Below, one piece after another: positions 1 to 64,000 of a stretch of 64,000 nucleotides of DNA. This stretch comes from Magnetococcales bacterium (GTDB lineage Bacteria > Pseudomonadota > Magnetococcia > Magnetococcales > Magnetaquicoccaceae), in contig JAANAU010000005.1 in the NCBI GenBank assembly GCA_011089965.1, forward strand, positions 62,001 through 126,000, read 5' to 3'. How positions within the stretch are numbered: the stretch's first letter is position 1; every line of letters starts with the position of its first letter. Both the position numbers and the translations under genes were made by a program. Under the pieces are notes generated by a model. That model was not told the DNA's origin. It worked only from the letters and a program-made list of their open reading frames with translations, and did no database searches.

Positions 1-1359
1 GACGTGACACTCATGGACAAGGATGAGTTGGTCATCCTGTCGGCCCAGGACATCCGCTTTCTGGCCAACCCGTTGGTGCAAGGGGTATTGTTGGGCAAGA
101 ATCCCCGCCAGGAGTGCCAGGCCCTGCGTCATCTGTCGGACCTGATGTCCTCATCCGACGCCTTCCGCTTCTCCAGCGCCATCAATCTCTCTTTAAGCGA
201 ATTTGAACACGACAAAAGCTCGGCCAAAAAGGCGGCCGATAAAAACACCACCATGCTGGTGACCGAAGGGCCGACCTCACGCAAAAACGAATGCCCGCCC
301 ATTTTTGAACGCTACCCGGAACTGCTCCCCTATGCCTTGGAGAATGCCACCATTCTCACCGGGGAAGTGCGCACCCCGGGCGTGTTTCCGATATTGCCTG
401 GAACCCGGCTGGCATCGCTGGTGCAGAGCGGCGGAGGGGTCACCAAACGGGCAGACATGCGGCATGTGGAACTCTCCCGTTCACACCTCAACACCAGTCA
501 GGGTGCATCCACCTCCCGTTCCGTCATGGATTTCACCAAGAGTGCCTTGGAAGAGTTTGAGCTTACCCCTGGAGATGTGTTGCGCTTCAATCCGATCTTT
601 TCGGATCGGGAGATCGGTTATGTCCGTCTGGAAGGGGAGTTCATCCGCTCCGGACTCTACGACATCCGACGCAACGACAAGCTGTCCGACATCATGAGCC
701 GTGCCGGCGGCATCACCGAACATGCCTACCCGTTTGGCGCGATCTTCACCCGCACCTCCATTCAACGCACCCAGAAGGAAAACTTTGAACGGGTGGCGCG
801 GGAACTGGAGATGGGTCTGGCCGGTCTGGTCAACTCGACCAGCAAAGAGAAAGGCGATACCAACACCATCCTGGAAAATGCCAAAGGGATCATCACCTCC
901 CTGCGGGCCGTGCAACCGCTGGGACGCATGGTGGTTCAGGCCGATCCCGCACTTCTCAAGACACAACCCGAACTGGACATCTATCTGGAGGCCGGGGATC
1001 GGCTGTTCATGCCCAAACGCCCCAGCGAAATCACCGTGACCGGTGCCATACTCAACCCCGGATCATTTTTGTTTGTTGCCAACCACTCACCCATGGATTA
1101 TGTCAAATGGGCCGGCGGCTTCAAGGATAACGCCAACAAGGGGGACACCTTTGTCGTGCTGCCCGACGGCAAAGCCCAGGCCATGTGGAGCCTGGCCAAC
1201 TGGTGGGATCAAGAGTCGGCTGCACTGGTGCCGGGCAGCACGATTGTGGTCCCTCTGGATCCCAAACCGTTCGAGATCATGGGACCCATCAAGGACGTGA
1301 CGCAGATTTTGAGTCAATGGGCGATCACCATTGCCTCGCTGTCCGTGTTGAGCAAATAA
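1..1359 (+). CDS. SLBB-domain polysaccharide export protein, 3' part
   Basis: C-terminal part of an outer-membrane polysaccharide export (OPX/Wza-like) protein; the frame is open at the window edge, so the true start lies upstream. Three SLBB-type beta-grasp repeats are visible: about residues 115-160 (GEVRTPGVF, then a QSGGG turn), 208-250 (LEGEFIRSGLY, then SRAGGI) and 342-385 (VTGAILNPGSF, then WAGGF). The chain ends in a short hydrophobic segment. Such proteins form the periplasmic/outer-membrane channel for exported polysaccharide. It fits the envelope and exopolysaccharide genes in the window, although the XrtA-type cluster is some 17 kb away. It converges with the next gene with a 20 bp gap. 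The missing N-terminus would hold the signal peptide and Poly_export domain. Confidence 0.82.
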   Translation, partial: DVTLMDKDELVILSAQDIRFLANPLVQGVLLGKNPRQECQALRHLSDLMSSSDAFRFSSAINLSLSEFEHDKSSAKKAADKNTTMLVTEGPTSRKNECPPIFERYPELLPYALENATILTGEVRTPGVFPILPGTRLASLVQSGGGVTKRADMRHVELSRSHLNTSQGASTSRSVMDFTKSALEEFELTPGDVLRFNPIFSDREIGYVRLEGEFIRSGLYDIRRNDKLSDIMSRAGGITEHAYPFGAIFTRTSIQRTQKENFERVARELEMGLAGLVNSTSKEKGDTNTILENAKGIITSLRAVQPLGRMVVQADPALLKTQPELDIYLEAGDRLFMPKRPSEITVTGAILNPGSFLFVANHSPMDYVKWAGGFKDNANKGDTFVVLPDGKAQAMWSLANWWDQESAALVPGSTIVVPLDPKPFEIMGPIKDVTQILSQWAITIASLSVLSK

Positions 1360-1379
1360 CCGTTGATGCGCGGCACGGA

Positions 1380-1817
1380 TCACGCGGTGCGCGACGGCAA
1401 GGAGTTGGCCAACCGGCGATGCTCGACCATCAGACAGCGATCCTGGATGGCCAACAGGCCGCCCTGTCTGGCAATGGCCATGGAGTCGTCGTTGAGGATG
1501 CCGCTTTGCAACCAGAGACAATCCGCGCCAATGCGCACCGACTCCTCGGCCAGAGGCGGGGTCTCTTCCGCGCGTCGGAACAGATCCACGATGTCCACAT
1601 GAATCTCGCGCGGGATCTCCTCCAGAGAGGGGTAACAACGCTCTCCCAGAATCTCTTCGCCCATGGGCCGCACCGGAATGATGCGATATCCGGCCTGTTG
1701 CATGTACTCGGCCACCCGGTAAGATGCCCGATCCGGCTTGGGGGAGAGTCCCACCACGGCAATCACGCGCGCCCGGGTGAGCAGGGCGATCAACTCTTGA
1801 TCCGCAATGTCAGACAT
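1380..1817 (-). CDS. CoA-binding domain protein (YccU-like)
   Basis: 145-residue single-domain protein of the CoA_binding_2 (Rossmann-like) family. The N-terminal ARVIAVVGLSPKPDRAS segment, followed by VAEYMQQAGYRIIPVRP, matches the nucleotide-binding start of this family; the later LWLQSGILND and DRCLMVEHRR segments are also typical. Length agrees with E. coli YccU (about 137 residues). The cellular role of the family is poorly defined. It lies 36 bp downstream of the CBS-domain gene on the same strand and may be co-transcribed with it. Confidence 0.8.
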   Translation of the reverse strand: MSDIADQELIALLTRARVIAVVGLSPKPDRASYRVAEYMQQAGYRIIPVRPMGEEILGERCYPSLEEIPREIHVDIVDLFRRAEETPPLAEESVRIGADCLWLQSGILNDDSMAIARQGGLLAIQDRCLMVEHRRLANSLPSRTA

Positions 1818-1853
1818 GTCTGGTTCTTCCTTGTTGTGAGGGGTGATGAGAGA

Positions 1854-2984
1854 TCAATGACACGAGTCGCGACCCGTTTCGGGTGCGGCCATGGCCCAAA
1901 AGATCCGGTCCTCCCCAGCCGGAGTATGGACCAGTTTGAAACGGCAGGAGAGACAGACGCTGCTGCCGGAACCGGTACGCAAAGGCAGATTGATCTGGTT
2001 GATATGACCGCTGCTGGCCAACAACGTGGCAATGGCACCCCAGACTGCCGGATCCTGGGAGAGTGTTGTGACCGGACGTCCGACCCACTCCGCCGGATTG
2101 AGTTCCATGGCCCTGGCCCCCTTTTCATTGATGGCCAGGATGCGGTGGTCACCGTGCGGTTCAAACCAGATGGCCGGTTCGGCAATATCTTCGGGATTGA
2201 GGATCGCCTGTCGGGAGCGGGTGGAGTGGGCCACCTGCCGCAACAGATCGGTCTGGGTCAGAAGCCCGACCAGACGACCTGCTGCGGTCACGACCGGCAT
2301 GCGCCGGTGACCGGTACGGGTGAACAGATCCAAGGCTTCCAACAGATCCTGTTCGGGTTCAATGCTGGCCAAACGCGCCTGGGCCAGGGCTGCGGCTGTG
2401 GTGGCCGGATTCCACTGGGCCGAGATCCGGAAACGAAGCATATCCCCTTCGGTGATCATGCCGAGAAACTGTTCACCTGTCCGCACCAGCACACACCCCC
2501 GATGACGTTGCGCCATCTGGCGCGCAATGTCCCAAAAGGTCAAATCCGGCGCAATGGCCGGCAGATCCGCCGCAATCATGTCAGCCACCCGATAATGGGC
2601 CAACAGATTGGAACGGGGAAACGCCCGCAGGATCTGTTTCTCGGTGATGCCGCCCGAGAGCATCTCGTCTTCGTTCAGGACCGGAAAACGCCGGAAACGT
2701 CGCCGATAATAGATCTGCAACAGCTCCTGACACGGGGTGCTTTCGTGGACGATCTGGGGTACGGAGACCGGCAGGGAACCGATGCGCTCCTGTTCGGGCT
2801 GTATCCCCTGGATCATCCATTTGATACAATCATATTCGGTGATCAACCCGATGATCTCCATGTTTTCCAGAACCACGGCAAACCCGGCGGCCTCGCGGGT
2901 CATGCGGCGCATGGCGTCCAGCAAAGTGGCATGGGGGGCCAGAGTGACGACATTGGGAAACATGCAGTCGCGAACGAGTTTCAT
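1854..2984 (-). CDS. Four-CBS-domain protein with C-terminal PAS-like domain
   Basis: 376 residues from ATG at 2984, chosen because GAGG lies just upstream and because CBS homology begins at once (MKLVRDCMFPNVVTL). Four CBS units follow as two Bateman pairs: about residues 5-60, 75-135, 145-205 and 210-265 (segments GLITEYD, GGITEKQ, GMITEGD, GLLTQTD). The last roughly 100 residues look like a PAS fold (RILAINEKGARAMELNPAEWVGRP). CBS pairs usually bind adenine nucleotides. With no catalytic domain visible, a sensory or adaptor role is likely; the partner is unknown. It is divergent from kdsD with a 134 bp shared upstream region. Confidence 0.78.
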   Translation of the reverse strand: MKLVRDCMFPNVVTLAPHATLLDAMRRMTREAAGFAVVLENMEIIGLITEYDCIKWMIQGIQPEQERIGSLPVSVPQIVHESTPCQELLQIYYRRRFRRFPVLNEDEMLSGGITEKQILRAFPRSNLLAHYRVADMIAADLPAIAPDLTFWDIARQMAQRHRGCVLVRTGEQFLGMITEGDMLRFRISAQWNPATTAAALAQARLASIEPEQDLLEALDLFTRTGHRRMPVVTAAGRLVGLLTQTDLLRQVAHSTRSRQAILNPEDIAEPAIWFEPHGDHRILAINEKGARAMELNPAEWVGRPVTTLSQDPAVWGAIATLLASSGHINQINLPLRTGSGSSVCLSCRFKLVHTPAGEDRIFWAMAAPETGRDSCH

Positions 2985-3118
2985 GAACAACCTCACAACC
3001 CGGGAATGGCATGCGCAAGCGCAGATGGCCTGGATGGGATCGGATGGTATTATGCTCATGAATACGGCGGGTTGTCCCGGATTTTTTCAACGCCCACCCA
3101 CAACGGATGGAGAGTCTG

Positions 3119-4075
3119 ATGCTTGAACGGGCACGCCGGGTTCTGGCCATGGAAGCCGAGGCGATTATGGCCATGGCCAACCGTCTGGATGGACGCTTTG
3201 AACAGGCTGTGACCCTGTTGTTTGCCTGCCGGGGACGGATCGTCGTGACAGGGATCGGCAAATCGGGCATGATCGGACGCAAGATTGCCGCCACCCTGGC
3301 CAGTACCGGAGCGCCGGCCTTTTTTCTGCACCCGGCAGAAGGAAGCCATGGGGATCTGGGGATGGTGACCTGTCAGGATGTGATCCTGCTGCTCTCCAAC
3401 AGCGGAGAGACCGGGGAGGTGTTGGGCTTGTTGCCGGTATTCAAACGACTCGGCGTGCCGATGATCGCTCTGACCGGTCGATTGGACTCCACTTTGGGCC
3501 GCATGAGCGATGTGGTCCTCGATATCCGGGTGGAACGGGAGGCCTGTCCCATGGATCTGGCCCCCACAGACTCGACCACGGCTGCCCTGGCCATGGGAGA
3601 TGCCCTGGCAGTCTGTCTGCTGGAGAAACGGCAGTTTGGTCCGGAGCAGTTTGCACTCCTGCATCCGGGTGGATCGCTGGGACGCAAGCTGCTGGTGCGC
3701 GTGGCGGATCGGATGCATACCGGGGAGCGGATTCCGTGCGTGTCGGAAGAAGATTCCGTCCGGCAGGCGTTGTTCGAGATGACGGCCAAACGGTTCGGCA
3801 TGACCGGTGTCCTGGATGACCGGGGTCGTCTGAGCGGTGTGTTGACCGATGGGGATCTGCGCCGCCTTTTGGAACAGGATGCCAATCCACTGGAGCGGCG
3901 GGTTGGCGAGGTCATGACACGCGCGCCCAAGGTGATCGCAGCCGACGCCTTGGCTGCAGAGGCTGCACGGATCATGGAACGATCCAAGATCACCGGTCTG
4001 TTCGTGGTCTCTTTGGAACGGACACCCATCGGCGTGATCCATCTGCATGATCTTCTGGAAGCGGGGTTGATGTGA
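3119..4075 (+). CDS. kdsD: Arabinose-5-phosphate isomerase (KpsF/GutQ/KdsD)
   Basis: Interconverts ribulose-5-phosphate and arabinose-5-phosphate, the first step of Kdo synthesis for LPS. About 318 residues, the usual length. The SIS domain (residues about 35-165) shows VVTGIGKSGMIGRKIAATL, EGSHGDLGM and LSNSGETGEV; two CBS domains follow (about 205-315). An ATG 12 bases upstream (3107) is in frame, but the GGAGAG it overlaps is better read as the ribosome binding site for the ATG at 3119. The stop overlaps the lptC GTG by 4 bp, so the gene is translationally coupled to LPS-export genes. The Kdo-8-phosphate phosphatase gene kdsC that often follows is absent here. Confidence 0.93.
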   Translation: MLERARRVLAMEAEAIMAMANRLDGRFEQAVTLLFACRGRIVVTGIGKSGMIGRKIAATLASTGAPAFFLHPAEGSHGDLGMVTCQDVILLLSNSGETGEVLGLLPVFKRLGVPMIALTGRLDSTLGRMSDVVLDIRVEREACPMDLAPTDSTTAALAMGDALAVCLLEKRQFGPEQFALLHPGGSLGRKLLVRVADRMHTGERIPCVSEEDSVRQALFEMTAKRFGMTGVLDDRGRLSGVLTDGDLRRLLEQDANPLERRVGEVMTRAPKVIAADALAAEAARIMERSKITGLFVVSLERTPIGVIHLHDLLEAGLM

Positions 4076-4698
4076 ATCGTTCTGGTTTGCACGCACAATC
4101 GGGCCTGAGCCGACCGGGCTGGATCCGTCGGCATGCCAAACATCTGTTTCTTGTGCTGTCATTCCTGGTGGTGGCCAGTGTATTCTGGTATCTGAAAAGA
4201 CCACACGGATTGATGGCTGGCAATGGAGGCGTGGCCGATCTGCTGGCAGGTCATGCGGGCGGTTTGATCACCGATCTGCATGTCACGCAGTTTGATCAGC
4301 AAAAAACCCGCTGGACCCTGGACGCCCCCAGCGCCCAACGTGGGGAAGAGAAACAGGTCATCATTCACCACCCGCGCCTGGAGTTGACCCTGGCAGGCCA
4401 GGAACCGGTGGTGATCACTGCCGAAGGGGGGGTGGTCGATGCCAGTACGGGCCGCATGGAGTTTACCGGGCGGGTCGAGGCTGGCGATCCGGCAACCGGA
4501 CGTTTGATGACGGAACAGTTGCGCTTTGATCCTGAAAAGAGGATCTTGTATACCGAACAGGCATTCCGGCTGGAACGGGAAAACATGCGCCTGGAAGGAC
4601 ATGGCTTGACCCTGGAGCAGGAGACACGGAAACTGAAGGTGGATCGTCACGTCAAGATGATTTTTCCTGAAGCCATATTGACAACGGAGCAACCATGA
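4072..4698 (+). CDS. lptC: LPS export system periplasmic bitopic protein LptC
   Basis: 208-residue protein with a basic N-terminus, one membrane segment (about residues 23-40, HLFLVLSFLVVASVFWYL) and a periplasmic beta-jellyroll-type domain (ITDLHVTQFDQQKTRWTLDAPSA; later FTGRVEA and LRFDPEKRILYT). LptC anchors in the inner membrane, receives LPS from LptBFG and hands it to LptA. The GTG start at 4072 sits in a GTGA overlap with the kdsD stop, and the 3' end overlaps lptA by 4 bp. Sequence conservation in this family is low, so the assignment leans partly on operon position. Confidence 0.85.
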   Translation: MNRSGLHAQSGLSRPGWIRRHAKHLFLVLSFLVVASVFWYLKRPHGLMAGNGGVADLLAGHAGGLITDLHVTQFDQQKTRWTLDAPSAQRGEEKQVIIHHPRLELTLAGQEPVVITAEGGVVDASTGRMEFTGRVEAGDPATGRLMTEQLRFDPEKRILYTEQAFRLERENMRLEGHGLTLEQETRKLKVDRHVKMIFPEAILTTEQP

Positions 4699-5513
4699 GA
4701 TCCAGAACATTGGCCGGTCGCTGGGTGCGTTGGATCGTGGGCGTGCTGGCAACCGTAAATGCGACCGCACAGGCCGGAGCACCGCTTTCCTTGTCGATCA
4801 CCTCAGACCGGCTGGAGATGGATGACCAGAACCAGATTGCCACCTTTACCGGTCATGTCCTGGCAGATGACGGACGGATGCGCCTGACCGCCAACCGGAT
4901 GACGGTACGTTATGACAAGAAGGCCAAAAACCATGCGGGCATACGGGATGTCAAAGCCGAAGGCGAGGTGGTGATCCAACAGGATCGGGATCGGGGAACT
5001 GCTGATGTGGTCTTTTATCAATTCGACAAACGTACCCTGGAACTGATGGGCCAGAACAGCGATGCCGTGGTGCGCCGGGGAGGCGATCAGCTCAGTGGCA
5101 AACGCATTCTGGTGACTCTGGACGAAGAACAAAAAATCAGCAAGGTCCAGGTGCAAGGCGGTGAAAATCGTCCGGTCACTGCCCGCATCACACCGTCCGG
5201 GATCATGCAACGGATGGAAAATCCCTTGCGGGAAGAGGATCCGACCCGGGTGAACCGGAAAGAGACGGTGCAGACACCCCCGGCATCCCCTCCTGCGGTG
5301 GAACGCACCGATCCAACCGGTGACAGCCCGGCTGTCCGCACGCCGGGCCAAAACAGTCCAACCCTGACTTTGCGTGAAGAGACCCAGGTGCGTGCCCCGG
5401 TGGCATCCCCCCCTGAAAGCGACGTTGCTGCCCAACCGGGCAACGAACGTGGTGCCATTCCGACACCCAAGCCCCGGCGTCGCACCACCTCTGCCATTGG
5501 TGGCCGACGGTGA
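4695..5513 (+). CDS. lptA: LPS transport periplasmic protein LptA with proline-rich tail
   Basis: 272 residues: signal peptide (about 1-28), then an OstA/LptA beta-jellyroll (about 30-165; ITSDRLEMDDQNQIATFTGHV, MRLTANRMTVRY). LptA forms the periplasmic filament that carries LPS between LptC and LptD. The last 100 or so residues are a Pro/Thr/Arg-rich tail (repeated ASPP, TPGQNSP, final PKPRRRTT), so the protein is longer than the usual 170-185 residues; the role of this tail is unknown. ATG overlaps the lptC stop and the gene ends in a GTGA overlap with lptB. Confidence 0.9.
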   Translation: MRSRTLAGRWVRWIVGVLATVNATAQAGAPLSLSITSDRLEMDDQNQIATFTGHVLADDGRMRLTANRMTVRYDKKAKNHAGIRDVKAEGEVVIQQDRDRGTADVVFYQFDKRTLELMGQNSDAVVRRGGDQLSGKRILVTLDEEQKISKVQVQGGENRPVTARITPSGIMQRMENPLREEDPTRVNRKETVQTPPASPPAVERTDPTGDSPAVRTPGQNSPTLTLREETQVRAPVASPPESDVAAQPGNERGAIPTPKPRRRTTSAIGGRR

Positions 5514-6247
5514 ACGCTTCACAGCCCGGGTGTCTGGAGGCCAGAGAGCTGGGCAAAAGCTATCAGGGACGCCCGGTGGTGAATGGCGTCAGTCTGGCGC
5601 TCTCTCCTGGAGAGATCGTGGGATTGCTCGGCCCCAATGGCGCGGGCAAATCCACCATGTTTTACATGTTCGTGGGTCTGGTGATGCCGGATACCGGTTC
5701 CATCTGGCTGGATGGCGTACCGATCACCGCTGAGCCGATCCATAAACGCGCCCGGGCTGGCATGGCCTATCTCCCGCAAGAGCCGTCGATCTTTCGTAAA
5801 ATGACGGTACGCGACAATATTCTGGCCATCCTGGAGACTCTGCCCCTGAGCCGCAGCGCACGGTTGGCGCGTCTGGAGCAACTGATGAGCGAATTGGGAG
5901 TGACCCATCTGGCGCGCGTCCAGGGGTATGCGCTCTCCGGTGGGGAACGACGACGGGTCGAAGTGGCCCGTGCCTTGGCCATCGAACCCCGTTATATTCT
6001 GCTGGATGAGCCGTTTGCTGGCGTTGATCCCTTGGCAGTGACCGATATTCAGGCGATCATCCGTCAATTGGCCCTGCGCGGCATTGGCATCTTGATTACA
6101 GATCACAATGTCCGGGAAACCCTGGGCATCTGCGATCTGGCCTGTATCATCGGTCAAGGCGCGGTGTTGGCCAAAGGGACACCGCAGGAAGTGATCCACG
6201 ATCAACAGGTACGCACTCTGTACCTTGGGCAAGATTTTCATCTGTAA
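5510..6247 (+). CDS. lptB: LPS export ABC transporter ATP-binding protein LptB
   Basis: 245-residue cytoplasmic ATPase that powers LPS extraction from the inner membrane with LptF and LptG, neither of which is in this window. Walker A GPNGAGKST (about residues 43-51), LPQEPSIFRKMTV after the Q-loop, signature ALSGGERRRVEVARAL, Walker B ILLDEPFAGVDP and a switch histidine in ITDHNVRETL. These match LptB closely. The GTG start overlaps the lptA stop by 4 bp. It is the last gene of the kdsD-lptCAB run before an intergenic repeat and rpoN. Confidence 0.95.
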   Translation: MNASQPGCLEARELGKSYQGRPVVNGVSLALSPGEIVGLLGPNGAGKSTMFYMFVGLVMPDTGSIWLDGVPITAEPIHKRARAGMAYLPQEPSIFRKMTVRDNILAILETLPLSRSARLARLEQLMSELGVTHLARVQGYALSGGERRRVEVARALAIEPRYILLDEPFAGVDPLAVTDIQAIIRQLALRGIGILITDHNVRETLGICDLACIIGQGAVLAKGTPQEVIHDQQVRTLYLGQDFHL

Positions 6248-6282
6248 GAGGCTGTCTGGTGATTCTTGAGCCGAGCATGAAT

Positions 6283-6457
6283 ATCCAATTATTGAAAGAA
6301 AAGAGGGGGTCTGGGGGATTCATCCCCAAGGGTTTTCATGTTTTCATGTTTAAAAAATAATTTATTGATATTTTTGTTAAAAATTTAAAAAATTTAAAGT
6401 CCCAGGGGTTTCACCCCTGGACCCCACCAGGGGGGTAACCCCCCTGGACCCCTGATA
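6283..6457 (+). repeat. Modular palindromic intergenic repeat, copy A
   Basis: Fills most of the lptB-rpoN gap. Left module (ATTGAAAGAAAAGAGGGGG then TCTGGGGGATTCATCCCC), an A/T-rich spacer of about 70 bp, then a right module with two inverted repeats, CCAGGGGTTTCACCCCTGG and CCAGGGGGGTAACCCCCCTGG. The same modules recur near 8.0, 12.0, 18.7, 21.9, 37.2, 47.6 and 56.6 kb. No coding potential is apparent. Confidence 0.85.
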
Positions 6458-6530
6458 ATGGTGTATTGACTCTCTACTGATCATATAAGAATCACCAAAC
6501 AGCCTCCAACAAAACAACCGGGACTCTCCG

Positions 6531-7997
6531 ATGGCGTATGGTCTGACTCAGGAACTGAAACTGCGCATGGGCATGCAACTGGTGATGACACCCCAGTTGC
6601 AAATGGCCATCCGTTTGTTGCAAATGTCGAGCCTGGATCTTGCTGAATATCTTCAGGAAGAGCTGGACAAAAACCCTTTGCTGGAACGGGAAGACAGCTC
6701 CTCTGGTACACTGGATGGCGAAGATCCAACCCTTCAGGAAAAGATCGCCAAAAGCGATGACCTGATGGATGCCGCTTCCCCCATCATGGAGACCAGTCTG
6801 TCCGATGATCTGCCGGTGGATGCGGACTGGTCGGATGTCTACTCTGGCGACAGCTATGGCGCAGCCCAGTTCGAGGGCACGGCCAGCAATGAAGCCCCAC
6901 CCCTGGAAAACACCCTGACCCGGGACAACAGCCTGTTTGACCATTTGACATGGCAGTTGGGGGTATCTGCTGTCAACAACCGTGAACGGGTCTTTGGCAT
7001 GGCCATCATCGATGCCATCGATGACAACGGCTATCTCTCGGTGGATCTGGCAATGCTGGCCGAAATGACCGGGGCTTCGCTCGACGAGATGGAAGATGCC
7101 TTGCTGCTGGTGCAATCCTTTGACCCGCCCGGCATTGCCGCACGCAATCTGGCCGAATGTCTGCTGTTGCAACTCAAGGCGCGCAAACTGGCCGTCTCCC
7201 CCTATACCGATCTGTTGGAACGATTGGAAGACCTGGGCCGACGCGACTACCGCAAACTGAAACGGCTCCTCAAACTTGATGACGATGAACTGGCCGACGC
7301 CGTTGACCTGATTCAATCCCTCAACCCCAAACCCGGTTTGGCCTTTGGCAGCGAACAGGCCAGCTATGTCATTCCCGATGTGTTCGTACGCAAACAAGAG
7401 GGCGAATGGATTGTCGAAGTCAATCCGGAAACCGTTCCGCGTCTGCGCATCAACCGCACCTATGAAAAGGCCATCAATGACCGCATGTCCGAGCAGGACA
7501 AACGGTTCCTGACCGAAAACGCCCGCTCTGCCCAGTGGTTGATCAAAAGCCTGGAGCAACGCTCCAGCACCATCTACCGGGTGGCTGAAAGCATTGTCCG
7601 CTTTCAAAAAGATTTTCTGGAGTATGGCCCGGAATATCTCAAACCTTTGATCCTTAAAGATGTTGCTGATGACATTGGCGTACATGAGTCCACAGCTTCG
7701 CGTGTGACCAGCAACAAATACATGCATACCAACCGGGGAATCTTTGAACTGAAGTTCTTTTTTTCCTCCTCTCTGGCCTCGGACAGCGGTGAGAATCACT
7801 CTTCGGAAGCGGTCAAGTTCAAGATCCGCAAACTGGTGGAAGGAGAGTCGCCACGGCGTCCCCTTTCCGATGAGAAATTGGCCAAGCTTTTGCAAGATCA
7901 GGGCATTGCCGTTGCCCGCCGCACTGTGGCCAAATATCGGGATGCTTTGAATATCCCCTCCTCCTCGCGACGCAAACGGCTGTCACCGGATAAATGA
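6531..7997 (+). CDS. rpoN: RNA polymerase sigma-54 factor
   Basis: 488-residue alternative sigma factor that recognises -24/-12 promoters and needs AAA+ activators. The N-terminal activator-interacting region is glutamine/leucine-rich (LVMTPQLQMAIRLLQMSSLD, residues about 18-37); an acidic region II follows, then the core-binding domain (about 120-310) and the DNA-binding domain (about 325-480). The C-terminal RpoN box appears as ARRTVAKYRD at about 462-471. Length is normal. Its place after lptB is the common proteobacterial arrangement, although hpf and ptsN, which often follow, are not present. Confidence 0.96.
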   Translation: MAYGLTQELKLRMGMQLVMTPQLQMAIRLLQMSSLDLAEYLQEELDKNPLLEREDSSSGTLDGEDPTLQEKIAKSDDLMDAASPIMETSLSDDLPVDADWSDVYSGDSYGAAQFEGTASNEAPPLENTLTRDNSLFDHLTWQLGVSAVNNRERVFGMAIIDAIDDNGYLSVDLAMLAEMTGASLDEMEDALLLVQSFDPPGIAARNLAECLLLQLKARKLAVSPYTDLLERLEDLGRRDYRKLKRLLKLDDDELADAVDLIQSLNPKPGLAFGSEQASYVIPDVFVRKQEGEWIVEVNPETVPRLRINRTYEKAINDRMSEQDKRFLTENARSAQWLIKSLEQRSSTIYRVAESIVRFQKDFLEYGPEYLKPLILKDVADDIGVHESTASRVTSNKYMHTNRGIFELKFFFSSSLASDSGENHSSEAVKFKIRKLVEGESPRRPLSDEKLAKLLQDQGIAVARRTVAKYRDALNIPSSSRRKRLSPDK

Positions 7998-8005
7998 CCC
8001 TTGCG

Positions 8006-8214
8006 ATCCAATTATTGAAAGAAAAGAGGGGGTCTGGGGGATTCATCCCCCAGGGTTTTAATGTTTTAGTCTTTTAATCTTTTATGTTTTAAACTAACCC
8101 ATTTTAGAATATGTCATTTGTTTTGTTTGGGCGTTACCCTTGGATCCCACCAGGGGCCATAGGCCCCTGGACCCCTTTGATATAAACAACGCATCCCGTA
8201 ACAGGTGCGATTTA
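8006..8214 (+). repeat. Modular palindromic intergenic repeat, copy B
   Basis: Occupies the rpoN-rapZ gap. Left module with a perfect stem CTGGGGGAT/ATCCCCCAG (2-base loop) followed by GGTTTT, then an A/T-rich spacer and the alternative right module (CCACCAGGGGCCATAGGCCCCTGG, ending near GCATCCCGTAACAGGTGCG). The left module could act as a terminator for rpoN; this is inference. Confidence 0.82.
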
Positions 8215-8239
8215 GAGTCGTGAACTCAAGGAAGCCCCC

Positions 8240-9139
8240 ATGCCCTTGACCAAAAAAATTCACCATTTGATCCTGGTGACCGGCCTTTCGGGATCCGGCA
8301 AATCCAGCGCCCTGAAATATCTGGAAGATCTGGGATATTTCTGGGTGGATAACCTGCCGTTTGAACTGATTCCGCAAACCGTGAAACACTATGCCACCGA
8401 ACAACTCAACCCGGTCAATCTGGCCATCGGCATCCATCTGCGCGCTCCGGCCAGCAGCGCATGCTTCCAGGATTGCCGTCAAAGACTCCACCAGTTGGCC
8501 CACCGCATCGACACCCTGTTTCTGGAAGCCGATGCCGATCTTTTGGTGCGACGCTACCGGGAGACCAGACGACGTCACCCCTTGGCCCAGGAATTGACGG
8601 TCAGCGAAGCAATCCAACGCGAAAGCCTGGAACTGGCACCCGTTCGTGCCAGTGCCGATATGATCATCGATACCACCACCCTCTCCGTCCCCCAACTCAA
8701 AGAACATCTCGATCAATCGTTCCACGCCAGCACCAACGCCGATCTGATGATCTTCATCCGCTCGTTCGGCTTCAAACACGGAGTCAATACCGACGCAGAC
8801 ATGGTGCTGGACGGACGTTTCCTCCTCAACCCCTTCTATGACCTGACCCTGCGTCATTTGACCGGTCAGGATGAACCGGTGATCCGCTTTCTGGAACAAG
8901 ATGGCGAAGCACAAGGATTCCTGGATCGTCTCGAATCGCTCTTTGAATATCTGATCCCACGTTACAAACAAGAAAAAAAACGTTATTTCACCATTGATAT
9001 CGGCTGCACCGGTGGTCAACATCGCTCCGTCTATCTGGTGGAACGGATGGCCGAACGGTTGACCCGTCTGGGCCATCGCGTGCGTGTGCGTCACCGCGAT
9101 CTGGATCACTCCCGGGAGTCTGGCTGCATTTCTGCATAA
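8240..9139 (+). CDS. rapZ: RNase adapter protein / P-loop nucleotide-binding protein RapZ
   Basis: 299 residues. N-terminal Walker A LVTGLSGSGKSSALK (about residues 11-25), LEDLGYFWVDNLPFEL, and the conserved C-terminal domain with SFGFKHG, DMVLDGRFLLNPF and IGCTGGQHRSVYLVERMAE. In E. coli RapZ delivers the small RNA GlmZ to RNase E and so controls glucosamine-6-phosphate synthase; in other bacteria the role is less clear. Its presence beside rpoN is typical. An RNase E gene lies 3 kb downstream on the other strand. Confidence 0.94.
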   Translation: MPLTKKIHHLILVTGLSGSGKSSALKYLEDLGYFWVDNLPFELIPQTVKHYATEQLNPVNLAIGIHLRAPASSACFQDCRQRLHQLAHRIDTLFLEADADLLVRRYRETRRRHPLAQELTVSEAIQRESLELAPVRASADMIIDTTTLSVPQLKEHLDQSFHASTNADLMIFIRSFGFKHGVNTDADMVLDGRFLLNPFYDLTLRHLTGQDEPVIRFLEQDGEAQGFLDRLESLFEYLIPRYKQEKKRYFTIDIGCTGGQHRSVYLVERMAERLTRLGHRVRVRHRDLDHSRESGCISA

Positions 9140-9274
9140 AGAATGCATTTTCCAGTTGTCCCTGCACCCAAAATTCGTTATTCTAAACATTTCGATAACC
9201 AGTCCACGCTGTTTGTACACTCTGGCGTGAAGGGCAAGGTTTCAATACCATACAAAATATTTGGAGAATATGGC

Positions 9275-10441
9275 ATGGAGCGAACGTTTCTGTTTACCTC
9301 GGAGTCGGTTTCCGAAGGACACCCGGACAAAATGGCGGATCGGATCTCCGATGGTGTGCTGGATGCCATTCTGAGCCAGGATGCGCGGGGCCGCGTGGCC
9401 TGCGAAACCCTAGTCACCACCGGCATGGTGGTCATTGCCGGCGAAATCACCACCCATGCCGTTGTCGATTATGCCGGAGTCGCCCGAGAGGCGATCCGCG
9501 AAATCGGCTACAACTCCTCGGAAATGGGGTATGATCATGCCTCCTGTGCCGTGCTGGTCTCTCTGGACAAACAATCTGCGGACATTGCCCAGGGGGTCAA
9601 CGAAGGTCAAGGGCTGGATCTGGATCAAGGGGCCGGAGATCAAGGGTTGATGTTCGGTTATGCCTGTAACGAAACCCCGGCACTGATGCCCATGCCGATC
9701 CACTTTGCCCATCGTTTGATGGAACGCCAGGCCATGGTGCGCAAATCCGGACAGCTCCCCTGGTTGCGTCCGGACGCCAAATCCCAGGTGACCGTACGTT
9801 ACGAGAATGGCCATCCGGCAACTGTGGATGCCATCGTGGTCTCCACGCAACACCATCCGGACATTGCCCACAAGGATCTGCAAGAAGCGGTGATCGAAGA
9901 GATCATCAAACCCGTGATCCCGGCTGCGCTACTCGGTCCCAAGGTGATCTATCACGTCAATCCCACGGGCCGGTTCGTCATTGGCGGACCTGTGGGTGAC
10001 TGCGGTCTGACAGGTCGAAAAATCATCGTGGACACCTACGGTGGTGCCGGACGCCATGGTGGCGGAGCCTTTTCCGGCAAGGATCCCTCCAAGGTGGATC
10101 GCTCCTCTGCCTACATGGGTCGCTATGTGGCCAAAAACATCGTGGCAGCCGGCCTGGCAGCCCGTTGTGAAATTCAGGTCGCCTATGCCATCGGCATCTC
10201 CAAACCGGTCTCTCTGATGGTCCAAACCTTTGGCACCGGACGCATTGCAGATGAGCGGATCGAACAGATCGTGGCCGAAATCTTTGATCTGCGCCCCAAA
10301 GCCATCACCCAACAACTGAACCTGCTGCGCCCCATCTATGCCAAAACTGCGGCCTATGGTCACTTCGGACGGGAGTTGCCGGAGTTCACCTGGGAACAAT
10401 GTGACAAGGTCGAGGCGTTGCGTGCGGCTGCCGGACTCTAA
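9275..10441 (+). CDS. metK: S-adenosylmethionine synthase
   Basis: Makes S-adenosylmethionine from methionine and ATP. Start placed at ATG 9275 (388 residues, normal length), preceded by GGAGA with 7-base spacing; an upstream in-frame ATG at 9143 would add 44 residues not expected in the family. Motifs: [61 protein letters not shown]. It is followed 27 bp later by ahcY, so synthesis of SAM and removal of its product S-adenosylhomocysteine are probably co-transcribed. Confidence 0.97.
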
Positions 10442-10468
10442 CTTTCTGACGGATACATTGGAAGACTC

Positions 10469-11776
10469 ATGACCATGCGCAGTGATTTCACCGATTACAA
10501 GGTGGCTGACATCTCTTTGGCCGACTGGGGACGCAAAGAGATCGCCATTGCCGAAACCGAAATGCCGGGCCTGATGGCCTTGCGGCAGGAGTATCAGGGA
10601 CAAAAACCGTTGGCAGGTGCCCGCATCGCCGGATGTCTGCACATGACCATCCAAACAGCTGTCCTCATCGAAACCCTGGTTGAACTGGGAGCCGAGGTCC
10701 GTTGGTCCTCCTGCAACATCTTTTCCACCCAGGACCATGCAGCCTCGGCCATTGCTGCGGCCAACATTCCGGTCTTTGCCTGGAAAGGGGAAACCGAAGA
10801 GGAGTTCTGGTGGTGCATTGATCAGACCATTTTCGGTCCCAATGGCTGGCGTCCGAACATGATCCTCGATGATGGCGGCGACCTGACCCTGGTGCTGCAT
10901 CGTCCGGAACATGCGGCCCTGCTGGCCGAAGTGCGCGGCATCTCGGAAGAGACCACCACCGGAGTCCATCGCCTGCATGAAATGATGACCGCAGGCACTC
11001 TGAAAGTGCCGGCATTCAATGTCAATGATTCGGTCACCAAGTCGAAATTCGACAACCTCTACGGCTGTCGTGAGTCGTTGATCGACGGAATCAAACGGGC
11101 CACCGACGTGATGATCGCAGGCAAAATCGCCGTTGTGTGCGGTTATGGGGATGTGGGCAAAGGGTGTGCCCAGGCATTCCGGGGCATGGGAGCCACGGTG
11201 TGGATCACTGAAATCGATCCGATCTGCGCCTTGCAGGCCGCCATGGAAGGATATCGCGTGGTCACCATGGAACAGGCTGCATCCATGGGCAACATCTTCG
11301 TCACAGCCACCGGCAATGTCGATGTCATCACACGCGCCCACATGGAGCAGATGCCGGATCAGGCCATTGTCTGCAATATCGGTCACTTTGACTCAGAGAT
11401 CGATGTGGCTTCCCTGCGCTCTCTGACCTGGGAGAACATCAAACCCCAGGTGGACCATATCATCTTTCCCAATGGCAAACGGTTGATCCTGCTGGCTGAA
11501 GGACGGCTGGTCAATCTGGGATGCGCCACCGGCCATGCCAGCTTTGTCATGTCCAACTCCTTCACCAATCAGGTGATGGCCCAGATCGAACTGTGGACCA
11601 ATCCGGGCCAATACCCGATTGGGGTCTATGTGTTGCCCAAAAAACTGGACGAAAAGGTGGCCCGTCTGCATCTCGGCAAACTGGGTGCCCAACTCACCAC
11701 CCTGACCGAAAAACAGGCTGCCTACATCGGTGTTGCGGTGGATGGTCCCTTCAAACCAGGACCGTATCGCTATTGA
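10469..11776 (+). CDS. ahcY: Adenosylhomocysteinase
   Basis: 435-residue NAD-dependent S-adenosylhomocysteine hydrolase, which clears the inhibitory product of methylation. Signature features: [15 protein letters not shown] near residue 55, [13 protein letters not shown], the NAD-binding [20 protein letters not shown], and the family C-terminus [14 protein letters not shown] precedes the ATG. It lies immediately downstream of metK. Confidence 0.97.
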
Positions 11777-11784
11777 TCCCCCAT

Positions 11785-11834
11785 ACCAGTCCGCGCGGAC
11801 ACGTTTGGTTCCAAACTTCCCTGCGCGGACTGGT
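11785..11834 (+). other. Nested inverted repeat 3' of ahcY
   Basis: An 11 bp perfect stem (ACCAGTCCGCG at 11785-11795 with CGCGGACTGGT at 11824-11834) encloses a second perfect stem GTTTGG/CCAAAC (11803-11816) with a 2-base loop. It begins 8 bp after the ahcY stop. No T-run follows on either strand, so it is not a classical intrinsic terminator; an mRNA 3'-end stabiliser or a protein-binding site are possibilities. Confidence 0.65.
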
Positions 11835-11847
11835 CTGATCCAGACTT

Positions 11848-12117
11848 AAACCGCACCCATTTTGGGATGCGTCGTTTATGTCAAGGGGGTCCAGGGGCCT
11901 ATGGCCCCTGGTGGGATCCAAGGGCAACGCCCTTGGTGGGGTTTGGGGCAACGCCCCAACAAAACAAATTCCACATTCCAAAATGGTTTTGGTTTAAAAG
12001 ATTAAAACAAATTCCACATTCCAAAATGGTTTTGGTTTAAAAGATTAAAAGAGTAAAAATCCCAGGGGTTTCACCCCTGGACCCCACCAGGGGGGTAACC
12101 CCCCTGGACCCCAGATC
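11848..12117 (-). repeat. Modular palindromic intergenic repeat, copy C, with 43-bp tandem duplication
   Basis: Fills the convergent ahcY-rne gap. It begins with the CCGCACCCATTTTGGGATGCG end of the second right-module type, read in reverse, continues through three hairpins (GGGGCC/GGCCCC, AAGGGCAACGCCCTT, TTGGGGCAACGCCCCAA), and ends with the CCAGGGGTTTCACCCCTGG pair. Inside, a 43 bp unit beginning ACAAATTCCACATTCCAAAA is repeated exactly in tandem (11964-12006 and 12007-12049). No gene is seen here. Confidence 0.85.
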
Positions 12118-12126
12118 ATGGTGCAT

Positions 12127-14853
12127 TCACACATCCCACGGTGGCACATCGTCTGCCGATTTTTCCGTCTTGCGAGACGACTCTTCCTCGGAGGATCCGT
12201 GCTCTGCACTCTCTTCCGTGGTCGCAGACGATGCAGCACGACGCGACCCGCCAGAAGAAGTCCGGCGCCGCCGTCTGCGACGCTGGGGACGCGCCTTGTT
12301 CTCGGGCGCAGAGACCTCCTCACCCTCCTCCCCACCATCTGTCAGGTCAACCGCTCCAGCTTCGACCACGGACAACACCGCCTCCCGCACATCCACCGAT
12401 GATGCCACCGGTTCCGATTCAGCACGCGCCAGAATAAACAATCCAGGGGCAGCCGTTGCCTGCACCCCCTGGATGCCGGGGAGATCCAGGGAGACCACCA
12501 CCTCTCCCCGCTCTGCCAACTCTTCCGACTCCTCGCCCTCCTCACCCTCTTCCAGTTCATCACCGGACGGCTCAACCGCACGCGCTGACAACGCCACGGA
12601 CTGCACCCCGGATTTGCGCCGCCGCCGCCGCCGCCGCTTTTTCTTTTCCACGGTCTCGGCACCACTCACCGCACCATCTTCCGGACCCTCGCCCCCTTCC
12701 CCCTCGGAACCACCCGCAGTCGCTGCCGGCTTCACCTCAACCCGTACTGCCGACACCGCATCCGCCTCTGCCGCCGGGACCGACTCTCCTTTCTGGCCTG
12801 CACCACGCGCCGCATTGCCTGCACCCCTGGCCCCCTTCTGTTCCACCAACTCTTCCGGCGCAGTGGCCACCCTGGCACGTTCCACCCGCTCCACCCGATA
12901 CTCCGGGGTCTGCAAACTCTCATCCCCTTGAATCACAACCGCCACCTGACTGCTCGTCTCCAGCGCCACCAGGGGCGTACGCTTGTGATTGAGCAGATAG
13001 TTGGCCACATCCCAGGAGGTACGATACACAATACGGGTAAACCGATTCTTGGACAGATCCTCTTCCAACATGCGAAACAGATAAATCGCCGTGGATTCCA
13101 CGGAACGGATGGTTCCCGCCCCCTTGCAGCGGGGACACTCCATGCGGTTGGTCTCGCTGAAGGTGGGTTTCATGCGCTGCCGCGACAACTCCAACAGACC
13201 AAACTGCGAAATCTTGCCAAGCTGAATCTTGGCGCGATCCAGTTTCAAGGCTTCGCGCATCTGCCGCTCCACCTCCAGGTTGTGCTTTTTGTCCTCCATG
13301 TCGATAAAATCGATGACAATCAACCCGCCCAGATCCCGCAGACGCAACTGCCGGGCAATCTCTTCGGTCGCTTGCAGATTGGTCTTGAACGCGGTGGTCT
13401 CCACATCCTTTTCCCGCGTGGAACGCCCGGAGTTGATGTCGATGGTCACCATGGCCTCGGTCGGTTCAATGACAATATAACCGCCAGATTTCAATTGAAT
13501 GATGCGCTCATGCATCGACTCGATCTGATGTTCAATCTGAAACCGCGAAAAAATCGGTTGCGGCTCCTTGTAAGGCTGCACCACTTTCATGTAGCGAGGC
13601 ATCAACAGACGCATGAAATCCTTGCCGCGCCGATAGGCTTCATGCCCCTCGATCAGGATCTCCGACATGTCCGAGCTGTACAAATCGCGGATGGTGCGCA
13701 TGATCAGATCCCCTTCCTCATGAATCAACGTTGGCCCATCCGCCAAGGCCGCGTTGTCAAGGATCTTTTTCCACAAGCGCAACAGGTAGTTGAGATCCCG
13801 GATGATCTCGCGTTTGGTCCGTCCCAATCCGGCAGTGCGGATGATCAGACTGACCTGTCCCGGGATGGCAATGGTCTCCAGGATCTCCTTGAGCTTCTTG
13901 CGCTCGACGCCATCGGTGATCTTGCGCGAAATGCCCCCACCCCCCTCATTCTCGGGCAGCAACACCGCATAACGACCTGCCAATGAAAGATTGGTAGTCA
14001 GGGATGCCCCCTTGTTGCCGCGGGGTTCTTTGACCACCTGCACGAGCAGCTTTTGACCACGGGTGAGAATCTTCTGAATCGGCAGACGTTGACGCCTGGG
14101 AAACCGTCTGAAGGAATCCAGTATCGGCGCCCCATCGTCATCGATCTCCACGCCATTTTCCAACTCATCCCCGCCCGCTTCCAGCTCCTCGCTGCCTTCG
14201 GCACCCGACTGCGCCACCGGTGCAGCCGCTTCCGGTGCTCTCGGCGACTCCTCAAGAAGTCGGGACGGTTCTGCACTCTCTGGCTCCTGCTCCAAAGAGG
14301 AATCCACGGCAGATACGAGATCCGCACCCAGATCCGCCTCCAACTCCGCAGCCACGGCAACCGCTCCCTGCTTCTCACCCTCTGACCCGGTTGCACAAAG
14401 TGCCGCCGCAGACAGGATGGAAGGCTCTGAGGTCATCACGGATTTGGAGACTGAACACGCTACAGCCTGAATGGAAGAGTCATCCCCTGCATCAACCCCG
14501 TTGAGTTCAGACTCTCCCTCCTCATCCTCCTCCTCCTCGTACTCCTCTTCTTCGTCTTCCGGTTCCGGCAGGGGCATCGGCAGATAGTCGTTGCGCTCTC
14601 CTTTGTCCGAGGTGGGATAATATTTCGGATGGATATCGTTGACTGACAGAAATCCTTGTCGGCCCCCGCCAAAATCGATAAAAGCGGCCTGCAAGGATGG
14701 CTCGACGCGCGAAACGCGCGCCAGATAGATGTTGCCTTTGATTTGCTCGCGGCTTTAGGCTTCAATGTCCAGATCGATCAGTTTATGGTCCTGGACAATG
14801 GCGACACGGATCTCTTCGGGATGGGTGGCATCCACCAGCATGCGCTTGGTCAT
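12127..14853 (-). CDS. rne: Ribonuclease E/G, frame interrupted by one TAA
   Basis: Endoribonuclease of the RNase E family, 909 codons from ATG 14853 (AGGAGA upstream). The first 32 residues (MTKRMLVDATHPEEIRV...) are the expected RNase E start, then codon 33 is TAA, after which the frame continues as SREQIKGNIYLARVSRVEPS with the S1 domain. An acidic insert of about 160 residues splits S1. The catalytic region keeps DINSGRSTREKD and IDFIDMED, and CPRCKGAG supplies the Zn-link cysteines. The C-terminal part is acidic, Ala/Glu-rich and has an arginine-rich stretch (KKKRRRRRRR). Without readthrough, only TTG or CTG starts inside S1 remain. Sequencing error, mutation and stop-codon readthrough are all possible. 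Its place divergent from rluC matches E. coli. Confidence 0.9.
14755..14757 (-). other. In-frame TAA codon within rne
   Basis: On the minus strand the codons read GAC ATT GAA GCC TAA AGC CGC GAG CAA ATC. The codons before and after both encode expected RNase E residues in one frame, so only a single codon is abnormal. TAA ends other genes in the window, such as metK, so it is not globally reassigned. Confidence 0.85.
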
Positions 14854-15053
14854 AGCGGAACAGCTTCTCCTGTATGTCTGACCCGACCTCCCATCGCAAG
14901 GATCCCACGGCGCGCGGCATGGCGTTCACCGGGGTACAAAAGGAAGCGGGTGTGGTTTTTGGTTCATCCGGCATCCTGTCTGCCGGGACACAATCCGAAT
15001 CGAGAAAAAATCATGCGCAGACGCAAATAAACTCAGTATAGGATCTTTTATCC

Positions 15054-16235
15054 ATGGAAGCAAAGTCGCTTGAAGGATTTTCCCCGGAACGTATCCCGGT
15101 ACGGCAGATTGTGGTGACCTTGGACGAGGCAGGCATGCGTCTGGACCGCTTCATCCGCCACCACACCCCTGGCGTTCCGCCCGCACTGGTGCAGCGTTGG
15201 TTGCGTACCGGACAGAGTCGTCTCAATGGCAAAAGGGCAGCAGGCAGTGAGCGTCTGGAAGCAGGGCAAACGATCCGACTGCCCCCATTCGAGACCCGCG
15301 CACCTGCCAGACCAGAGGCCCATACACCTCCGGAATGGGCAATGCGCATCCTGCGCGACGCCATTTTGTGGCGTGATCCAGCGCTGTTGATCGTGAACAA
15401 GCCGCCCGGTCTCCCGGTCCATGGAGGCAGCGGTCAGGAGTGGGGAGTGGTGGACGCCATGCGTTTGTTGCTGGAACGGGAGGGACAGGGGGAGGTGCCG
15501 GAGTTGTGTCATCGGCTCGACAAGGAGACCTCGGGATGCCTGGTATTGGCGCTGAACAAGATGACCGCCCGTCAGATGAGTGCTGCCTTCAAGTCCAAGG
15601 AGGTGGACAAGGAGTATTGGGCCTGGGTGGCTGGTACGCCTCAGCCCCCAACAGGCATCATTGCCCAACCTCTGCTCAAGGGGGCGACACGCGGAGGGGA
15701 ACGGATGGTTGTTGCTGCTGTCCACGGATTGAGCGCCCGCACCCGCTACCAACTTCTGGAGCAACATGCCGGATTCTCACTGGTGGCTGCTTATCCGGAC
15801 ACGGGTCGCACCCATCAGATCCGGGTCCATTTGCAGTGGTTGGGTCATCCGGTTGCCGGGGATGAAAAATATGGCCATCCTGAAGTCAATCGGCAATTGC
15901 GCGCATTGGGCATCCACCGGATGACCCTGCACGCCCGGAGGATCGGATTTGTACATCCGGCAACCGGACGCCGACTGGAGATCGAGGCCCCGCTGGATGC
16001 CGCGTTTACCCGCATGCAACAACGGGTGGCCACACCTCAACCAGCCGTCACGCAGCCCAGTCATGAAAAAAGCGTACCAGACTCTCGGTTCCGGTATGGA
16101 ACGAAGCCAGATGGAAGTTTTCGTTCGGGGAGTGGGGGCAGGCGTCCGGCAGGGAGAACCCCACCAGCAAAGTCGGAATGCCGAGGATCCGATCCAGATC
16201 AGCCACCACCGGGATCGAAGCCCCCTCGCCGATGA
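15054..16235 (+). CDS. rluC: RluC/RluD-family 23S rRNA pseudouridine synthase
   Basis: 393 residues. N-terminal S4-like RNA-binding region (RLDRFIRHHTPGVP, LVQRWLRTGQSRLNGKR, residues about 28-75) and the pseudouridine synthase domain with the catalytic Asp in CHRLDKETSGCLVLA and the conserved TGRTHQIRVHL. The family normally ends about residue 322. The last roughly 62 codons lie on the opposite strand of the conserved C-terminus of the M20 peptidase gene, so this tail is probably an unselected extension. The gene is divergent from rne, as in E. coli, which supports RluC over its paralogues. Confidence 0.88.
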   Translation: MEAKSLEGFSPERIPVRQIVVTLDEAGMRLDRFIRHHTPGVPPALVQRWLRTGQSRLNGKRAAGSERLEAGQTIRLPPFETRAPARPEAHTPPEWAMRILRDAILWRDPALLIVNKPPGLPVHGGSGQEWGVVDAMRLLLEREGQGEVPELCHRLDKETSGCLVLALNKMTARQMSAAFKSKEVDKEYWAWVAGTPQPPTGIIAQPLLKGATRGGERMVVAAVHGLSARTRYQLLEQHAGFSLVAAYPDTGRTHQIRVHLQWLGHPVAGDEKYGHPEVNRQLRALGIHRMTLHARRIGFVHPATGRRLEIEAPLDAAFTRMQQRVATPQPAVTQPSHEKSVPDSRFRYGTKPDGSFRSGSGGRRPAGRTPPAKSECRGSDPDQPPPGSKPPRR

Positions 16236-17418
16236 GCACGGGCGGATGACCAAAAGAGTCGTGCAAGGCGCGCTGCATGGCTGCCACGGCAGGCAGATCC
16301 GGATTCAGCCGCCAGGGATGTCCGCCACCGGGCACGGTCCGCACCTCGACGCGCACACATGACGGTGCCACAGATTGCAAATGGGCTGCCACCTGGGCTG
16401 CCACCCGCTCCGGGCGCTGATCCGGAACCAGACGCATGGAGAGTTTGGCATAGGCCCGTGCCGGAAGTACGGTTTTCGCTCCTGCACCCGTATAACCACC
16501 CCACAGGCCATTGATCTCGATGGTGGGGCGATACCACAGCCGTTCCAGCAGGGAGTATCCTGCTTCGCCCCACCCCTGACCCACCCCGATGCCACCCAGG
16601 AATCCATCTGCATCAAAAAAGATCTCCGCCACCCGTGCCCGCTCTTCCGGGGTTGGTGGCCGCACCTCTGCCAACAGCCCTGCCACCTGGATCGTACCCT
16701 GTTCATCCTTCAATGTGGCCAGCATGCGGGCCAGAATCTCCACCGGATTGGCCACGGCACCGCCAAAGCTGCCGGAGTGCAGATCCCGTGACGGTCCGAT
16801 CACCTCCACATCCAGGGCCACCAATCCGCGCAATCCAGCCGTAATGGCCGGGATCCCCTCGGCCCACATGCAGGTATCCGAGACCATGGCCAGATCGATG
16901 CGCGGACCGGTTTGCCCCAACCGATGGAGAAAATCCGGCAGATTGGGACTGCCGATCTCCTCTTCTCCTTCGATCAAGAAGATCACATTGATCGGCAGAC
17001 GACCGGTTGCCGCCAGTGTGGCAGCAACGGCCTGCATGTGCATCAGGATTTGTCCTTTGTCATCTGCGGAACCACGGGCATGGATCCGTCCATGGCGCAC
17101 GTCCGGCTCAAAGGGTCCGGTGATCCAGAGTTCCACCGGATCCACGGGTTGGACATCATAGTGGCCATAAATCAGCAAGGTGGGGCGACCCGGGGCATGC
17201 AGCCACTGACCGGTGATGATCGGATGACGCGCCGTCGGATGGATCTGCACCTCTTCCAATCCGGCCTGTTCCAGGTATCGGGCGGTCCAGGCCGCGCACC
17301 TTTCCATGTCTGCGGCATGTTCGGTCAGTGACGAGATGGACGGAATGCGCAACCAGGCGTCCAACTCCGCCACGCGCTGATCTGCCGTGGCACGCACAAG
17401 GTCCAAAACCGCCTGCAT
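16048..17418 (-). CDS. M20-family metallo-dipeptidase
   Basis: 456-residue zinc peptidase of the M20 (ArgE/DapE/ACY1/CPG2) superfamily, most like bacterial dipeptidases of about 450-460 residues. Metal-site motifs: YGHYDVQPVDP (about residue 85), GSADDKGQ, the catalytic Glu in EGEEEIGSPNL, DTCMW, and the final His in SPNENFHLASF. A dimerisation domain lies between. Likely a cytoplasmic dipeptidase; substrate not predictable. Its last 188 bp overlap the end of rluC in antisense. It starts 6 bp after the sixA stop on the same strand, so the two are probably co-transcribed. Confidence 0.88.
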   Translation of the reverse strand: MQAVLDLVRATADQRVAELDAWLRIPSISSLTEHAADMERCAAWTARYLEQAGLEEVQIHPTARHPIITGQWLHAPGRPTLLIYGHYDVQPVDPVELWITGPFEPDVRHGRIHARGSADDKGQILMHMQAVAATLAATGRLPINVIFLIEGEEEIGSPNLPDFLHRLGQTGPRIDLAMVSDTCMWAEGIPAITAGLRGLVALDVEVIGPSRDLHSGSFGGAVANPVEILARMLATLKDEQGTIQVAGLLAEVRPPTPEERARVAEIFFDADGFLGGIGVGQGWGEAGYSLLERLWYRPTIEINGLWGGYTGAGAKTVLPARAYAKLSMRLVPDQRPERVAAQVAAHLQSVAPSCVRVEVRTVPGGGHPWRLNPDLPAVAAMQRALHDSFGHPPVLIGEGASIPVVADLDRILGIPTLLVGFSLPDACPHSPNENFHLASFHTGTESLVRFFHDWAA

Positions 17419-17424
17419 CGGGTA

Positions 17425-17952
17425 TTACTCGGCAAGCTCGCGGGGTGAGATCAAGGTCATGAGTTTGGCACATCCAGGGGGCAGATGATTCCAATCATCC
17501 GGCAGCTCCAGGTGGGCAATGGTTGCGGTTTTGACCAATCCGGCCTCTCCATCCAGATCCCCGGCCAGATCCATGGAGTGCCGGGTCAGATACGAAAGCA
17601 GCATCTCCAATCCGGGATTATGTCCCACGATCATGGCAGTCCGGATCTGTTTCGGCACTTCGGTCAGCACCTCCACCAGCTCTTCGGTGCCCGCGCCATA
17701 GATCCGCGCATCCCACTGCACCAATTTTTTCTTGATATCCAGAATCTTGCATACTTCCAGAACAGTTTGTTTGGCGCGCATGGCCGGAGAGCTGACCACA
17801 AAATCGGGAATCAGATCCTGGTCCAGCAGCCATTGTCCCATGCGCGGCGCGTCTTGCAGCCCACGCCGGGCCAAAGGCCGTTCAAAGTCGGAGGCGGCAT
17901 CCGTATCCCAAGCCGACTTGGCGTGACGCATGATGATCAATTGACGGGTCAT
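17425..17952 (-). CDS. sixA: SixA-like phosphohistidine phosphatase
   Basis: 175-residue histidine phosphatase superfamily protein. The catalytic RHG-type motif reads MRHAKSAWD at the N-terminus (SixA-type RHAKS), a downstream VVSSPAMRAKQT arginine region and the second histidine in IVGHNPGLEMLL. SixA removes phosphate from histidine residues of phosphotransfer proteins; the exact target here is unknown. A good AAGGAG site precedes the ATG. The gene follows gmhA by 74 bp on the same strand. Confidence 0.85.
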   Translation of the reverse strand: MTRQLIIMRHAKSAWDTDAASDFERPLARRGLQDAPRMGQWLLDQDLIPDFVVSSPAMRAKQTVLEVCKILDIKKKLVQWDARIYGAGTEELVEVLTEVPKQIRTAMIVGHNPGLEMLLSYLTRHSMDLAGDLDGEAGLVKTATIAHLELPDDWNHLPPGCAKLMTLISPRELAE

Positions 17953-18026
17953 GGTGGTCGCTCCTTACTCTTGGGATGAAAACAAAATTAGACGATTTGC
18001 AGCATAAATTCTTTTGTGGCAACCTG

Positions 18027-18632
18027 TCAAGGAGCCGGGGAAGAGGGGGGTGGGAACAGGCTCTGTTCAACCCATTCGCACACGATATGACCGATCAGGA
18101 TATGGCACTCCTGGATGCGTGCGGTCACCGCAGACGGGACGCGGACACAGTTGCACATCTTTGCCAGATCCCCTCCTCCCTGACCGGTCAGGCCAAAGCA
18201 CGTCACACCCATCTCACGCGCCACCTCGACTGCTGCCAGGATATTGGGACTGTTGCCGCTGGTCGTGATCGGGATGAACAGATCCGCAGGCTGGGCCAAG
18301 GCGCGCACTTCACGGGCGAAGATCTGGTCATAATGGTAATCATTGCCGATGGCTGTCATGGAGGAACTGTTCGTGCCCAAGGCCAGAGCGGGCAAGGGTG
18401 CGCGATCATAACACAGACGTGCGGTGAATTCGGCAGAGAGGTGTTGGGCATCGGCAAAGCTGCCCCCATTGCCAGCCAACACAATCTTGCCGCCGCGTTG
18501 CAGAGCGTTCAGACAGCCATTGGCCAATGCCTCGATTTGGGCCAATGGTTCGGGATTGTTCAGCAAGGCGGTTTTGACACGTACAGACTCTGCGATGCGC
18601 GTTTGAATCAATCCCCTGACATATTGGTTCAT
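18027..18632 (-). CDS. gmhA: Phosphoheptose isomerase (sedoheptulose-7-phosphate isomerase)
   Basis: 201-residue SIS-domain enzyme that makes D-glycero-D-manno-heptose-7-phosphate, the first step of heptose supply for LPS core. The motifs are characteristic: LAGNGGSFADAQHLSAEF, the flexible GTNSSSMTAIGNDY, and ITTSGNSPNILAA. A perfect AAGGAG lies 7 bases before ATG 18632. Together with KdsD and Lpt genes it shows an LPS-bearing outer membrane. The C-terminus is Pro/Ser-rich and slightly extended. Confidence 0.93.
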   Translation of the reverse strand: MNQYVRGLIQTRIAESVRVKTALLNNPEPLAQIEALANGCLNALQRGGKIVLAGNGGSFADAQHLSAEFTARLCYDRAPLPALALGTNSSSMTAIGNDYHYDQIFAREVRALAQPADLFIPITTSGNSPNILAAVEVAREMGVTCFGLTGQGGGDLAKMCNCVRVPSAVTARIQECHILIGHIVCEWVEQSLFPPPSSPAP

Positions 18633-18671
18633 GTTGATACTCCTTGAGAATCGCCCCCTGCCGCACGGAAC

Positions 18672-18836
18672 GATCCAAAGTATTGAAAAAAAGAGGGGGG
18701 TCTGGGGGATTCATCCCCCAGGGTTTTCATGTTTGAAAAAATAATTTTATAGATATTATTTTTTTAAAAGATTTAAAGTCCCAGGGGTTTCACCCCTGGA
18801 CCCCACCAGGGGGGTAACCCCCCTGGACCCCTGATA
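18672..18836 (+). repeat. Modular palindromic intergenic repeat, copy D
   Basis: Between the start of gmhA and the end of the FemAB-like gene. Same orientation and arrangement as copy A: left module with CTGGGGGAT/ATCCCCCAG stem, A/T-rich spacer, then CCAGGGGTTTCACCCCTGG and CCAGGGGGGTAACCCCCCTGG, ending CCCTGATATTGACTCT, close to copy A. The remaining gap to 18880 shows nothing else. Confidence 0.85.
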
Positions 18837-18880
18837 TTGACTCTTGATCCGCAACTGTACGCGTCAAACCAGGTTATAAA

Positions 18881-19933
18881 CTATCCCAAACCCCGCGCCA
18901 ACCAGGGACCAACTTTTCCTGCCACAAAAAGCGGCAAATGCTTCCAGGCCGCAATCAACAACCGATATTTGGGATTCATGGGATTGACCTCTGGCAAAGC
19001 CGTACCCCCAACCAAACGATAACGATAATGCAACGGCTCCGGATCAAATCCATAATATCTCTTGAAATCAAACGACCCAGACCCCTTCTTGCTGCGCCCG
19101 AAATCAAACAAACTTGCGCCGCGTTCCGCTGCCAACCGCATCAACTCCCAATACATGAATGCCATGGCCCCACACCCACGCGCCTCAGGCCGCCCCCCTC
19201 CATAATAGGGCAACACCTGATCCCGAAAATAAAAACTCACCACCGCAGCCACCGCCCTCCCCCCCCGCTCAATCACCAATCCCTCACAATCATCCGCAAA
19301 CTCCTCCTGCAACAAAACAAACAATCTTCTCGAAAAGATCGGCGTACCCAGATTGCGCACACTCTCCGCATAAATATCAAAACAACGCCCCTGAATCCCC
19401 TCCGCACGCACCCCAACCAACCCATGTTGCACACCCCGCCGCACCTCGGCACGCTGCTTGCGCGGAATGGCCGCCAGATTGACCGCCGGATCCGGATCAA
19501 ACGACTTGCGAAAAGTATAATACAACTCCTTGGAACTCCACTCCGAACGACGCGGAACACAATTGCGACACTCCAACCAATCCACTCCCAACGTCACAGC
19601 CAAAGCTTCAGCATGCCCCTCCAAAGCCAAACGACTCTCTTCGTCGCTGGCAGCCACCCCCCCATACACACAAAATGGTAAAGAAACCAAAGAATGACCA
19701 AACAACAAAGTGCGTACCTGCACCAACGGCAACACCCCGCAAATCTCCACGCCCCGACGCGCCAACAAAAAATGACTGCGATGACCAAACGCCTCTTCGA
19801 TCACCCGTTTCCAACCCACCCGATGAAAAAAAGTCGCCTCCGGACAGGCCATCACAAACCGATCCCAGGCCGCCTCTTCTCCAGATGCCAAGGTTGTCAC
19901 CCGCACGCCGATCTGCCGCTCTGTTCCGCTCAT
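18881..19933 (-). CDS. FemAB-like acyltransferase of XrtA/PEP-CTERM exopolysaccharide clusters
   Basis: 350 residues with the double GNAT (FemAB-like) fold. Supporting segments: ATFFHRVGWKRVIEEAFGH near the N-terminus, LVSLPFCVYGGV, NLAAIPRKQRAEVRRG, then the second GNAT core with AVAAVVSFYF, MAFMYWELMRLAAERGASLFDFGRSKKGSGSFDFKRYYGF. These match the FemAB proteins found in exosortase-A clusters, whose substrate is not established. Start chosen at ATG 19933 because it forms an ATGA overlap with the deacetylase stop. The coding strand is strikingly G/T-rich and C-poor compared with its neighbours. Confidence 0.83.
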   Translation of the reverse strand: MSGTERQIGVRVTTLASGEEAAWDRFVMACPEATFFHRVGWKRVIEEAFGHRSHFLLARRGVEICGVLPLVQVRTLLFGHSLVSLPFCVYGGVAASDEESRLALEGHAEALAVTLGVDWLECRNCVPRRSEWSSKELYYTFRKSFDPDPAVNLAAIPRKQRAEVRRGVQHGLVGVRAEGIQGRCFDIYAESVRNLGTPIFSRRLFVLLQEEFADDCEGLVIERGGRAVAAVVSFYFRDQVLPYYGGGRPEARGCGAMAFMYWELMRLAAERGASLFDFGRSKKGSGSFDFKRYYGFDPEPLHYRYRLVGGTALPEVNPMNPKYRLLIAAWKHLPLFVAGKVGPWLARGLG

Positions 19934-20805
19934 GCAGATCCATCCCGCAACAACGAAGCATACACCCGCTCCATACGCTCCCAACAAAAATCCCTCAGCA
20001 ACATGTCAAGCCTCCCTTCCATGCGCCGCAAATTGAGATAATGGCGCACCCGCGTCTTCCACCCGATTCCAGCCACACGAGGTTGATCCGGATCCAACTC
20101 CCATGGATGAAAATAAAAGGGACCAGGCTGCTCATCCAATTTCTGCACACGCTGCCATGCCCACCTGGAAAACCAGTAGGGATAAAGCCGGAAAAATCCC
20201 CCACCCCCACAAGGAAAACAACGCCCACCCATGGGCAACGTGGCTACCGGAATCTCCACAATCCCCTGCCCCGCCACGCCACTCGGCCAGAATGGCCCGC
20301 GTGGCGCCTCAGGCCAACCATACAGGTCATGCCTGATTGGATAGACACTAGAACTATACTTGTAACCAGCCCCGTTCAAAACATCAAAAGCCCACGGATT
20401 CCTCTTGCCAATCGAATAGGTTGAAGCACGATATCCCCGTACAGCCACACCACCCACCTCTTCCAGGATGTCGCGGGACCGACGCGCATCGGCCAAAAAT
20501 TCCTCCGGACTTTGTTGGGTGACCCGGATATGCTCCATGCCATGACTGGCCAATTCATGACCAGAGGCCACGATGGCACGCACCAGATCCGGATGATGTT
20601 GCGCCACCCAACCCAAGACAAAAAATGTGGCCTTCACCTCATGACGGGCCAAGAGATTCAATACACGCCAAGTGCTCTCTGCCACCCGACCTGACAACCG
20701 ATCCCACTGCTGACGCTCAATGTAGGGAGCCAGAGCGGCAACCTGGAAATACTCCTCAACATCCACAGTCAGGGCATTGCAGGGCTTGACCACTGAAGCA
20801 ACCAT
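19930..20805 (-). CDS. Polysaccharide deacetylase (XrtA-type, DUF3473)
   Basis: 291-residue NodB-fold deacetylase. Motif 1 LTVDVEEYF (catalytic base and first metal Asp), motif 2 SHGMEH (metal histidines), motif 3 RGYRASTYS; the C-terminal part with FYFHPWELDPDQPR is the DUF3473 extension typical of deacetylases in PEP-CTERM/XrtA clusters. It likely removes acetyl groups from the exported polysaccharide or a precursor. No signal peptide is seen. It starts 3 bp after the tyrosine kinase gene and overlaps the FemAB-like gene by 4 bp, so the three are translationally coupled. Confidence 0.9.
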   Translation of the reverse strand: MVASVVKPCNALTVDVEEYFQVAALAPYIERQQWDRLSGRVAESTWRVLNLLARHEVKATFFVLGWVAQHHPDLVRAIVASGHELASHGMEHIRVTQQSPEEFLADARRSRDILEEVGGVAVRGYRASTYSIGKRNPWAFDVLNGAGYKYSSSVYPIRHDLYGWPEAPRGPFWPSGVAGQGIVEIPVATLPMGGRCFPCGGGGFFRLYPYWFSRWAWQRVQKLDEQPGPFYFHPWELDPDQPRVAGIGWKTRVRHYLNLRRMEGRLDMLLRDFCWERMERVYASLLRDGSA

Positions 20806-20808
20806 GCA

Positions 20809-21750
20809 CTACCGCTCTTTCCGACCAAACAGCCGCGACCAGAGTCCGGGTTTCGGAGGCGGGGCTTCCGGCTCCTGGCCATACCCCCCCCCATATCCGC
20901 CATATTTTCCGCCATAACCGCCATAACCGCCATATTTCCCGCCATAACCGCCATAACCGCCATAACCGCCATAACCACCATAACCGCCATAACCGCCATA
21001 ACCGCCATAACCGCCATAACCGTAATAGTAACTGCCGCCCACTCCTCGTTTGCGGAACTTGTTCAGCACCAGACCGACAATATCCGGGTTATCCAGTTGT
21101 TCCAAGGCATCTTTCACGGCAAATTGTGGTGTTCTTTCCGCTTCGACCACCATCACGATCTGACCCATATTGCGTGCCAGCTCACGCGCCTCTGTGGTCA
21201 CCAGCAGTGGCGGGGAATCAAACAGCACGATCCGGTCGGGACTGTCGGCCAACTGTTTGATCAAAATGCGCATATTCTCGCTGGCCAACAGTTCTGTGGC
21301 ATGCTGATGGCGTCGTCCGGAAGGGAGCAGAGTCAATTTCGGCACATTGGTCTTGATCAAAACATCCGAATAACTCTCCACCTTGCCCAACAAACAGTCG
21401 ATCAATCCCACCTTGGCCTTGAACCCGAGAATGCGCGCCACCGAAGGTTTGGCCACATCCCCATCCACCAGCAACACGTTGACATCCATTTCAGCAGCCA
21501 GGCTGATGGCCAGATTGATCGCCGTAAAGGTCTTGCCCTCTTTGGGAAAGGCGCTGGTCACCATGATCATGCGCCCATTGACCACACGCTCATTCTCTTT
21601 GCCGATGGCATTGAGCAACAAGGGGCGTTTGATCACCCGGTACTCTTCGGCCATCACGCTGCGACCGGAGTCCGGGGTCAACACCCCTTTGGCGCGCAAC
21701 CGTTCAAAATCCAGGACGACCTTTTTATGGATATTGGCAAAATCACTCAT
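20809..21750 (-). CDS. Exopolysaccharide tyrosine autokinase (BY-kinase) with Gly-Tyr repeat tail
   Basis: About 313 residues from ATG 21750 (a TTG two codons earlier is the alternative). BY-kinase ATPase domain: Walker A TSAFPKEGKTFTAINLA, Walker A' LLVDGDVAKPSVARIL, Walker B IVLFDSPPLL. These kinases control polymer length together with the chain-length protein, here encoded directly upstream. Autophosphorylation occurs on a C-terminal tyrosine cluster; in this protein it has grown into a Gly-Gly-Tyr tail with about 18 tyrosines (residues roughly 240-290), followed by EAPPPKPGLWSRLFG. It lacks the membrane domain, as in CpsD/XrtA-type kinases. Confidence 0.9.
   Translation of the reverse strand: MSDFANIHKKVVLDFERLRAKGVLTPDSGRSVMAEEYRVIKRPLLLNAIGKENERVVNGRMIMVTSAFPKEGKTFTAINLAISLAAEMDVNVLLVDGDVAKPSVARILGFKAKVGLIDCLLGKVESYSDVLIKTNVPKLTLLPSGRRHQHATELLASENMRILIKQLADSPDRIVLFDSPPLLVTTEARELARNMGQIVMVVEAERTPQFAVKDALEQLDNPDIVGLVLNKFRKRGVGGSYYYGYGGYGGYGGYGGYGGYGGYGGYGGYGGKYGGYGGYGGKYGGYGGGYGQEPEAPPPKPGLWSRLFGRKER
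20895..21030 (-). repeat. 9-bp coding tandem repeat encoding Gly-Gly-Tyr
   Basis: Plus-strand unit CCGCCATAA repeats nearly perfectly, giving GGY on the minus strand, with two interruptions that add lysine (GGKY). The repetition at DNA level makes copy number prone to slippage, which would change the number of phosphorylatable tyrosines. Confidence 0.88.
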
Positions 21751-21856
21751 CCGCAATCAACCTTGGGTTCGTGAAACGCAAGCCACACCGAACGATCACT
21801 CAGGAGCTTATGGAAAATTTCTCCAGCTTTTCAGCCATGAGTGAATCCGCACCATT

Positions 21857-22037
21857 AAGGGTCCAGGGGGGTTACCCCCCTGGTGGGGTCCAGGGGCAAA
21901 GCCCCTGGTGGGGTTTGGGGCGAAGCCCCAAGAAAAAAAAATCACCTGTTCCAAATTGATTTTGGTTTAAAACATAAAAACATGAAAACCCTGGGGGATG
22001 AATCCCCCAGATCCCCCTCTTTTTTTCAATCATTGGA
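21857..22037 (-). repeat. Modular palindromic intergenic repeat, copy E
   Basis: Reverse orientation, between the kinase gene and the end of the chain-length gene. Hairpins CCAGGGGGGTTACCCCCCTGG, CCAGGGGCAAAGCCCCTGG and TTGGGGCGAAGCCCCAA are followed by the A/T spacer and then CTGGGGGATGAATCCCCCAG and a T-run near 22020. It mixes hairpins of both right-module types. Confidence 0.84.
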
Positions 22038-22039
22038 TA

Positions 22040-23614
22040 TCACAACGTGGGCACAAAATAAAACACGGCACCAAACAAGAAAAACAGTCCTCCCAATACA
22101 AGAAAATAGACCAGATTGGAATGCCCCCAACGCCCTACAATCCCTTCGTCCACCATGGAGACCATGCCCAACACCGGCAACCCCAACACCCGCTTCATGG
22201 AGGCCGGAGAGTCAAAGACCGGACGAATCACCGATAAAAACAGAGCCAAAGCCAAACCCGCCAACAGCCCACCGATCAACACGACCGTCGAAAAAAGCGG
22301 ACGATTCGGACCAACGGGCCGACGTGGGGTATAGGGACGATCCAGCACCTTGAAACGGACAAACCGACTCAGATCCTCTTCCAGTTCTCCACGTTCGCGC
22401 GCCTTGCTCTCCTGTTGCAACATGGCGGCCATCTCTTCCTGAATCATGGTCAAACGTGTTTGCAGACGACTGTATTCATTTTCAATCGCTGGCAAGGAAC
22501 TCTCCTGGGACTTGAGCCGTTTCAGGTGGGCCTCGGTTTCATTGAGCCGGGCACGCACACTGGCCAGTTCCACTTCCAGCTTGCTGGCCGTCATTTTGAG
22601 ATTGCGATACACCGGATTGGCCTCCAACTCCCAGGAGGTGGAATCATCGGCATTGGTGCGCTGACGACCCATCTTCTCTTGACGGAGCTGTTCCTGCTGG
22701 GCAATGGCCTGACGCAGGGCGATCACTTCGGCATGGCTCTCCGTATACAGGGGCAGTCTGCGTCCACCCTTGACATAATGCTTGCTCATCAGATCTTTGA
22801 GCTGTTGATTCAGGGCTTCGATCTGCCGGTCCTGCTCTTCGGTCGGCGAGGTTGTCCCCTGTTCGATCCCCTGCATTTGCCGCCTGACCTCATCGCGACT
22901 CTGTTCCACCTCTTTCAACTTGGCCTGATGGGCCTCGATGGCACGGTTGATGCGGCTGATACGCGCATAATACCCCCCACCCTCTTTTTCCGGAATCAGA
23001 TCCAGGTTTTTGTTCTTGAACTCCTGCAACTTCAGAGTGGCATCCGCCACCTTGGCTTCATAATCCGCGATCCGTTTTTTCAGATACTCTTCCGCAGTCC
23101 GGGCCGTGCCTCCCCCTTCGCCGGACAAGGTATCCATGGGCAGACGATCCAGAATCACCTCCACCACCTGACGGGTGACTTCGGGATTGTTGTGACGATG
23201 GGTGATGCGGTACAGCCCGTCACCCGTGGAAGCCACGGAGATCTGGGCACGCAATTGATTCATGATCTCCTGGCGATCCTGTTCATTATGGGCGGCAAAC
23301 GACAAATCGGTCTGCTGAATCACATGGCTCAGGGTTTGCTGGCTCAACAGGTTGTTCAACACCCGATGGGCCTCGCGGCTCACATCGATCACCTGTTTGG
23401 TACGGGAGAGAAAATCCGCGATCTCCTGTCTGGGATCCTCGATTTTCACCGTGGCCACTGCCAGGTACTGATCCTGCATCACCGCCACCGACACCCAGCC
23501 AGAGATGCATACAAACCAAGCCAATCCCACCAGATGCCACCGGTGACGCCACATACCGCGGGCGTGCAGGATCAACTGAAAATAGATATCCCGAAAACCG
23601 AATTCCTGCTGCAT
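22040..23614 (-). CDS. Polysaccharide chain-length determinant (Wzz/GumC-like, XrtA-type)
   Basis: 524 residues from ATG 23614 (MQQEFGFRDIYFQL); a much longer reading from TTG 23848 would overlap the preceding gene. Wzz-type architecture: first membrane segment near residues 28-48, a long periplasmic part with coiled coil (about 190-420; many Lys/Glu/Gln, e.g. AKLKEVEQSRDEVRRQMQ), a PxxP-type region before the second membrane segment (VGPNRPLFSTVVLIGGLLAG), and an extra C-terminal hydrophobic segment. It partners the BY-kinase encoded downstream to set polymer length. Confidence 0.88.
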   Translation of the reverse strand: MQQEFGFRDIYFQLILHARGMWRHRWHLVGLAWFVCISGWVSVAVMQDQYLAVATVKIEDPRQEIADFLSRTKQVIDVSREAHRVLNNLLSQQTLSHVIQQTDLSFAAHNEQDRQEIMNQLRAQISVASTGDGLYRITHRHNNPEVTRQVVEVILDRLPMDTLSGEGGGTARTAEEYLKKRIADYEAKVADATLKLQEFKNKNLDLIPEKEGGGYYARISRINRAIEAHQAKLKEVEQSRDEVRRQMQGIEQGTTSPTEEQDRQIEALNQQLKDLMSKHYVKGGRRLPLYTESHAEVIALRQAIAQQEQLRQEKMGRQRTNADDSTSWELEANPVYRNLKMTASKLEVELASVRARLNETEAHLKRLKSQESSLPAIENEYSRLQTRLTMIQEEMAAMLQQESKARERGELEEDLSRFVRFKVLDRPYTPRRPVGPNRPLFSTVVLIGGLLAGLALALFLSVIRPVFDSPASMKRVLGLPVLGMVSMVDEGIVGRWGHSNLVYFLVLGGLFFLFGAVFYFVPTL

Positions 23615-23655
23615 GTTTCCGATCCATGCCTGATTGAAACGAATCAATACGCGGT

Positions 23656-25098
23656 TCAGCTGCCCTGGCGGGTGCGTTCCGGCCTTGGCCCCGAGGCCCC
23701 ATGTCCGAAGAGTACCACTTCCACCGTATGAATCAATACCAACAGATCCAAAAACAGACTGTGATTTTTCACATAGTATAAATCGTACTTCAACTTCTCC
23801 ACCGCATCTTCCTCGGAAGCCCCATATCCATACCGGATCTGCGCCCAACCCGTAATGCCCGGCTTGACCCGCAACCGTTCGGCATAATAAGGGATTCTGG
23901 TTTTAAGAACCGCCACGAACTCCGGGCGTTCCGGGCGCGGCCCCACCAGACTCATCTCTCCTTTCAGCACATTGATGAACTGGGGTAATTCATCGATACG
24001 GCTCCTGCGTATGACATGGCCCACCCGCGTAATCCGACTGTCGTTCTGGACCGCCCAACGCGCCACACCATCCTGTTCAGCATCCGTGCGCATGCTGCGG
24101 AATTTCATCACCTGAAAAATCTTTCCCCCATATCCGACCCGCTGTTGGCTGTACAGAACCGGCCCGCGTCCACCGCTTTCGATCAGAATGGCCAAAGCCA
24201 CCAACAACATCACCGGAGCCGTGAACAATACCAGCAACAGGCTGATGGAGATATCGAAAGATTTCTTGACCACCTCGCTCCACGGCTCACGATACAGTCC
24301 ATCCGAATGAAACAGCCACCAGTTGGAATCCATGAATTCGGTCAGGATCATGTGACGTTCGCGTTCAAAAAATTCCTGCACATCCATGATCCGGATCCCG
24401 CGACTCTTGCACTCTTGCATCTCATCCAGATACAAACCCGGAAACGGTTTGTCCAAGGCGATGATCACCTCGTTGACATCCAGGGCTTCGGCGTAGTCGT
24501 ACAACTCGCGCGTATCCCAAATGATCCGTTCCGCATCCACCCTGATCGGATGGCCCGGAACCGGCCAGTATCCCATCAGCAGGCAATCCGACTGACCGCC
24601 AGACCTCTTTCTCAACGCTTCCGTGAGGATCCGGGCACGCTCTCCCGTGCCGAACAACAATACCCGGCGTGTGAGCAAATCCCGGTCCAACACGAACCGG
24701 AAAAAAAAATAACGTACACACAACACCAGCAACAGATTGTACATCAATGCATACCCAAAGGCACCCCGTCCGATGAACAGATCCGGAAACACATAAAACA
24801 GCATGCTCATGGCCACAATACCCACCACGAAACTCAAACCCACATGCAACAGTTCCCCGGATCCACCCTCGTCCATCAAACGCTGATAGCGCCCCATGGC
24901 CCCCAGGCTGGTCACAATCACCAGGGCAAAAAAGATCGCCTTGGGCAACAGCATCTCACCGTGAATCTCGTCATGATGCTCCCAGCCGGAAAAGCGGGTC
25001 GCCACTCCGGCATAGACCGAAGCAATCGCCAGCAACAGATCCACAGCCAGCAACACCAGCGACCAACGATGCAGATAATGACGAAAAATGCGAATCAC
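23656..25098 (-). CDS. XrtA-type undecaprenyl-phosphate sugar transferase
   Basis: About 480 residues from GTG 25098. N-terminal membrane segments (about 10-30, 45-65, 78-98, 105-125), a central CoA-binding/Rossmann-like region (RRVLLFGTGERARILTEAL) and the C-terminal bacterial sugar transferase domain: KKSFDISISLLLVLFTAPVM, then SQQRVGYGGKIFQVMKFRSM and RPERPEF and GITGWAQIRYGYG. This matches the family that loads the first sugar on undecaprenyl phosphate in exosortase-A clusters. Upstream in-frame ATG codons exist, but the family starts close to the chosen GTG. It is first gene of the leftward operon. Confidence 0.87.
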   Translation of the reverse strand: MIRIFRHYLHRWSLVLLAVDLLLAIASVYAGVATRFSGWEHHDEIHGEMLLPKAIFFALVIVTSLGAMGRYQRLMDEGGSGELLHVGLSFVVGIVAMSMLFYVFPDLFIGRGAFGYALMYNLLLVLCVRYFFFRFVLDRDLLTRRVLLFGTGERARILTEALRKRSGGQSDCLLMGYWPVPGHPIRVDAERIIWDTRELYDYAEALDVNEVIIALDKPFPGLYLDEMQECKSRGIRIMDVQEFFERERHMILTEFMDSNWWLFHSDGLYREPWSEVVKKSFDISISLLLVLFTAPVMLLVALAILIESGGRGPVLYSQQRVGYGGKIFQVMKFRSMRTDAEQDGVARWAVQNDSRITRVGHVIRRSRIDELPQFINVLKGEMSLVGPRPERPEFVAVLKTRIPYYAERLRVKPGITGWAQIRYGYGASEEDAVEKLKYDLYYVKNHSLFLDLLVLIHTVEVVLFGHGASGPRPERTRQGS

Positions 25099-25514
25099 GT
25101 TGCAGTCACCGTGATCAAGAGGAAGCAAGGCAACACGACAACCCCGGATCATGAAGCATGGTTGACACAGACAACCAAACCAGCCGGCAGCCATCTATCT
25201 TTCATAAATCGATTCACGCCATTGTATCCTGTTCCACTGGCAGCTGGTCAAGCACTTCCTGAATCCATGAACACATGACCGCTTGATCCGTGATTTCCAA
25301 AACCCGCAGCAGCCATGCCCCAGGCAGAGCTGCGTCACCATCATCTTGACATGCCCGTCGGATGCCGACAAGTGTCTGGTGCAAAGAAGCACGCCCAACC
25401 CGCACACCATCCACGGCCAAAAGCATTGACGCACATCCTCAATTAAGACAAGATAGGCTCCGGTTCCACCACCCCCCACCATTTCCGCCGCCACCGCATT
25501 TCCCAGAGTGAACC
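25099..25514. other. Divergent intergenic region of the exopolysaccharide cluster
   Basis: 416 bp between the leftward operon (sugar transferase) and the rightward glycosyltransferase gene. It should hold both promoters, but I could not assign a convincing -35/-10 or sigma-54 -24/-12 pair. A possible short gene lies within it at 25214-25426. Confidence 0.5.
25214..25426 (-). CDS. Possible small protein, 70 residues
   Basis: Open frame of 70 codons from ATG 25426 with GAGGA about 10 bases upstream. The product (begins MLLAVDGVRVGRASLHQT, ends VEQDTMA) is of mixed composition, without membrane segment or recognised domain. It would lie just upstream of the sugar transferase gene on the same strand. 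A second frame covering the same bases is also open, so coding status is uncertain. Confidence 0.3.
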   Translation of the reverse strand: MLLAVDGVRVGRASLHQTLVGIRRACQDDGDAALPGAWLLRVLEITDQAVMCSWIQEVLDQLPVEQDTMA

Positions 25515-26762
25515 ATGCGCATTCTGCATATCCTCGATCACTCCGCACCTCTGCAAAGCGGCTATGTCTCTCGCACTTTGGCCATTCTCAAGCAACAACG
25601 AAACCTTGGCTGGGAAACCGCCCATTTGACCGGACCCAAACACCCGGCAACCCCAATGCCCTCTGAAATGGCCGAAGGTCTGCTCTTTCATCGCACCCCG
25701 GCATCCTGGTCCCGGCTGACCCGTATCCCTTTGTGCGATCCACTGCTGGTGGTCTCCGCCCTGAAAAAACAACTCCTGCAACTGGCCCGCACCTGGCAAC
25801 CGGACATCCTGCATGCCCACTCCCCGCTGCTCAATGGTCTGGCAGCCCTCGCCGTGGGCAGAGCACTCCAACTGCCTGTCCTCTATGAAGTCCGCGCCTT
25901 CTGGGAAGATGCTGCCGCCAGTCACGGTACGGCCCATCCCAACGGCCCACGCTACCACCTGACACGCAGGCTGGAAACATACGTCATGCAGAAGGCCGAT
26001 GCGGTCACGGTCATCTGCGACGGATTGCGCCAGGAGTTGATCACGCGCGGCATAGCCCCACACAAGATCACCACCATTCCCAATGCCGTGGCGTTGGAAC
26101 GCTTTGCCCCCCAACCCCCAACCATTGCCTCACCCTGGCCAACCATCGACACCACCGGACGCACGGTTTTGGGGTATATCGGTTCCTTTTACAGCTATGA
26201 GGGACTCGCATTGCTGCTGGAGGCCCTGCCAGCCATCCGCGCCCGACACCCGGACATCCTTTTGGTCCTGGTCGGAGGCGGTCCGGAAGAACAACCGTTG
26301 CGCCAGATGGTCAAGCAACTTGGCCTGGAGTCCACCGTTCACTTTACCGGTCGTCTCCCTCCAGAATGCATGCCAGCCTGTCATGCCCACATGGATCTGA
26401 TGCTGTTTCCCCGTCTCCCGATGCGACTCACCCACCTGGTCACCCCGCTGAAACCTCTGGAGGCCATGGCCTCACGACGACTCGTGGTCGCCTCGGATGT
26501 CGGCGGACACCAGGAACTGATCTCCCATGGCCAGACCGGATTCCTGTTTCCGGCTGGCCAGGGTCAGGCACTGGCTGCCACGGTCAACTCCCTGCTCGAC
26601 CAACGCGCGCAATGGGAACCGATCCTTGAAAACGCTCTCCGGTTTGTCCGCTCCGAACGCACCTGGAGCGCCAGTGTGGCACGCTATCAACCGGTCTATG
26701 CCCGCCTTGCCCCCATGGCCCAACGCTCACCCGACCCGATCCTGGAAGGATCTTCATCATGA
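25515..26762 (+). CDS. GT4-type glycosyltransferase, exosortase-A-associated
   Basis: 415-residue GT-B-fold enzyme. The N-terminal MRILHILDHSAPLQSGYVSRT segment is characteristic of the glycosyltransferases of PEP-CTERM/XrtA clusters. The C-terminal GT4 core shows LGYIGSFYSYEGLALLLEA, LVGGGPEE, VHFTGRLPPE and the donor-binding EAMASRRLVVASDVGGHQELI. It probably adds a sugar to the lipid-linked repeat unit in the cytoplasm. The stop overlaps the following ATG (ATGA), so the two are coupled. Confidence 0.88.
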   Translation: MRILHILDHSAPLQSGYVSRTLAILKQQRNLGWETAHLTGPKHPATPMPSEMAEGLLFHRTPASWSRLTRIPLCDPLLVVSALKKQLLQLARTWQPDILHAHSPLLNGLAALAVGRALQLPVLYEVRAFWEDAAASHGTAHPNGPRYHLTRRLETYVMQKADAVTVICDGLRQELITRGIAPHKITTIPNAVALERFAPQPPTIASPWPTIDTTGRTVLGYIGSFYSYEGLALLLEALPAIRARHPDILLVLVGGGPEEQPLRQMVKQLGLESTVHFTGRLPPECMPACHAHMDLMLFPRLPMRLTHLVTPLKPLEAMASRRLVVASDVGGHQELISHGQTGFLFPAGQGQALAATVNSLLDQRAQWEPILENALRFVRSERTWSASVARYQPVYARLAPMAQRSPDPILEGSSS

Positions 26763-28270
26763 GAGATCTGCTTCTCACCCTCTTCATCTTTGCTCTCCTT
26801 CCAGTTGCGTTGTTCCGTCCCTATGTCGGTCTGCTGTTGTGGGCCTGGATCAGCTATATGAACCCGCACCGCTTGACCTGGGGATTTGCCTACAATTTCC
26901 GTTTCAACATGCTCATCGCCCTGGTCACACTGATCAGCATCCTCTACGCCACCCGACTGCGTTTCAACATACCCTGGCGCACCACAACCGTTCTCAACAC
27001 AACATTCCTTGGATGGACACTCATCACCACCTACAACGCCTTGCAGTACAGCTCTGCCATCACACAGCTGGACCGCTTTGTAAAAATTCAGATCATGTTA
27101 TTCATTACACTGATAGTTGTAAAAACACGTCGCCAGATCTTGATCCTCGTCGGCCTGATCGCCTTCTCCATTGGATTTTATGGTGTCAAAGGCGGTTTCT
27201 TTGCAATAACCTCAGGTGGGAAATATCGGGTCATGGGACCAGGGGGATCGTTCTTTGTGGATAACAATTCCTTGGCTCTGGCACTACTCATGATCATCCC
27301 GTTAATCTATTTCTTTTTTCTTAATACAAAAAAAATATATTTACGGCTGCTTCTTCTGGGATCAGCCGCACTCTGCCTGCTGGCCGTACTGGCCACCTAT
27401 TCCCGTGGCGGTTTGGTAGGATTGTCAATATTAAGCATCGCATTCCTTTTAATGGCGCGCAAAAAATTATTAATCATTGGATTGGTTGCCATAGTCGGCC
27501 CATCAATTTATAATTTCATGCCTGACTCATGGCATCATCGCATGCAAATCGTTATTCAATCCAGTCTGGACAGTATCCTGTATCTGGAAAAAATCAACCA
27601 ACCGCTGGCTGAGCCTCGATCCATACAAAAATCAGCGCCATCCACATCCAATCCAAACACATCCACACCTGCGCGCCAACGGGCAGTAACCGGCTTGGTC
27701 ATTCTGGATTTCCTGCTGCATTCAGACAGCTCTCTCACCCAAGACAAATCGGTGCAAGGACGCCTGGATGCCTGGGTTTTTTGTCTGAAACTCGCCAACG
27801 AACGACCCATCCTGGGAGGTGGTTTCGAGACCTTTGACCAGGGTGTCTATGATCTCATCATGCCTGGTACTCAACGCCGCGCCCCGCACAACATCTTCTT
27901 TGAAGTTCTGGCCGAACATGGTTATGTCGGCCTGATCCTTTGGTTATCCATTCACATCTCAGCTTTTATCAATGCGCGCAAAATCATCAGCCTGTCCAAA
28001 CGTGATCCAGCATTGCTCTGGGCACGCGATCTGGCCAACATGTTTCAACTCAGCCTGATCTCCTACTACAGTGCCGGCATCTTCCTGGGAATGGCCGTTT
28101 TTGACCTGCCATTTCACCTGATCATCATCTCACAACTCGTACGCACCCATGTGGAGAACCACATCAGCAAACCGACCCAAACACCCGTGTCTGCGCCCAT
28201 CCGTTTTCAGCACGGCAAACCTTTCCCATGGCAGGCAGGCTCACGCCTCCCGCTCACTGCTCCACGATAA
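26759..28270 (+). CDS. O-antigen-ligase/polymerase-like membrane protein, exosortase-A-associated
   Basis: 503 residues, about 10-12 membrane segments. The opening LFRPYVGLLLWAWISYMNPHRLTWGFAYNFRFN is a family hallmark of the putative O-glycosylation ligases in exosortase-A clusters. The large periplasmic loop (about residues 265-385) carries the Wzy_C region with LLHSDSS, QGRLDAW and PHNIFFEVLAEHG. It could polymerise or transfer the lipid-linked glycan. The 3' end overlaps the aspartic protease gene by 17 bp in antisense. Codons here are more A/T-rich than in its neighbours. Confidence 0.85.
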   Translation: MRDLLLTLFIFALLPVALFRPYVGLLLWAWISYMNPHRLTWGFAYNFRFNMLIALVTLISILYATRLRFNIPWRTTTVLNTTFLGWTLITTYNALQYSSAITQLDRFVKIQIMLFITLIVVKTRRQILILVGLIAFSIGFYGVKGGFFAITSGGKYRVMGPGGSFFVDNNSLALALLMIIPLIYFFFLNTKKIYLRLLLLGSAALCLLAVLATYSRGGLVGLSILSIAFLLMARKKLLIIGLVAIVGPSIYNFMPDSWHHRMQIVIQSSLDSILYLEKINQPLAEPRSIQKSAPSTSNPNTSTPARQRAVTGLVILDFLLHSDSSLTQDKSVQGRLDAWVFCLKLANERPILGGGFETFDQGVYDLIMPGTQRRAPHNIFFEVLAEHGYVGLILWLSIHISAFINARKIISLSKRDPALLWARDLANMFQLSLISYYSAGIFLGMAVFDLPFHLIIISQLVRTHVENHISKPTQTPVSAPIRFQHGKPFPWQAGSRLPLTAPR

Positions 28271-29357
28271 GCTGATCGTTGAAATGATCGATGCGCCATT
28301 TGCCAAGGCGCTTCAGCTCATTGATTCCAAATAACGGTGTCAGAAGTTCGGTTTCAAACAACTTCTTATCCGATTTTCCCTCCTCTTTCTGATCATCCTT
28401 GTCTGCATCATTCTTCTCTTTATCTTTATCTTTATCTTTATCTTTATTCTTGTTTTTGTCCGAATCCTTCCGCTTTTCTTTCTTGCCCGCAGGAATCGAT
28501 ATCCCCCGCACATCCTTCAATTCCAGATCCCCAACCCTCAGAGAGGCAATCTTGAACACCTCGGCATCCACCATGCTGCCATCGGCAATGATCACCTTGG
28601 CCCCACCCAACGAGTCACTGCGCTTCAATGTCCCGCTGCGCAGCAACCAGGTGACCACATCCTCGGGCAACAGAAGTGCCGAAGCACCGGTATCCACGAC
28701 CGCTGTGATCTCCTGGTTGTTGTTGAGACGCATCTTCAAGGTGTACATGCCGTAGACATCCCGAATCAAAGGCACGGTGCCCACACGGCCAAACTGGGTG
28801 GGATGGGTGATCTTGTTGAACGGGACCACGGTCTCTTTGTCATCGTGCTGCATGATCACCCGATCCCGGGCGATCTCCTTGACCACCCCGCCATCCACCC
28901 GTTCGCCCAAACGGTAACGATGACCATTGATCATGGCACTTTTCACAAACCCCCGTTCGTCCTCTCCCAAGGCCGGGACCATGGTCTGACTCACCTTCCA
29001 GGGGCCGGCTGGCCTGTTTCTCAGCTCCTCCTGTTTGGCTGCCGGATTGATTTCATGCCGTCCCACATCCCGCAAATCGATCAATTTGCGCTTGACCTCC
29101 TCGAACTCTTTTTTCAATGACTCGATCTCCGACGAGCCACTGCGCGTGGGGGTTCTGGTCGAGGAGGAGGGAGAGGCTGGTTTGCCTGCTGTTTCCGGAG
29201 GTTCGGTTGGATCCTCCAGGGTTTGGCACTCCCCGGGTCGAAAGAGGGTCTGCCCCCCTTTGACATCGGAACACTGCACCATGGCGGCGTGCAAAGGGGT
29301 ACAGCCCAAAGCGATCCATGCACCCAGCGTCACAACCCGCCATCCGAATCCACCCAT
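28254..29357 (-). CDS. Exported retropepsin-like (clan AA) aspartic protease
   Basis: 367 residues with a signal peptide (about 1-24). A DUF4124-like short start (MVQCSDVKGGQTLF) is followed by a Pro/Ser/Thr linker and a coiled stretch. The protease domain has the single catalytic motif AVVDTGASALLLP (about residue 220) and the family end LLTPLFGINELKRLGKWRID, so it would act as a dimer. Between the two lies a 50-residue, almost purely Lys/Asp/Glu insert (KNKDKDKDKDKEK) encoded by a hexanucleotide repeat. It is last in a three-gene run with the secreted unknown and lytic transglycosylase, suggesting a periplasmic or cell-wall role. Confidence 0.82.
   Translation of the reverse strand: MGGFGWRVVTLGAWIALGCTPLHAAMVQCSDVKGGQTLFRPGECQTLEDPTEPPETAGKPASPSSSTRTPTRSGSSEIESLKKEFEEVKRKLIDLRDVGRHEINPAAKQEELRNRPAGPWKVSQTMVPALGEDERGFVKSAMINGHRYRLGERVDGGVVKEIARDRVIMQHDDKETVVPFNKITHPTQFGRVGTVPLIRDVYGMYTLKMRLNNNQEITAVVDTGASALLLPEDVVTWLLRSGTLKRSDSLGGAKVIIADGSMVDAEVFKIASLRVGDLELKDVRGISIPAGKKEKRKDSDKNKNKDKDKDKDKEKNDADKDDQKEEGKSDKKLFETELLTPLFGINELKRLGKWRIDHFNDQLIVEQ
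28419..28448 (+). repeat. TTTATC hexanucleotide repeat inside a coding region
   Basis: Four exact TTTATC units and one TTTATT; on the minus strand they encode the Lys-Asp dipeptides of the aspartic protease insert. Changes by whole units keep the frame. Confidence 0.85.
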
Positions 29358-29369
29358 ATTCCCCCCTGA

Positions 29370-30449
29370 CTATGGCGACTGCAACAAAAGCTGCACAGCA
29401 TGACTGATCAGCCAGGCGTCGCGACCCGTCAAAGCGTGACGCTGCGCCAGGTAATCGGTCAGTCGTAACGCATCGGTACGCGCCTCGGTCGGAAGTTCGT
29501 TCAGCCAGCCCTGCAATGCCTGGCGGCCATATTTGTCAAAGATGGCATTTTTCCAATTGCCCGGAAAACCGGAACGCTCCCGCGCAAACCGCTCCATGCC
29601 CAACTCGGCCATGTCCAGAAGCATCTCGCGGGTCAGCCGAAAGGGTGGTGCCCCTGCACCCAACGTGGCCACCACATTGTCCATATAGGCTTCGACCGAA
29701 GAGGAGCAGACACCGGTTGCCGCCTCCAGGGAGAGACGGGTTTTCACAATCTTCTTTTTGTCCACCCCCCGCAGCCTCTGCTCCAGAATCTTTTGCACAT
29801 CGATTTCCGCATGTCGGGCCGTCCCATCAAAGCTGCCCTTCTGCACAATCACATGCACGCTGTCGCTGCCACTGCGTTCGGGAAAATCCGACTGGTAATA
29901 AAAATGCCGGATCTCACCCAGGATCATCTCGGCAGCATCCAGAAAAAAGATCCGCACCCCGATCCAGGCCCGGTCATCCAATCCCCCCATGGCATACAGC
30001 GGCGTAAAATCATAAGTCAGACGCACCAGGGGTTGATTGAACTCACGTTGTGCCATCTGCGCATCCTGATTTTCGGCATACTGAAAAAAAAGCATGCCAT
30101 CGCGAATGCGGGCCGTGGCCCCATGAAACGGCTCGGCAGCGGACGGCTCCTGCCGCTCTTCACTCTTTTTGCTCCCTTTCTTGCCGGTCTTTTTTTCGAT
30201 TTCCCGGGAGATCTCTTCAAAAGGGGCATTCTTGTCCGATGGCGTCGGCACCTTCCCTGATTTGACACCCCTGGGGGGCGGGCATTCGTTGAAATTGGGG
30301 GTCAGATTCCAACCATTCCCCACCTCCTTGCCATCTGCCCGATTGAAATCATCCTGGAAACGCTCCTCAGCCGCCTCGGCACCCAGCGGCATCCACAGCA
30401 ACCCAAGAAGGAGTGCAAAAGCCATCCAGAGCTGCATCCATCGGTTCAT
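29370..30449 (-). CDS. Secreted protein of unknown function
   Basis: 359 residues from ATG 30449, which begins a clear signal peptide (MNRWMQLWMAFALLLGLLWM, cleavage near AEA). The mature part starts ERFQDDFNRADGKEVGNGW, like the beta-strand opening of some concanavalin-like (DUF1080/LamG-type) domains, followed by a Lys-rich linker and more beta-rich sequence (RIRDGMLFFQYAENQ, WIGVRIFFLDAA). The last 80 residues are helical. I do not recognise the family. It starts 34 bp after the lytic transglycosylase stop and ends 12 bp before the aspartic protease start, so it probably shares their transcript. Confidence 0.75.
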   Translation of the reverse strand: MNRWMQLWMAFALLLGLLWMPLGAEAAEERFQDDFNRADGKEVGNGWNLTPNFNECPPPRGVKSGKVPTPSDKNAPFEEISREIEKKTGKKGSKKSEERQEPSAAEPFHGATARIRDGMLFFQYAENQDAQMAQREFNQPLVRLTYDFTPLYAMGGLDDRAWIGVRIFFLDAAEMILGEIRHFYYQSDFPERSGSDSVHVIVQKGSFDGTARHAEIDVQKILEQRLRGVDKKKIVKTRLSLEAATGVCSSSVEAYMDNVVATLGAGAPPFRLTREMLLDMAELGMERFARERSGFPGNWKNAIFDKYGRQALQGWLNELPTEARTDALRLTDYLAQRHALTGRDAWLISHAVQLLLQSP

Positions 30450-30483
30450 GCCAGTTGACTGGGGCACAGGAAGAAACTCCGGG

Positions 30484-31275
30484 TTACATGGCCCCAAGAT
30501 AGGCCCGATAGAAATGGAGCACCTTGGCCACATATTGCTGGGTCTCCTCATAAGGGGGAACGGTATTGCCATATTTCTTCACAGCCCCGGGACCGGCATT
30601 ATAGGCTGCCAGAGAGAGAATCAGATTGTTGTTGAACTGTCCGAGCAGCTCCCGCAGATAGCGGGTGCCACCGTGAATATTGGCCACCGGATCGGTCCGG
30701 TCCACCACCCCCAGATCCTGTGCCGTTCCGGGCATCAACTGCATCAAGCCCACTGCCCCCTTGGAAGAGACGGCCAGAGGATTGAAATCCGATTCGGTCT
30801 TGATCACGGCTTTGATCAGGGCGCTGTGGATCTGATAGCGCAAGGAGGCGTCCTGAATGGTCTCGGCCATGGAGCGGTTCGAGGAGGTGCCAAACGGGGC
30901 ATACAATTCACTGCCCAAACCGCTCATCCGCAGAGAGGCATTACTGCCATCATACCGGATCACCCGGGCATTGGAGCCGTTTTCCCGATTCAAGGCTGCC
31001 AGCCCCTTGCCACCGGTACGCGGCTTGGCTGTCTGGGGCATGCGCTCTTTTTTCGGTTCCTTGCGGGATGCGATCAACAACCGGTACTCCGGTCCCAGGG
31101 GTCGATCCGTCAAATGGATCACCCCATTGGAGTCGGTAAAGGTATAGATGTCGGCCTGGGCCGTCCCGGACCAGAGCCAGATGGCACACACCATCCATCC
31201 CAGTGGCCAGCCATGGTGGCCGGGTCGCGCCATCCTGGTCGTCTGATACGTGGCAGCACTCTTGTCAACGCTCAT
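30484..31275 (-). CDS. Lytic transglycosylase (SLT domain) with DUF4124 start
   Basis: 263 residues. Signal peptide, then a DUF4124-type segment (IYTFTDSNGVIHLTDRP, about 43-60), a variable linker, and an SLT goose-lysozyme-like domain (about 145-260) with the catalytic Glu in VIKTESDFNPLAVSSKGAVGLMQLMPGTA and the AAYNAGPGAVKKYG motif. It cleaves peptidoglycan in the periplasm. An alternative ATG 14 codons in (31233) would still leave a signal peptide. First gene of a three-gene leftward run. Confidence 0.9.
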   Translation of the reverse strand: MSVDKSAATYQTTRMARPGHHGWPLGWMVCAIWLWSGTAQADIYTFTDSNGVIHLTDRPLGPEYRLLIASRKEPKKERMPQTAKPRTGGKGLAALNRENGSNARVIRYDGSNASLRMSGLGSELYAPFGTSSNRSMAETIQDASLRYQIHSALIKAVIKTESDFNPLAVSSKGAVGLMQLMPGTAQDLGVVDRTDPVANIHGGTRYLRELLGQFNNNLILSLAAYNAGPGAVKKYGNTVPPYEETQQYVAKVLHFYRAYLGAM

Positions 31276-31346
31276 CGTTCACCCATGTCACCTTTGGATT
31301 GAACCAGCAGTCGTCCATGACAACCCGAATGTGCCACCTCTCTTCC

Positions 31347-32729
31347 CTAATCCAGCACCTCGCGCATGAAGGCACGCACAGCGCCCGGATCCGGATCCAG
31401 AATGCGACAGCGGGTGGGTTGATCCATCAAACCCACCAAAGAGGGAGGCAGCGGCGGCTCGTGACCAACAGCCTGTCGGACGGCAGCACCAAACTTGGCA
31501 GCGTGGGCCGTGGCCAGAGAGATCGCACCCGGAAACGGTTGGGCAGCCTCCAGACCCACAGCGGTATGCGGATCCACCAGCACCCCTTCCTGCTCCCAGG
31601 TACGCCGGATCCGTTGCACGGTCTCCTCCTCCCCGACCCGACAGGCGGCAAAAATTTCCGCAGCTGCCCGTCGTTTGGCCTCGGATACGGAAAACTCTCC
31701 CGTACCTTGCAACTGCTGCATGGCCGCACCCACGGCGTCCGCATCCGCATCGAGCAGAAAATAGAGATAACGCTCGAAATTGGACGAAATCTGAATATCC
31801 ATGGAGGGGCTGATGGTGGGCTGTACCGTCCCGATCCGGTAGGTGCCACTCTCCATGAACCGTGTCAGAATATCGTTGCGATTGGTGGCCAACACCAGCC
31901 GTTCCACTGGCAATCCCATGCGCAGCGCCATGTAACCAGCAAAAATGTCGCCAAAATTGCCGGTTGGCACCGAAAAGACCACGCGCCGCGCCGGATCTCC
32001 GCCGCTCACCCGTCCCCAGGCGTGGAAGAAATACACGATCTGGGCCAAAATGCGCGCCCAGTTGATGGAATTGACCGCACCCAGCCGATAGGTCTGCTTG
32101 AAAGGCAGATCGTTGAACAGCTCCTTGACGATGTTCTGGCCATCGTCAAACGAACCGCGTATGGCGATGTTATGGACATTGGCATCGAGCACCGTGGTCA
32201 TCTGGCGCTCCTGGATCGGCGAGACCCGGCCATGGGGATGGATGATGAAGACCTGGATGCCAGCCCGGCCCCGCACCCCATGAATGGCTGCCGATCCGGT
32301 ATCTCCGGAGGTGGCACCGAGAATGTTCAGGGTGCCCTGCTCTTCTTGCAACAGAAACTCAAACAGATGCCCCAGAAACTGCAAGGCCACATCCTTGAAA
32401 GCCAAGGTCGGACCATGAAACAGCTCCAGAATCCAGAATGCACCGGCCCGGGTGACCGGGGTGATCTCCGGATGAGTGAAGGTGGCAAAGGCCCGGCGCA
32501 CCAGCTCCGGAAGCTGCCCGGTCACGGCCTCGCCTTCGGTCAGAAAGGGGGTCATCACCTCCACGGCCAGCTCCTGGAAGCTCAACTGTGCCCAGCGCCG
32601 CAGTTGATCGGCATCCACTCTGGGGATCTGTTCGGGAATCAGCAACCCCCCATCTGTGGCCAACCCCATCATCACGGCTTTGGAAAAGGAGATCGGGGAG
32701 ACCTTGCCCCGGGTACTGATATAGCGCAC
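31347..32729 (-). CDS. thrC: Threonine synthase
   Basis: 460 residues from GTG 32729, preceded by AGGAG. PLP-dependent enzyme converting O-phosphohomoserine to threonine. N-terminal YISTRGKVSPISFSKAVMMGLATDGGL, the PLP lysine in GPTLAFKDVALQFLGH, GATSGDTGSAAIHG for phosphate binding and VPTGNFGDIFAGY. This is the fungal/proteobacterial long type. It starts 4 bp after the CYTH gene stop. Confidence 0.95.
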   Translation of the reverse strand: MRYISTRGKVSPISFSKAVMMGLATDGGLLIPEQIPRVDADQLRRWAQLSFQELAVEVMTPFLTEGEAVTGQLPELVRRAFATFTHPEITPVTRAGAFWILELFHGPTLAFKDVALQFLGHLFEFLLQEEQGTLNILGATSGDTGSAAIHGVRGRAGIQVFIIHPHGRVSPIQERQMTTVLDANVHNIAIRGSFDDGQNIVKELFNDLPFKQTYRLGAVNSINWARILAQIVYFFHAWGRVSGGDPARRVVFSVPTGNFGDIFAGYMALRMGLPVERLVLATNRNDILTRFMESGTYRIGTVQPTISPSMDIQISSNFERYLYFLLDADADAVGAAMQQLQGTGEFSVSEAKRRAAAEIFAACRVGEEETVQRIRRTWEQEGVLVDPHTAVGLEAAQPFPGAISLATAHAAKFGAAVRQAVGHEPPLPPSLVGLMDQPTRCRILDPDPGAVRAFMREVLD

Positions 32730-32733
32730 GTTC

Positions 32734-33408
32734 CTACTCCTGTTCCAACAATGAAAGTCCGATCCGAAATTTGGAGTGCGGGGCAGGCAGCAGGCCATAA
32801 CGGTCCGTCAACTGCTCTGCCCATGCCGTCAAGGCGCTGCGGGCAGCCCCCCTTTGTTCCAGTTCCACCTCGGTCAGTACATACTGACGTTGGGCAGTGC
32901 GCACCACCCCATGGTCCAGGCACACCGCGATCCGGTCTGCCGTCAGATGCACCTCCTGCCGCTGAATGGCACACACGAACAGCTCTTCCAGCCGCACACC
33001 GGCCGACAGATGGCGCATCAACATCTGCCGCACCGGACCATCCGCCAGTTCATCCACCTCGCCCAACCACTCCAAAACCCCGGGCTGCCGCCACTCCGGA
33101 CGCTGCCACACCCCGGCGCTGCACACCCCTTCTCCTTTGATCTCCAACCAGTCACCCGACACGCAACGTCGTACCCGCACAGCCAGACGCGCGCGCAGCA
33201 ACGGTCGATCCCGACCATCCAGGTAACGATCCTCGTACGCGCGATCCAGCACGCAAGCCCCGGGCCTGGTGCCCAGATCAATCAACATGGCCTCAAGTGT
33301 TGCCACATCGGCAGCACGCAACCGGATCTCCTGCTCCCATTCCGGCCCGGCCAACCCTTCCGAAGAGAGGGTCGTCAACGGTTCGACCCATACCCCTGGG
33401 CTGTCCAT
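32734..33408 (-). CDS. CYTH-domain protein (triphosphate tunnel metalloenzyme-like)
   Basis: About 224 residues from ATG 33408. The opening EWEQEIRLRA is a variant of the CYTH ExExK signature; LLRARLAVRVRR, WLEIKGEG and YVLTEVELEQRG supply the charged strands of the tunnel, and SKFRIGLSLL closes it. The family includes inorganic triphosphatases and class IV adenylate cyclases; which activity applies is not clear. The start overlaps the end of the rhodanese gene by 34 bp; another start further in is possible. Confidence 0.75.
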   Translation of the reverse strand: MDSPGVWVEPLTTLSSEGLAGPEWEQEIRLRAADVATLEAMLIDLGTRPGACVLDRAYEDRYLDGRDRPLLRARLAVRVRRCVSGDWLEIKGEGVCSAGVWQRPEWRQPGVLEWLGEVDELADGPVRQMLMRHLSAGVRLEELFVCAIQRQEVHLTADRIAVCLDHGVVRTAQRQYVLTEVELEQRGAARSALTAWAEQLTDRYGLLPAPHSKFRIGLSLLEQE

Positions 33409-33791
33409 TGCAACATGCCACCAACCACATTGTACACCTTGGGACAGCCTCCGCGTTTCAGCACCACCGATCCCCCCAGGGAGCGGGCACCGCTGCGACA
33501 CACCACCACCACATCCCGCTCGCCTGCCATCCCCCGGATCGCAGCCACCCGTCCGCGCAGATCCGACAAGGGTTCGTTGCGCGCACCGCCGATATGGCCT
33601 GTGGCAAACTCCATGGGTGTACGCACATCCACCAGCAGTGGTGCCGGCTTGCCCCGCAGCAGAGCTGCCAGTTCATGCACGGTGATCGATTGCACTCCAT
33701 AGATGCGCGCCAGAATCGGATTCTTCAGGGCCAACCCCAGAAAAAGCAGGGTCAAAACCACGGACAAACCATTCTGTTGCAACCACTCCAT
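33375..33791 (-). CDS. Membrane-anchored rhodanese-like protein
   Basis: 138 residues: one N-terminal membrane helix (about 8-28, LSVVLTLLFLGLALKNPIL), then a rhodanese domain with LLVDVRTPMEFATGHIGGARN and the active-site Cys in VVVVCRSGARS. Such proteins transfer sulfane sulfur or sense sulfur compounds. It directly follows an ArsR-type regulator gene (3 bp gap), an arrangement often seen for sulfur- or metal-responsive pairs. Confidence 0.87.
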   Translation of the reverse strand: MEWLQQNGLSVVLTLLFLGLALKNPILARIYGVQSITVHELAALLRGKPAPLLVDVRTPMEFATGHIGGARNEPLSDLRGRVAAIRGMAGERDVVVVCRSGARSLGGSVVLKRGGCPKVYNVVGGMLQWTAQGYGSNR

Positions 33792-33794
33792 GAC

Positions 33795-34172
33795 TCACTC
33801 CCCCCCATCGTCCGCATCCAGATCCACGCCCACCCCGGCATGGGCCAGGGCTGCTGCTGCCGCCGCCGTGCTGCCACGCGCCTCGCAGAAGATGCTGCGC
33901 GTCAAGGCCACCAGATCCAACACTTTGCAATCCCCGACCCGATAGAAAACCTGGTTGGCCTCCCGGCGCGAATCCAGAATGTTCTTGTCACGCATGATGG
34001 TCAGATGTTGCGACACGTTCGACTGGGTCGTACCCACGGCATCCACCAGCTCCTGCACGCTCAACTCCCGATCCCGCAAGGCCACGATCACCTTCAGGCG
34101 CAATGGATGGGCCAGTGCCTTCATGCAGCGAGCCACTTTCTCTATGTTGCCTTCATCAATCTCGCTTGCCAT
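33795..34172 (-). CDS. ArsR/SmtB-family winged-helix regulator
   Basis: About 125 residues from ATG 34172, with GGGAG about 15 bases upstream; the GTG five codons earlier would leave no room for that site. Helix-turn-helix: ALAHPLRLKVIVALRDRELSVQELVDAVGTTQSNVSQHLTIMRDKNIL. Two cysteines occur (CMKALAHP near residue 16 and SIFCEA near 95), which could sense redox or sulfur species; the ELCVCDL metal motif of ArsR is lacking (it reads ELSVQEL). Ala/Asp-rich C-terminus. Probably controls the downstream rhodanese operon. Confidence 0.87.
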   Translation of the reverse strand: MASEIDEGNIEKVARCMKALAHPLRLKVIVALRDRELSVQELVDAVGTTQSNVSQHLTIMRDKNILDSRREANQVFYRVGDCKVLDLVALTRSIFCEARGSTAAAAAALAHAGVGVDLDADDGGE

Positions 34173-34324
34173 GATTTTTTTGTTCACTCCCTGAAAAAAA
34201 AGCGCCCCGCCACATTATTTTCCCATGAAACCTTTTCAATGTTCATGAGTTTTCGCTAAAAATAGGATCTTTTCCGCACCGCGTCAACATTCAACGCCAC
34301 CATCGGACCTGCAACCACAAAACC

Positions 34325-35071
34325 ATGAACACTTCCGACACCCCTCAACCCCTCTCTCCGGAACTCGTACGGAGTTGGCTGCAAGCCCATCCCGAATTTT
34401 TCGATGCCAATCCCGATCTGTTGCCAGCGGCCATCACCGCCTCGGGCAAGGTGCTCAGTCTGGAAGCCGGGCAGCTCAACACCTTGCGCCAGAAGAACGA
34501 GCAACTCTCCCTCAAGCTGGACGGCATGCTGGAACGGATCCGCCGCAATGAACGCATTCATGCAGCCTTTCACCAGATCGAAGTGCAACTGGTCACAGCC
34601 CAGAACGGTCTGGAGCTGTTGCAGTGTGCGACCCATGATCTGGAACAGCTCTTTGGCATCCATCGGGCCACCATTGCCCTCAGCTCCCGTTTTCCGGCAC
34701 TCATCCACCTCTTCGATGCGCACAAAATCCCTCCTGAACTTGGAGACCGGGTCTTCACCCTGGACCACAAGGTGCTGCTCGACACCCTGCGGGACTCCCC
34801 GCATCCGGTCATTCGGGTGGGACAGGAAGGGACCAACCGGGAGCGGTTTTTCGGTGCCGCCTCTCCCTCCATCCGTTCCGAGGCACTGGTGCCGTTGTTC
34901 GCCCATCCAGAGAGCGGACCCGAAGGGTTGATCGGTTCGTACAATCTGGGTGGTGCCACACCCAGCCGCTTTCTGCCCAGCGATGCCACGGATCTGTTGC
35001 GGGATCTGGCGGACATTCTCGGCCTGTGTCTCTCCCGTTTGCAGGAGGCCGAGCCGATCCAAAAGGGCTGA
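34325..35071 (+). CDS. DUF484-family protein
   Basis: 248 residues. The N-terminal VRSWLQAHPEFFDANPDLL and the coiled LNTLRQKNEQLSLKLDGMLERIRRNERIHAAF are typical of DUF484; the rest resembles a GAF-like fold (ATIALSSRFPAL). Function unknown. It precedes xerC, an order widely conserved in proteobacteria (yigA-xerC in E. coli). Confidence 0.88.
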   Translation: MNTSDTPQPLSPELVRSWLQAHPEFFDANPDLLPAAITASGKVLSLEAGQLNTLRQKNEQLSLKLDGMLERIRRNERIHAAFHQIEVQLVTAQNGLELLQCATHDLEQLFGIHRATIALSSRFPALIHLFDAHKIPPELGDRVFTLDHKVLLDTLRDSPHPVIRVGQEGTNRERFFGAASPSIRSEALVPLFAHPESGPEGLIGSYNLGGATPSRFLPSDATDLLRDLADILGLCLSRLQEAEPIQKG

Positions 35072-35153
35072 CCACCGATGGTTCTCTTGGCACACGCCAT
35101 GCTTAAGGTTCTGATGCATGACACCAAACCATTGATCTGCCAAGGAACCATCC

Positions 35154-36140
35154 ATGTCCAGCATGCCTGCATCCGCCACGCATCCACTGTTTGAGGCCTT
35201 TTTGCGTCATCTGAGCAGCGAACGTCGCTATTCCGATCACACCACGGCAGCGTATGCCAATGACCTGCACCGATTCGCCGATTTCTGGCAGCAGCGCCAT
35301 CGCACCCCATTGACCGGCCAGACCCTGTCGGTCGTGCGTCCGGCGGATCTCCGTGCCTTTTTGGCACGGGAACATCAGGAAGGCAAATCCAAGGCCACTC
35401 TGCAACGGCGCATCGCCTCATTGCGCTCCTGGTTTCGTTTTCTGGAGCGCAACGGCACGATAGTCGACAATCCGGCAGCCACCATTCCCACACCCAAATC
35501 CGCGATCCGTCTGCCGCGCGCGCCCAGTGAAGAGGAGACGGCCCGTCTGCTCGACTCCCCTCTGCCCGCCGAGATCATCGCGCAGGGACGCGCATTGCCA
35601 ACCTGGGCCATTTTGCGGGATCGGGCCATTCTGGAGCTGTTGTACGGTTCAGGGTTGCGGGTCGGTGAGATCTGTGCCCTCAACCGCCAGGAGATCGATC
35701 TGGTGAATCAGGAGGTCCGGGTGCATGGCAAGGGTGGCAAAGAGCGGATCACCCCTTTGACCCGTCCTTCCATCCTGGCAGTCACACGTTATCTGGCAGC
35801 CCGGGACCAGGCCATGCCCCATGCGCCTCATCCCCGGGATCCGCTGTTCATTGGCGTCAACGAGACCGGTGGTGACCGACGGCTCAACCCGCGTCAGATT
35901 CAGCGGTTGTTGCAGGGGTTGCGGCGGCAGTTGGGACTGCCGGAAAAGATCACGCCCCACGCTCTGCGTCATGCCTTTGCCACCCATCTGTTGCAGGCCG
36001 GGGCCGATCTGCGCTCCATTCAGGAGCTGTTGGGTCATGCGGCGCTCTCCACCACGCAACGGTATGCCCATCTGGATGTACAGGCTTTAAGCCGCATTTA
36101 TGATGTTTCCCATCCTCATGCCCGACACCATCCCCCATGA
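35154..36140 (+). CDS. xerC: Tyrosine recombinase XerC/XerD
   Basis: 328-residue site-specific recombinase for chromosome dimer resolution at dif. N-terminal SAM-like domain (FLRHLSSERRYSDHTTAAYANDL) and catalytic domain with YGSGLRVGEICAL (Arg I), the HALRHAFATHLLQAGADLRSIQELLGHA box (His/Arg) and the nucleophile Tyr in TTQRYAHLD. XerC is preferred over XerD because of the DUF484 neighbour. AAGGAA precedes the ATG. The stop overlaps the next ATG (ATGA). Confidence 0.93.
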   Translation: MSSMPASATHPLFEAFLRHLSSERRYSDHTTAAYANDLHRFADFWQQRHRTPLTGQTLSVVRPADLRAFLAREHQEGKSKATLQRRIASLRSWFRFLERNGTIVDNPAATIPTPKSAIRLPRAPSEEETARLLDSPLPAEIIAQGRALPTWAILRDRAILELLYGSGLRVGEICALNRQEIDLVNQEVRVHGKGGKERITPLTRPSILAVTRYLAARDQAMPHAPHPRDPLFIGVNETGGDRRLNPRQIQRLLQGLRRQLGLPEKITPHALRHAFATHLLQAGADLRSIQELLGHAALSTTQRYAHLDVQALSRIYDVSHPHARHHPP

Positions 36141-36955
36141 CGCCACTTCTCAACCGTTTCATCGAACAACTGCTCCTGCCGCCCGGAGTGATACTCTCCG
36201 GGCTGTTCCTTCTGCTGATGGTTCTGTTTTTTCCCAAAGTGGCATGGCCGGTTCGCATCCGGCGAGCACGGATTGTGACCGTTCTGCTGCTGGTCGGCAG
36301 TTGGCTGCTCATGTTGCCAGTCACAGCACAATGGTTGTCCGATTGGTTGCACCCTTCCGCCCATGAGCTGGCATTGACGGATGAGCAATTGCGCACCACC
36401 ACAGCGCAGGCGATTGTGGTTTTTGGTTCCGGTCGTTATCCGCACGCTCCGGAGTACAGAGGCCAGGACACCCTGTCTGCGGGTGGTTTGATCCGTACCC
36501 GTTATGCAGCGTATGTTTATCGTCGCACCGGGTTGCCGATTCTGGTAACGGGTGGTCGTCCCTATGGGGAGACGGTTTCCGAGGCAGCCATCATGCGCAC
36601 GGTATTGGAGGAGGAGTTTCTGGTTCCGGTGACCTGGATGGAAGAGGAGAGTCGCGACACCAGAGAAAACGCCCTTTTCTCCGCCTCCATTCTCAAGCAG
36701 GCCGGAATCGGGCACATTCTCCTGATCGTTCACAACCGCGACATGCCGCGCGCTTTGTTGGCTTTCCGGAAAGCTGCTGGAAACACCATCCGCATCACCC
36801 CTGCCCCCACCCTGTTCCACTCCAGAAAGCCGCATCCGTTCTCAGGGGATGTTGCCGATCTGTGGCAACTCATCCCCAATCCTTCCGCCGTGATGCAGAT
36901 CTCCTCGGATTTGCACGAATGGTTGGGGATGTTCTGGTATCGGTTGCGGGAGTGA
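36137..36955 (+). CDS. ElyC/SanA/YdcF-family (DUF218) membrane protein
   Basis: 272 residues. Two N-terminal membrane segments (about 15-38 and 45-65) and a DUF218 domain (about 90-260) with AIVVFGSGRYPHAPEY, ILVTGGRPYGETVSEAAIM, EEESRDTRENALFSA and ILLIVHNRDMPRA. ElyC in E. coli affects peptidoglycan and undecaprenyl-phosphate metabolism, consistent with the envelope genes nearby. It is coupled to xerC by an ATGA overlap. Confidence 0.87.
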   Translation: MTPLLNRFIEQLLLPPGVILSGLFLLLMVLFFPKVAWPVRIRRARIVTVLLLVGSWLLMLPVTAQWLSDWLHPSAHELALTDEQLRTTTAQAIVVFGSGRYPHAPEYRGQDTLSAGGLIRTRYAAYVYRRTGLPILVTGGRPYGETVSEAAIMRTVLEEEFLVPVTWMEEESRDTRENALFSASILKQAGIGHILLIVHNRDMPRALLAFRKAAGNTIRITPAPTLFHSRKPHPFSGDVADLWQLIPNPSAVMQISSDLHEWLGMFWYRLRE

Positions 36956-37120
36956 CAGACTGACCGAAATGACGCAGGGTCGTGCCTAATAAAGAGGTGT
37001 CGCCCTGCTGATTGACGCCAAATATGAACAAGCAGCTCTCTGATACATGAACCATGGAGCTTTTCCGTTATTGGACACACTGCTCTCGTTGCTTCCGCCA
37101 TCAAGACAATTCAATCCAAC

Positions 37121-37266
37121 CAAAACCATTTTGGAATGTAGAATTTGTTTTGTTGGGGCGTTGCCCCAACCCCACCAAGGGCGTTGCCCTTGGATCCCAC
37201 CAGGGGCCATTGGCCCCTGGACCCCCTTGACATAAACGACGCATCCCGAAATGGGTGCGGTTTAAA
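37121..37266 (+). repeat. Modular palindromic intergenic repeat, copy F
   Basis: Right module of the second type alone: CCATTTTGGAATGTAGAATTTG, then TTGGGGCGTTGCCCCAA, CCAAGGGCGTTGCCCTTGG, CCAGGGGCCATTGGCCCCTGG and GCATCCCGAAATGGGTGCGG. It is nearly the reverse complement of the first part of copy C at 11.85 kb. Confidence 0.86.
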
Positions 37267-37383
37267 TCTGTTTGATCAACGCGCCTTCCCCTGACACCCC
37301 AGCCTCCCCCTCTTTTCTTTGAATAGTGCGACCTCCCGGTTCCGCTCAAACTCCTGATCGGAGTGCCGCCAAGAAGCCCCCAT

Positions 37384-37435
37384 AAAAAAACCACCGGCCA
37401 AGCCCGCTTCCGAAGAAGGCAGACTTGACCGGTGG
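37384..37435 (-). terminator. Intrinsic terminator of the giant repeat gene
   Basis: Read on the minus strand, CTTGACCGGTGG pairs with CCACCGG(C)CAAG (37424-37435 with 37391-37402, one G-T pair), followed by seven T. It begins about 30 bp after the stop of the giant gene. Confidence 0.85.
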
Positions 37436-37464
37436 CATGACATCACACCGTCAGGTTGAAACCG

Positions 37465-40400
37465 TCAGCTTCCCAAGACCGAGAAGATGGTGGCCAAACC
37501 GTTCGGGTTGTTGCTGGACAACTCGGTGATCTGGGTCGTGGTCATGCCACCCAAGGTCACCCCGCCAAGCGTAATACCGCTGAACTGCGCATCACTGATG
37601 CCACCCAGAGCCGTCGTGGTCAACACGGCGATGTTGGTGGTGGTCAGGTAAGGAATGTCCACATACTCAATGCCGCCAAACTGCGTGGCCGTGAGCGCCA
37701 CCACCTGAGTGGTGGTCAGATTGCCCACCTGGGTCGTGGTCAATGCCGTCACCTGGGTTTTGTTAAAGCCGCCGAACTGCGTACCGGTCAGATAGCGCAG
37801 ATCGGTCGTGGTCAACGCACCCACCGAAGCCGAGGTCAAACTGCCCAGTTGCGTGGCTGTCAATGCACTCACCTGGGTGGTGGAGAGCACTGCCGCATCC
37901 GTGGACTCCAAACCGGCAATCTGCACCGTGGTCAATCCGGTCATCTGGGTGGTGGTGAGCGTACCCACCTGGGTGGTGGTCAGACCCGCCACCTGCGTGG
38001 ACTTGAGACCACCCACCTGCGTGGTGCTCAAAACACGCAACCCGGTGGTGGAGACCGTGTTCAACTGGGTCACGCTCAGAACACCCAACTGGGCCGAAGC
38101 CAGACCGGTCAGTTGCGTGGTGGACAGATTGGTCACCTGGGTGGTGGTCAAGCTGGCCATTGCCGTGACATTGATCCCACCCACCTGGGTCAACGTCAGG
38201 ACGCTGATCTGGGTGGTGGAGATCCCGGTGAACGACGTGCTCTTGAACCCGCTCACCTGCGTGGTGGACAACGAGGCCATGCCGGTGGTGGTGATACCCG
38301 AAATCTGCGTGGTACTTATGGCACCCATCAGCGTGGATTTCAAACCACCGATCTGGGTGGTGCTCAACGTGCGCAACTGGGTGGTGGTCAGGCCGCCCGA
38401 TTGCGTGAGGGTCAAAGCACCCAACTGAGTGGTATTCATGACACTCAACTGGGTGGTGGACAATGCACCATACTCCGTGGAGGTCAAACCACCCACCTGG
38501 GTCACGCTCAGGCTGCCCACCTGGGTCGTGGAGACGAACGACAGTTGGGTCGTGGTCAGATTGCCCACCTGCGTGGACTTCAGACCCGTCACCTGCGTGG
38601 TGCTCAAGGAGCGCAACGCTGTCGTGGTCACGGCATTCATCTGGGTCTGGGTCAATCCACCCACCTGGGTCGCACTCAAACCGCCCACCTGGGTGGTGTT
38701 CAACAGGGTGATCACGGTGGTCACCAAACCGCTCACCTGAGTCCCGGTCAGAGCACCCATCAAGGTCACGGTCAGATTGCCAAACTGGGTCGTGGACAAA
38801 CCAACCATCGAGGTGCTGGACAACCCGGTCAACTGCGTGGTGGACATCGACACCAGAGCCGTGGTGGTCACCGAACGGATCTGGGTTGCAGTCAATCCGT
38901 TGAGTTGCGTTGCCTTCATGCCACTCAACTGAACGGTGGTGATCAAGGCAATTGCGGTGGTGCTCAACCCTCCGGTCTGTTCTTCATCAATGGTTCCCAA
39001 CTGGGTTGCACTCAGATTGGCAACCTGGGTGGTCGTCAGATTGTTCATCTGGGTCGTCGTCAGACCGTCCAACTGAGCCGTACCCAGTGAAGCCACCTGC
39101 GTGGTGCTGAGGATACGCATCTGGGTCGTAGACAATCCTTCAATCTGCGTTGCCTTCAATCCACCCACCTGCGTGGTGTTCAACGAGGCCAAACCGGTGG
39201 TGGTGATCACCATGGCCTGGGTCGTGGACATGGCCCCCAACTGGGTCGAGGTCAGACCCGTCAACAAGGTGGTGCTCAAAACCACCACCCCGGTGGTGGT
39301 CAGGGCACGTACCTGGGTGGCCATCAAACCGCCAAACGCCGTACTGCTCAGGTTCACCACCTGCGTGGTGGTGAGCGCACCCACCTCAGTCACGGTCAAA
39401 CCGGCGATCTGGGTGGCGTTCAAGGTGTTGATGGCGGTCGTGGACACGGAGAACAGTTGGGTCGTGGTCAGATTGGCCAACTGGGTGCTCCGCAGACCGG
39501 TGATCAACGTGGTGGTCAGATTGGCAATGCCGGTCGTGGTCACGTTGCCCACCTGAGTCACGGTCAACGCACTCATCTGCGTGGTGGAGAGTCCGCGCAG
39601 TTGCGTGGTGCTCAAGGCCTTGACGCCCGTGGTGGAAAGGCCCGCCACCTGGGTGCCGGAGAAGCCGGTGAGCTGCGTGGTGCTCAGCATGGCGGTCTGC
39701 GTCGTTGACATCACACCCAATTGCGTGGATTTGAGACCACTCACCTGGGTGGTGTTGAGACTCTGCAACTCGGTCGTGCTCAGAGCCTGTGTCAAGGTCG
39801 AGGTCAACTGACCCAACTGTGTGGCCAACAGGCTTGCCACCTGGGTCGTGGTCAGGTTCACCACGGCAGTGGTGGAGAGACCCGCCACCTGCGTACCGCT
39901 CAGGGCAGCCACCTGGCTGACGGTCAATGAGCGCAACTGGGTCGTGGAGACCGCACCCAGAGCCGTGACATTCAAAGCTCCGATCTGTGTGGTGCCCATG
40001 GATGAAAGACCGGTGGTGGTGATCGCTGCCACCTGCGTGGTGGAGAGCGCCTGCACCTGGGTCGCTTTCAGGCTGCCCAATTGCAGGGTGGTGAGATTCA
40101 CCATGCCGGTGGTGGAGACCCCGCCAAGCTGGGTGGCCGTCAATCCCGCCACCTGGGTGGTGCGCAGATTGGCCAGTTGCGTGGTACTCAGGGTACGGAT
40201 CGCGGTGGTGGACAGCCCCAGCATCTGGGTGGCCGAGAGGGATGCCAGTTGCGTATAGGCCATGTTGCCCAGCGCCGTGGTGGTCAGGAAGCCAAGCTGC
40301 GTACCGGTCAGACCGTTCAGCTGGGTCGTGCTCATGGTGGCCAGGCGGGTGGTGCTCAACAGCACCACGCTCGTCGTGGACAAAACACCCATGCCCTGGG

Positions 40401-43365
40401 TGGTCATGCCACCGATCTGCGTCGTGCTCAGATTGTTGAATCCGGTCGTCGTCAAACCACCGATCTGGGTGGCATTGAACGAATTGATCTGGGTGGCATT
40501 CAAACCGCTCAATTGGGTGGTGGAGAGACCACCCATGGCAGTCATGCTCATGCCATCCAACTGGGTGGTGCTGAGTGCGCCCATCATCGTGGTGGTGATC
40601 ACCCCCAGATGAGTGGTGGTCAATCCGGTCAACTGGGTGGACTTCAGACCCGACAACTGCACGGTGGAGAGCAGTTGGAAGGCCGTGGTGGTCAATCCGC
40701 TCACCTGGGTCGTGGTCAGGGAACCCAACTGGGACGCCACCAGATTGGTGACCTGGGTGGTGGTCATGTTGGTCATGGCCGTGGTGGTCAGACCACCGAC
40801 CTGCGTGGCAGACAGGGAACTCATCAACGTGGTGGAGAGAATCCGCACCTGCGTGGTACTCAGGTTGCCAAGCTGGGTGACCTGCAAACCAGTCAACTGG
40901 GTGGTATTCAGGTTGACCATCTGCGTGGTGCTCATCACCGCCATTTGCGTGGTGGAGAGGGTACGCAACTGCGTGGACTTGATGCCTCCAAGCTGCGTGA
41001 CGCTCAGGTTGAGCAGGGCGGTCGTGGTCAAGGTGGTGAGCTGTCGGGTCGTGAACGCACCCACCTGGGTGGAATCCATCACACTGATCTGGGTGGTGGA
41101 CAAGGAGGCCATACCCGTGGTGGAGAGACCGGTCAGTTGCGTGGTGCTCAGGCTCACCATCTGTGTGGTGGAGAGAATGGCGCTCTGCGTGGTGGTCATG
41201 ATCCCCAACTGGGTGCTCTTCAGACCATCCAACTGGGTGGTATTCAGGTTTCTCAGACCTGTGGTGGTCATGGCGCCCAACTGGGTGGCACTCAGCCCGC
41301 CCACATGGGTCAGGGTCAGACCTGACAGTTGGGTCGTACTCATCAGGGTCATGGCCGTGGTCGGAATCCCCGTCACCTGCACCGAGGTCAAGGCCGCCAT
41401 GTGGGTCGCGTTCAGGATCCCAAACTGGGTGGTGGTGACCGATCCCAACTCAGTGGTGGTCAACCCGCCAACCTGGGTCGTGGAGAGTGCGGCCAGGCCG
41501 GTGGTGGTGACACTGCGGATCTGGGTGTAGCTCAGGTTGCCGATCTGGGTGCTGCGCAGACCGCCAATCTGTGTGGTATTCAAGAGAGTGATACCCGTGG
41601 TGGTCAGGCCCGCCATCTGGGTTGCGTTCAAACCGCCCACCAGCGTCGCATTCAGGTTGGCGATCTGGGTCGTGGACAGACCTGTCACCTGGGTCACTTT
41701 GAGGCCCGCCACCTGGGTGATGTTCAGCCCGCTCAACTGGGTCGTGGTGACACTGAGGGTCTGGGTCGTGGTCAAGGCACCCAGTTGCGTGCCCAGCAGA
41801 CCGGAGAGCTGCACAGTGGAGAGTCCGGCAATCTTGGTGGTCGAAAGCCCCCCGAGCTGGGTCTGAGTAACCTGGCCGATCTGCGTTGCGGACAATCCGG
41901 TGAGCTGGGTGGTACTGATCGATCCCAACTGGGTCACCGACAAGGAGGTCAACGCATTGGACGTCAACCCGCCCATCTGCGTGGTGGTCAGGATGGCACC
42001 CTGGGTTGTGGTCAACGCACCAACCAGCGTGGTGCTCAAACCGCTCAACTGGGTGGTATTCAGACTTTGTATGCGCGTTGTGGAGAGATTGGAGAGCTGG
42101 GTGGTGGTCAGGCTGTTGACCTGGCGGGTGGTCATACCGGTCAACTGGGTGGTGGAGAGAACCCCCATGCCGGTGGTGGTGACACTCGAAACCTGGGTGA
42201 CCGTCAAAGTGCCGAACTGGGTGGTGGTCAGGGCACTCACCTGGGTCGTGGAGAGCGACCGGACTGCCGTGGTGGTCAGACTGGTCAGACGGGCAGTGCT
42301 CAATCCAGCGACCTGCGTGGTGGAGAGTATACCGGTCTGGGTCGTGGACATGGATTGCAGCGTGGTCGATTTCAACCCGTTCAGCTGGGTGCTGCTCATC
42401 GCCTGGATCATGGTGGTGGAGACCACACCGCCCTGGGTGACGCTCAACTGCCCCATCTGGCTGGAGGTCAGCCCCGTGACCTGGGTGGTGGTCAAGGCTG
42501 CCACCATGGTGGTGGTCAATACGCCCACCTGGGTGGCATTCATCACACCCACGGCAGTCGCAGACAAACCACGCAACTGGGTGGTGGTCAGGGCACCCAC
42601 CGAGGTGGAGGCGAGTCCGCCCAACTGGGTGGTGGTGATGGACGCCAATTCGGTGGTGCTGACGCTGCCCAACTGGGTCGTGGACAAGGCATTGAGCTGG
42701 GTGGCTTTCAGGCCCGTAAACTGAACCGCGCTCAGATTGAGGATCTGGGTGGTGGAGATTCCGCCCATCTGGGTGACCGTGACGCTGCCCACCTGCGTGG
42801 TGGTCAACGCGGTGAGCTGAGTGGTCGAGATGGCACGAACCGCGGTGAGGGTCAATCCGGTCAACTGCGTTCCCGTAAGTGCGGCAATCTGCGCCGTACC
42901 CAATCCCGTGACCTGGGTCGTGGACAAGGCACTGAGCTGGGTGGATTTCAAACCACTCAACTGCACTGTGCTCAGGTTGGCAATGCGGGTCGTGGCCAGC
43001 ACACCCACCTGGGTCGTGGTCAGCGCACCCAACTGGGTGGACTTGATCCCGGTGAGCTGAGTCGTCGTCAACGAGGCCACACCCGTGGTCGTGAAGCTGC
43101 GCACCTGCGCCGAACTGAGTCCGCCCACATGCGTTGCCGTGAACGCCGACAGTTGCGTGGTGTTCAACACGCCCGACTGCGTGGAACTCAACCCACTCAA
43201 CTGAGTCGTGGAGAGATTCGCGATGGAAGTCGTCCGGAGAAAGGAGACCTGTGTCGTCGACAGATATCCAAGCATCGTTGCCGTATAGGATGCAAGCGTG
43301 CTGGAGTTCAGGTTTGAAATACTGGTGGTGCTGATCGCTTGCATCTGGGTGCTTGTGATAGGCAT
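37465..43365 (-). CDS. Giant octapeptide-repeat protein, putative type I-secreted surface protein
   Basis: 1,966 residues. From about residue 36 to 1,930 the whole chain is an 8-residue tandem repeat (roughly 235 copies), consensus xTTQ[LVI]xx[LIV], e.g. STTQLSGL, TTTQVGNL, NTTQIGGL. Composition is Thr, Ser, Gln, Leu, Gly and Val; I see no Cys or Trp and few charges. Lys/Arg occur mainly in recurring GLKSTQ-type octads, spaced irregularly but often 10 or 14 octads apart, hinting at a higher-order period. Octads starting with Asn give N-x-T sequons. The short N-terminus has no signal peptide; the C-terminus (SSNNPNGLATIFSVLGS) is non-repetitive; no RTX nonapeptides. The spacing of hydrophobics suggests a solenoid. 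AGAGGAG precedes the ATG. Same strand downstream of a type I exporter. Confidence 0.88.
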   Translation of the reverse strand: MPITSTQMQAISTTSISNLNSSTLASYTATMLGYLSTTQVSFLRTTSIANLSTTQLSGLSSTQSGVLNTTQLSAFTATHVGGLSSAQVRSFTTTGVASLTTTQLTGIKSTQLGALTTTQVGVLATTRIANLSTVQLSGLKSTQLSALSTTQVTGLGTAQIAALTGTQLTGLTLTAVRAISTTQLTALTTTQVGSVTVTQMGGISTTQILNLSAVQFTGLKATQLNALSTTQLGSVSTTELASITTTQLGGLASTSVGALTTTQLRGLSATAVGVMNATQVGVLTTTMVAALTTTQVTGLTSSQMGQLSVTQGGVVSTTMIQAMSSTQLNGLKSTTLQSMSTTQTGILSTTQVAGLSTARLTSLTTTAVRSLSTTQVSALTTTQFGTLTVTQVSSVTTTGMGVLSTTQLTGMTTRQVNSLTTTQLSNLSTTRIQSLNTTQLSGLSTTLVGALTTTQGAILTTTQMGGLTSNALTSLSVTQLGSISTTQLTGLSATQIGQVTQTQLGGLSTTKIAGLSTVQLSGLLGTQLGALTTTQTLSVTTTQLSGLNITQVAGLKVTQVTGLSTTQIANLNATLVGGLNATQMAGLTTTGITLLNTTQIGGLRSTQIGNLSYTQIRSVTTTGLAALSTTQVGGLTTTELGSVTTTQFGILNATHMAALTSVQVTGIPTTAMTLMSTTQLSGLTLTHVGGLSATQLGAMTTTGLRNLNTTQLDGLKSTQLGIMTTTQSAILSTTQMVSLSTTQLTGLSTTGMASLSTTQISVMDSTQVGAFTTRQLTTLTTTALLNLSVTQLGGIKSTQLRTLSTTQMAVMSTTQMVNLNTTQLTGLQVTQLGNLSTTQVRILSTTLMSSLSATQVGGLTTTAMTNMTTTQVTNLVASQLGSLTTTQVSGLTTTAFQLLSTVQLSGLKSTQLTGLTTTHLGVITTTMMGALSTTQLDGMSMTAMGGLSTTQLSGLNATQINSFNATQIGGLTTTGFNNLSTTQIGGMTTQGMGVLSTTSVVLLSTTRLATMSTTQLNGLTGTQLGFLTTTALGNMAYTQLASLSATQMLGLSTTAIRTLSTTQLANLRTTQVAGLTATQLGGVSTTGMVNLTTLQLGSLKATQVQALSTTQVAAITTTGLSSMGTTQIGALNVTALGAVSTTQLRSLTVSQVAALSGTQVAGLSTTAVVNLTTTQVASLLATQLGQLTSTLTQALSTTELQSLNTTQVSGLKSTQLGVMSTTQTAMLSTTQLTGFSGTQVAGLSTTGVKALSTTQLRGLSTTQMSALTVTQVGNVTTTGIANLTTTLITGLRSTQLANLTTTQLFSVSTTAINTLNATQIAGLTVTEVGALTTTQVVNLSSTAFGGLMATQVRALTTTGVVVLSTTLLTGLTSTQLGAMSTTQAMVITTTGLASLNTTQVGGLKATQIEGLSTTQMRILSTTQVASLGTAQLDGLTTTQMNNLTTTQVANLSATQLGTIDEEQTGGLSTTAIALITTVQLSGMKATQLNGLTATQIRSVTTTALVSMSTTQLTGLSSTSMVGLSTTQFGNLTVTLMGALTGTQVSGLVTTVITLLNTTQVGGLSATQVGGLTQTQMNAVTTTALRSLSTTQVTGLKSTQVGNLTTTQLSFVSTTQVGSLSVTQVGGLTSTEYGALSTTQLSVMNTTQLGALTLTQSGGLTTTQLRTLSTTQIGGLKSTLMGAISTTQISGITTTGMASLSTTQVSGFKSTSFTGISTTQISVLTLTQVGGINVTAMASLTTTQVTNLSTTQLTGLASAQLGVLSVTQLNTVSTTGLRVLSTTQVGGLKSTQVAGLTTTQVGTLTTTQMTGLTTVQIAGLESTDAAVLSTTQVSALTATQLGSLTSASVGALTTTDLRYLTGTQFGGFNKTQVTALTTTQVGNLTTTQVVALTATQFGGIEYVDIPYLTTTNIAVLTTTALGGISDAQFSGITLGGVTLGGMTTTQITELSSNNPNGLATIFSVLGS

Positions 43366-43804
43366 CTCGCTTTACACTCCTCTTTTGGCGTCCCGCGGCA
43401 ACTGAACTTGATCTGTAAGCACCATGCCGCATGTCGGCGCAACAGAAAAATTTACAGGGTCATTTAAAAAAATATGTGTGTAACCCGGGCAGTCCGGGCC
43501 ACGCAGATGATTAACACATTCCAGAAACCAAAGTCAAACAGAATTGCCTTGGATTCCGCTCATGTCAACGGCCTGACGGAGAGTGCGTCCACTTTCCATG
43601 CCGGGCCTTGCCTTCTCAGATATGCCTGGACAGATTCCGCAGGCCTGATTCTGGATGAACAGGCCGACATTTCGTCTTATCGGACCGTGCGCCCCACCCT
43701 TGAATCTTTTTTTGTCACAGAGTTTCACATGCAACAATGGCACATCACAATAATCGACATGCAAAAAAAATGCCGCATTACACCCTCCCCTTGTCCTGTG
43801 ACCA
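43366..43804. other. Intergenic region upstream of the giant repeat gene
   Basis: 439 bp between hlyD-like and giant genes. A 114-codon plus-strand frame (43474-43818) is open but has mixed composition, no good ribosome site and runs into the hlyD-like gene, so I do not call it. The giant gene presumably has its own promoter here, with an A/T-rich stretch at 43450-43485; no confident -10/-35 assignment. Confidence 0.5.
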
Positions 43805-45196
43805 TCACCGCTCCTTGAGACTCTCATCCTTGATGCTGATCAGAGTGTGGAGAAAATACTCGATCAAGCGACGCGACCCCACCTTGATGTTGGCGGTCAC
43901 GGTCATGCCACGGATCAGGCGCGCCCCCTCGGGCAGATACTCCAGATCGCTTTTGGTCAGATGGACACGTCCGACGTGAAACGCCCCACCCATGGGATTG
44001 GCTGTCTGATCACGCCCCTCCCCCCCTCCGGAATAGGACTCCTGACTGACAAACCGCAACTGCCCTTCCAGGATGCCATGCCGTTGATATGGAAAGGCAT
44101 TCACCTTGATCACCACCCGGTCTCCGGCCTGGACATATCCCACATCCACGGAATTGAGCAGAATCTCGGCAATGAACGGCGCGTCCGCCGGTACTATCGA
44201 GATCAACAGCTCTGCCGGATTCAGGATCGATCCCATGGCACGCTTGGCCACTTCCAGCACCACCCCATCCACCGGCGAAGTCATCACCTCCATCTCGCTC
44301 AGACGCCGCGCCTTGATCACCTGTTCGTTGAGCCTGGTGGCCTCGCTCCGGACTGCAATCAACTGATCGGTCAGATTGCGGCTCCACTCATCCATGAAAG
44401 TCTGACGTTGCGCCTTTTTGACCTCCAGTTCGTGACGCTGCTCCACCAGACGGTTCACGGCATCCTGAAACGCCTGCTCCGTGCGCACACGGTTGGCCTT
44501 TGAGTCCTGATAATGGAGTTGACTGCCGGTTCCGCTCTTCTGCAAGGTGTCGCGCATCCCCTCCACCTCCTTGTAAATCTTCAACAAGGTGGCCAAGGAG
44601 TTCCGGTCATCCTCGGTAGAGCGCAGATTGGCCTGAATGCGCCGGATCTCTTCGTCCAACATCTGCAAACGCGACCGGTACTCGGCCTGACGGCGCTGCA
44701 TCAAGGACCATTGCAACCGCTCATCCCCATCCGGCTCCGGCCCGATCTCCCACGGCTTCTGCGCCAGCTCCTGCTCCAGACGGCGCAACTGCACATCGAG
44801 GGTCCGCTGTTGCGCCAGCAATGCGGTCAAATCCGCTGTGGCAAAGGTGGAGTCAAAGGTGGCCAGCACCTGTCCCCGGGTCACCGCATCCCCGGCTTTG
44901 ACCTTCAACTCCTTGATGATCGCCCGATCCAAAGGTTGAAGCTGCATCGGCGGCGAGTCGGTGGTGAGACGCCCCGTGGCGGTCACGATCATGTCCACCT
45001 CCACCACCGAGGCCACAATCGTCACCGAAACAATCGCGCCAATAATCAAATAAAACACCGACATGATCCAAAACGACGGGTTCTCCGCAATGATCACGTC
45101 AATGCCCACCTGAAAGGGGATGGCATCCGGAACCACCTGACCCTCCCAGAAGCGGCTCCACATGCGCCGCCACACCCGTTGCAGCGTTTGTTTCAT
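43805..45196 (-). CDS. HlyD-family type I secretion membrane fusion protein
   Basis: 463 residues from ATG 45196, two bases after the stop of the ABC transporter gene. One N-terminal membrane helix (about 42-65, FYLIIGAIVSVTIVASVVEV), biotinyl-lipoyl halves (IKELKVKAGDAVTRGQVLATFD near the start; VDGVVLEVAKRAMGSILNPAE later), a long coiled coil between about residues 120 and 320, and a C-terminal beta-barrel region with VKVNAFPYQRHGILEGQLRFVS and GARLIRGMTVTANIKVGSRRLIEYFL, the latter typical of HlyD/LapC. It would link the inner-membrane ABC exporter to a TolC-type outer-membrane channel, not encoded here. Confidence 0.92.
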   Translation of the reverse strand: MKQTLQRVWRRMWSRFWEGQVVPDAIPFQVGIDVIIAENPSFWIMSVFYLIIGAIVSVTIVASVVEVDMIVTATGRLTTDSPPMQLQPLDRAIIKELKVKAGDAVTRGQVLATFDSTFATADLTALLAQQRTLDVQLRRLEQELAQKPWEIGPEPDGDERLQWSLMQRRQAEYRSRLQMLDEEIRRIQANLRSTEDDRNSLATLLKIYKEVEGMRDTLQKSGTGSQLHYQDSKANRVRTEQAFQDAVNRLVEQRHELEVKKAQRQTFMDEWSRNLTDQLIAVRSEATRLNEQVIKARRLSEMEVMTSPVDGVVLEVAKRAMGSILNPAELLISIVPADAPFIAEILLNSVDVGYVQAGDRVVIKVNAFPYQRHGILEGQLRFVSQESYSGGGEGRDQTANPMGGAFHVGRVHLTKSDLEYLPEGARLIRGMTVTANIKVGSRRLIEYFLHTLISIKDESLKER

Positions 45197-45198
45197 GA

Positions 45199-47370
45199 TC
45201 ACTCCCCACCCTCGGGCCGGGAATAACCGGTCTGCTGCTCCCACAGATGACGATAGATCTCACACCGCTCCAGAAGCTCGTCATGAGGAGCGAAATCAAT
45301 GACTTCACCTCTATCCAGCACCAGAATGGCATCGGTCGAAACCAGCGAGGAGAGCCGATGCGACACGATGATCATGGTCCGCCCCTGAGAGATCCGGTTC
45401 AGGCTGTGACGGATGATCGCCTCGCTCTCCGGATCCAGGGCGCTGGTCGCCTCATCGAAGATCAACAACCGCGGACTCAACAGCAAGGCACGGGCAATGG
45501 CGATCCTCTGGCGCTGCCCCCCGGAGAAATTGCTGGCATTCTCCTCCACCCAGGTCTCATACGAATGGGGCAGCCGGTCGATGAACTCATCGGCCCCGGC
45601 CAACTTTGCCGCCTCGATCACCTCCAGAAGGGTTGCCTCGGGACGACCGGCGGCAATATTTTCCCGGATCGTACCCCGGAACAGGATGTTCTCCTGCAAC
45701 ACCACGCCAATGCTGCGCCGCAGATGGGGCAGATCAAAGTGACGGATGTCATGACCGTTCAAGTGGATCAACCCCTCCTGGGCATTGTGGATCCCCTGAA
45801 TCAGGCGGGTGATGGTGGTCTTGCCCGACCCGGAACGGCCCACCACCCCGATCATCTGCCCCTCGTTCACCTGGAACGACACCCGCTTCAAGGCCGGCAA
45901 TGCTGACCGGTCATAGCGGAAAGTCACATCCTTGAACTCGATCTGGCCGGTCACCGGCATGCGAATGCCGCGCTGATTGGGATCGCGTTCCAGAGGATGG
46001 TTCATCACCTCGCCCAACATGCGCACGGCCAGGGCGGTCTGCTGATATTCGTTGATCAATCCGACGATCTGCACCAGAGGTCCGGTGACCCGTCCGGACA
46101 GCATGTTGAAGGCCACCAGGGCACCAAGACTCATCGCGTTGTCAAACACCTGCAAGGCACCCACTCCGATGATGGAGATCTGCATGCCCGATTGCAGCGT
46201 GGTGGTCAACACCGACGCCTTGATGCCGAACAGACCCACCCGCGCCCGGTTCAGGATCGACACCGCCACCTTGCGATCCCAGGCTGCCATGCGCAGCGGC
46301 TCCAAGGCCATGGACTTGACCGCGCGCATGCCATGGATGGTCTCGACCAGATCGGCCTGTCGCATCCCCTCGGCATTGTACAGGCTCTCCAGATAGCGCC
46401 GGAACGTGGGCAGCATCACGGCAATCACCAGGGCAATGGCCAGTGTGAAGACCAGTACCACGGCGGTCAACGGACCGCTGTACAGGGTCAGCCCCACCAG
46501 ATAGAGCGGCAAGGTGGCGGCATCCAGCAGGGTGTGAAACAGTGTCCCGGTCAGAAAATTCCGCACCACCTCGGTCTGCTGCATATGCCGGATCAGAATT
46601 CCGGTGGTCTGACTCTCAAAAAATGGCATCGGCAGATGCAGCAGATGGTGAAACGACCGGGAGAGCAGACGGGCATCGATCTTGTTGGTCGCCACCAGCA
46701 TCAGATACTGGCGCACATAGTGAAACATCCCGTCGAACAGAATGATCAACAATAAAATAAACATCAGACTCATCAGGGTCTGATGGCTCTGATGGGGGAT
46801 CACCCGGTCAATCATGATGTTGAAAAAAACCGGAGTGGCCAACCCGAGAAAGCTGGACAGGATCGCGGCAATGGCCACATTGCGCAACAGTTTGCCCTGA
46901 TTGAAGATCTCCGGCAGAAACCAGCTCAACCCGAACGGCTTGCGGGTGATCTCCTGCTCATGTTCCCGCTTGCACAGAATCAGCACGCCGCTCCAGTCGG
47001 CCTCGAACTCCCGACGGTTCAGAAGGCGCGGTCCGCCCTGTTCCCAACGGGGATCGAGCAGCGTGACACTCTCTTCGTCATCCGAAGCGCGCGCCACGCG
47101 CGTCACCACCAGCCAGTGGCCATCCCGGGTTTCGGCCAGCACCGGATAGGCCCCGCCCAACCCGGTCAGATCGCGCCATTTGCGCCCGGTCAACACCGCC
47201 CCTTTCAGACCGGTCTCTTGCATCAGACGCAACATCGAACCCACGATGTCCGCCTCGCGCGCACCCAGCAGTTGCTCAGGCGTGATATCCACACCATGGT
47301 GCCGACAGAGCAGGAACAGACAACGCAGCGCCGACAGAAATGGCGTCACAGAAGAATCAGTGGTACTCAA
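45199..47370 (-). CDS. Type I secretion ABC transporter with degenerate C39-like domain
   Basis: 723 residues: N-terminal peptidase-C39-like domain (about 8-130), six-helix transmembrane domain (about 160-430), nucleotide-binding domain (about 480-710; VVGRSGSGKTT, NFSGGQRQRIAIARALL, LLIFDEATSALD, IIVSHR). In the C39-like part, the place of the catalytic Cys is taken by Ser (FLSALRCLFLLCRHHG), as in HlyB/LapB-type transporters that bind rather than cut their substrate. So it should export a protein without a GG leader, agreeing with the giant repeat protein downstream. Start TTG 47370 is provisional; a GTG at 47349 is also possible. Confidence 0.92.
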   Translation of the reverse strand: MSTTDSSVTPFLSALRCLFLLCRHHGVDITPEQLLGAREADIVGSMLRLMQETGLKGAVLTGRKWRDLTGLGGAYPVLAETRDGHWLVVTRVARASDDEESVTLLDPRWEQGGPRLLNRREFEADWSGVLILCKREHEQEITRKPFGLSWFLPEIFNQGKLLRNVAIAAILSSFLGLATPVFFNIMIDRVIPHQSHQTLMSLMFILLLIILFDGMFHYVRQYLMLVATNKIDARLLSRSFHHLLHLPMPFFESQTTGILIRHMQQTEVVRNFLTGTLFHTLLDAATLPLYLVGLTLYSGPLTAVVLVFTLAIALVIAVMLPTFRRYLESLYNAEGMRQADLVETIHGMRAVKSMALEPLRMAAWDRKVAVSILNRARVGLFGIKASVLTTTLQSGMQISIIGVGALQVFDNAMSLGALVAFNMLSGRVTGPLVQIVGLINEYQQTALAVRMLGEVMNHPLERDPNQRGIRMPVTGQIEFKDVTFRYDRSALPALKRVSFQVNEGQMIGVVGRSGSGKTTITRLIQGIHNAQEGLIHLNGHDIRHFDLPHLRRSIGVVLQENILFRGTIRENIAAGRPEATLLEVIEAAKLAGADEFIDRLPHSYETWVEENASNFSGGQRQRIAIARALLLSPRLLIFDEATSALDPESEAIIRHSLNRISQGRTMIIVSHRLSSLVSTDAILVLDRGEVIDFAPHDELLERCEIYRHLWEQQTGYSRPEGGE

Positions 47371-47841
47371 GGGTCATGATCGGGAACGGATCGCTCCCTC
47401 CTCGTGGCAATGGTCACGTTGAAACCGCACCCCGCATCCAAAAAACGGGCACTTGGCTGTCATGCAGATTCCGCGCCATACACGATGATTTCATCTCGCA
47501 CCGACTCACCACACCATGATCAGGGGTCCAGGGGGATTACCCCCCTGGTGGGGTCCAGGGGTGAAACCCCTGGGACTTTTAATCTTTTATCTTCTATCTT
47601 TTATCTTTTAAACAAAAATATTTATTAATTATTTTTTAAAACATTAAAACATAAAAGAATTAAAACCCTGGGGAATGAATCCCCCAGACCCCCTCTTTTT
47701 TTTCAATCATTGGATCCCTGCAAAAGGGCCTCAGGAATCACCGGACAGCCTCTCAAATCAATTCCCAACCCGACAAAAATCGGCTAGCATGCGCCGTGAA
47801 CTGCCACACATTCAATACAAACCGCCCGAAGGTTCCGCCCC
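47371..47841. other. Divergent intergenic region between secretion genes and GT41 gene
   Basis: 471 bp. About 150 bp upstream of the transporter gene shows no named element; repeat copy G fills the middle; the last 125 bp contain the likely promoter of the GT41 gene, not confidently mapped. Confidence 0.6.
47520..47716 (-). repeat. Modular palindromic intergenic repeat, copy G
   Basis: Reverse orientation. Hairpin TCCAGGGGGATTACCCCCCTGG-like, then CCAGGGGTGAAACCCCTGG, a 90 bp A/T-rich spacer with several TCTTTTAT units, then CTGGGGAATGAATCCCCCAG, CCCCCTC and eight T, ending TCAATCATTGGAT. This is the only full copy in a divergent (5'-5') gap. Confidence 0.85.
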
Positions 47842-50800
47842 ATGAAAACCGGCAAAACCAAAACCCGCACCCCCTCCCTGGCCCCCATGGATGCCCTGAT
47901 CCAACAGGCCCTGGAACACCATCAGGCCCATCGGCTGGATGAGGCGGAACAGCTCTATCGTCAGGTTTTGCGCACCCAACCCCGCCATCAGGACGGACTC
48001 AATCTGCTCGGGTTTCTCCTCCATCAACGGGGCCAGCACACCGAGGCCATCACCCTGATCCACAAGGCCATCCAGATCGACCCGAAACAGCCGCTGTTCC
48101 ACAACAATCTGGGCATTGTCCTGCAAAACTCCGGACAGACCGAACCGGCCATCGCCAGTTATGAGCAGGCCCTGCGCATCGATCCCAACCACCATGCGGC
48201 CTTAAGCAACCTCGGCACCCTGTACCAGGCCCAGGGCCGCTTTGAAGAGGCCATCCGCTGTCAGGAACGGGTGCTGCACCTGGATCCCGCCTTTTTCGAG
48301 GCCCATGCCAATCTCGGCAACATCCACTGCGAACTCAAACAGTTCGAGCAGGCTGTCCCCTGTTATCTCCAGGCCATCAAGCTCAAACCCGACTATGTCA
48401 ACGCCATGCACAACCTGGCGTACGCCCTGCAAAAACTGGAACGCCTCACCGAGGCGCTCCACTGGCTCGATCAGGCATTGACCCTCCGCCCCGACTACAT
48501 CGAGGCACTCAACTGTCAAGGCAACGTGCTGCAAGACCTGGGACGCTGGAACGAAGCCATTGCCTGCTACCAGAAAGCACTCCAGATCCAGCCCCACTAT
48601 CACGAAGCCCTCTGCAACCTCGGCAATGTGCTGTGCGATCAAGGCCGTCTGGAGGAGTCCATCGCCTGTCACCAGCAGGCACTGGCCATCAAACCCGATC
48701 TCCATCAATCCTATACCCACATGGGCAATGCATACCAGATGCAGGAACGGATGGATGAGGCCATGGCCAGCTATCGGCAGGCGCTGGCCATTCACCCGGG
48801 GGACGAAACCGCTCTGGAGAATCTCGGCGTGGCCTGCAATGTGGTCGGGGATCTCACCGGCGCCATTGCATGCAGCCGTCAACTGCTGACCGTCAAACGG
48901 GATGACCCCAATGTGATCGCCACCCTGCTCAACCTGATGCGTCAGGCGTGCGACTGGTCCGATTCCGAACCGTTGCTGGCCGAGATGATGCGGCTCTTTC
49001 ACACCACCCAAAAGATCATCAATCCCTTTGTCTTTCTCACCCTGCCCACCACGCCGCAAGAGCAGAAACGGTGCGCTGAAATCTATATGGAGCGCAAATA
49101 TCGCGCCCGACGCAACCTGGCAGCCCAGCCCACCCACGATCCTGACCCGCAACGCCTCAGGATCGGGTATCTCTCCTGCGATTTTCTCAACCATGCCACG
49201 GCCATCCTCATGGCCGAGTTGATCCAGTTGCATGATCGCAGCCGGTTTGAAATCATCCTCTACTCCTATGGGGATGACGATGGCCGCGAGATGCGCCAGA
49301 GAATCATCACGGCAGGTGACCGCTTTGTGGAGCTGCGCCATGTGGACCATGAGAATGCCGCCCGCCAGATCCATGCCGATGGCATCCACATCCTGGTGGA
49401 GCTGAAAGGATACACCAAAGGGGCACGCCTGGAGATCGCAGCCCAACGCCCGGCCCCGTTGCAGGTGAGCTGGCTCGGCTATCCCGGCACCATGGGGGCC
49501 GAACACATCGACTACATCATCGCCGACCCCTTCATCATCCCCCACGGCCAGGAACACCACTACACCGAAAAAGTGGTGCGCCTGCCCCACTGCTATCAAC
49601 CCAATGACCGGCTGCGCGCCCTGCCGGAGTCCGGCCCCTCACGCCAGGCATGCGGACTGCCCGCAGAAGGGTTGATCTTTGCCAATTTCAACCAAACCTA
49701 CAAAATCACCCCCGAAATCTTCGCCGCCTGGATGGCGCTGTTGCGTCAGGTTCCAGACAGCATTCTCTGGCAGCTCGAATCCAACCCGCTGGTGGCCGAC
49801 AACCTGCGCCAGGCCGCCTCACAGGCCGGCATCGATCCGACCCGCCTTTGCTTTGCCCCCAAGCTGTCGGTTCCCGACCATCTGGCGCGCTATCATCTGG
49901 TGGATCTGGTTCTGGACACCTATCCCGTCACCTCGCACACCACAGCCAGCGATGCCCTCTGGATCGGTGCCCCCCTGATCACCATTGCCGGCGACACCTT
50001 TGTGGCGCGCGTGGCCGGCAGCCTGCTCCACACCATCGGCGCCCCGGAACTGGTGACCCACTCCCTGGAAGAGTACACCCGCCTGGCTCTTGAGCTGGCA
50101 CGGGATCCCGAACGTCTGCGCGCCCTGCGTACACGTCTGCAAGCCAATCGGGCCAGCACTCCGTTGTTCGACACCCCGCGTTTCACCCATGATCTGGAAG
50201 CGGTGTATGAGGCGATCTGGCAACGCCATGCAGCGGGTTTGCCTCCGGACCACATCGACATCCCACCGTCCGCTCCAACCTCGGATCTGGCCATGCCGAC
50301 CCCAACCACGCCCATGCCCCGCTTCGTCGCAGCCCCCACCCCGACTCCGGCTCATGCCGTCCAGACCGAAGCGGCCCACACTCCGATCCATCTGTCCATC
50401 TGCATCACCGTGGAACCCGATCAACGTTCTTTGCTGGCTGCCACCCTGGAGTCGCTTCAGTGGACCATCCAGCCGGAACAGACCATAGAGATCGTGGTGA
50501 TCGATCTGCCGCGCCAGCCACGGGAGCAGCCCATTCTTATGCCTGCGGTTCCCGGTTTTCCCTGCGCACGCCGCATGATGTTCCCCCATGCCCTGACCGG
50601 CGCGGAACGGATCCATGCTGCCCTGTTGCAAGGCAAGGGGCGTTTCCTGCTCCATTTGGGGTGCGGGGATCGACTGGTGCCTGAGGTGGTCTGGTCCGAG
50701 TTGCACTGGCTGGAGCAGCACCCGGAGGCCGCAGCCACTCATGCCCCCTGGCAGATCTGGCACGAAGCCACCCGGGAGGATCTCGGATGTTTCTACTCTT

Positions 50801-51633
50801 TGGATCAGGTCCACACCTTTGGGGCAACGCAAGGGGCCGAACTGTTCAATTTCATCGTGCAAAACCAGATCTTCCCGGAGGTGGCCATCCACCGCGCCGC
50901 CTGTTTCACGCGCACGGCATTTGATCCGCAGGGGGTGTTCTCTCCTTTGCTGCTCCTGTTCCGCACGCTGCCTCACGGGACCATACGTTTTCAGCCCCAA
51001 CCGTTTCTGGTATCGGTCATGCGCCCCCTGGCCGCCGGGTCTGACACGGCAGCCAACCAGGTCATCCACCAGTTGGATCACTATCGCGCCGGCCTGGAGT
51101 TGGCCGCTTCCGCGGCCATATCGGCCATTGGCATGCAGGAGTTCGCACCGGGCAACCGGGAGGTGGTTTTGGATCTGATCAATGATTTCCTGGTGCGGCG
51201 CCTGCTGGTGGCTGCCAATCTGATGCAGGCACAAGGGGATGCCATGGCAGCGGTTTTCTGTCTGAAGCGGGCGTTGCTGTGGTCCAAGAGTGATGCGGAT
51301 CGACAGTTCATTCGTGGGCAGGAGGCGACGTTGATGACCGCCGCAGCCTATCAGGCCATTCGTGCGCGGTTTGATGCCTTGCCGGGTGTCACCCGACTGG
51401 TCTGTTGCGAGGTCAGCAATCCGGAGGTGATCCGGGCCGGTTTGCGCATGATCGCTCCGGCCATGCCCACCGAAGTGGGTGGATTGACCACGATTCAACA
51501 GGCCGATGGCTCGCAGGCATTGTATCTGACCGAGCAGGAACCGGTACGCACCGCACTGTTGCAATCCGGCATTCCGGCAGGACAGGTGTTGCTCATCGCC
51601 GATCTGTTGCAGATGTTCCGGATTGCCGGTTGA
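47842..51633 (+). CDS. TPR-GT41 (OGT/SPINDLY-like) glycosyltransferase fused to a GT-A-like domain
   Basis: 1,263 residues. About ten TPR units (residues 17-355), then a GT41 catalytic region (about 435-790): RIGYLSCDFLNHATAILM (His 451), GIHILVELKGYTKGARLE (His 516), SWLGYPGTMGA, NFNQTYKITPE (Lys 621) and HTTASDALWIGAPLIT, matching the catalytic and UDP-binding positions of human OGT. A Pro/Thr linker (800-850) leads to a GT2-like domain (LSICITVEPDQRSLLAATLESL; FLLHLGCGDRLVPEVVW) in which the usual DxD is replaced by CGD. GT41 enzymes glycosylate Ser/Thr (OGT) or Asn (HMW1C) of cytoplasmic proteins. It is divergent from the type I exporter and its repeat substrate. Confidence 0.9.
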   Translation: MKTGKTKTRTPSLAPMDALIQQALEHHQAHRLDEAEQLYRQVLRTQPRHQDGLNLLGFLLHQRGQHTEAITLIHKAIQIDPKQPLFHNNLGIVLQNSGQTEPAIASYEQALRIDPNHHAALSNLGTLYQAQGRFEEAIRCQERVLHLDPAFFEAHANLGNIHCELKQFEQAVPCYLQAIKLKPDYVNAMHNLAYALQKLERLTEALHWLDQALTLRPDYIEALNCQGNVLQDLGRWNEAIACYQKALQIQPHYHEALCNLGNVLCDQGRLEESIACHQQALAIKPDLHQSYTHMGNAYQMQERMDEAMASYRQALAIHPGDETALENLGVACNVVGDLTGAIACSRQLLTVKRDDPNVIATLLNLMRQACDWSDSEPLLAEMMRLFHTTQKIINPFVFLTLPTTPQEQKRCAEIYMERKYRARRNLAAQPTHDPDPQRLRIGYLSCDFLNHATAILMAELIQLHDRSRFEIILYSYGDDDGREMRQRIITAGDRFVELRHVDHENAARQIHADGIHILVELKGYTKGARLEIAAQRPAPLQVSWLGYPGTMGAEHIDYIIADPFIIPHGQEHHYTEKVVRLPHCYQPNDRLRALPESGPSRQACGLPAEGLIFANFNQTYKITPEIFAAWMALLRQVPDSILWQLESNPLVADNLRQAASQAGIDPTRLCFAPKLSVPDHLARYHLVDLVLDTYPVTSHTTASDALWIGAPLITIAGDTFVARVAGSLLHTIGAPELVTHSLEEYTRLALELARDPERLRALRTRLQANRASTPLFDTPRFTHDLEAVYEAIWQRHAAGLPPDHIDIPPSAPTSDLAMPTPTTPMPRFVAAPTPTPAHAVQTEAAHTPIHLSICITVEPDQRSLLAATLESLQWTIQPEQTIEIVVIDLPRQPREQPILMPAVPGFPCARRMMFPHALTGAERIHAALLQGKGRFLLHLGCGDRLVPEVVWSELHWLEQHPEAAATHAPWQIWHEATREDLGCFYSLDQVHTFGATQGAELFNFIVQNQIFPEVAIHRAACFTRTAFDPQGVFSPLLLLFRTLPHGTIRFQPQPFLVSVMRPLAAGSDTAANQVIHQLDHYRAGLELAASAAISAIGMQEFAPGNREVVLDLINDFLVRRLLVAANLMQAQGDAMAAVFCLKRALLWSKSDADRQFIRGQEATLMTAAAYQAIRARFDALPGVTRLVCCEVSNPEVIRAGLRMIAPAMPTEVGGLTTIQQADGSQALYLTEQEPVRTALLQSGIPAGQVLLIADLLQMFRIAG

Positions 51634-51655
51634 GATCTGTCCACCCGTTGAAAAC

Positions 51656-51685
51656 AAAAAAAGGGGGCTGAAGGATTCAGCCCCC
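51656..51685 (-). terminator. Intrinsic terminator of the second GT41 gene
   Basis: Perfect 10 bp stem GGGGGCTGAA/TTCAGCCCCC with a 3-base loop, followed on the minus strand by seven T. It lies between the convergent ends of the two GT41 genes. Confidence 0.88.
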
Positions 51686-51728
51686 GGGTCTCATCCAAAA
51701 CCAACACGCCCATGGGCAACCAACGCCA

Positions 51729-54128
51729 TCACCCGCGCACCTGACCCAACAACTCCAGCACCAAAGCCACCTGGTGTGGATCCGCACCCTGTCTGCCAGC
51801 CTGCTCCACCAGCGCCACCACCGGCTTGATCAAGGCATGGACCAGATGGGTACGTTGTTCCAGGGTCAATGCCGCCATCTGCCCCGGCAACTCCCCTGCC
51901 CCCCGTGCCACCTCCTGGGGATTGTTGAAAATCACCCCCCCCAGACACAATCCCACAGCCAACACCGCATGTCGATAACCGGCATTGGCCAACAGCATGG
52001 AGACAACATACGCAGCCCGCACCCGATCCTGAATCATGGCCTGCGCCACGGCCAGCAACTGATCCGCAGGATCATGACCCGCCTGGGAAACGAAATGGAT
52101 CAAACCGTTCAGATCATCCGCATCATCCCACTCCAACAGCACTTCCAGAAACGGTCGCTGACGGGCTGCACGGGCACGATTTTCAGCAGACCACAAACGC
52201 CCATCATCCGGGAGATAGGCCAACCGGTCACGTTCCACAAGCTTTCCCAGATAGGCATCCTTCAATCGTTCCACCGTACCGAACCAGACGCCGTCGGTCG
52301 CATCCAGCTCAATGGCGATCTCCCGATACAGCTCCAGATTGGACAGATCAGGCCGGGGCAGACGATTCTCCAAAAATGCCGCGCGCATCTGCCGATACAA
52401 CCCCTCCAGACTCGACACCAGCAACGGAGTGTCAAACAACACGCAGCTCTCCCGCCCGGCAGCCAGACGGGTCCGATAGTGATCCAGCAACTCCCGGTTG
52501 CGCCCCAGCTCCACGGCGCGCGCCACAAACGCATCCGGACCCGTACACACCAGATCCCCCAAACCCGCAGCCGTCACCAGACTCCCGCACACCCGGGCCG
52601 CAAACGACAATCCCGCCATGGTCAAGATCGGCACCCCCATCCACAAGGCGTCCGATGCCGTGGTGTGCGCCCCATACGGGGTGGAATCCAACATCAGATC
52701 CACCAGAGGATAACGGGCCATGTGTTGTGCATGGGGCAGACGCGGGGCGAACACAATCCGTTCCGCAGCAATCCCCCGCCCCGTGGCCAATGTCACCAGC
52801 CGCTCTTTGGCCGCATCATTTTCATGCAACAACCATAAAACACTCCCTTCCACCTGTTCCAATACCCGCATCCACAAATCCCAGGTATGAGGGGTGATCT
52901 TTTTGGTTCCGTTGAAACAGCCATACACCATCACACCGTCCGGCAAACCAACGGCCTGCCGATCCGGACGGTACGGATCCACGACACGCTGACGATCATT
53001 GGGCTGATAACAAGGCAGCCGCATGACCTGTTCGGAGTAGCAAAACTCCAGCTCTTCCGGAACGATGAAACCGTCCGTGATCAGATAATGGTGATACGGC
53101 GACCCCATGGTGCCAGGATATCCCAGCCAGTTGACGATCACCGGGGCCGGACGCATGGCCAACATCCGGGTGCGGGCGCTGTGGGTATAACCGTTCACAT
53201 CCACCAGAATCTCAATGCCATCCGCCACAATCAAGGCAGCCAGTTCCGCATCCCCCAGCCCATACGCATCCCGCCACTGCTCCACTGCCCCCCGAATCCG
53301 CTGCTTCATCGGATCCTCAATCGGCAGGCCCACCGCATACACGAACACCTCAACCTGCTGTCGGTCATGCAGTTCAAACAGCTCGGCCATCAGAAAACCA
53401 ATCGCATGCACACGCAGATCCGACGACAGATACCCAACCCGGATCCGGGGCGGCGGAGCGCGCCGCAATGCCTGATGCGCCTTCAGGTCCACGGTCGCAG
53501 GCTGACCGATGTCCGAACGATGAAACATGGCGGTATTGGCCAACTGCCACAACGGATCATCGGTGAAGACTGCCAAAGACAAAGGCGCGAAACCGCGCAT
53601 CAAATGGTTACGATCACACCCGCCAAACGGTTCGATCACCGGCCAGTCACACCGGGTCTGACGACCATTGATCCAGTGTTCGCGCACCTCGGGATGACGC
53701 GGATCGATCTCCAGCACCTGGCGCAGAAAATCCCCGGAGTCCACCGGACCCAACACCCGGGCCATCTGCTTGAGAGCCGAACTCTTGTACTGAATGTTCT
53801 CTCCCGTGACCACCGACAGACGCTCGGCCAAGGTGCGCCAACACGCCACCGCATCGCCGGGCAGACCCAACCGCTCCAATGCATTGCCCAGATTGATGTA
53901 GCTTGGATAAAAATCCGGCTGCAACCCAATCGCCTCTTCAAAAGCCTGCCGGGCACCGGCATGGTCCTGGCTGTTGAGCAGCACCACCCCGAGGTTGTAC
54001 AACGCAAAGTGACGCTGCGGATGGTCCACCTGCATTGCCAACCACTCCCGATACAAACCGATGGTCTCTTCAAGCTGCCCGGCCTGCATCCACCGATCGG
54101 CATGACCGATCAACTCCACGAGATTCAT
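51729..54128 (-). CDS. Second TPR-GT41 (SPINDLY-like) glycosyltransferase
   Basis: 799 residues from ATG 54128, preceded by AGGTGA; an ATG four codons earlier is possible. Short TPR part (about 1-160), GT41 region (about 225-580): RVGYLSSDLRVHAIGFLM, GIEILVDVNGYTHSAR, NWLGYPGTMGS, CFNGTKKITP and HTTASDALWMGVPILT. The second OGT histidine (GIH) is Glu here, as is common in bacterial SPINDLY proteins. A C-terminal helical region of about 200 residues (FLEVLLEWDDADDLNGLIHF, later leucine-rich) has no recognised family. It is only distantly similar to the first GT41 enzyme, so it is an old paralogue rather than a recent duplicate. Confidence 0.88.
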   Translation of the reverse strand: MNLVELIGHADRWMQAGQLEETIGLYREWLAMQVDHPQRHFALYNLGVVLLNSQDHAGARQAFEEAIGLQPDFYPSYINLGNALERLGLPGDAVACWRTLAERLSVVTGENIQYKSSALKQMARVLGPVDSGDFLRQVLEIDPRHPEVREHWINGRQTRCDWPVIEPFGGCDRNHLMRGFAPLSLAVFTDDPLWQLANTAMFHRSDIGQPATVDLKAHQALRRAPPPRIRVGYLSSDLRVHAIGFLMAELFELHDRQQVEVFVYAVGLPIEDPMKQRIRGAVEQWRDAYGLGDAELAALIVADGIEILVDVNGYTHSARTRMLAMRPAPVIVNWLGYPGTMGSPYHHYLITDGFIVPEELEFCYSEQVMRLPCYQPNDRQRVVDPYRPDRQAVGLPDGVMVYGCFNGTKKITPHTWDLWMRVLEQVEGSVLWLLHENDAAKERLVTLATGRGIAAERIVFAPRLPHAQHMARYPLVDLMLDSTPYGAHTTASDALWMGVPILTMAGLSFAARVCGSLVTAAGLGDLVCTGPDAFVARAVELGRNRELLDHYRTRLAAGRESCVLFDTPLLVSSLEGLYRQMRAAFLENRLPRPDLSNLELYREIAIELDATDGVWFGTVERLKDAYLGKLVERDRLAYLPDDGRLWSAENRARAARQRPFLEVLLEWDDADDLNGLIHFVSQAGHDPADQLLAVAQAMIQDRVRAAYVVSMLLANAGYRHAVLAVGLCLGGVIFNNPQEVARGAGELPGQMAALTLEQRTHLVHALIKPVVALVEQAGRQGADPHQVALVLELLGQVRG

Positions 54129-54356
54129 GTCACCTGCCATGCTTTAGCCTCTCCACGCTGTCATGCATTCGTCCACCGGAATTCCTCCGGAAAACATGAT
54201 CTTTGCCTTGCCAAATGTCAAATGGTTTTTCACCTGGGAACCGACAAGGCCCAAACCTGAAAAAATTATTTTGCAGAATTCAGAATCCTTTAAGCTTGCT
54301 CCTCTAAGATGAGCCGATCATCTTTCGATAACATCCGAATCCTGGAGTATCCGGAC

Positions 54357-54944
54357 ATGTCAATCTCATTGCAAAAAGGGGAAAAAGTCCTTCTTGTCAA
54401 ACAGAGCGCAGACTGTTTGCAGCAGGTGTTCATGGGGCTGGGCTGGGATGTGGCCCCGCAAAAAAAAGGACTCCTGAGCTTTCTGGGGGTTGCGGACCAC
54501 ATTGATCTGGATGCCTCCTGTCTGCTCTTCAACAGCCAGCAGGAGCTGGTGGATACGATCTGGTTCGAGCAATTGCAAAGTCAGGACGGATCGGTGCGTC
54601 ATACCGGGGACAACGTCACCGGTGAAGGGGATGGGGACGATGAACTGATCATGGTCGATCTGGCGCGCCTGCCGCAAACAGTGACTTCCCTGGTGTTTGT
54701 GGTCAACAGCTTTACGGGACAGGATTTCAGCCGCGTGGCCAATGCCCGCTGCCGACTGGTCGACCAGACCCACAACCGGGAGATCGCCAACTACCAATTG
54801 AACAGCCAGGGCGCGCATACTGCCATCACCATGGTACGTCTCTATCGCAAGGGCAGTGACTGGAAGATCCACGCCATTGGCGAACCCGGGCGCGGCAAGA
54901 CCTTCCACGACCTGCTGCCAGCGATCCGCAAACACCTTGTGTAG
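54357..54944 (+). CDS. TerD-family stress protein
   Basis: About 195 residues from ATG 54357 (GGAG 10 bases upstream); an ATG at 54309 would add 16 residues before the family start. TerD motifs: ISLQKGEKVLL at the N-terminus, LGWDVAPQK, HIDLDASCLLFN, DELIMVDLARLPQTVTSLVFVVN, SRVANARCRLVD and AITMVRLYRKGSDWKIHAIGE. TerD proteins bind calcium and are linked to tellurite, phage and envelope stress. It precedes terC by 92 bp on the same strand. Confidence 0.9.
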   Translation: MSISLQKGEKVLLVKQSADCLQQVFMGLGWDVAPQKKGLLSFLGVADHIDLDASCLLFNSQQELVDTIWFEQLQSQDGSVRHTGDNVTGEGDGDDELIMVDLARLPQTVTSLVFVVNSFTGQDFSRVANARCRLVDQTHNREIANYQLNSQGAHTAITMVRLYRKGSDWKIHAIGEPGRGKTFHDLLPAIRKHLV

Positions 54945-55036
54945 CCAAGGATTGCACGCCCATGTCGGATCAGGCACAATAGTGCATATTTCAGACACCA
55001 CTCGTCACAATTTTCGGCAACAAGGGAAAAAAACGC

Positions 55037-56053
55037 ATGGAAGGCCCTCACATCGGATACCCTGTCACCATTGACCTGATTCTGGTCGGTGTCATTCTGT
55101 TTTACATGGCCACCGACATTCATGCCCACCGTCAAAACCGCATGATGACCTTGAAAGAGGCCACCTTCTGGTTTCTGTTCTGGGTGGCAGCGGCCATGCT
55201 GTTTGCCGGATATCTGTGGGTGGCGTTTGATCCGGCCTTTGCCAAGCTCTTTCTGGTGGGATTTGTCCTGGAGGAGTCGTTGTCCTTTGACAACGTGATG
55301 GTCTTCATGGTGATTTTCGGTTCGTTCAACATCAAGGAGCAACTGCTGCGCCGCGTGCTGTTTTATGGCATTCTGGGTGCCTTGTTGTTCCGGTTGATCT
55401 TTGCTGCCGTGGGTACGGCGCTGTTTGCCGCCTCGCCCTGGGTGGGCATGGTGTTTGCGGCGGTGGTCGCCTGGACAGCCTGGAAAATGCTCACGGCCGA
55501 CGAAGCGGATGACGCTCTGCATGACTACTCCCAGCACTGGGCAGTACGCTTTACCGAGCGGTTCATCCCGGTCTATCCCCGGCTGCACGGTCAGCATCTC
55601 TTTTTGAAAGCCTCCGAGGCCGAAGAGCTGCGTCAACAGGATCCGTCGATCCGCATTCCGCCCAATGCCAAACTGCTGGCCACACCGGCCTTTTTATGCA
55701 CTCTGGTGATTCTGTTCACCGACATTCTGTTTGCGTTTGACTCGGTACCCGCCGTGATCGCCGTGACCCAGGAGCCGCTTCTGGTCTGGAGCGCCATGAT
55801 CTTCGGGGTGATGGGATTGCGCGCCATGTTCTTCATCCTTTCCGGACTCATGAAATACCTGGTCCATCTGGACAAGGCGATCATTGCCCTGTTGTTCTAC
55901 ATTGCCGCCAAGCTGGCCGTCGAAGCCAGCAACAAGTTGTTCGCCTGGCCGGGTCTGCACATCTCGCCGGGTCAGAGCATGGCTGCGGTCTTCTCCATCC
56001 TGGGGCTGGGGGTGTTGGCCTCCTGGGTCTTTCCGAAAAAACAGCAGGAGTGA
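55037..56053 (+). CDS. TerC-family integral membrane protein
   Basis: 338 residues with about nine membrane segments. The TerC signature includes FVLEESLSFDNVMVFMVIF and FTDILFAFDSVPAVIAVTQEPLLVW, each with acidic residues within the membrane that probably bind a metal ion. Relatives export manganese. Length matches the Alx/TerC type. Adjacent TerD supports a stress or metal-related role. GGGAAAAAAACGC precedes the ATG. Confidence 0.93.
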   Translation: MEGPHIGYPVTIDLILVGVILFYMATDIHAHRQNRMMTLKEATFWFLFWVAAAMLFAGYLWVAFDPAFAKLFLVGFVLEESLSFDNVMVFMVIFGSFNIKEQLLRRVLFYGILGALLFRLIFAAVGTALFAASPWVGMVFAAVVAWTAWKMLTADEADDALHDYSQHWAVRFTERFIPVYPRLHGQHLFLKASEAEELRQQDPSIRIPPNAKLLATPAFLCTLVILFTDILFAFDSVPAVIAVTQEPLLVWSAMIFGVMGLRAMFFILSGLMKYLVHLDKAIIALLFYIAAKLAVEASNKLFAWPGLHISPGQSMAAVFSILGLGVLASWVFPKKQQE

Positions 56054-56059
56054 TGGATC

Positions 56060-56593
56060 ATGCCGATTCGTCCGTTTGAGGGGATCTGGCCCACCATTGA
56101 CCCCACGGCATTCGTTCATCCGGATGCCGTGGTGATCGGTGATGTGCATATCGGTGCCTACAGTTCGATCTGGCCGGGTGCGGTCGTGCGGGGGGATGTC
56201 AATCCGATCCGCATTGGTTGTGGCAGCAACATCCAGGATGGTTCGATCCTGCATGTCAACCGTCCCACTCCACCCCGGCCCGAAGGCATTCCCCTCATCA
56301 TCGGCAATGACGTACTGGTCGGTCACCATGTCAATCTGCATGCCTGCACGCTGCGGGATCGTTGCATGATCGGCATTGGTGCCATTGTACTGGATGGCGC
56401 CACCGTGGAAGAGAACGCCATGGTGGGGGCCGGGGCATTGGTGGCCCCGTTCAAAACGGTCAAGGCTGGCGAACTGTGGGTCGGTTCTCCGGCCAAATCC
56501 GTACGTCTGCTGAGCCAGGAGGAACGAGAGGCCATCCAGGCCACGGTCATCAGTTATCAGGAGTTGGCCAGACGACACGCCCGCAACGTGTAG
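56060..56593 (+). CDS. Gamma-class carbonic anhydrase-like protein
   Basis: 177-residue left-handed beta-helix of hexapeptide repeats. The metal-ligand histidines are seen in GSILHVN and VGHHVNLHAC; the Arg/Asp pair in VVRGDVNPIRIG and the Gln in NIQDGSI are also kept. YrdA/PaaY-type proteins of this length are often annotated gamma-carbonic anhydrases, though activity varies. It starts 6 bp after terC, so the two may be co-transcribed. Confidence 0.9.
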   Translation: MPIRPFEGIWPTIDPTAFVHPDAVVIGDVHIGAYSSIWPGAVVRGDVNPIRIGCGSNIQDGSILHVNRPTPPRPEGIPLIIGNDVLVGHHVNLHACTLRDRCMIGIGAIVLDGATVEENAMVGAGALVAPFKTVKAGELWVGSPAKSVRLLSQEEREAIQATVISYQELARRHARNV

Positions 56594-56610
56594 CGCATTC
56601 AATCCGCATT

Positions 56611-56650
56611 CCATTATTGAAAAAAAAGGGCTGGGAATTCATCCCCCAGG
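56611..56650 (+). repeat. Partial palindromic intergenic repeat, copy H
   Basis: Only the left module: ATTATTGAAAAAAAAGGG followed by a damaged stem CTGGGAATTCATCCCCCAGG. Spacer and right module are missing. It directly abuts the start region of the kinase gene and contributes its GGAGA. Confidence 0.65.
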
Positions 56651-56663
56651 AGATGAAACATAC

Positions 56664-57494
56664 TTGAACATACCGCTCATACTCCTGAACCGCTGGCAGA
56701 TCCTGACTCCACCCGATGAACGACACAATCCGCACGGCATCCTTCAGGCCATTGATCTTGATACCGGCAAACAGGTGGCCATCAAAACCATCCCCGAACA
56801 CATCTCAAACCCAACCGATCAATCCGCCATCCGTGTTCGCCTGCACCGGGAAGCCACCATCCTCAGCCACCTCGCCCATCCCCATATCGTCACCCTGCTC
56901 GCCTGCGGCGAACACCACGATCACCCCTATCTGATTTTTGAATGGTACGGCCAACAAACCCTCTTCACCCGGTTGCATCAAACCAATCCCATGCCACTGC
57001 CACAAATCTGGACCTTTCTGCACCAATTATTATCCGGATTGGCATACATACATTCCAATAATTATATACATGCCGACATCAAACCCGCCAACCTGTTGAT
57101 CGATGATGCAGGGAAAATACGCATCAGCGATTTCGGTGCCGCTCACGTCAAATCGTCCACCACCACATTGAAACCCATCACCGGCACCCATGGTTACATG
57201 CCACCCGAACAACTCATGGGACAGAACATCGATGAACGGGCCGATCTGTTCGCCGCCGGAGTTGTCCTGTATGAACTGCTGTTTGGCTGCAAACCCTTTG
57301 CCGGAACCACCCCTGAAGAGATCACCTGGCAGATCTTGACCGGTGATCTCACCTGGCCGGTCACCACACACACTCAGACTCTTGCCACCACACACATTCT
57401 CCGCAAGGCGTTGGCAAAACGACCCAGCATGCGTTTCCAAAACGCCCGGGAGTTTGCAGACGCTCTGCCAGAAACGCCAACCACGCTGCCCTAA
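56664..57494 (+). CDS. Small eukaryotic-type Ser/Thr protein kinase
   Basis: 276 residues, essentially a bare kinase domain. Lys in VAIKTIPEH, Glu in LHREATIL, catalytic loop YIHADIKPANLL (HRD reads HAD), ISDFGAAH for DFG, GTHGYMPPEQ for the activation segment, and DLFAAGVVLYELL. The Arg of HRD is Ala, so it is a non-RD kinase, unlikely to need activation-loop phosphorylation. No membrane or sensor domain. TTG 56664 is the only sensible start (ATG 56653 runs into TGA). It overlaps the convergent unknown gene by 4 bp. Confidence 0.85.
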   Translation: MNIPLILLNRWQILTPPDERHNPHGILQAIDLDTGKQVAIKTIPEHISNPTDQSAIRVRLHREATILSHLAHPHIVTLLACGEHHDHPYLIFEWYGQQTLFTRLHQTNPMPLPQIWTFLHQLLSGLAYIHSNNYIHADIKPANLLIDDAGKIRISDFGAAHVKSSTTTLKPITGTHGYMPPEQLMGQNIDERADLFAAGVVLYELLFGCKPFAGTTPEEITWQILTGDLTWPVTTHTQTLATTHILRKALAKRPSMRFQNAREFADALPETPTTLP

Positions 57495-59554
57495 ACCACC
57501 CCACCCACCATGGTCCGCTCGGCTATGCGCCGCATCAAGGGAAGCTCATGCAACGGACGTCCCCGATAAAGTTCCCGCGCCAAAATGGCGAAATGAAAAT
57601 CCAACTCCTCCATGGAACGCGCCTTGACGCTCTGCTCACGCAACCAGAAAGCGGTCCAGGCACACCGTTCGGCCCACACCTCCCGTTTTGGCTCGCAAAA
57701 ACGCTCCAATACCTGCCGGGTCAACCGCTCCCGGCTGCGAATACGGGTATTTTCCATAAAATCAACAACTTCTTGACTCTCTTCAAACCAGGAACTGGTG
57801 ATGCGGGACAAATCAATCCCGGCATCGCTGGCCTGCACGATCTGCTCCACCACCCCTGCATCATCGGCTTTGGGCCGCTCGGAACCAATCACACGCTCCA
57901 CCAATTGCCGCCCATCCAATCGCTCCGGAATCCAGGTCGTGGCCACCACCAACTCTGCCAGTTGCAACAACCCCACTGCCGGTGGTTGACCACTGGCCAA
58001 CCCCACAGCCAGATGATGACGAATGGCCGTATACAGATACTCCTGAGAAACCTCCAGGAAAAACTCCTGCTGCATCACCTGACGAAACGTGGAAGCGGCC
58101 TCATGACGGGTGATCAACGGCGTGATCCAGGCATCGGCAATCCCCACCCCCTGCTTCAACAACAACCCTCCGATACGCGCCTTGCCCGGCTTGACCGGCA
58201 TGGAGATCAACAACGATGCCGCCCCCACCCCATCCAAACGCGAAGAACGCACCCCCTGAATCACCATCCCCTCAGGCCATTGGGCACACTCCACCCCCTT
58301 GGTGCGCGCGGATTTGATCAGAACATCCAACCGCTTGCGCTCCAACTCCGGCAGCCAGTTGCGGATCACGATCAAACGCCGCAAGGCACTCGGCGTGACC
58401 TGTTTGGCATGATGCTGCAACCAGTGCAAAGCCTCCAGACGTACATTCTCCTCGGAATGCAAACACAAAATCACCACCGCATCCTTCATGCCCGGCAGCG
58501 ACGAAGCGGCAAACTCCCCAATCAATGCCGACTGGGCATCAAACGGCAAAGCGCGGGTCATCTGGGACAACGTCTCGCCAATGGCAAACGGATCCCCGCC
58601 ATGCTCATCCACCAAGGTCTCAAACATGGCATCGATCTGCCCGCGCGTGGGCAACTCATCCCGTTGCGTATACTGCACGATGCGCTCCTCATACGCTTCC
58701 AGCAACCCCGGAGAGGGTGCCAGCCTGGCATCGGCCAAGGATTCCACCACCCCGGCCAGCAACTGCGGGGGCAAGGACTCCTCTTCCGCCCGCTTGACCA
58801 CCATGGACTGAAACTCCCGATCCAACTCCACAGCCCACTCAAAATGACGCTCCATGCCAAAACGGATGTTGCGCAATGCATGGGCCAACAGCATGAAACA
58901 GGCACTGATGCGAAAATCGTCCGGACGCTGCTCGATCAGAAACTCCTCGACAATCAGTTGAAAAATATCGAAAACCAACAAAGGTTGCTGTTCAAGGTTC
59001 TCCATGGCCGCACGGGAAATCAAGGCCGGACGCTGCCGGGCCATCTCACGGGCGATCTGCGCTGCCATCCGTCGCAACCCCTCCAACGGATCTCCCTCCA
59101 ATGCCTCCGGCAATCCGGCCTCCGACTCCTGACCGCGCCCGGACTTGCCATGCCGGGCATCACCAGAACGCAGCAAACGTTCCTGAACGCGATGCACGGC
59201 ACGTATCAAAACCGTCCCGTTGCGAATGACCTCACGCTCTTGCAGGAAATCCACAAAAGCCACCAACACCGGAGGCATGGCCAACAGCATGGCTGGCGTC
59301 ACGCCCCCCTGCTGCGGCATGCTGGTCAAACAGCACTGCTCCACGGACTTGGCACTCCATTTTTCCGGCAGCCGTCCATGCTGCTGCCACATGGCGTGGA
59401 CAAACTGGTCGATGATGCGGGCACACCCCCGCTTCTGAGCAGAGGTCAAAACCGCATGCTGCGGGCTGACACCAAACTCCTGCACCCAATGCGCAATGCG
59501 CTGCTGGAGCAGCCCGGCATCTGGTTTGGCCTGATCTTCCATGCTGTCGGTCAT
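57491..59554 (-). CDS. Large helical protein of unknown function
   Basis: 687 residues, no signal peptide or membrane segment. Strongly helical by eye, with Leu/Ala/Glu-rich stretches that could be HEAT-like (DAVVILCLHSEENVRLEALHWL) in the middle. I do not recognise the family. The C-terminus ends RIAERTMVGGVV. It converges with the Ser/Thr kinase gene with a 4 bp overlap; being on the opposite strand, co-regulation is not implied. The upstream gap to yggS is 134 bp. Confidence 0.75.
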   Translation of the reverse strand: MTDSMEDQAKPDAGLLQQRIAHWVQEFGVSPQHAVLTSAQKRGCARIIDQFVHAMWQQHGRLPEKWSAKSVEQCCLTSMPQQGGVTPAMLLAMPPVLVAFVDFLQEREVIRNGTVLIRAVHRVQERLLRSGDARHGKSGRGQESEAGLPEALEGDPLEGLRRMAAQIAREMARQRPALISRAAMENLEQQPLLVFDIFQLIVEEFLIEQRPDDFRISACFMLLAHALRNIRFGMERHFEWAVELDREFQSMVVKRAEEESLPPQLLAGVVESLADARLAPSPGLLEAYEERIVQYTQRDELPTRGQIDAMFETLVDEHGGDPFAIGETLSQMTRALPFDAQSALIGEFAASSLPGMKDAVVILCLHSEENVRLEALHWLQHHAKQVTPSALRRLIVIRNWLPELERKRLDVLIKSARTKGVECAQWPEGMVIQGVRSSRLDGVGAASLLISMPVKPGKARIGGLLLKQGVGIADAWITPLITRHEAASTFRQVMQQEFFLEVSQEYLYTAIRHHLAVGLASGQPPAVGLLQLAELVVATTWIPERLDGRQLVERVIGSERPKADDAGVVEQIVQASDAGIDLSRITSSWFEESQEVVDFMENTRIRSRERLTRQVLERFCEPKREVWAERCAWTAFWLREQSVKARSMEELDFHFAILARELYRGRPLHELPLMRRIAERTMVGGVV

Positions 59555-59688
59555 CCTTCCCTCTGCACTCTTTGAGAAAATTGCTTGCTTATCGCGACTG
59601 AGCCAGACAAAATATTGACATTTTTTAAGTCATTCCGTCAATCCACATCCATTGTGAACCCTACGCTCCAACCACAGCATCATGCACC

Positions 59689-60375
59689 ATGAACGCACCA
59701 ACGCACAATCTGACCCACATTCAGGCACGCATGATTGCCGCATGTGGACGCGCAGGCCGCGCTCCGGATTCGGTCCGTCTGGTCGCAGTCTCCAAAACCC
59801 GCACCCCGGAAGAGATCCGGAGTGTCGCAACCCTGGGTCAGGTGCTGTTTGCCGAAAACCGGGTGCAAGAGGCCCGGGACAAAATCCCGCTGGTGGCCGC
59901 TGCCGGTCTGGAATGGCATCTGATCGGACCATTGCAACGCAACAAGGTGAAAACAGCTCTGCAATTTTTTCAGATGATTCACAGCGTGGACTCGATAGAG
60001 CTGGCCAGAGAGATTGCCCACCGGAGCAATCCAACCGCACCGTTTCCCGTGCTGATGCAGGTCAATATCGGTTGCGAACCACAAAAATCCGGAGTATTGC
60101 CAAACGAGGCCCAGGCCTTGGCCCAGGCCATTCTGACACTGCCTGGCATCGCTCTGCGCGGATTGATGACCATTCCCCCCTGGAGTGCCGAAGCCGAAGC
60201 GGCACGCCCCTGGTTCCAGGCTCTGGCGCAACTCAGAGATCAGCTTATGGCTGCCGGAATCCCTGCCCACGCACTTCAAGAACTGTCCATGGGCATGAGT
60301 AACGACTTTGAGGTGGCCATCGAAGAGGGGGCCACCCTGGTGCGCATTGGCAGTGCCGTGTTTGCGCCTGCCTGA
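59689..60375 (+). CDS. yggS: YggS-family pyridoxal phosphate homeostasis protein
   Basis: 228-residue single-domain PLP-binding protein (PLPBP). The PLP lysine lies in RLVAVSKTRTPEEI (about residue 36); ENRVQEARDK, WHLIGPLQRNKVK, GLMTIPP and the phosphate-binding SMGMSNDFEVAIEEGATLVRIGSAVF are all diagnostic. It buffers free PLP and affects amino-acid metabolism. It begins the yggS-(TPR)-proC-yggT-yggU run, an order widely kept in proteobacteria. Confidence 0.94.
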   Translation: MNAPTHNLTHIQARMIAACGRAGRAPDSVRLVAVSKTRTPEEIRSVATLGQVLFAENRVQEARDKIPLVAAAGLEWHLIGPLQRNKVKTALQFFQMIHSVDSIELAREIAHRSNPTAPFPVLMQVNIGCEPQKSGVLPNEAQALAQAILTLPGIALRGLMTIPPWSAEAEAARPWFQALAQLRDQLMAAGIPAHALQELSMGMSNDFEVAIEEGATLVRIGSAVFAPA

Positions 60376-60380
60376 ACCTT

Positions 60381-62141
60381 ATGCAACGACTGGATCCAAC
60401 ACGAATGCGTGCTCTTGCCTGCCTGTCCGTTCTCTCGCCTGTCTGGATCGCCATCCCCCTGTTGGGCTGTGCGCTGCTGTTGCTGCCGACCCCGGCACAG
60501 GCCACGGCCAACCTGGACGACACCCTGAAAGCCGCTGCCGAAGCCCTGGCCCGCAACACCCTGGAGGAGGCCGAACAGTTGCATGGCCAGGTGATCAACG
60601 CTGCCGGAGCCACCCGCACCCAACGCGCCACAGCCTTTGCCGGACGATGCGCCACCCGTTACAAACAGGGACTGTCCGCACGCAATCCGGCACTCTTTCC
60701 CCAGGCCATCGATGACTGTGACCGGGCACTGGAGCTGAAATCCGACTTGCAACAAGGATATCGGGTGCGCGGGGTGGCTTTGTTGAGCGCCGGACATCCG
60801 GATCGGGCTGCCGAAGATCTGAGTGTGGCTGTGGCCCTGAATCCCGAAGATCATCTGGCATTTCAAAACCGCGCCCTGGCCCTGGCCAAGCTGGGACGGG
60901 CGCGCGAGGCCATGGCCGAGCTGGATGCTGCCATTCGTCTCAAACCCGACCACCCCTGGAGCTATTACAACCGGGGCCGCTTGCGCATCTCACAGGGGGA
61001 TTATGAAGGCTCCATCGATGATTTCATTGCCTTCATCCGCTTCAAGCGCGATTACGACGAGGTGTACCGGCTGCGGGGGTTGAGTCGCTTGTGGATCGGT
61101 TTGTCCCAACCGGCTCTGGAGGATTTTTACGAAGCGTTGCGTCTGCGTCCGGACAATGCCGAGGCATTGCTGGCACGGGGCATGACCTTTTGCCTGCTGG
61201 GACGATTGACCGAAGCAGAACAGGATCTGACCGAATTCTTGAAAAAACAGCCCGGGCATGTGGAGGCCCATCTCTGGCTTCACCTGACACACGTGCAGGG
61301 TGGCAAAAAGGATCCAACCCTGTTGACCAACCTGACGCTGCGCCCAACACCCAACTCATGGCCAGAGGCCATGGTGGCGGTTTTTCTGGGCGCACGCACC
61401 GCGGATCATGGGCTGGAAGCGGCCCGTGCCAGCGAAGATCCGGTGGAACGGCGTCTCAGGGAGCACCAAACCTTGCTGATGCTGGCCTTGCAGGCCCGTG
61501 GAACAGGTGGCGAAAGCGAGGCGGTACGTTATCTTGAACGCATCCAACCCGGACAGGAGCGCGAGGCACCCTTTTACCGTCTGGCCCGTCAACTGACGCG
61601 ACAGGGGGGGGAGAACGTGGTCACCATACCCCCGGAGAACAAAAAAAACGCTGCTGCCCTGAACAATATGCCAGACGCCAAACCTGAAAGCAGCCCGTTC
61701 ACCACAAAAAAACCGGAGAAAAAACCACCCTCAGCCACTCCGGAGCTGCCAACGGATCAAGCCGTATCCAAAACAGTCAGCAAACCGGTGGAAAAGGTGG
61801 CGGAAAAATCCCCGGAAAAGACACCGCCCCGTCCTGCTGTCGTGACGGTCAGCAGCGGATCACCTCCCCCGCCACCTCCCCCGACATCGTCCGTTGCCGA
61901 CGGCACAAGCCGATTCTATTTCATCGCCGGTTCCTATTCCAATCAAGGCTATGCCAATATTGCCCTCACGCGCTGCCTGGAGCTGGGGCTGCCCGCCCAA
62001 CTGGAACAACGACGCATTCAAGACAAAAGCGTGCATCGGGTGGTGATCGGTCCGTTTGACGATCCGGCTCGTGCCAAGGAGGCACGCGACAAGGTTCTTT
62101 CTTTACCCGATCAGCATCCCGGAGAGATCACCAAACGATGA
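60381..62141 (+). CDS. Exported TPR protein with C-terminal SPOR domain
   Basis: 586 residues. Hydrophobic signal peptide (about 15-40, ending near AQA), TPR units (about 45-300; LELKSDLQQGYRVRGVALL, LNPEDHLAFQNRALALAKLG, RLKPDHPWSYYNRGRLRI), a low-complexity Lys/Pro/Thr linker (about 420-510) and a SPOR domain (about 512-580; FYFIAGSYSNQGYANIAL, HRVVIGPFDDPARA). SPOR binds denuded peptidoglycan at division sites, so a periplasmic septal role is likely. It is embedded between yggS and proC and shares an ATGA overlap with proC. Confidence 0.87.
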   Translation: MQRLDPTRMRALACLSVLSPVWIAIPLLGCALLLLPTPAQATANLDDTLKAAAEALARNTLEEAEQLHGQVINAAGATRTQRATAFAGRCATRYKQGLSARNPALFPQAIDDCDRALELKSDLQQGYRVRGVALLSAGHPDRAAEDLSVAVALNPEDHLAFQNRALALAKLGRAREAMAELDAAIRLKPDHPWSYYNRGRLRISQGDYEGSIDDFIAFIRFKRDYDEVYRLRGLSRLWIGLSQPALEDFYEALRLRPDNAEALLARGMTFCLLGRLTEAEQDLTEFLKKQPGHVEAHLWLHLTHVQGGKKDPTLLTNLTLRPTPNSWPEAMVAVFLGARTADHGLEAARASEDPVERRLREHQTLLMLALQARGTGGESEAVRYLERIQPGQEREAPFYRLARQLTRQGGENVVTIPPENKKNAAALNNMPDAKPESSPFTTKKPEKKPPSATPELPTDQAVSKTVSKPVEKVAEKSPEKTPPRPAVVTVSSGSPPPPPPPTSSVADGTSRFYFIAGSYSNQGYANIALTRCLELGLPAQLEQRRIQDKSVHRVVIGPFDDPARAKEARDKVLSLPDQHPGEITKR

Positions 62142-62980
62142 ACAGCTCAACTCAGTCTGCATGGCATGACCGCACCATCACCTTTCTGGGCGGGGGAGCC
62201 ATGGCCAAGGCCATGATGCAAGGGGTTTTGCAGGCCGGTGTACCGGCTGCCCGACTGCGGGTGGCAGATCCGGCAGCCGCACAACGACAGGCATTGAGTG
62301 CGCAATTTCCTGGAATCGGGGTGTTCGCTGCCAATCCGGAGGCTGCAACCGGTGCGGATGCCGTGGTGGTGGCTGTCAAACCCGGTGTGGTCACGCGGGT
62401 TCTGGACGAAATCACCCCCCTGTTGGATGCCGGGGTGGTGGTGATCTCGATTGCTGCCGGAATCACCCTGGCCACGCTGGCAGCCCATCTCCCTGCGAAT
62501 CAACCGCTGGTGCGCGTCATGCCCAACACCCCGGCTCTGGTGGGTGCCGGGATCTCCGTTCTCTTGCCCACACCCCAAACCCTGGAACCCCAACGGCTGC
62601 TCGCCCGGCAGATTCTGGAAGCCGTAGGTTTGGTGGAAGAGATCGAACAGGAGGCCTGGATGGATGGGGTGACGGGATTGTCCGGTTCCGGCCCGGCCTA
62701 TGTCTATCTGATGGCCGAGGCGCTCTCGGATGGGGGGGTTGCCAGTGGTCTGCCACGCCCTCTGGCGGATCGTCTGGCCATACGCACCTTGTTGGGCGCT
62801 GCCAAATTGCTGGAAGAGAGCGGTCTGCATCCCGGAGTGCTCAAGAATCAGGTCACCTCTCCAGGCGGGACCACCATTGCCGGACTGGAAGCCTTGGAAA
62901 AAGCCGGAGTGCGCGGTGCCCTGATGGCTGCGGTACAGGCTGCGGCACGCCGCTCCCACGAACTGGGTATGGCACGATAA
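62138..62980 (+). CDS. proC: Pyrroline-5-carboxylate reductase
   Basis: 280-residue last enzyme of proline synthesis. Rossmann start ITFLGGGAMAKAMMQG, VVVAVKPGVV, VRVMPNTPALVGAG and the C-terminal signature GLSGSGPAYVYLMAEAL with QVTSPGGTTIAGLEALEKAG. The ATG at 62138 overlaps the preceding stop by 4 bp. The yggS-proC-yggT linkage is common. Confidence 0.96.
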   Translation: MNSSTQSAWHDRTITFLGGGAMAKAMMQGVLQAGVPAARLRVADPAAAQRQALSAQFPGIGVFAANPEAATGADAVVVAVKPGVVTRVLDEITPLLDAGVVVISIAAGITLATLAAHLPANQPLVRVMPNTPALVGAGISVLLPTPQTLEPQRLLARQILEAVGLVEEIEQEAWMDGVTGLSGSGPAYVYLMAEALSDGGVASGLPRPLADRLAIRTLLGAAKLLEESGLHPGVLKNQVTSPGGTTIAGLEALEKAGVRGALMAAVQAAARRSHELGMAR

Positions 62981-63014
62981 AATCCATTTACATGCACCGG
63001 GAGTACACGCAACC

Positions 63015-63629
63015 ATGGGTATTACGGGTTCCATCGGCACCCTTGTGAATCTTCTGTTGGAGATCTATGCCTGGCTGATCATCGGACGGGTGTTGCTCTC
63101 CTGGGTCAATCCCGACCCGTATCATCCGATTGTGCAGTTCCTGATTCGATCCACGGAGCCGGTGCTGGCACCGTTCCGCCGTTTCATTCCCCCGTTGGCG
63201 GGCATGGATCTGTCGCCGATTGTGGCGCTCTTGGCGCTCCATCTCATCCAGAGGATTGTCGTCTCCTTGTTGCAGGGCGGTTTGGGTGTGGGGGCCATGG
63301 CCACACTGGCCGCCGAACTGTTGGGATTGCTCCATCTGCTGCTGACCTGTTATCTGCTGCTGTTGCTGGTGCGTGGCGGCTTTCATGTCCACTCCTGGTA
63401 CACCTTCCGCCAGGGACGACCGCCTGCCATTGATTTACGCAAATCCTGGATCCGTTTCATCTTTCAGGCCACGGAACCGGCCTTGCGCCCGCTGCGACGC
63501 TGGGTGCCGACCTGGTCTGGCATGGATCTCACCCCGTTTGCCGCTGCCATGGTGTTGCTGATGCTGTTGTCGTTGATTCAGGAGCTGGTCTTCGGCATGC
63601 TGGGCAGCTCCATGCGTGCGCACTTCTGA
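63015..63629 (+). CDS. YggT-family membrane protein
   Basis: 204 residues with two copies of the YggT unit: about 1-95 (LLEIYAWLIIGRVLLSWVNPDPYHPIVQFLIRSTEPVLAPFRRFIPP) and 105-200 (WIRFIFQATEPALRPLRRWVPTWSGMDLTPFAAAMVL). Each has hydrophobic segments and the conserved Pro-Phe/Leu-Arg-Arg motif. Function is not firmly known; links to division and envelope have been proposed. Confidence 0.9.
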   Translation: MGITGSIGTLVNLLLEIYAWLIIGRVLLSWVNPDPYHPIVQFLIRSTEPVLAPFRRFIPPLAGMDLSPIVALLALHLIQRIVVSLLQGGLGVGAMATLAAELLGLLHLLLTCYLLLLLVRGGFHVHSWYTFRQGRPPAIDLRKSWIRFIFQATEPALRPLRRWVPTWSGMDLTPFAAAMVLLMLLSLIQELVFGMLGSSMRAHF

Positions 63630-63631
63630 AC

Positions 63632-63955
63632 ATGCCCACAGGCTGGCGATGGGATGGGAAGGATCTGATCCTGACCGTGCGGGTGCAGCCGCGCGCGGCC
63701 CGGGAACGCATTGTGGGGTTCAGGGATGAAACGCTCCAGATCACCCTGACCGCCCCGCCGGTGGATGGGGCTGCCAATGGGGCGTTGCTGCGCCTGCTCT
63801 CCAGGGAGTTGGAGGTGGCTGCCAGCCGTATCCGGATTGTGCAGGGAGAGCATGGACGCAACAAGGTGGTGCGCGTGACCCAGCCGAATCCTGACCGGGT
63901 CAATGCCTGGCTGGATCCGGCAGGCAGCAAACCAAGCCTGCCGGATCACGCATGA
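63632..63955 (+). CDS. DUF167 (YggU-like) protein
   Basis: 107 residues, family length. Core: LTVRVQPRAARERIVGF, ITLTAPPVDGAANGALLRLL and VQGEHGRNKVVRV. YggU-type proteins are small cytoplasmic proteins of unknown function that commonly follow YggT. Starts 2 bp after the yggT stop and ends in an ATGA overlap with another open frame. Confidence 0.92.
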   Translation: MPTGWRWDGKDLILTVRVQPRAARERIVGFRDETLQITLTAPPVDGAANGALLRLLSRELEVAASRIRIVQGEHGRNKVVRVTQPNPDRVNAWLDPAGSKPSLPDHA

Positions 63956-64000
63956 AACAGACTCTACAGAGACTCATCCACCCAGGAGTAGAGCTTGGAT
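63952..64000 (+). CDS. Start of a further gene, truncated by the window end
   Basis: ATG at 63952 overlaps the DUF167 stop (ATGA) and opens 16 codons (MKQTLQRLIHPGVELG) to the edge. Translational coupling to the yggS-proC-yggT-yggU run makes it a likely real gene, but the product cannot be identified from this much. Confidence 0.5.
   Translation, partial: MKQTLQRLIHPGVELG

Follow-up and report, generated by a model that had tools for sequence, protein, structure and literature searches.

The window, a 64,000-nucleotide stretch of DNA from a Magnetococcales bacterium, contains an open reading frame with an ATG start (47842..51633, plus strand) that encodes a fusion protein of 1263 amino acids. 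A gene divergent from it (45199..47370, minus strand) encodes a type I secretion ABC transporter of 723 amino acids with a C39-like N-terminal domain, recognized with Pfam; its score against TIGR01846 (580.7 bits) was under the cut-off (725.55). Next to this are genes for a type I secretion adaptor of the HlyD family (43805..45244, minus strand; 479 amino acids; TIGR01843, 269.3 bits, over the cut-off) and for an ALTTAQ-repeat protein (37465..43365, minus strand; 1966 amino acids) that matches PF20080 in 69 stretches (E 2e-176). The repeat protein is 25.8% Thr and 10.6% Ser, and has no Cys or Trp. On the other side of the fusion gene is a second TPR-GT41 gene (51729..54140, minus strand; 803 amino acids; PF13844, E 3.1e-71). 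The ABC, HlyD and candidate cargo genes are clustered with the transferase gene, and the adjoining secretion genes and ALTTAQ protein suggest a candidate substrate for the fusion protein. The earlier note on this DNA did not mention these neighbors.

The fusion protein begins with a TPR region (residues 18-360; 47893..48921, plus strand) in which Pfam found nine TPR_1 stretches, as expected of a GT41 enzyme of the OGT-like type. The GT41 domain follows (about residues 395-805; 49024..50256, plus strand) and matches PF13844 in two stretches over both lobes (E 1.6e-99). A linker (residues 806-849; 50257..50388, plus strand) is rich in Pro, Ala and Thr (11, 8 and 8 of 44 residues) and leads to the C-terminal domain (CTD, residues 847-1263). 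The CTD consists of a GT2-derived GT-A domain with helices, recognized from its predicted fold and a family alignment (residues 847-1166; 50380..51339, plus strand), and a C-terminal alpha/beta subdomain with no informative fold match (residues 1176-1263; 51367..51630, plus strand). Pfam, linker composition and predicted fold thus agree with the earlier note, which had proposed TPR, GT41 and GT-A parts and a Pro/Thr linker. The arrangement is more than a chance joining, because 9 of the 11 genomes of the window's genus have it.

The GT41 part has the sequence features of an OGT-type enzyme. It matches OGT from Drosophila (E 6e-91) and from humans (about 1e-89), and His451, His516 and Lys621 are where the earlier note placed them. 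Lys621 aligns with the conserved Lys of a human OGT construct. Based on the NFNQ.YKI motif and our own residue numbering, it probably corresponds to Lys842, described as the key catalytic residue of human OGT (PMC4683255). The HTT..D motif of the donor pocket is also present (HTTASD, residues 699-704). The GT41 key residues are intact in all eight fused copies that were aligned (the copy in genome G010 was left out).

Searches with the CTD itself were empty: the C-terminal 419 amino acids had no Pfam match at E <= 10, and the CTD as query found nothing among PDB sequences or NCBIfam. Its GT2 nature was revealed instead by its relatives and its fold. An AlphaFold2 model of the CTD, made from an alignment of 26 sequences, had a pLDDT of 86.1 and a pTM of 0.78. 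Foldseek gave 209 PDB matches at E <= 0.001; the best among those listed was 5hea (E 1e-10), the CgT of dGT1, and others included RmlT, GalNAc-T2, chondroitin polymerase and TarS. VIA-align 2 aligned the model to RmlT (Z 19.0, rmsd 5.2, 277 aligned) and to chondroitin polymerase (Z 18.4, rmsd 3.5, 233 aligned), with matches confined to model residues 1-324. Together, these matches assign the first 320 or so CTD residues to a GT-A domain with extra helices, so the CTD is predicted to have the GT-A fold proposed for it. The last 96 residues, folded alone, formed a separate alpha/beta piece (pLDDT 89) with no Foldseek match at E <= 0.001 and a best VIA-align 2 Z of 6.8, too low for a fold name. 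This subdomain is also found on two GT4-like open reading frames.

Relatives of the CTD are more widespread than the fusion. The window's own genome has a stand-alone paralog (contig C22) that is 38% identical and matches the GT2 family PF00535 (E 1.3e-21). A CTD relative was present in 15 of 61 genomes (this genome and its relatives) and, at E <= 1e-15, in 21 of 299 genomes sampled from the phylum. None of these 61 and 299 genomes had a GT41-CTD fusion outside the window's genus; in the genomes of other genera, open frames containing the CTD were 230 to 623 amino acids. A scan of genome contigs gave 36 CTD loci, 10 from Magnetococcales and 26 from Alphaproteobacteria, mostly Rhizobiaceae. When 10 CTD relatives were scanned with PF00535, six matched, including the fused domains in genomes G001 (E 1.5e-18) and G003 (E 2.3e-14); the four without a match were degenerate fused copies. 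The window CTD belongs to the same full-length family as the relatives that match, which makes it a descendant of GT2 enzymes. It has the predicted GT-A fold, and lacks the PF00535 match and the metal-binding Asp of the DxD.

The earlier note had read the DxD site of this domain as CGD. Residues 941-943 are indeed C-G-D, but when the CTD was aligned, through its family alignment, to chondroitin polymerase and TarS, the canonical DxD position fell on G940-C941-G942, and D943 is the residue directly after it. We therefore rejected CGD as a variant DxD. The site has been lost, leaving LGCGDRL (residues 939-945; 50656..50676, plus strand) where intact relatives have ADDDR.

We found that this loss is shared by most of the fused copies. 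We compared 39 CTD sequences, 9 fused and 30 non-fused, using the metal-Asp position that chondroitin polymerase and TarS define when aligned to the CTD. The DDD site was kept in 29 of the 30 non-fused sequences; the sole exception came from G001, where it is the second module in a tandem protein. Among the fused sequences it was lost in seven of nine, which read xGD and all have Gly in place of the metal Asp. These seven have likewise lost the PTYNR and SDNAS motifs, although the Asp of SDNAS was kept in three of them, the window copy included. The other two fused sequences kept acidic sites: SDDN in G001 and ADHD in G003, with His at the metal-Asp position. The FPE loop was kept in all nine.

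In a tree of 36 sequences, the degenerate fused copies (six of the seven were used) formed one clade with support of 100/100. The two intact fused copies, from G001 and G003, adjoined this clade; support for the whole fused group was 80/83, which is not firm. Partial sequences (G006_FUSp, G004_C253 and G020_C38) were omitted from this tree, in which some long sequences may be misplaced. A degenerate clade with intact fused copies beside it fits one fusion followed by loss of the site, and we infer a single fusion event in the window's genus.

Does the CTD still act as an enzyme? One reading of the earlier note was that a single protein adds a first sugar and then extends it. In such a bifunctional enzyme, the GT41 domain would add the first sugar and the CTD would still add the second, at a GT-A site that has been rebuilt or needs no metal. 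There are GT-A enzymes that function with no DxD, and because of this, and because D888, D943 and the FPE loop are retained in the window copy, the CTD may have residual activity. The FPE loop in every fused copy, the PF00535 matches of the fused copies in G001 and G003, and neighboring GT41 and CTD-type GT2 genes in some Rhizobiaceae all fit a two-step enzyme. So does the top fold match, CgT, which is the GT-A domain at the C terminus of dGT1, a dual glycosyltransferase (PMC5063993). However, all three GT2 motif regions have been eroded, differently among members of the clade, and the window CTD has no Pfam match at E <= 10. We therefore consider continued catalysis by the window CTD unlikely: the proposal that a sugar is added and then extended suits G001, G003 and the separate Rhizobiaceae genes, and suits the window copy less well. 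The other reading in the earlier note, a non-catalytic module, fits the window protein better, as the GT2 motifs have been lost across its clade while the domain has stayed under constraint. By analogy with GT2 enzymes in general, the FPE loop would be on the acceptor side. With the donor site gone and this loop and the fold kept, the CTD is more likely a binding module.

The evidence for constraint comes from substitution rates and from the state of the genes. Over the first 320 CTD residues, dN/dS (NG86) was 0.19-0.38 in five degenerate pairs and 0.04-0.27 in intact pairs (six of eight pairs; the two without a dS value are not counted). In the same degenerate pairs, dN/dS of the GT41 domain was 0.07-0.34. 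Identity within the degenerate clade was lower for the CTD (60%) than for GT41 (82%). The relaxed dN/dS, higher than in intact relatives, and the lower identity are what would be expected if the CTD were slowly decaying after loss of its enzymatic function and now did little. We think this very unlikely: dN/dS is well under 1, none of the nine fused genes has a stop codon, and eight are full length, the ninth (G006) ending at a contig end. The degenerate CTD is less constrained than its intact relatives yet far from neutral, consistent with weakened purifying selection.

The secretion genes are also conserved at the other fusion loci. A type I secretion ABC gene was near the fusion gene in all nine genomes, adjoining it or with one short open reading frame between in eight, and with three between in G008. 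HlyD was near in seven of the nine and ALTTAQ in six. Two of the three loci without ALTTAQ (G006 and G009) reach contig ends; the third (G007) has other genes there. Among the 61 genomes, ALTTAQ was found in 16 of the 18 from the window's family versus none of the 43 others, and GT41 was found in 50 of 61 versus 16 of 61 for ALTTAQ. G193, from outside the family, was dropped as an ALTTAQ genome; it had three local model hits in one long open reading frame and no GT41 in the 40 kb examined.

Some observations count against a tie between the fusion protein and ALTTAQ. No GT41 was present in the stretch examined at L118, L119, L120-L121 and L122, four loci of the family that have ALTTAQ; GT41 is distributed more widely than ALTTAQ; and the G007 fusion has no ALTTAQ neighbor. 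In addition, relatives of the Rhizobiaceae type are in flagellin islands. Six loci, five of the 26 alphaproteobacterial loci (L047, L048, L049, L051 and L055, from Neorhizobium and Rhizobium) and one from the phylum sample (L115, genome G264), have GT41 and the CTD-type GT2 as separate genes, together with flagellins, FliP, an NDP-sugar dehydratase and a C-methyltransferase. (Genes were called with Pfam for L047 and two L115 flagellins, and otherwise with models built from L047.) Another locus, L057, has GT41 near a CTD-type GT2 without flagellin. The other 20 alphaproteobacterial loci had no GT41 in the stretch examined; in 12 of them the GT2 adjoins the dehydratase and C-methyltransferase genes. 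The six flagellin loci indicate that, in some lineages, this pair of enzymes is repeatedly associated with exported proteins. It is conceivable that the fusion protein likewise modifies some other exported protein, flagellin for example, and that the type I secretion neighborhood is incidental. This seems to us quite improbable given the secretion gene at nine of nine fusion loci, ALTTAQ at six of nine, and three genes of the sister genus that encode several GT41 modules and are beside ALTTAQ arrays, though seven other such genes examined show none. The ALTTAQ protein is thus our preferred candidate substrate.

These sister-genus proteins are one of several cases in which GT41 is joined to another module. 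They have two to four GT41 modules, read over 2189-3767 amino acids, and each of the ten examined has at least one module with an HTTGSD pocket and at least one with GTTASN or a similar variant. In the window's genus there are also two proteins that combine GT41 with a GT4-like domain, and an alphaproteobacterial protein combines it with a methyltransferase. Proteins that couple GT41 with a second module are therefore frequent in these groups, and the fusion is less surprising for it. More striking than the fusion itself is that one donor site has repeatedly been lost or changed.

Overall, the observation stands and goes somewhat beyond the earlier note: at a type I secretion locus, the window encodes what is probably an OGT-type protein glycosyltransferase with an added domain that derives from GT2 and is probably non-catalytic. 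The explanation we favor, with a probability of roughly 0.55, is that the protein is a two-step protein glycosyltransferase formed by fusion, that it acts on the type I secreted ALTTAQ protein, and that its second domain has become non-catalytic and is kept to hold a substrate, product or partner. The cytoplasmic GT41 enzyme, guided by its TPRs, would put a sugar on Ser or Thr of a secreted protein, most likely in the ALTTAQ repeats, and the type I secretion system encoded next to it would then export the glycosylated protein. The ancestor of the CTD would have been a GT2 enzyme acting after GT41 and fused to it once in the genus; its probable role was to attach a second sugar, just as Fap1 receives a further sugar from CgT (PMC5063993). 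In the window's clade, the CTD would have lost its nucleotide-sugar and metal site after the fusion, and its more likely role now would be binding, whether to the glycan, the glycosylated repeats, another copy or a partner.

More speculatively, and we regard it as doubtful, this may be a Gram-negative counterpart of the glycosylation of serine-rich-repeat adhesins. OGT-type enzymes of one Magnetococcales family would modify giant, Thr-rich, type I secreted ALTTAQ proteins, and a canonical transferase would repeatedly have been paired with a module whose donor site is altered (the pseudo-GT2 in the window's genus, GT41 variants in its sister genus). The altered module would read the new glycan and drive work along the repeats.

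To our knowledge, few bacterial OGT-like enzymes have a known substrate, and this locus supplies a concrete candidate in the ALTTAQ protein. Since closely related bacteria carry the fused domain in both intact and degenerate form, the change from an enzyme into a binding module is directly testable. Non-catalytic glycosyltransferase partners are known, for example chondroitin polymerizing factor. We found no description of the GT41-CTD fusion in the open-licence literature searched.

Several characterized systems share parts of this arrangement. OGT and the bacterial TPR-GT41 enzymes XcOGT and TtOGT have TPRs, GT41 and the same key residues; the window protein differs in its extra GT2-derived CTD and in adjoining type I secretion rather than flagellar genes. 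HMW1C-type GT41 N-glycosyltransferases also act on a large adhesin in the cytoplasm (PMC3983070). In contrast to the window protein, they have an AAD fold in place of TPRs, Asn acceptors and two-partner secretion (same source), and their match to it is weak (E 1.1e-5). FlmG of Caulobacter, a cytoplasmic protein with TPR and GT-B parts, glycosylates flagellins ahead of their export (PMC7591256) and serves as a working analog. RmlT, TarS/TarP and chondroitin polymerase, all GT2, have the GT-A fold in common with CTD residues 1-324. Unlike the window protein, they are single-family enzymes without GT41, and chondroitin polymerase and TarS keep the metal-site Asp residues in the alignment. Another parallel is dGT1 of Streptococcus parasanguinis, in which two transferase domains, DUF1792 and CgT, are in one protein and act on a repeat adhesin (PMC5063993). 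Foldseek placed its CgT, which combines GT-A with a helical domain, first among the listed matches of the window CTD. However, the first domain of dGT1 is a GT-D rather than GT41, the host is Gram-positive, and CgT is active; the loss of GT2 motifs from the window CTD argues against two active domains of the dGT1 type here.

The last alpha/beta subdomain of the CTD, the C-terminal domain of the window's fusion protein (residues 1176-1263), was also found at the end of two GT4-like proteins (L091:3-968 and L092:310-1464). Because it terminates these proteins as well, the subdomain may be a mobile docking piece. CTD-type GT2 modules also occur in tandem: one protein (L098:2422-5517) has an intact module followed by a degenerate one (MGVGD).

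Two members of the window's genus encode TPR-GT41 proteins that carry a GT4-like domain (PF20706) at the C terminus (L138:1033-4641 and L139:257-3886, one in each genome). The second TPR-GT41 protein of the window (51729-54140) has Glu at the position equivalent to His516, and its C-terminal ~200 amino acids had no Pfam match.

The sister genus encodes giant proteins in which a single chain holds between two and four TPR-GT41 units. These poly-GT41 proteins are at L088 (8253-19553, minus strand), L099 (10425-17804), L100 (164-7678, minus strand), L105, L123, L125, L126, L128, L129 and L130. Each of the ten has the donor-pocket motif HTTGSD in at least one unit, and other units have GTTASN or GSTGWD pockets. 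ALTTAQ arrays (repeat family PF20080, to which the Thr-rich proposed substrate of the fusion protein belongs) adjoin three of the ten.

ALTTAQ proteins can be several thousand residues long, as at loci L121 and L122 and on contig C1 of genome G015. Single open frames in L121 and L122 gave 188 and 194 local model hits, respectively, and that in G015 is 6436 amino acids long. Among 14 control genomes, one, that of Caulobacter vibrioides, had a match to PF20080; this genome also contains GT41, scored as presence in the whole genome.
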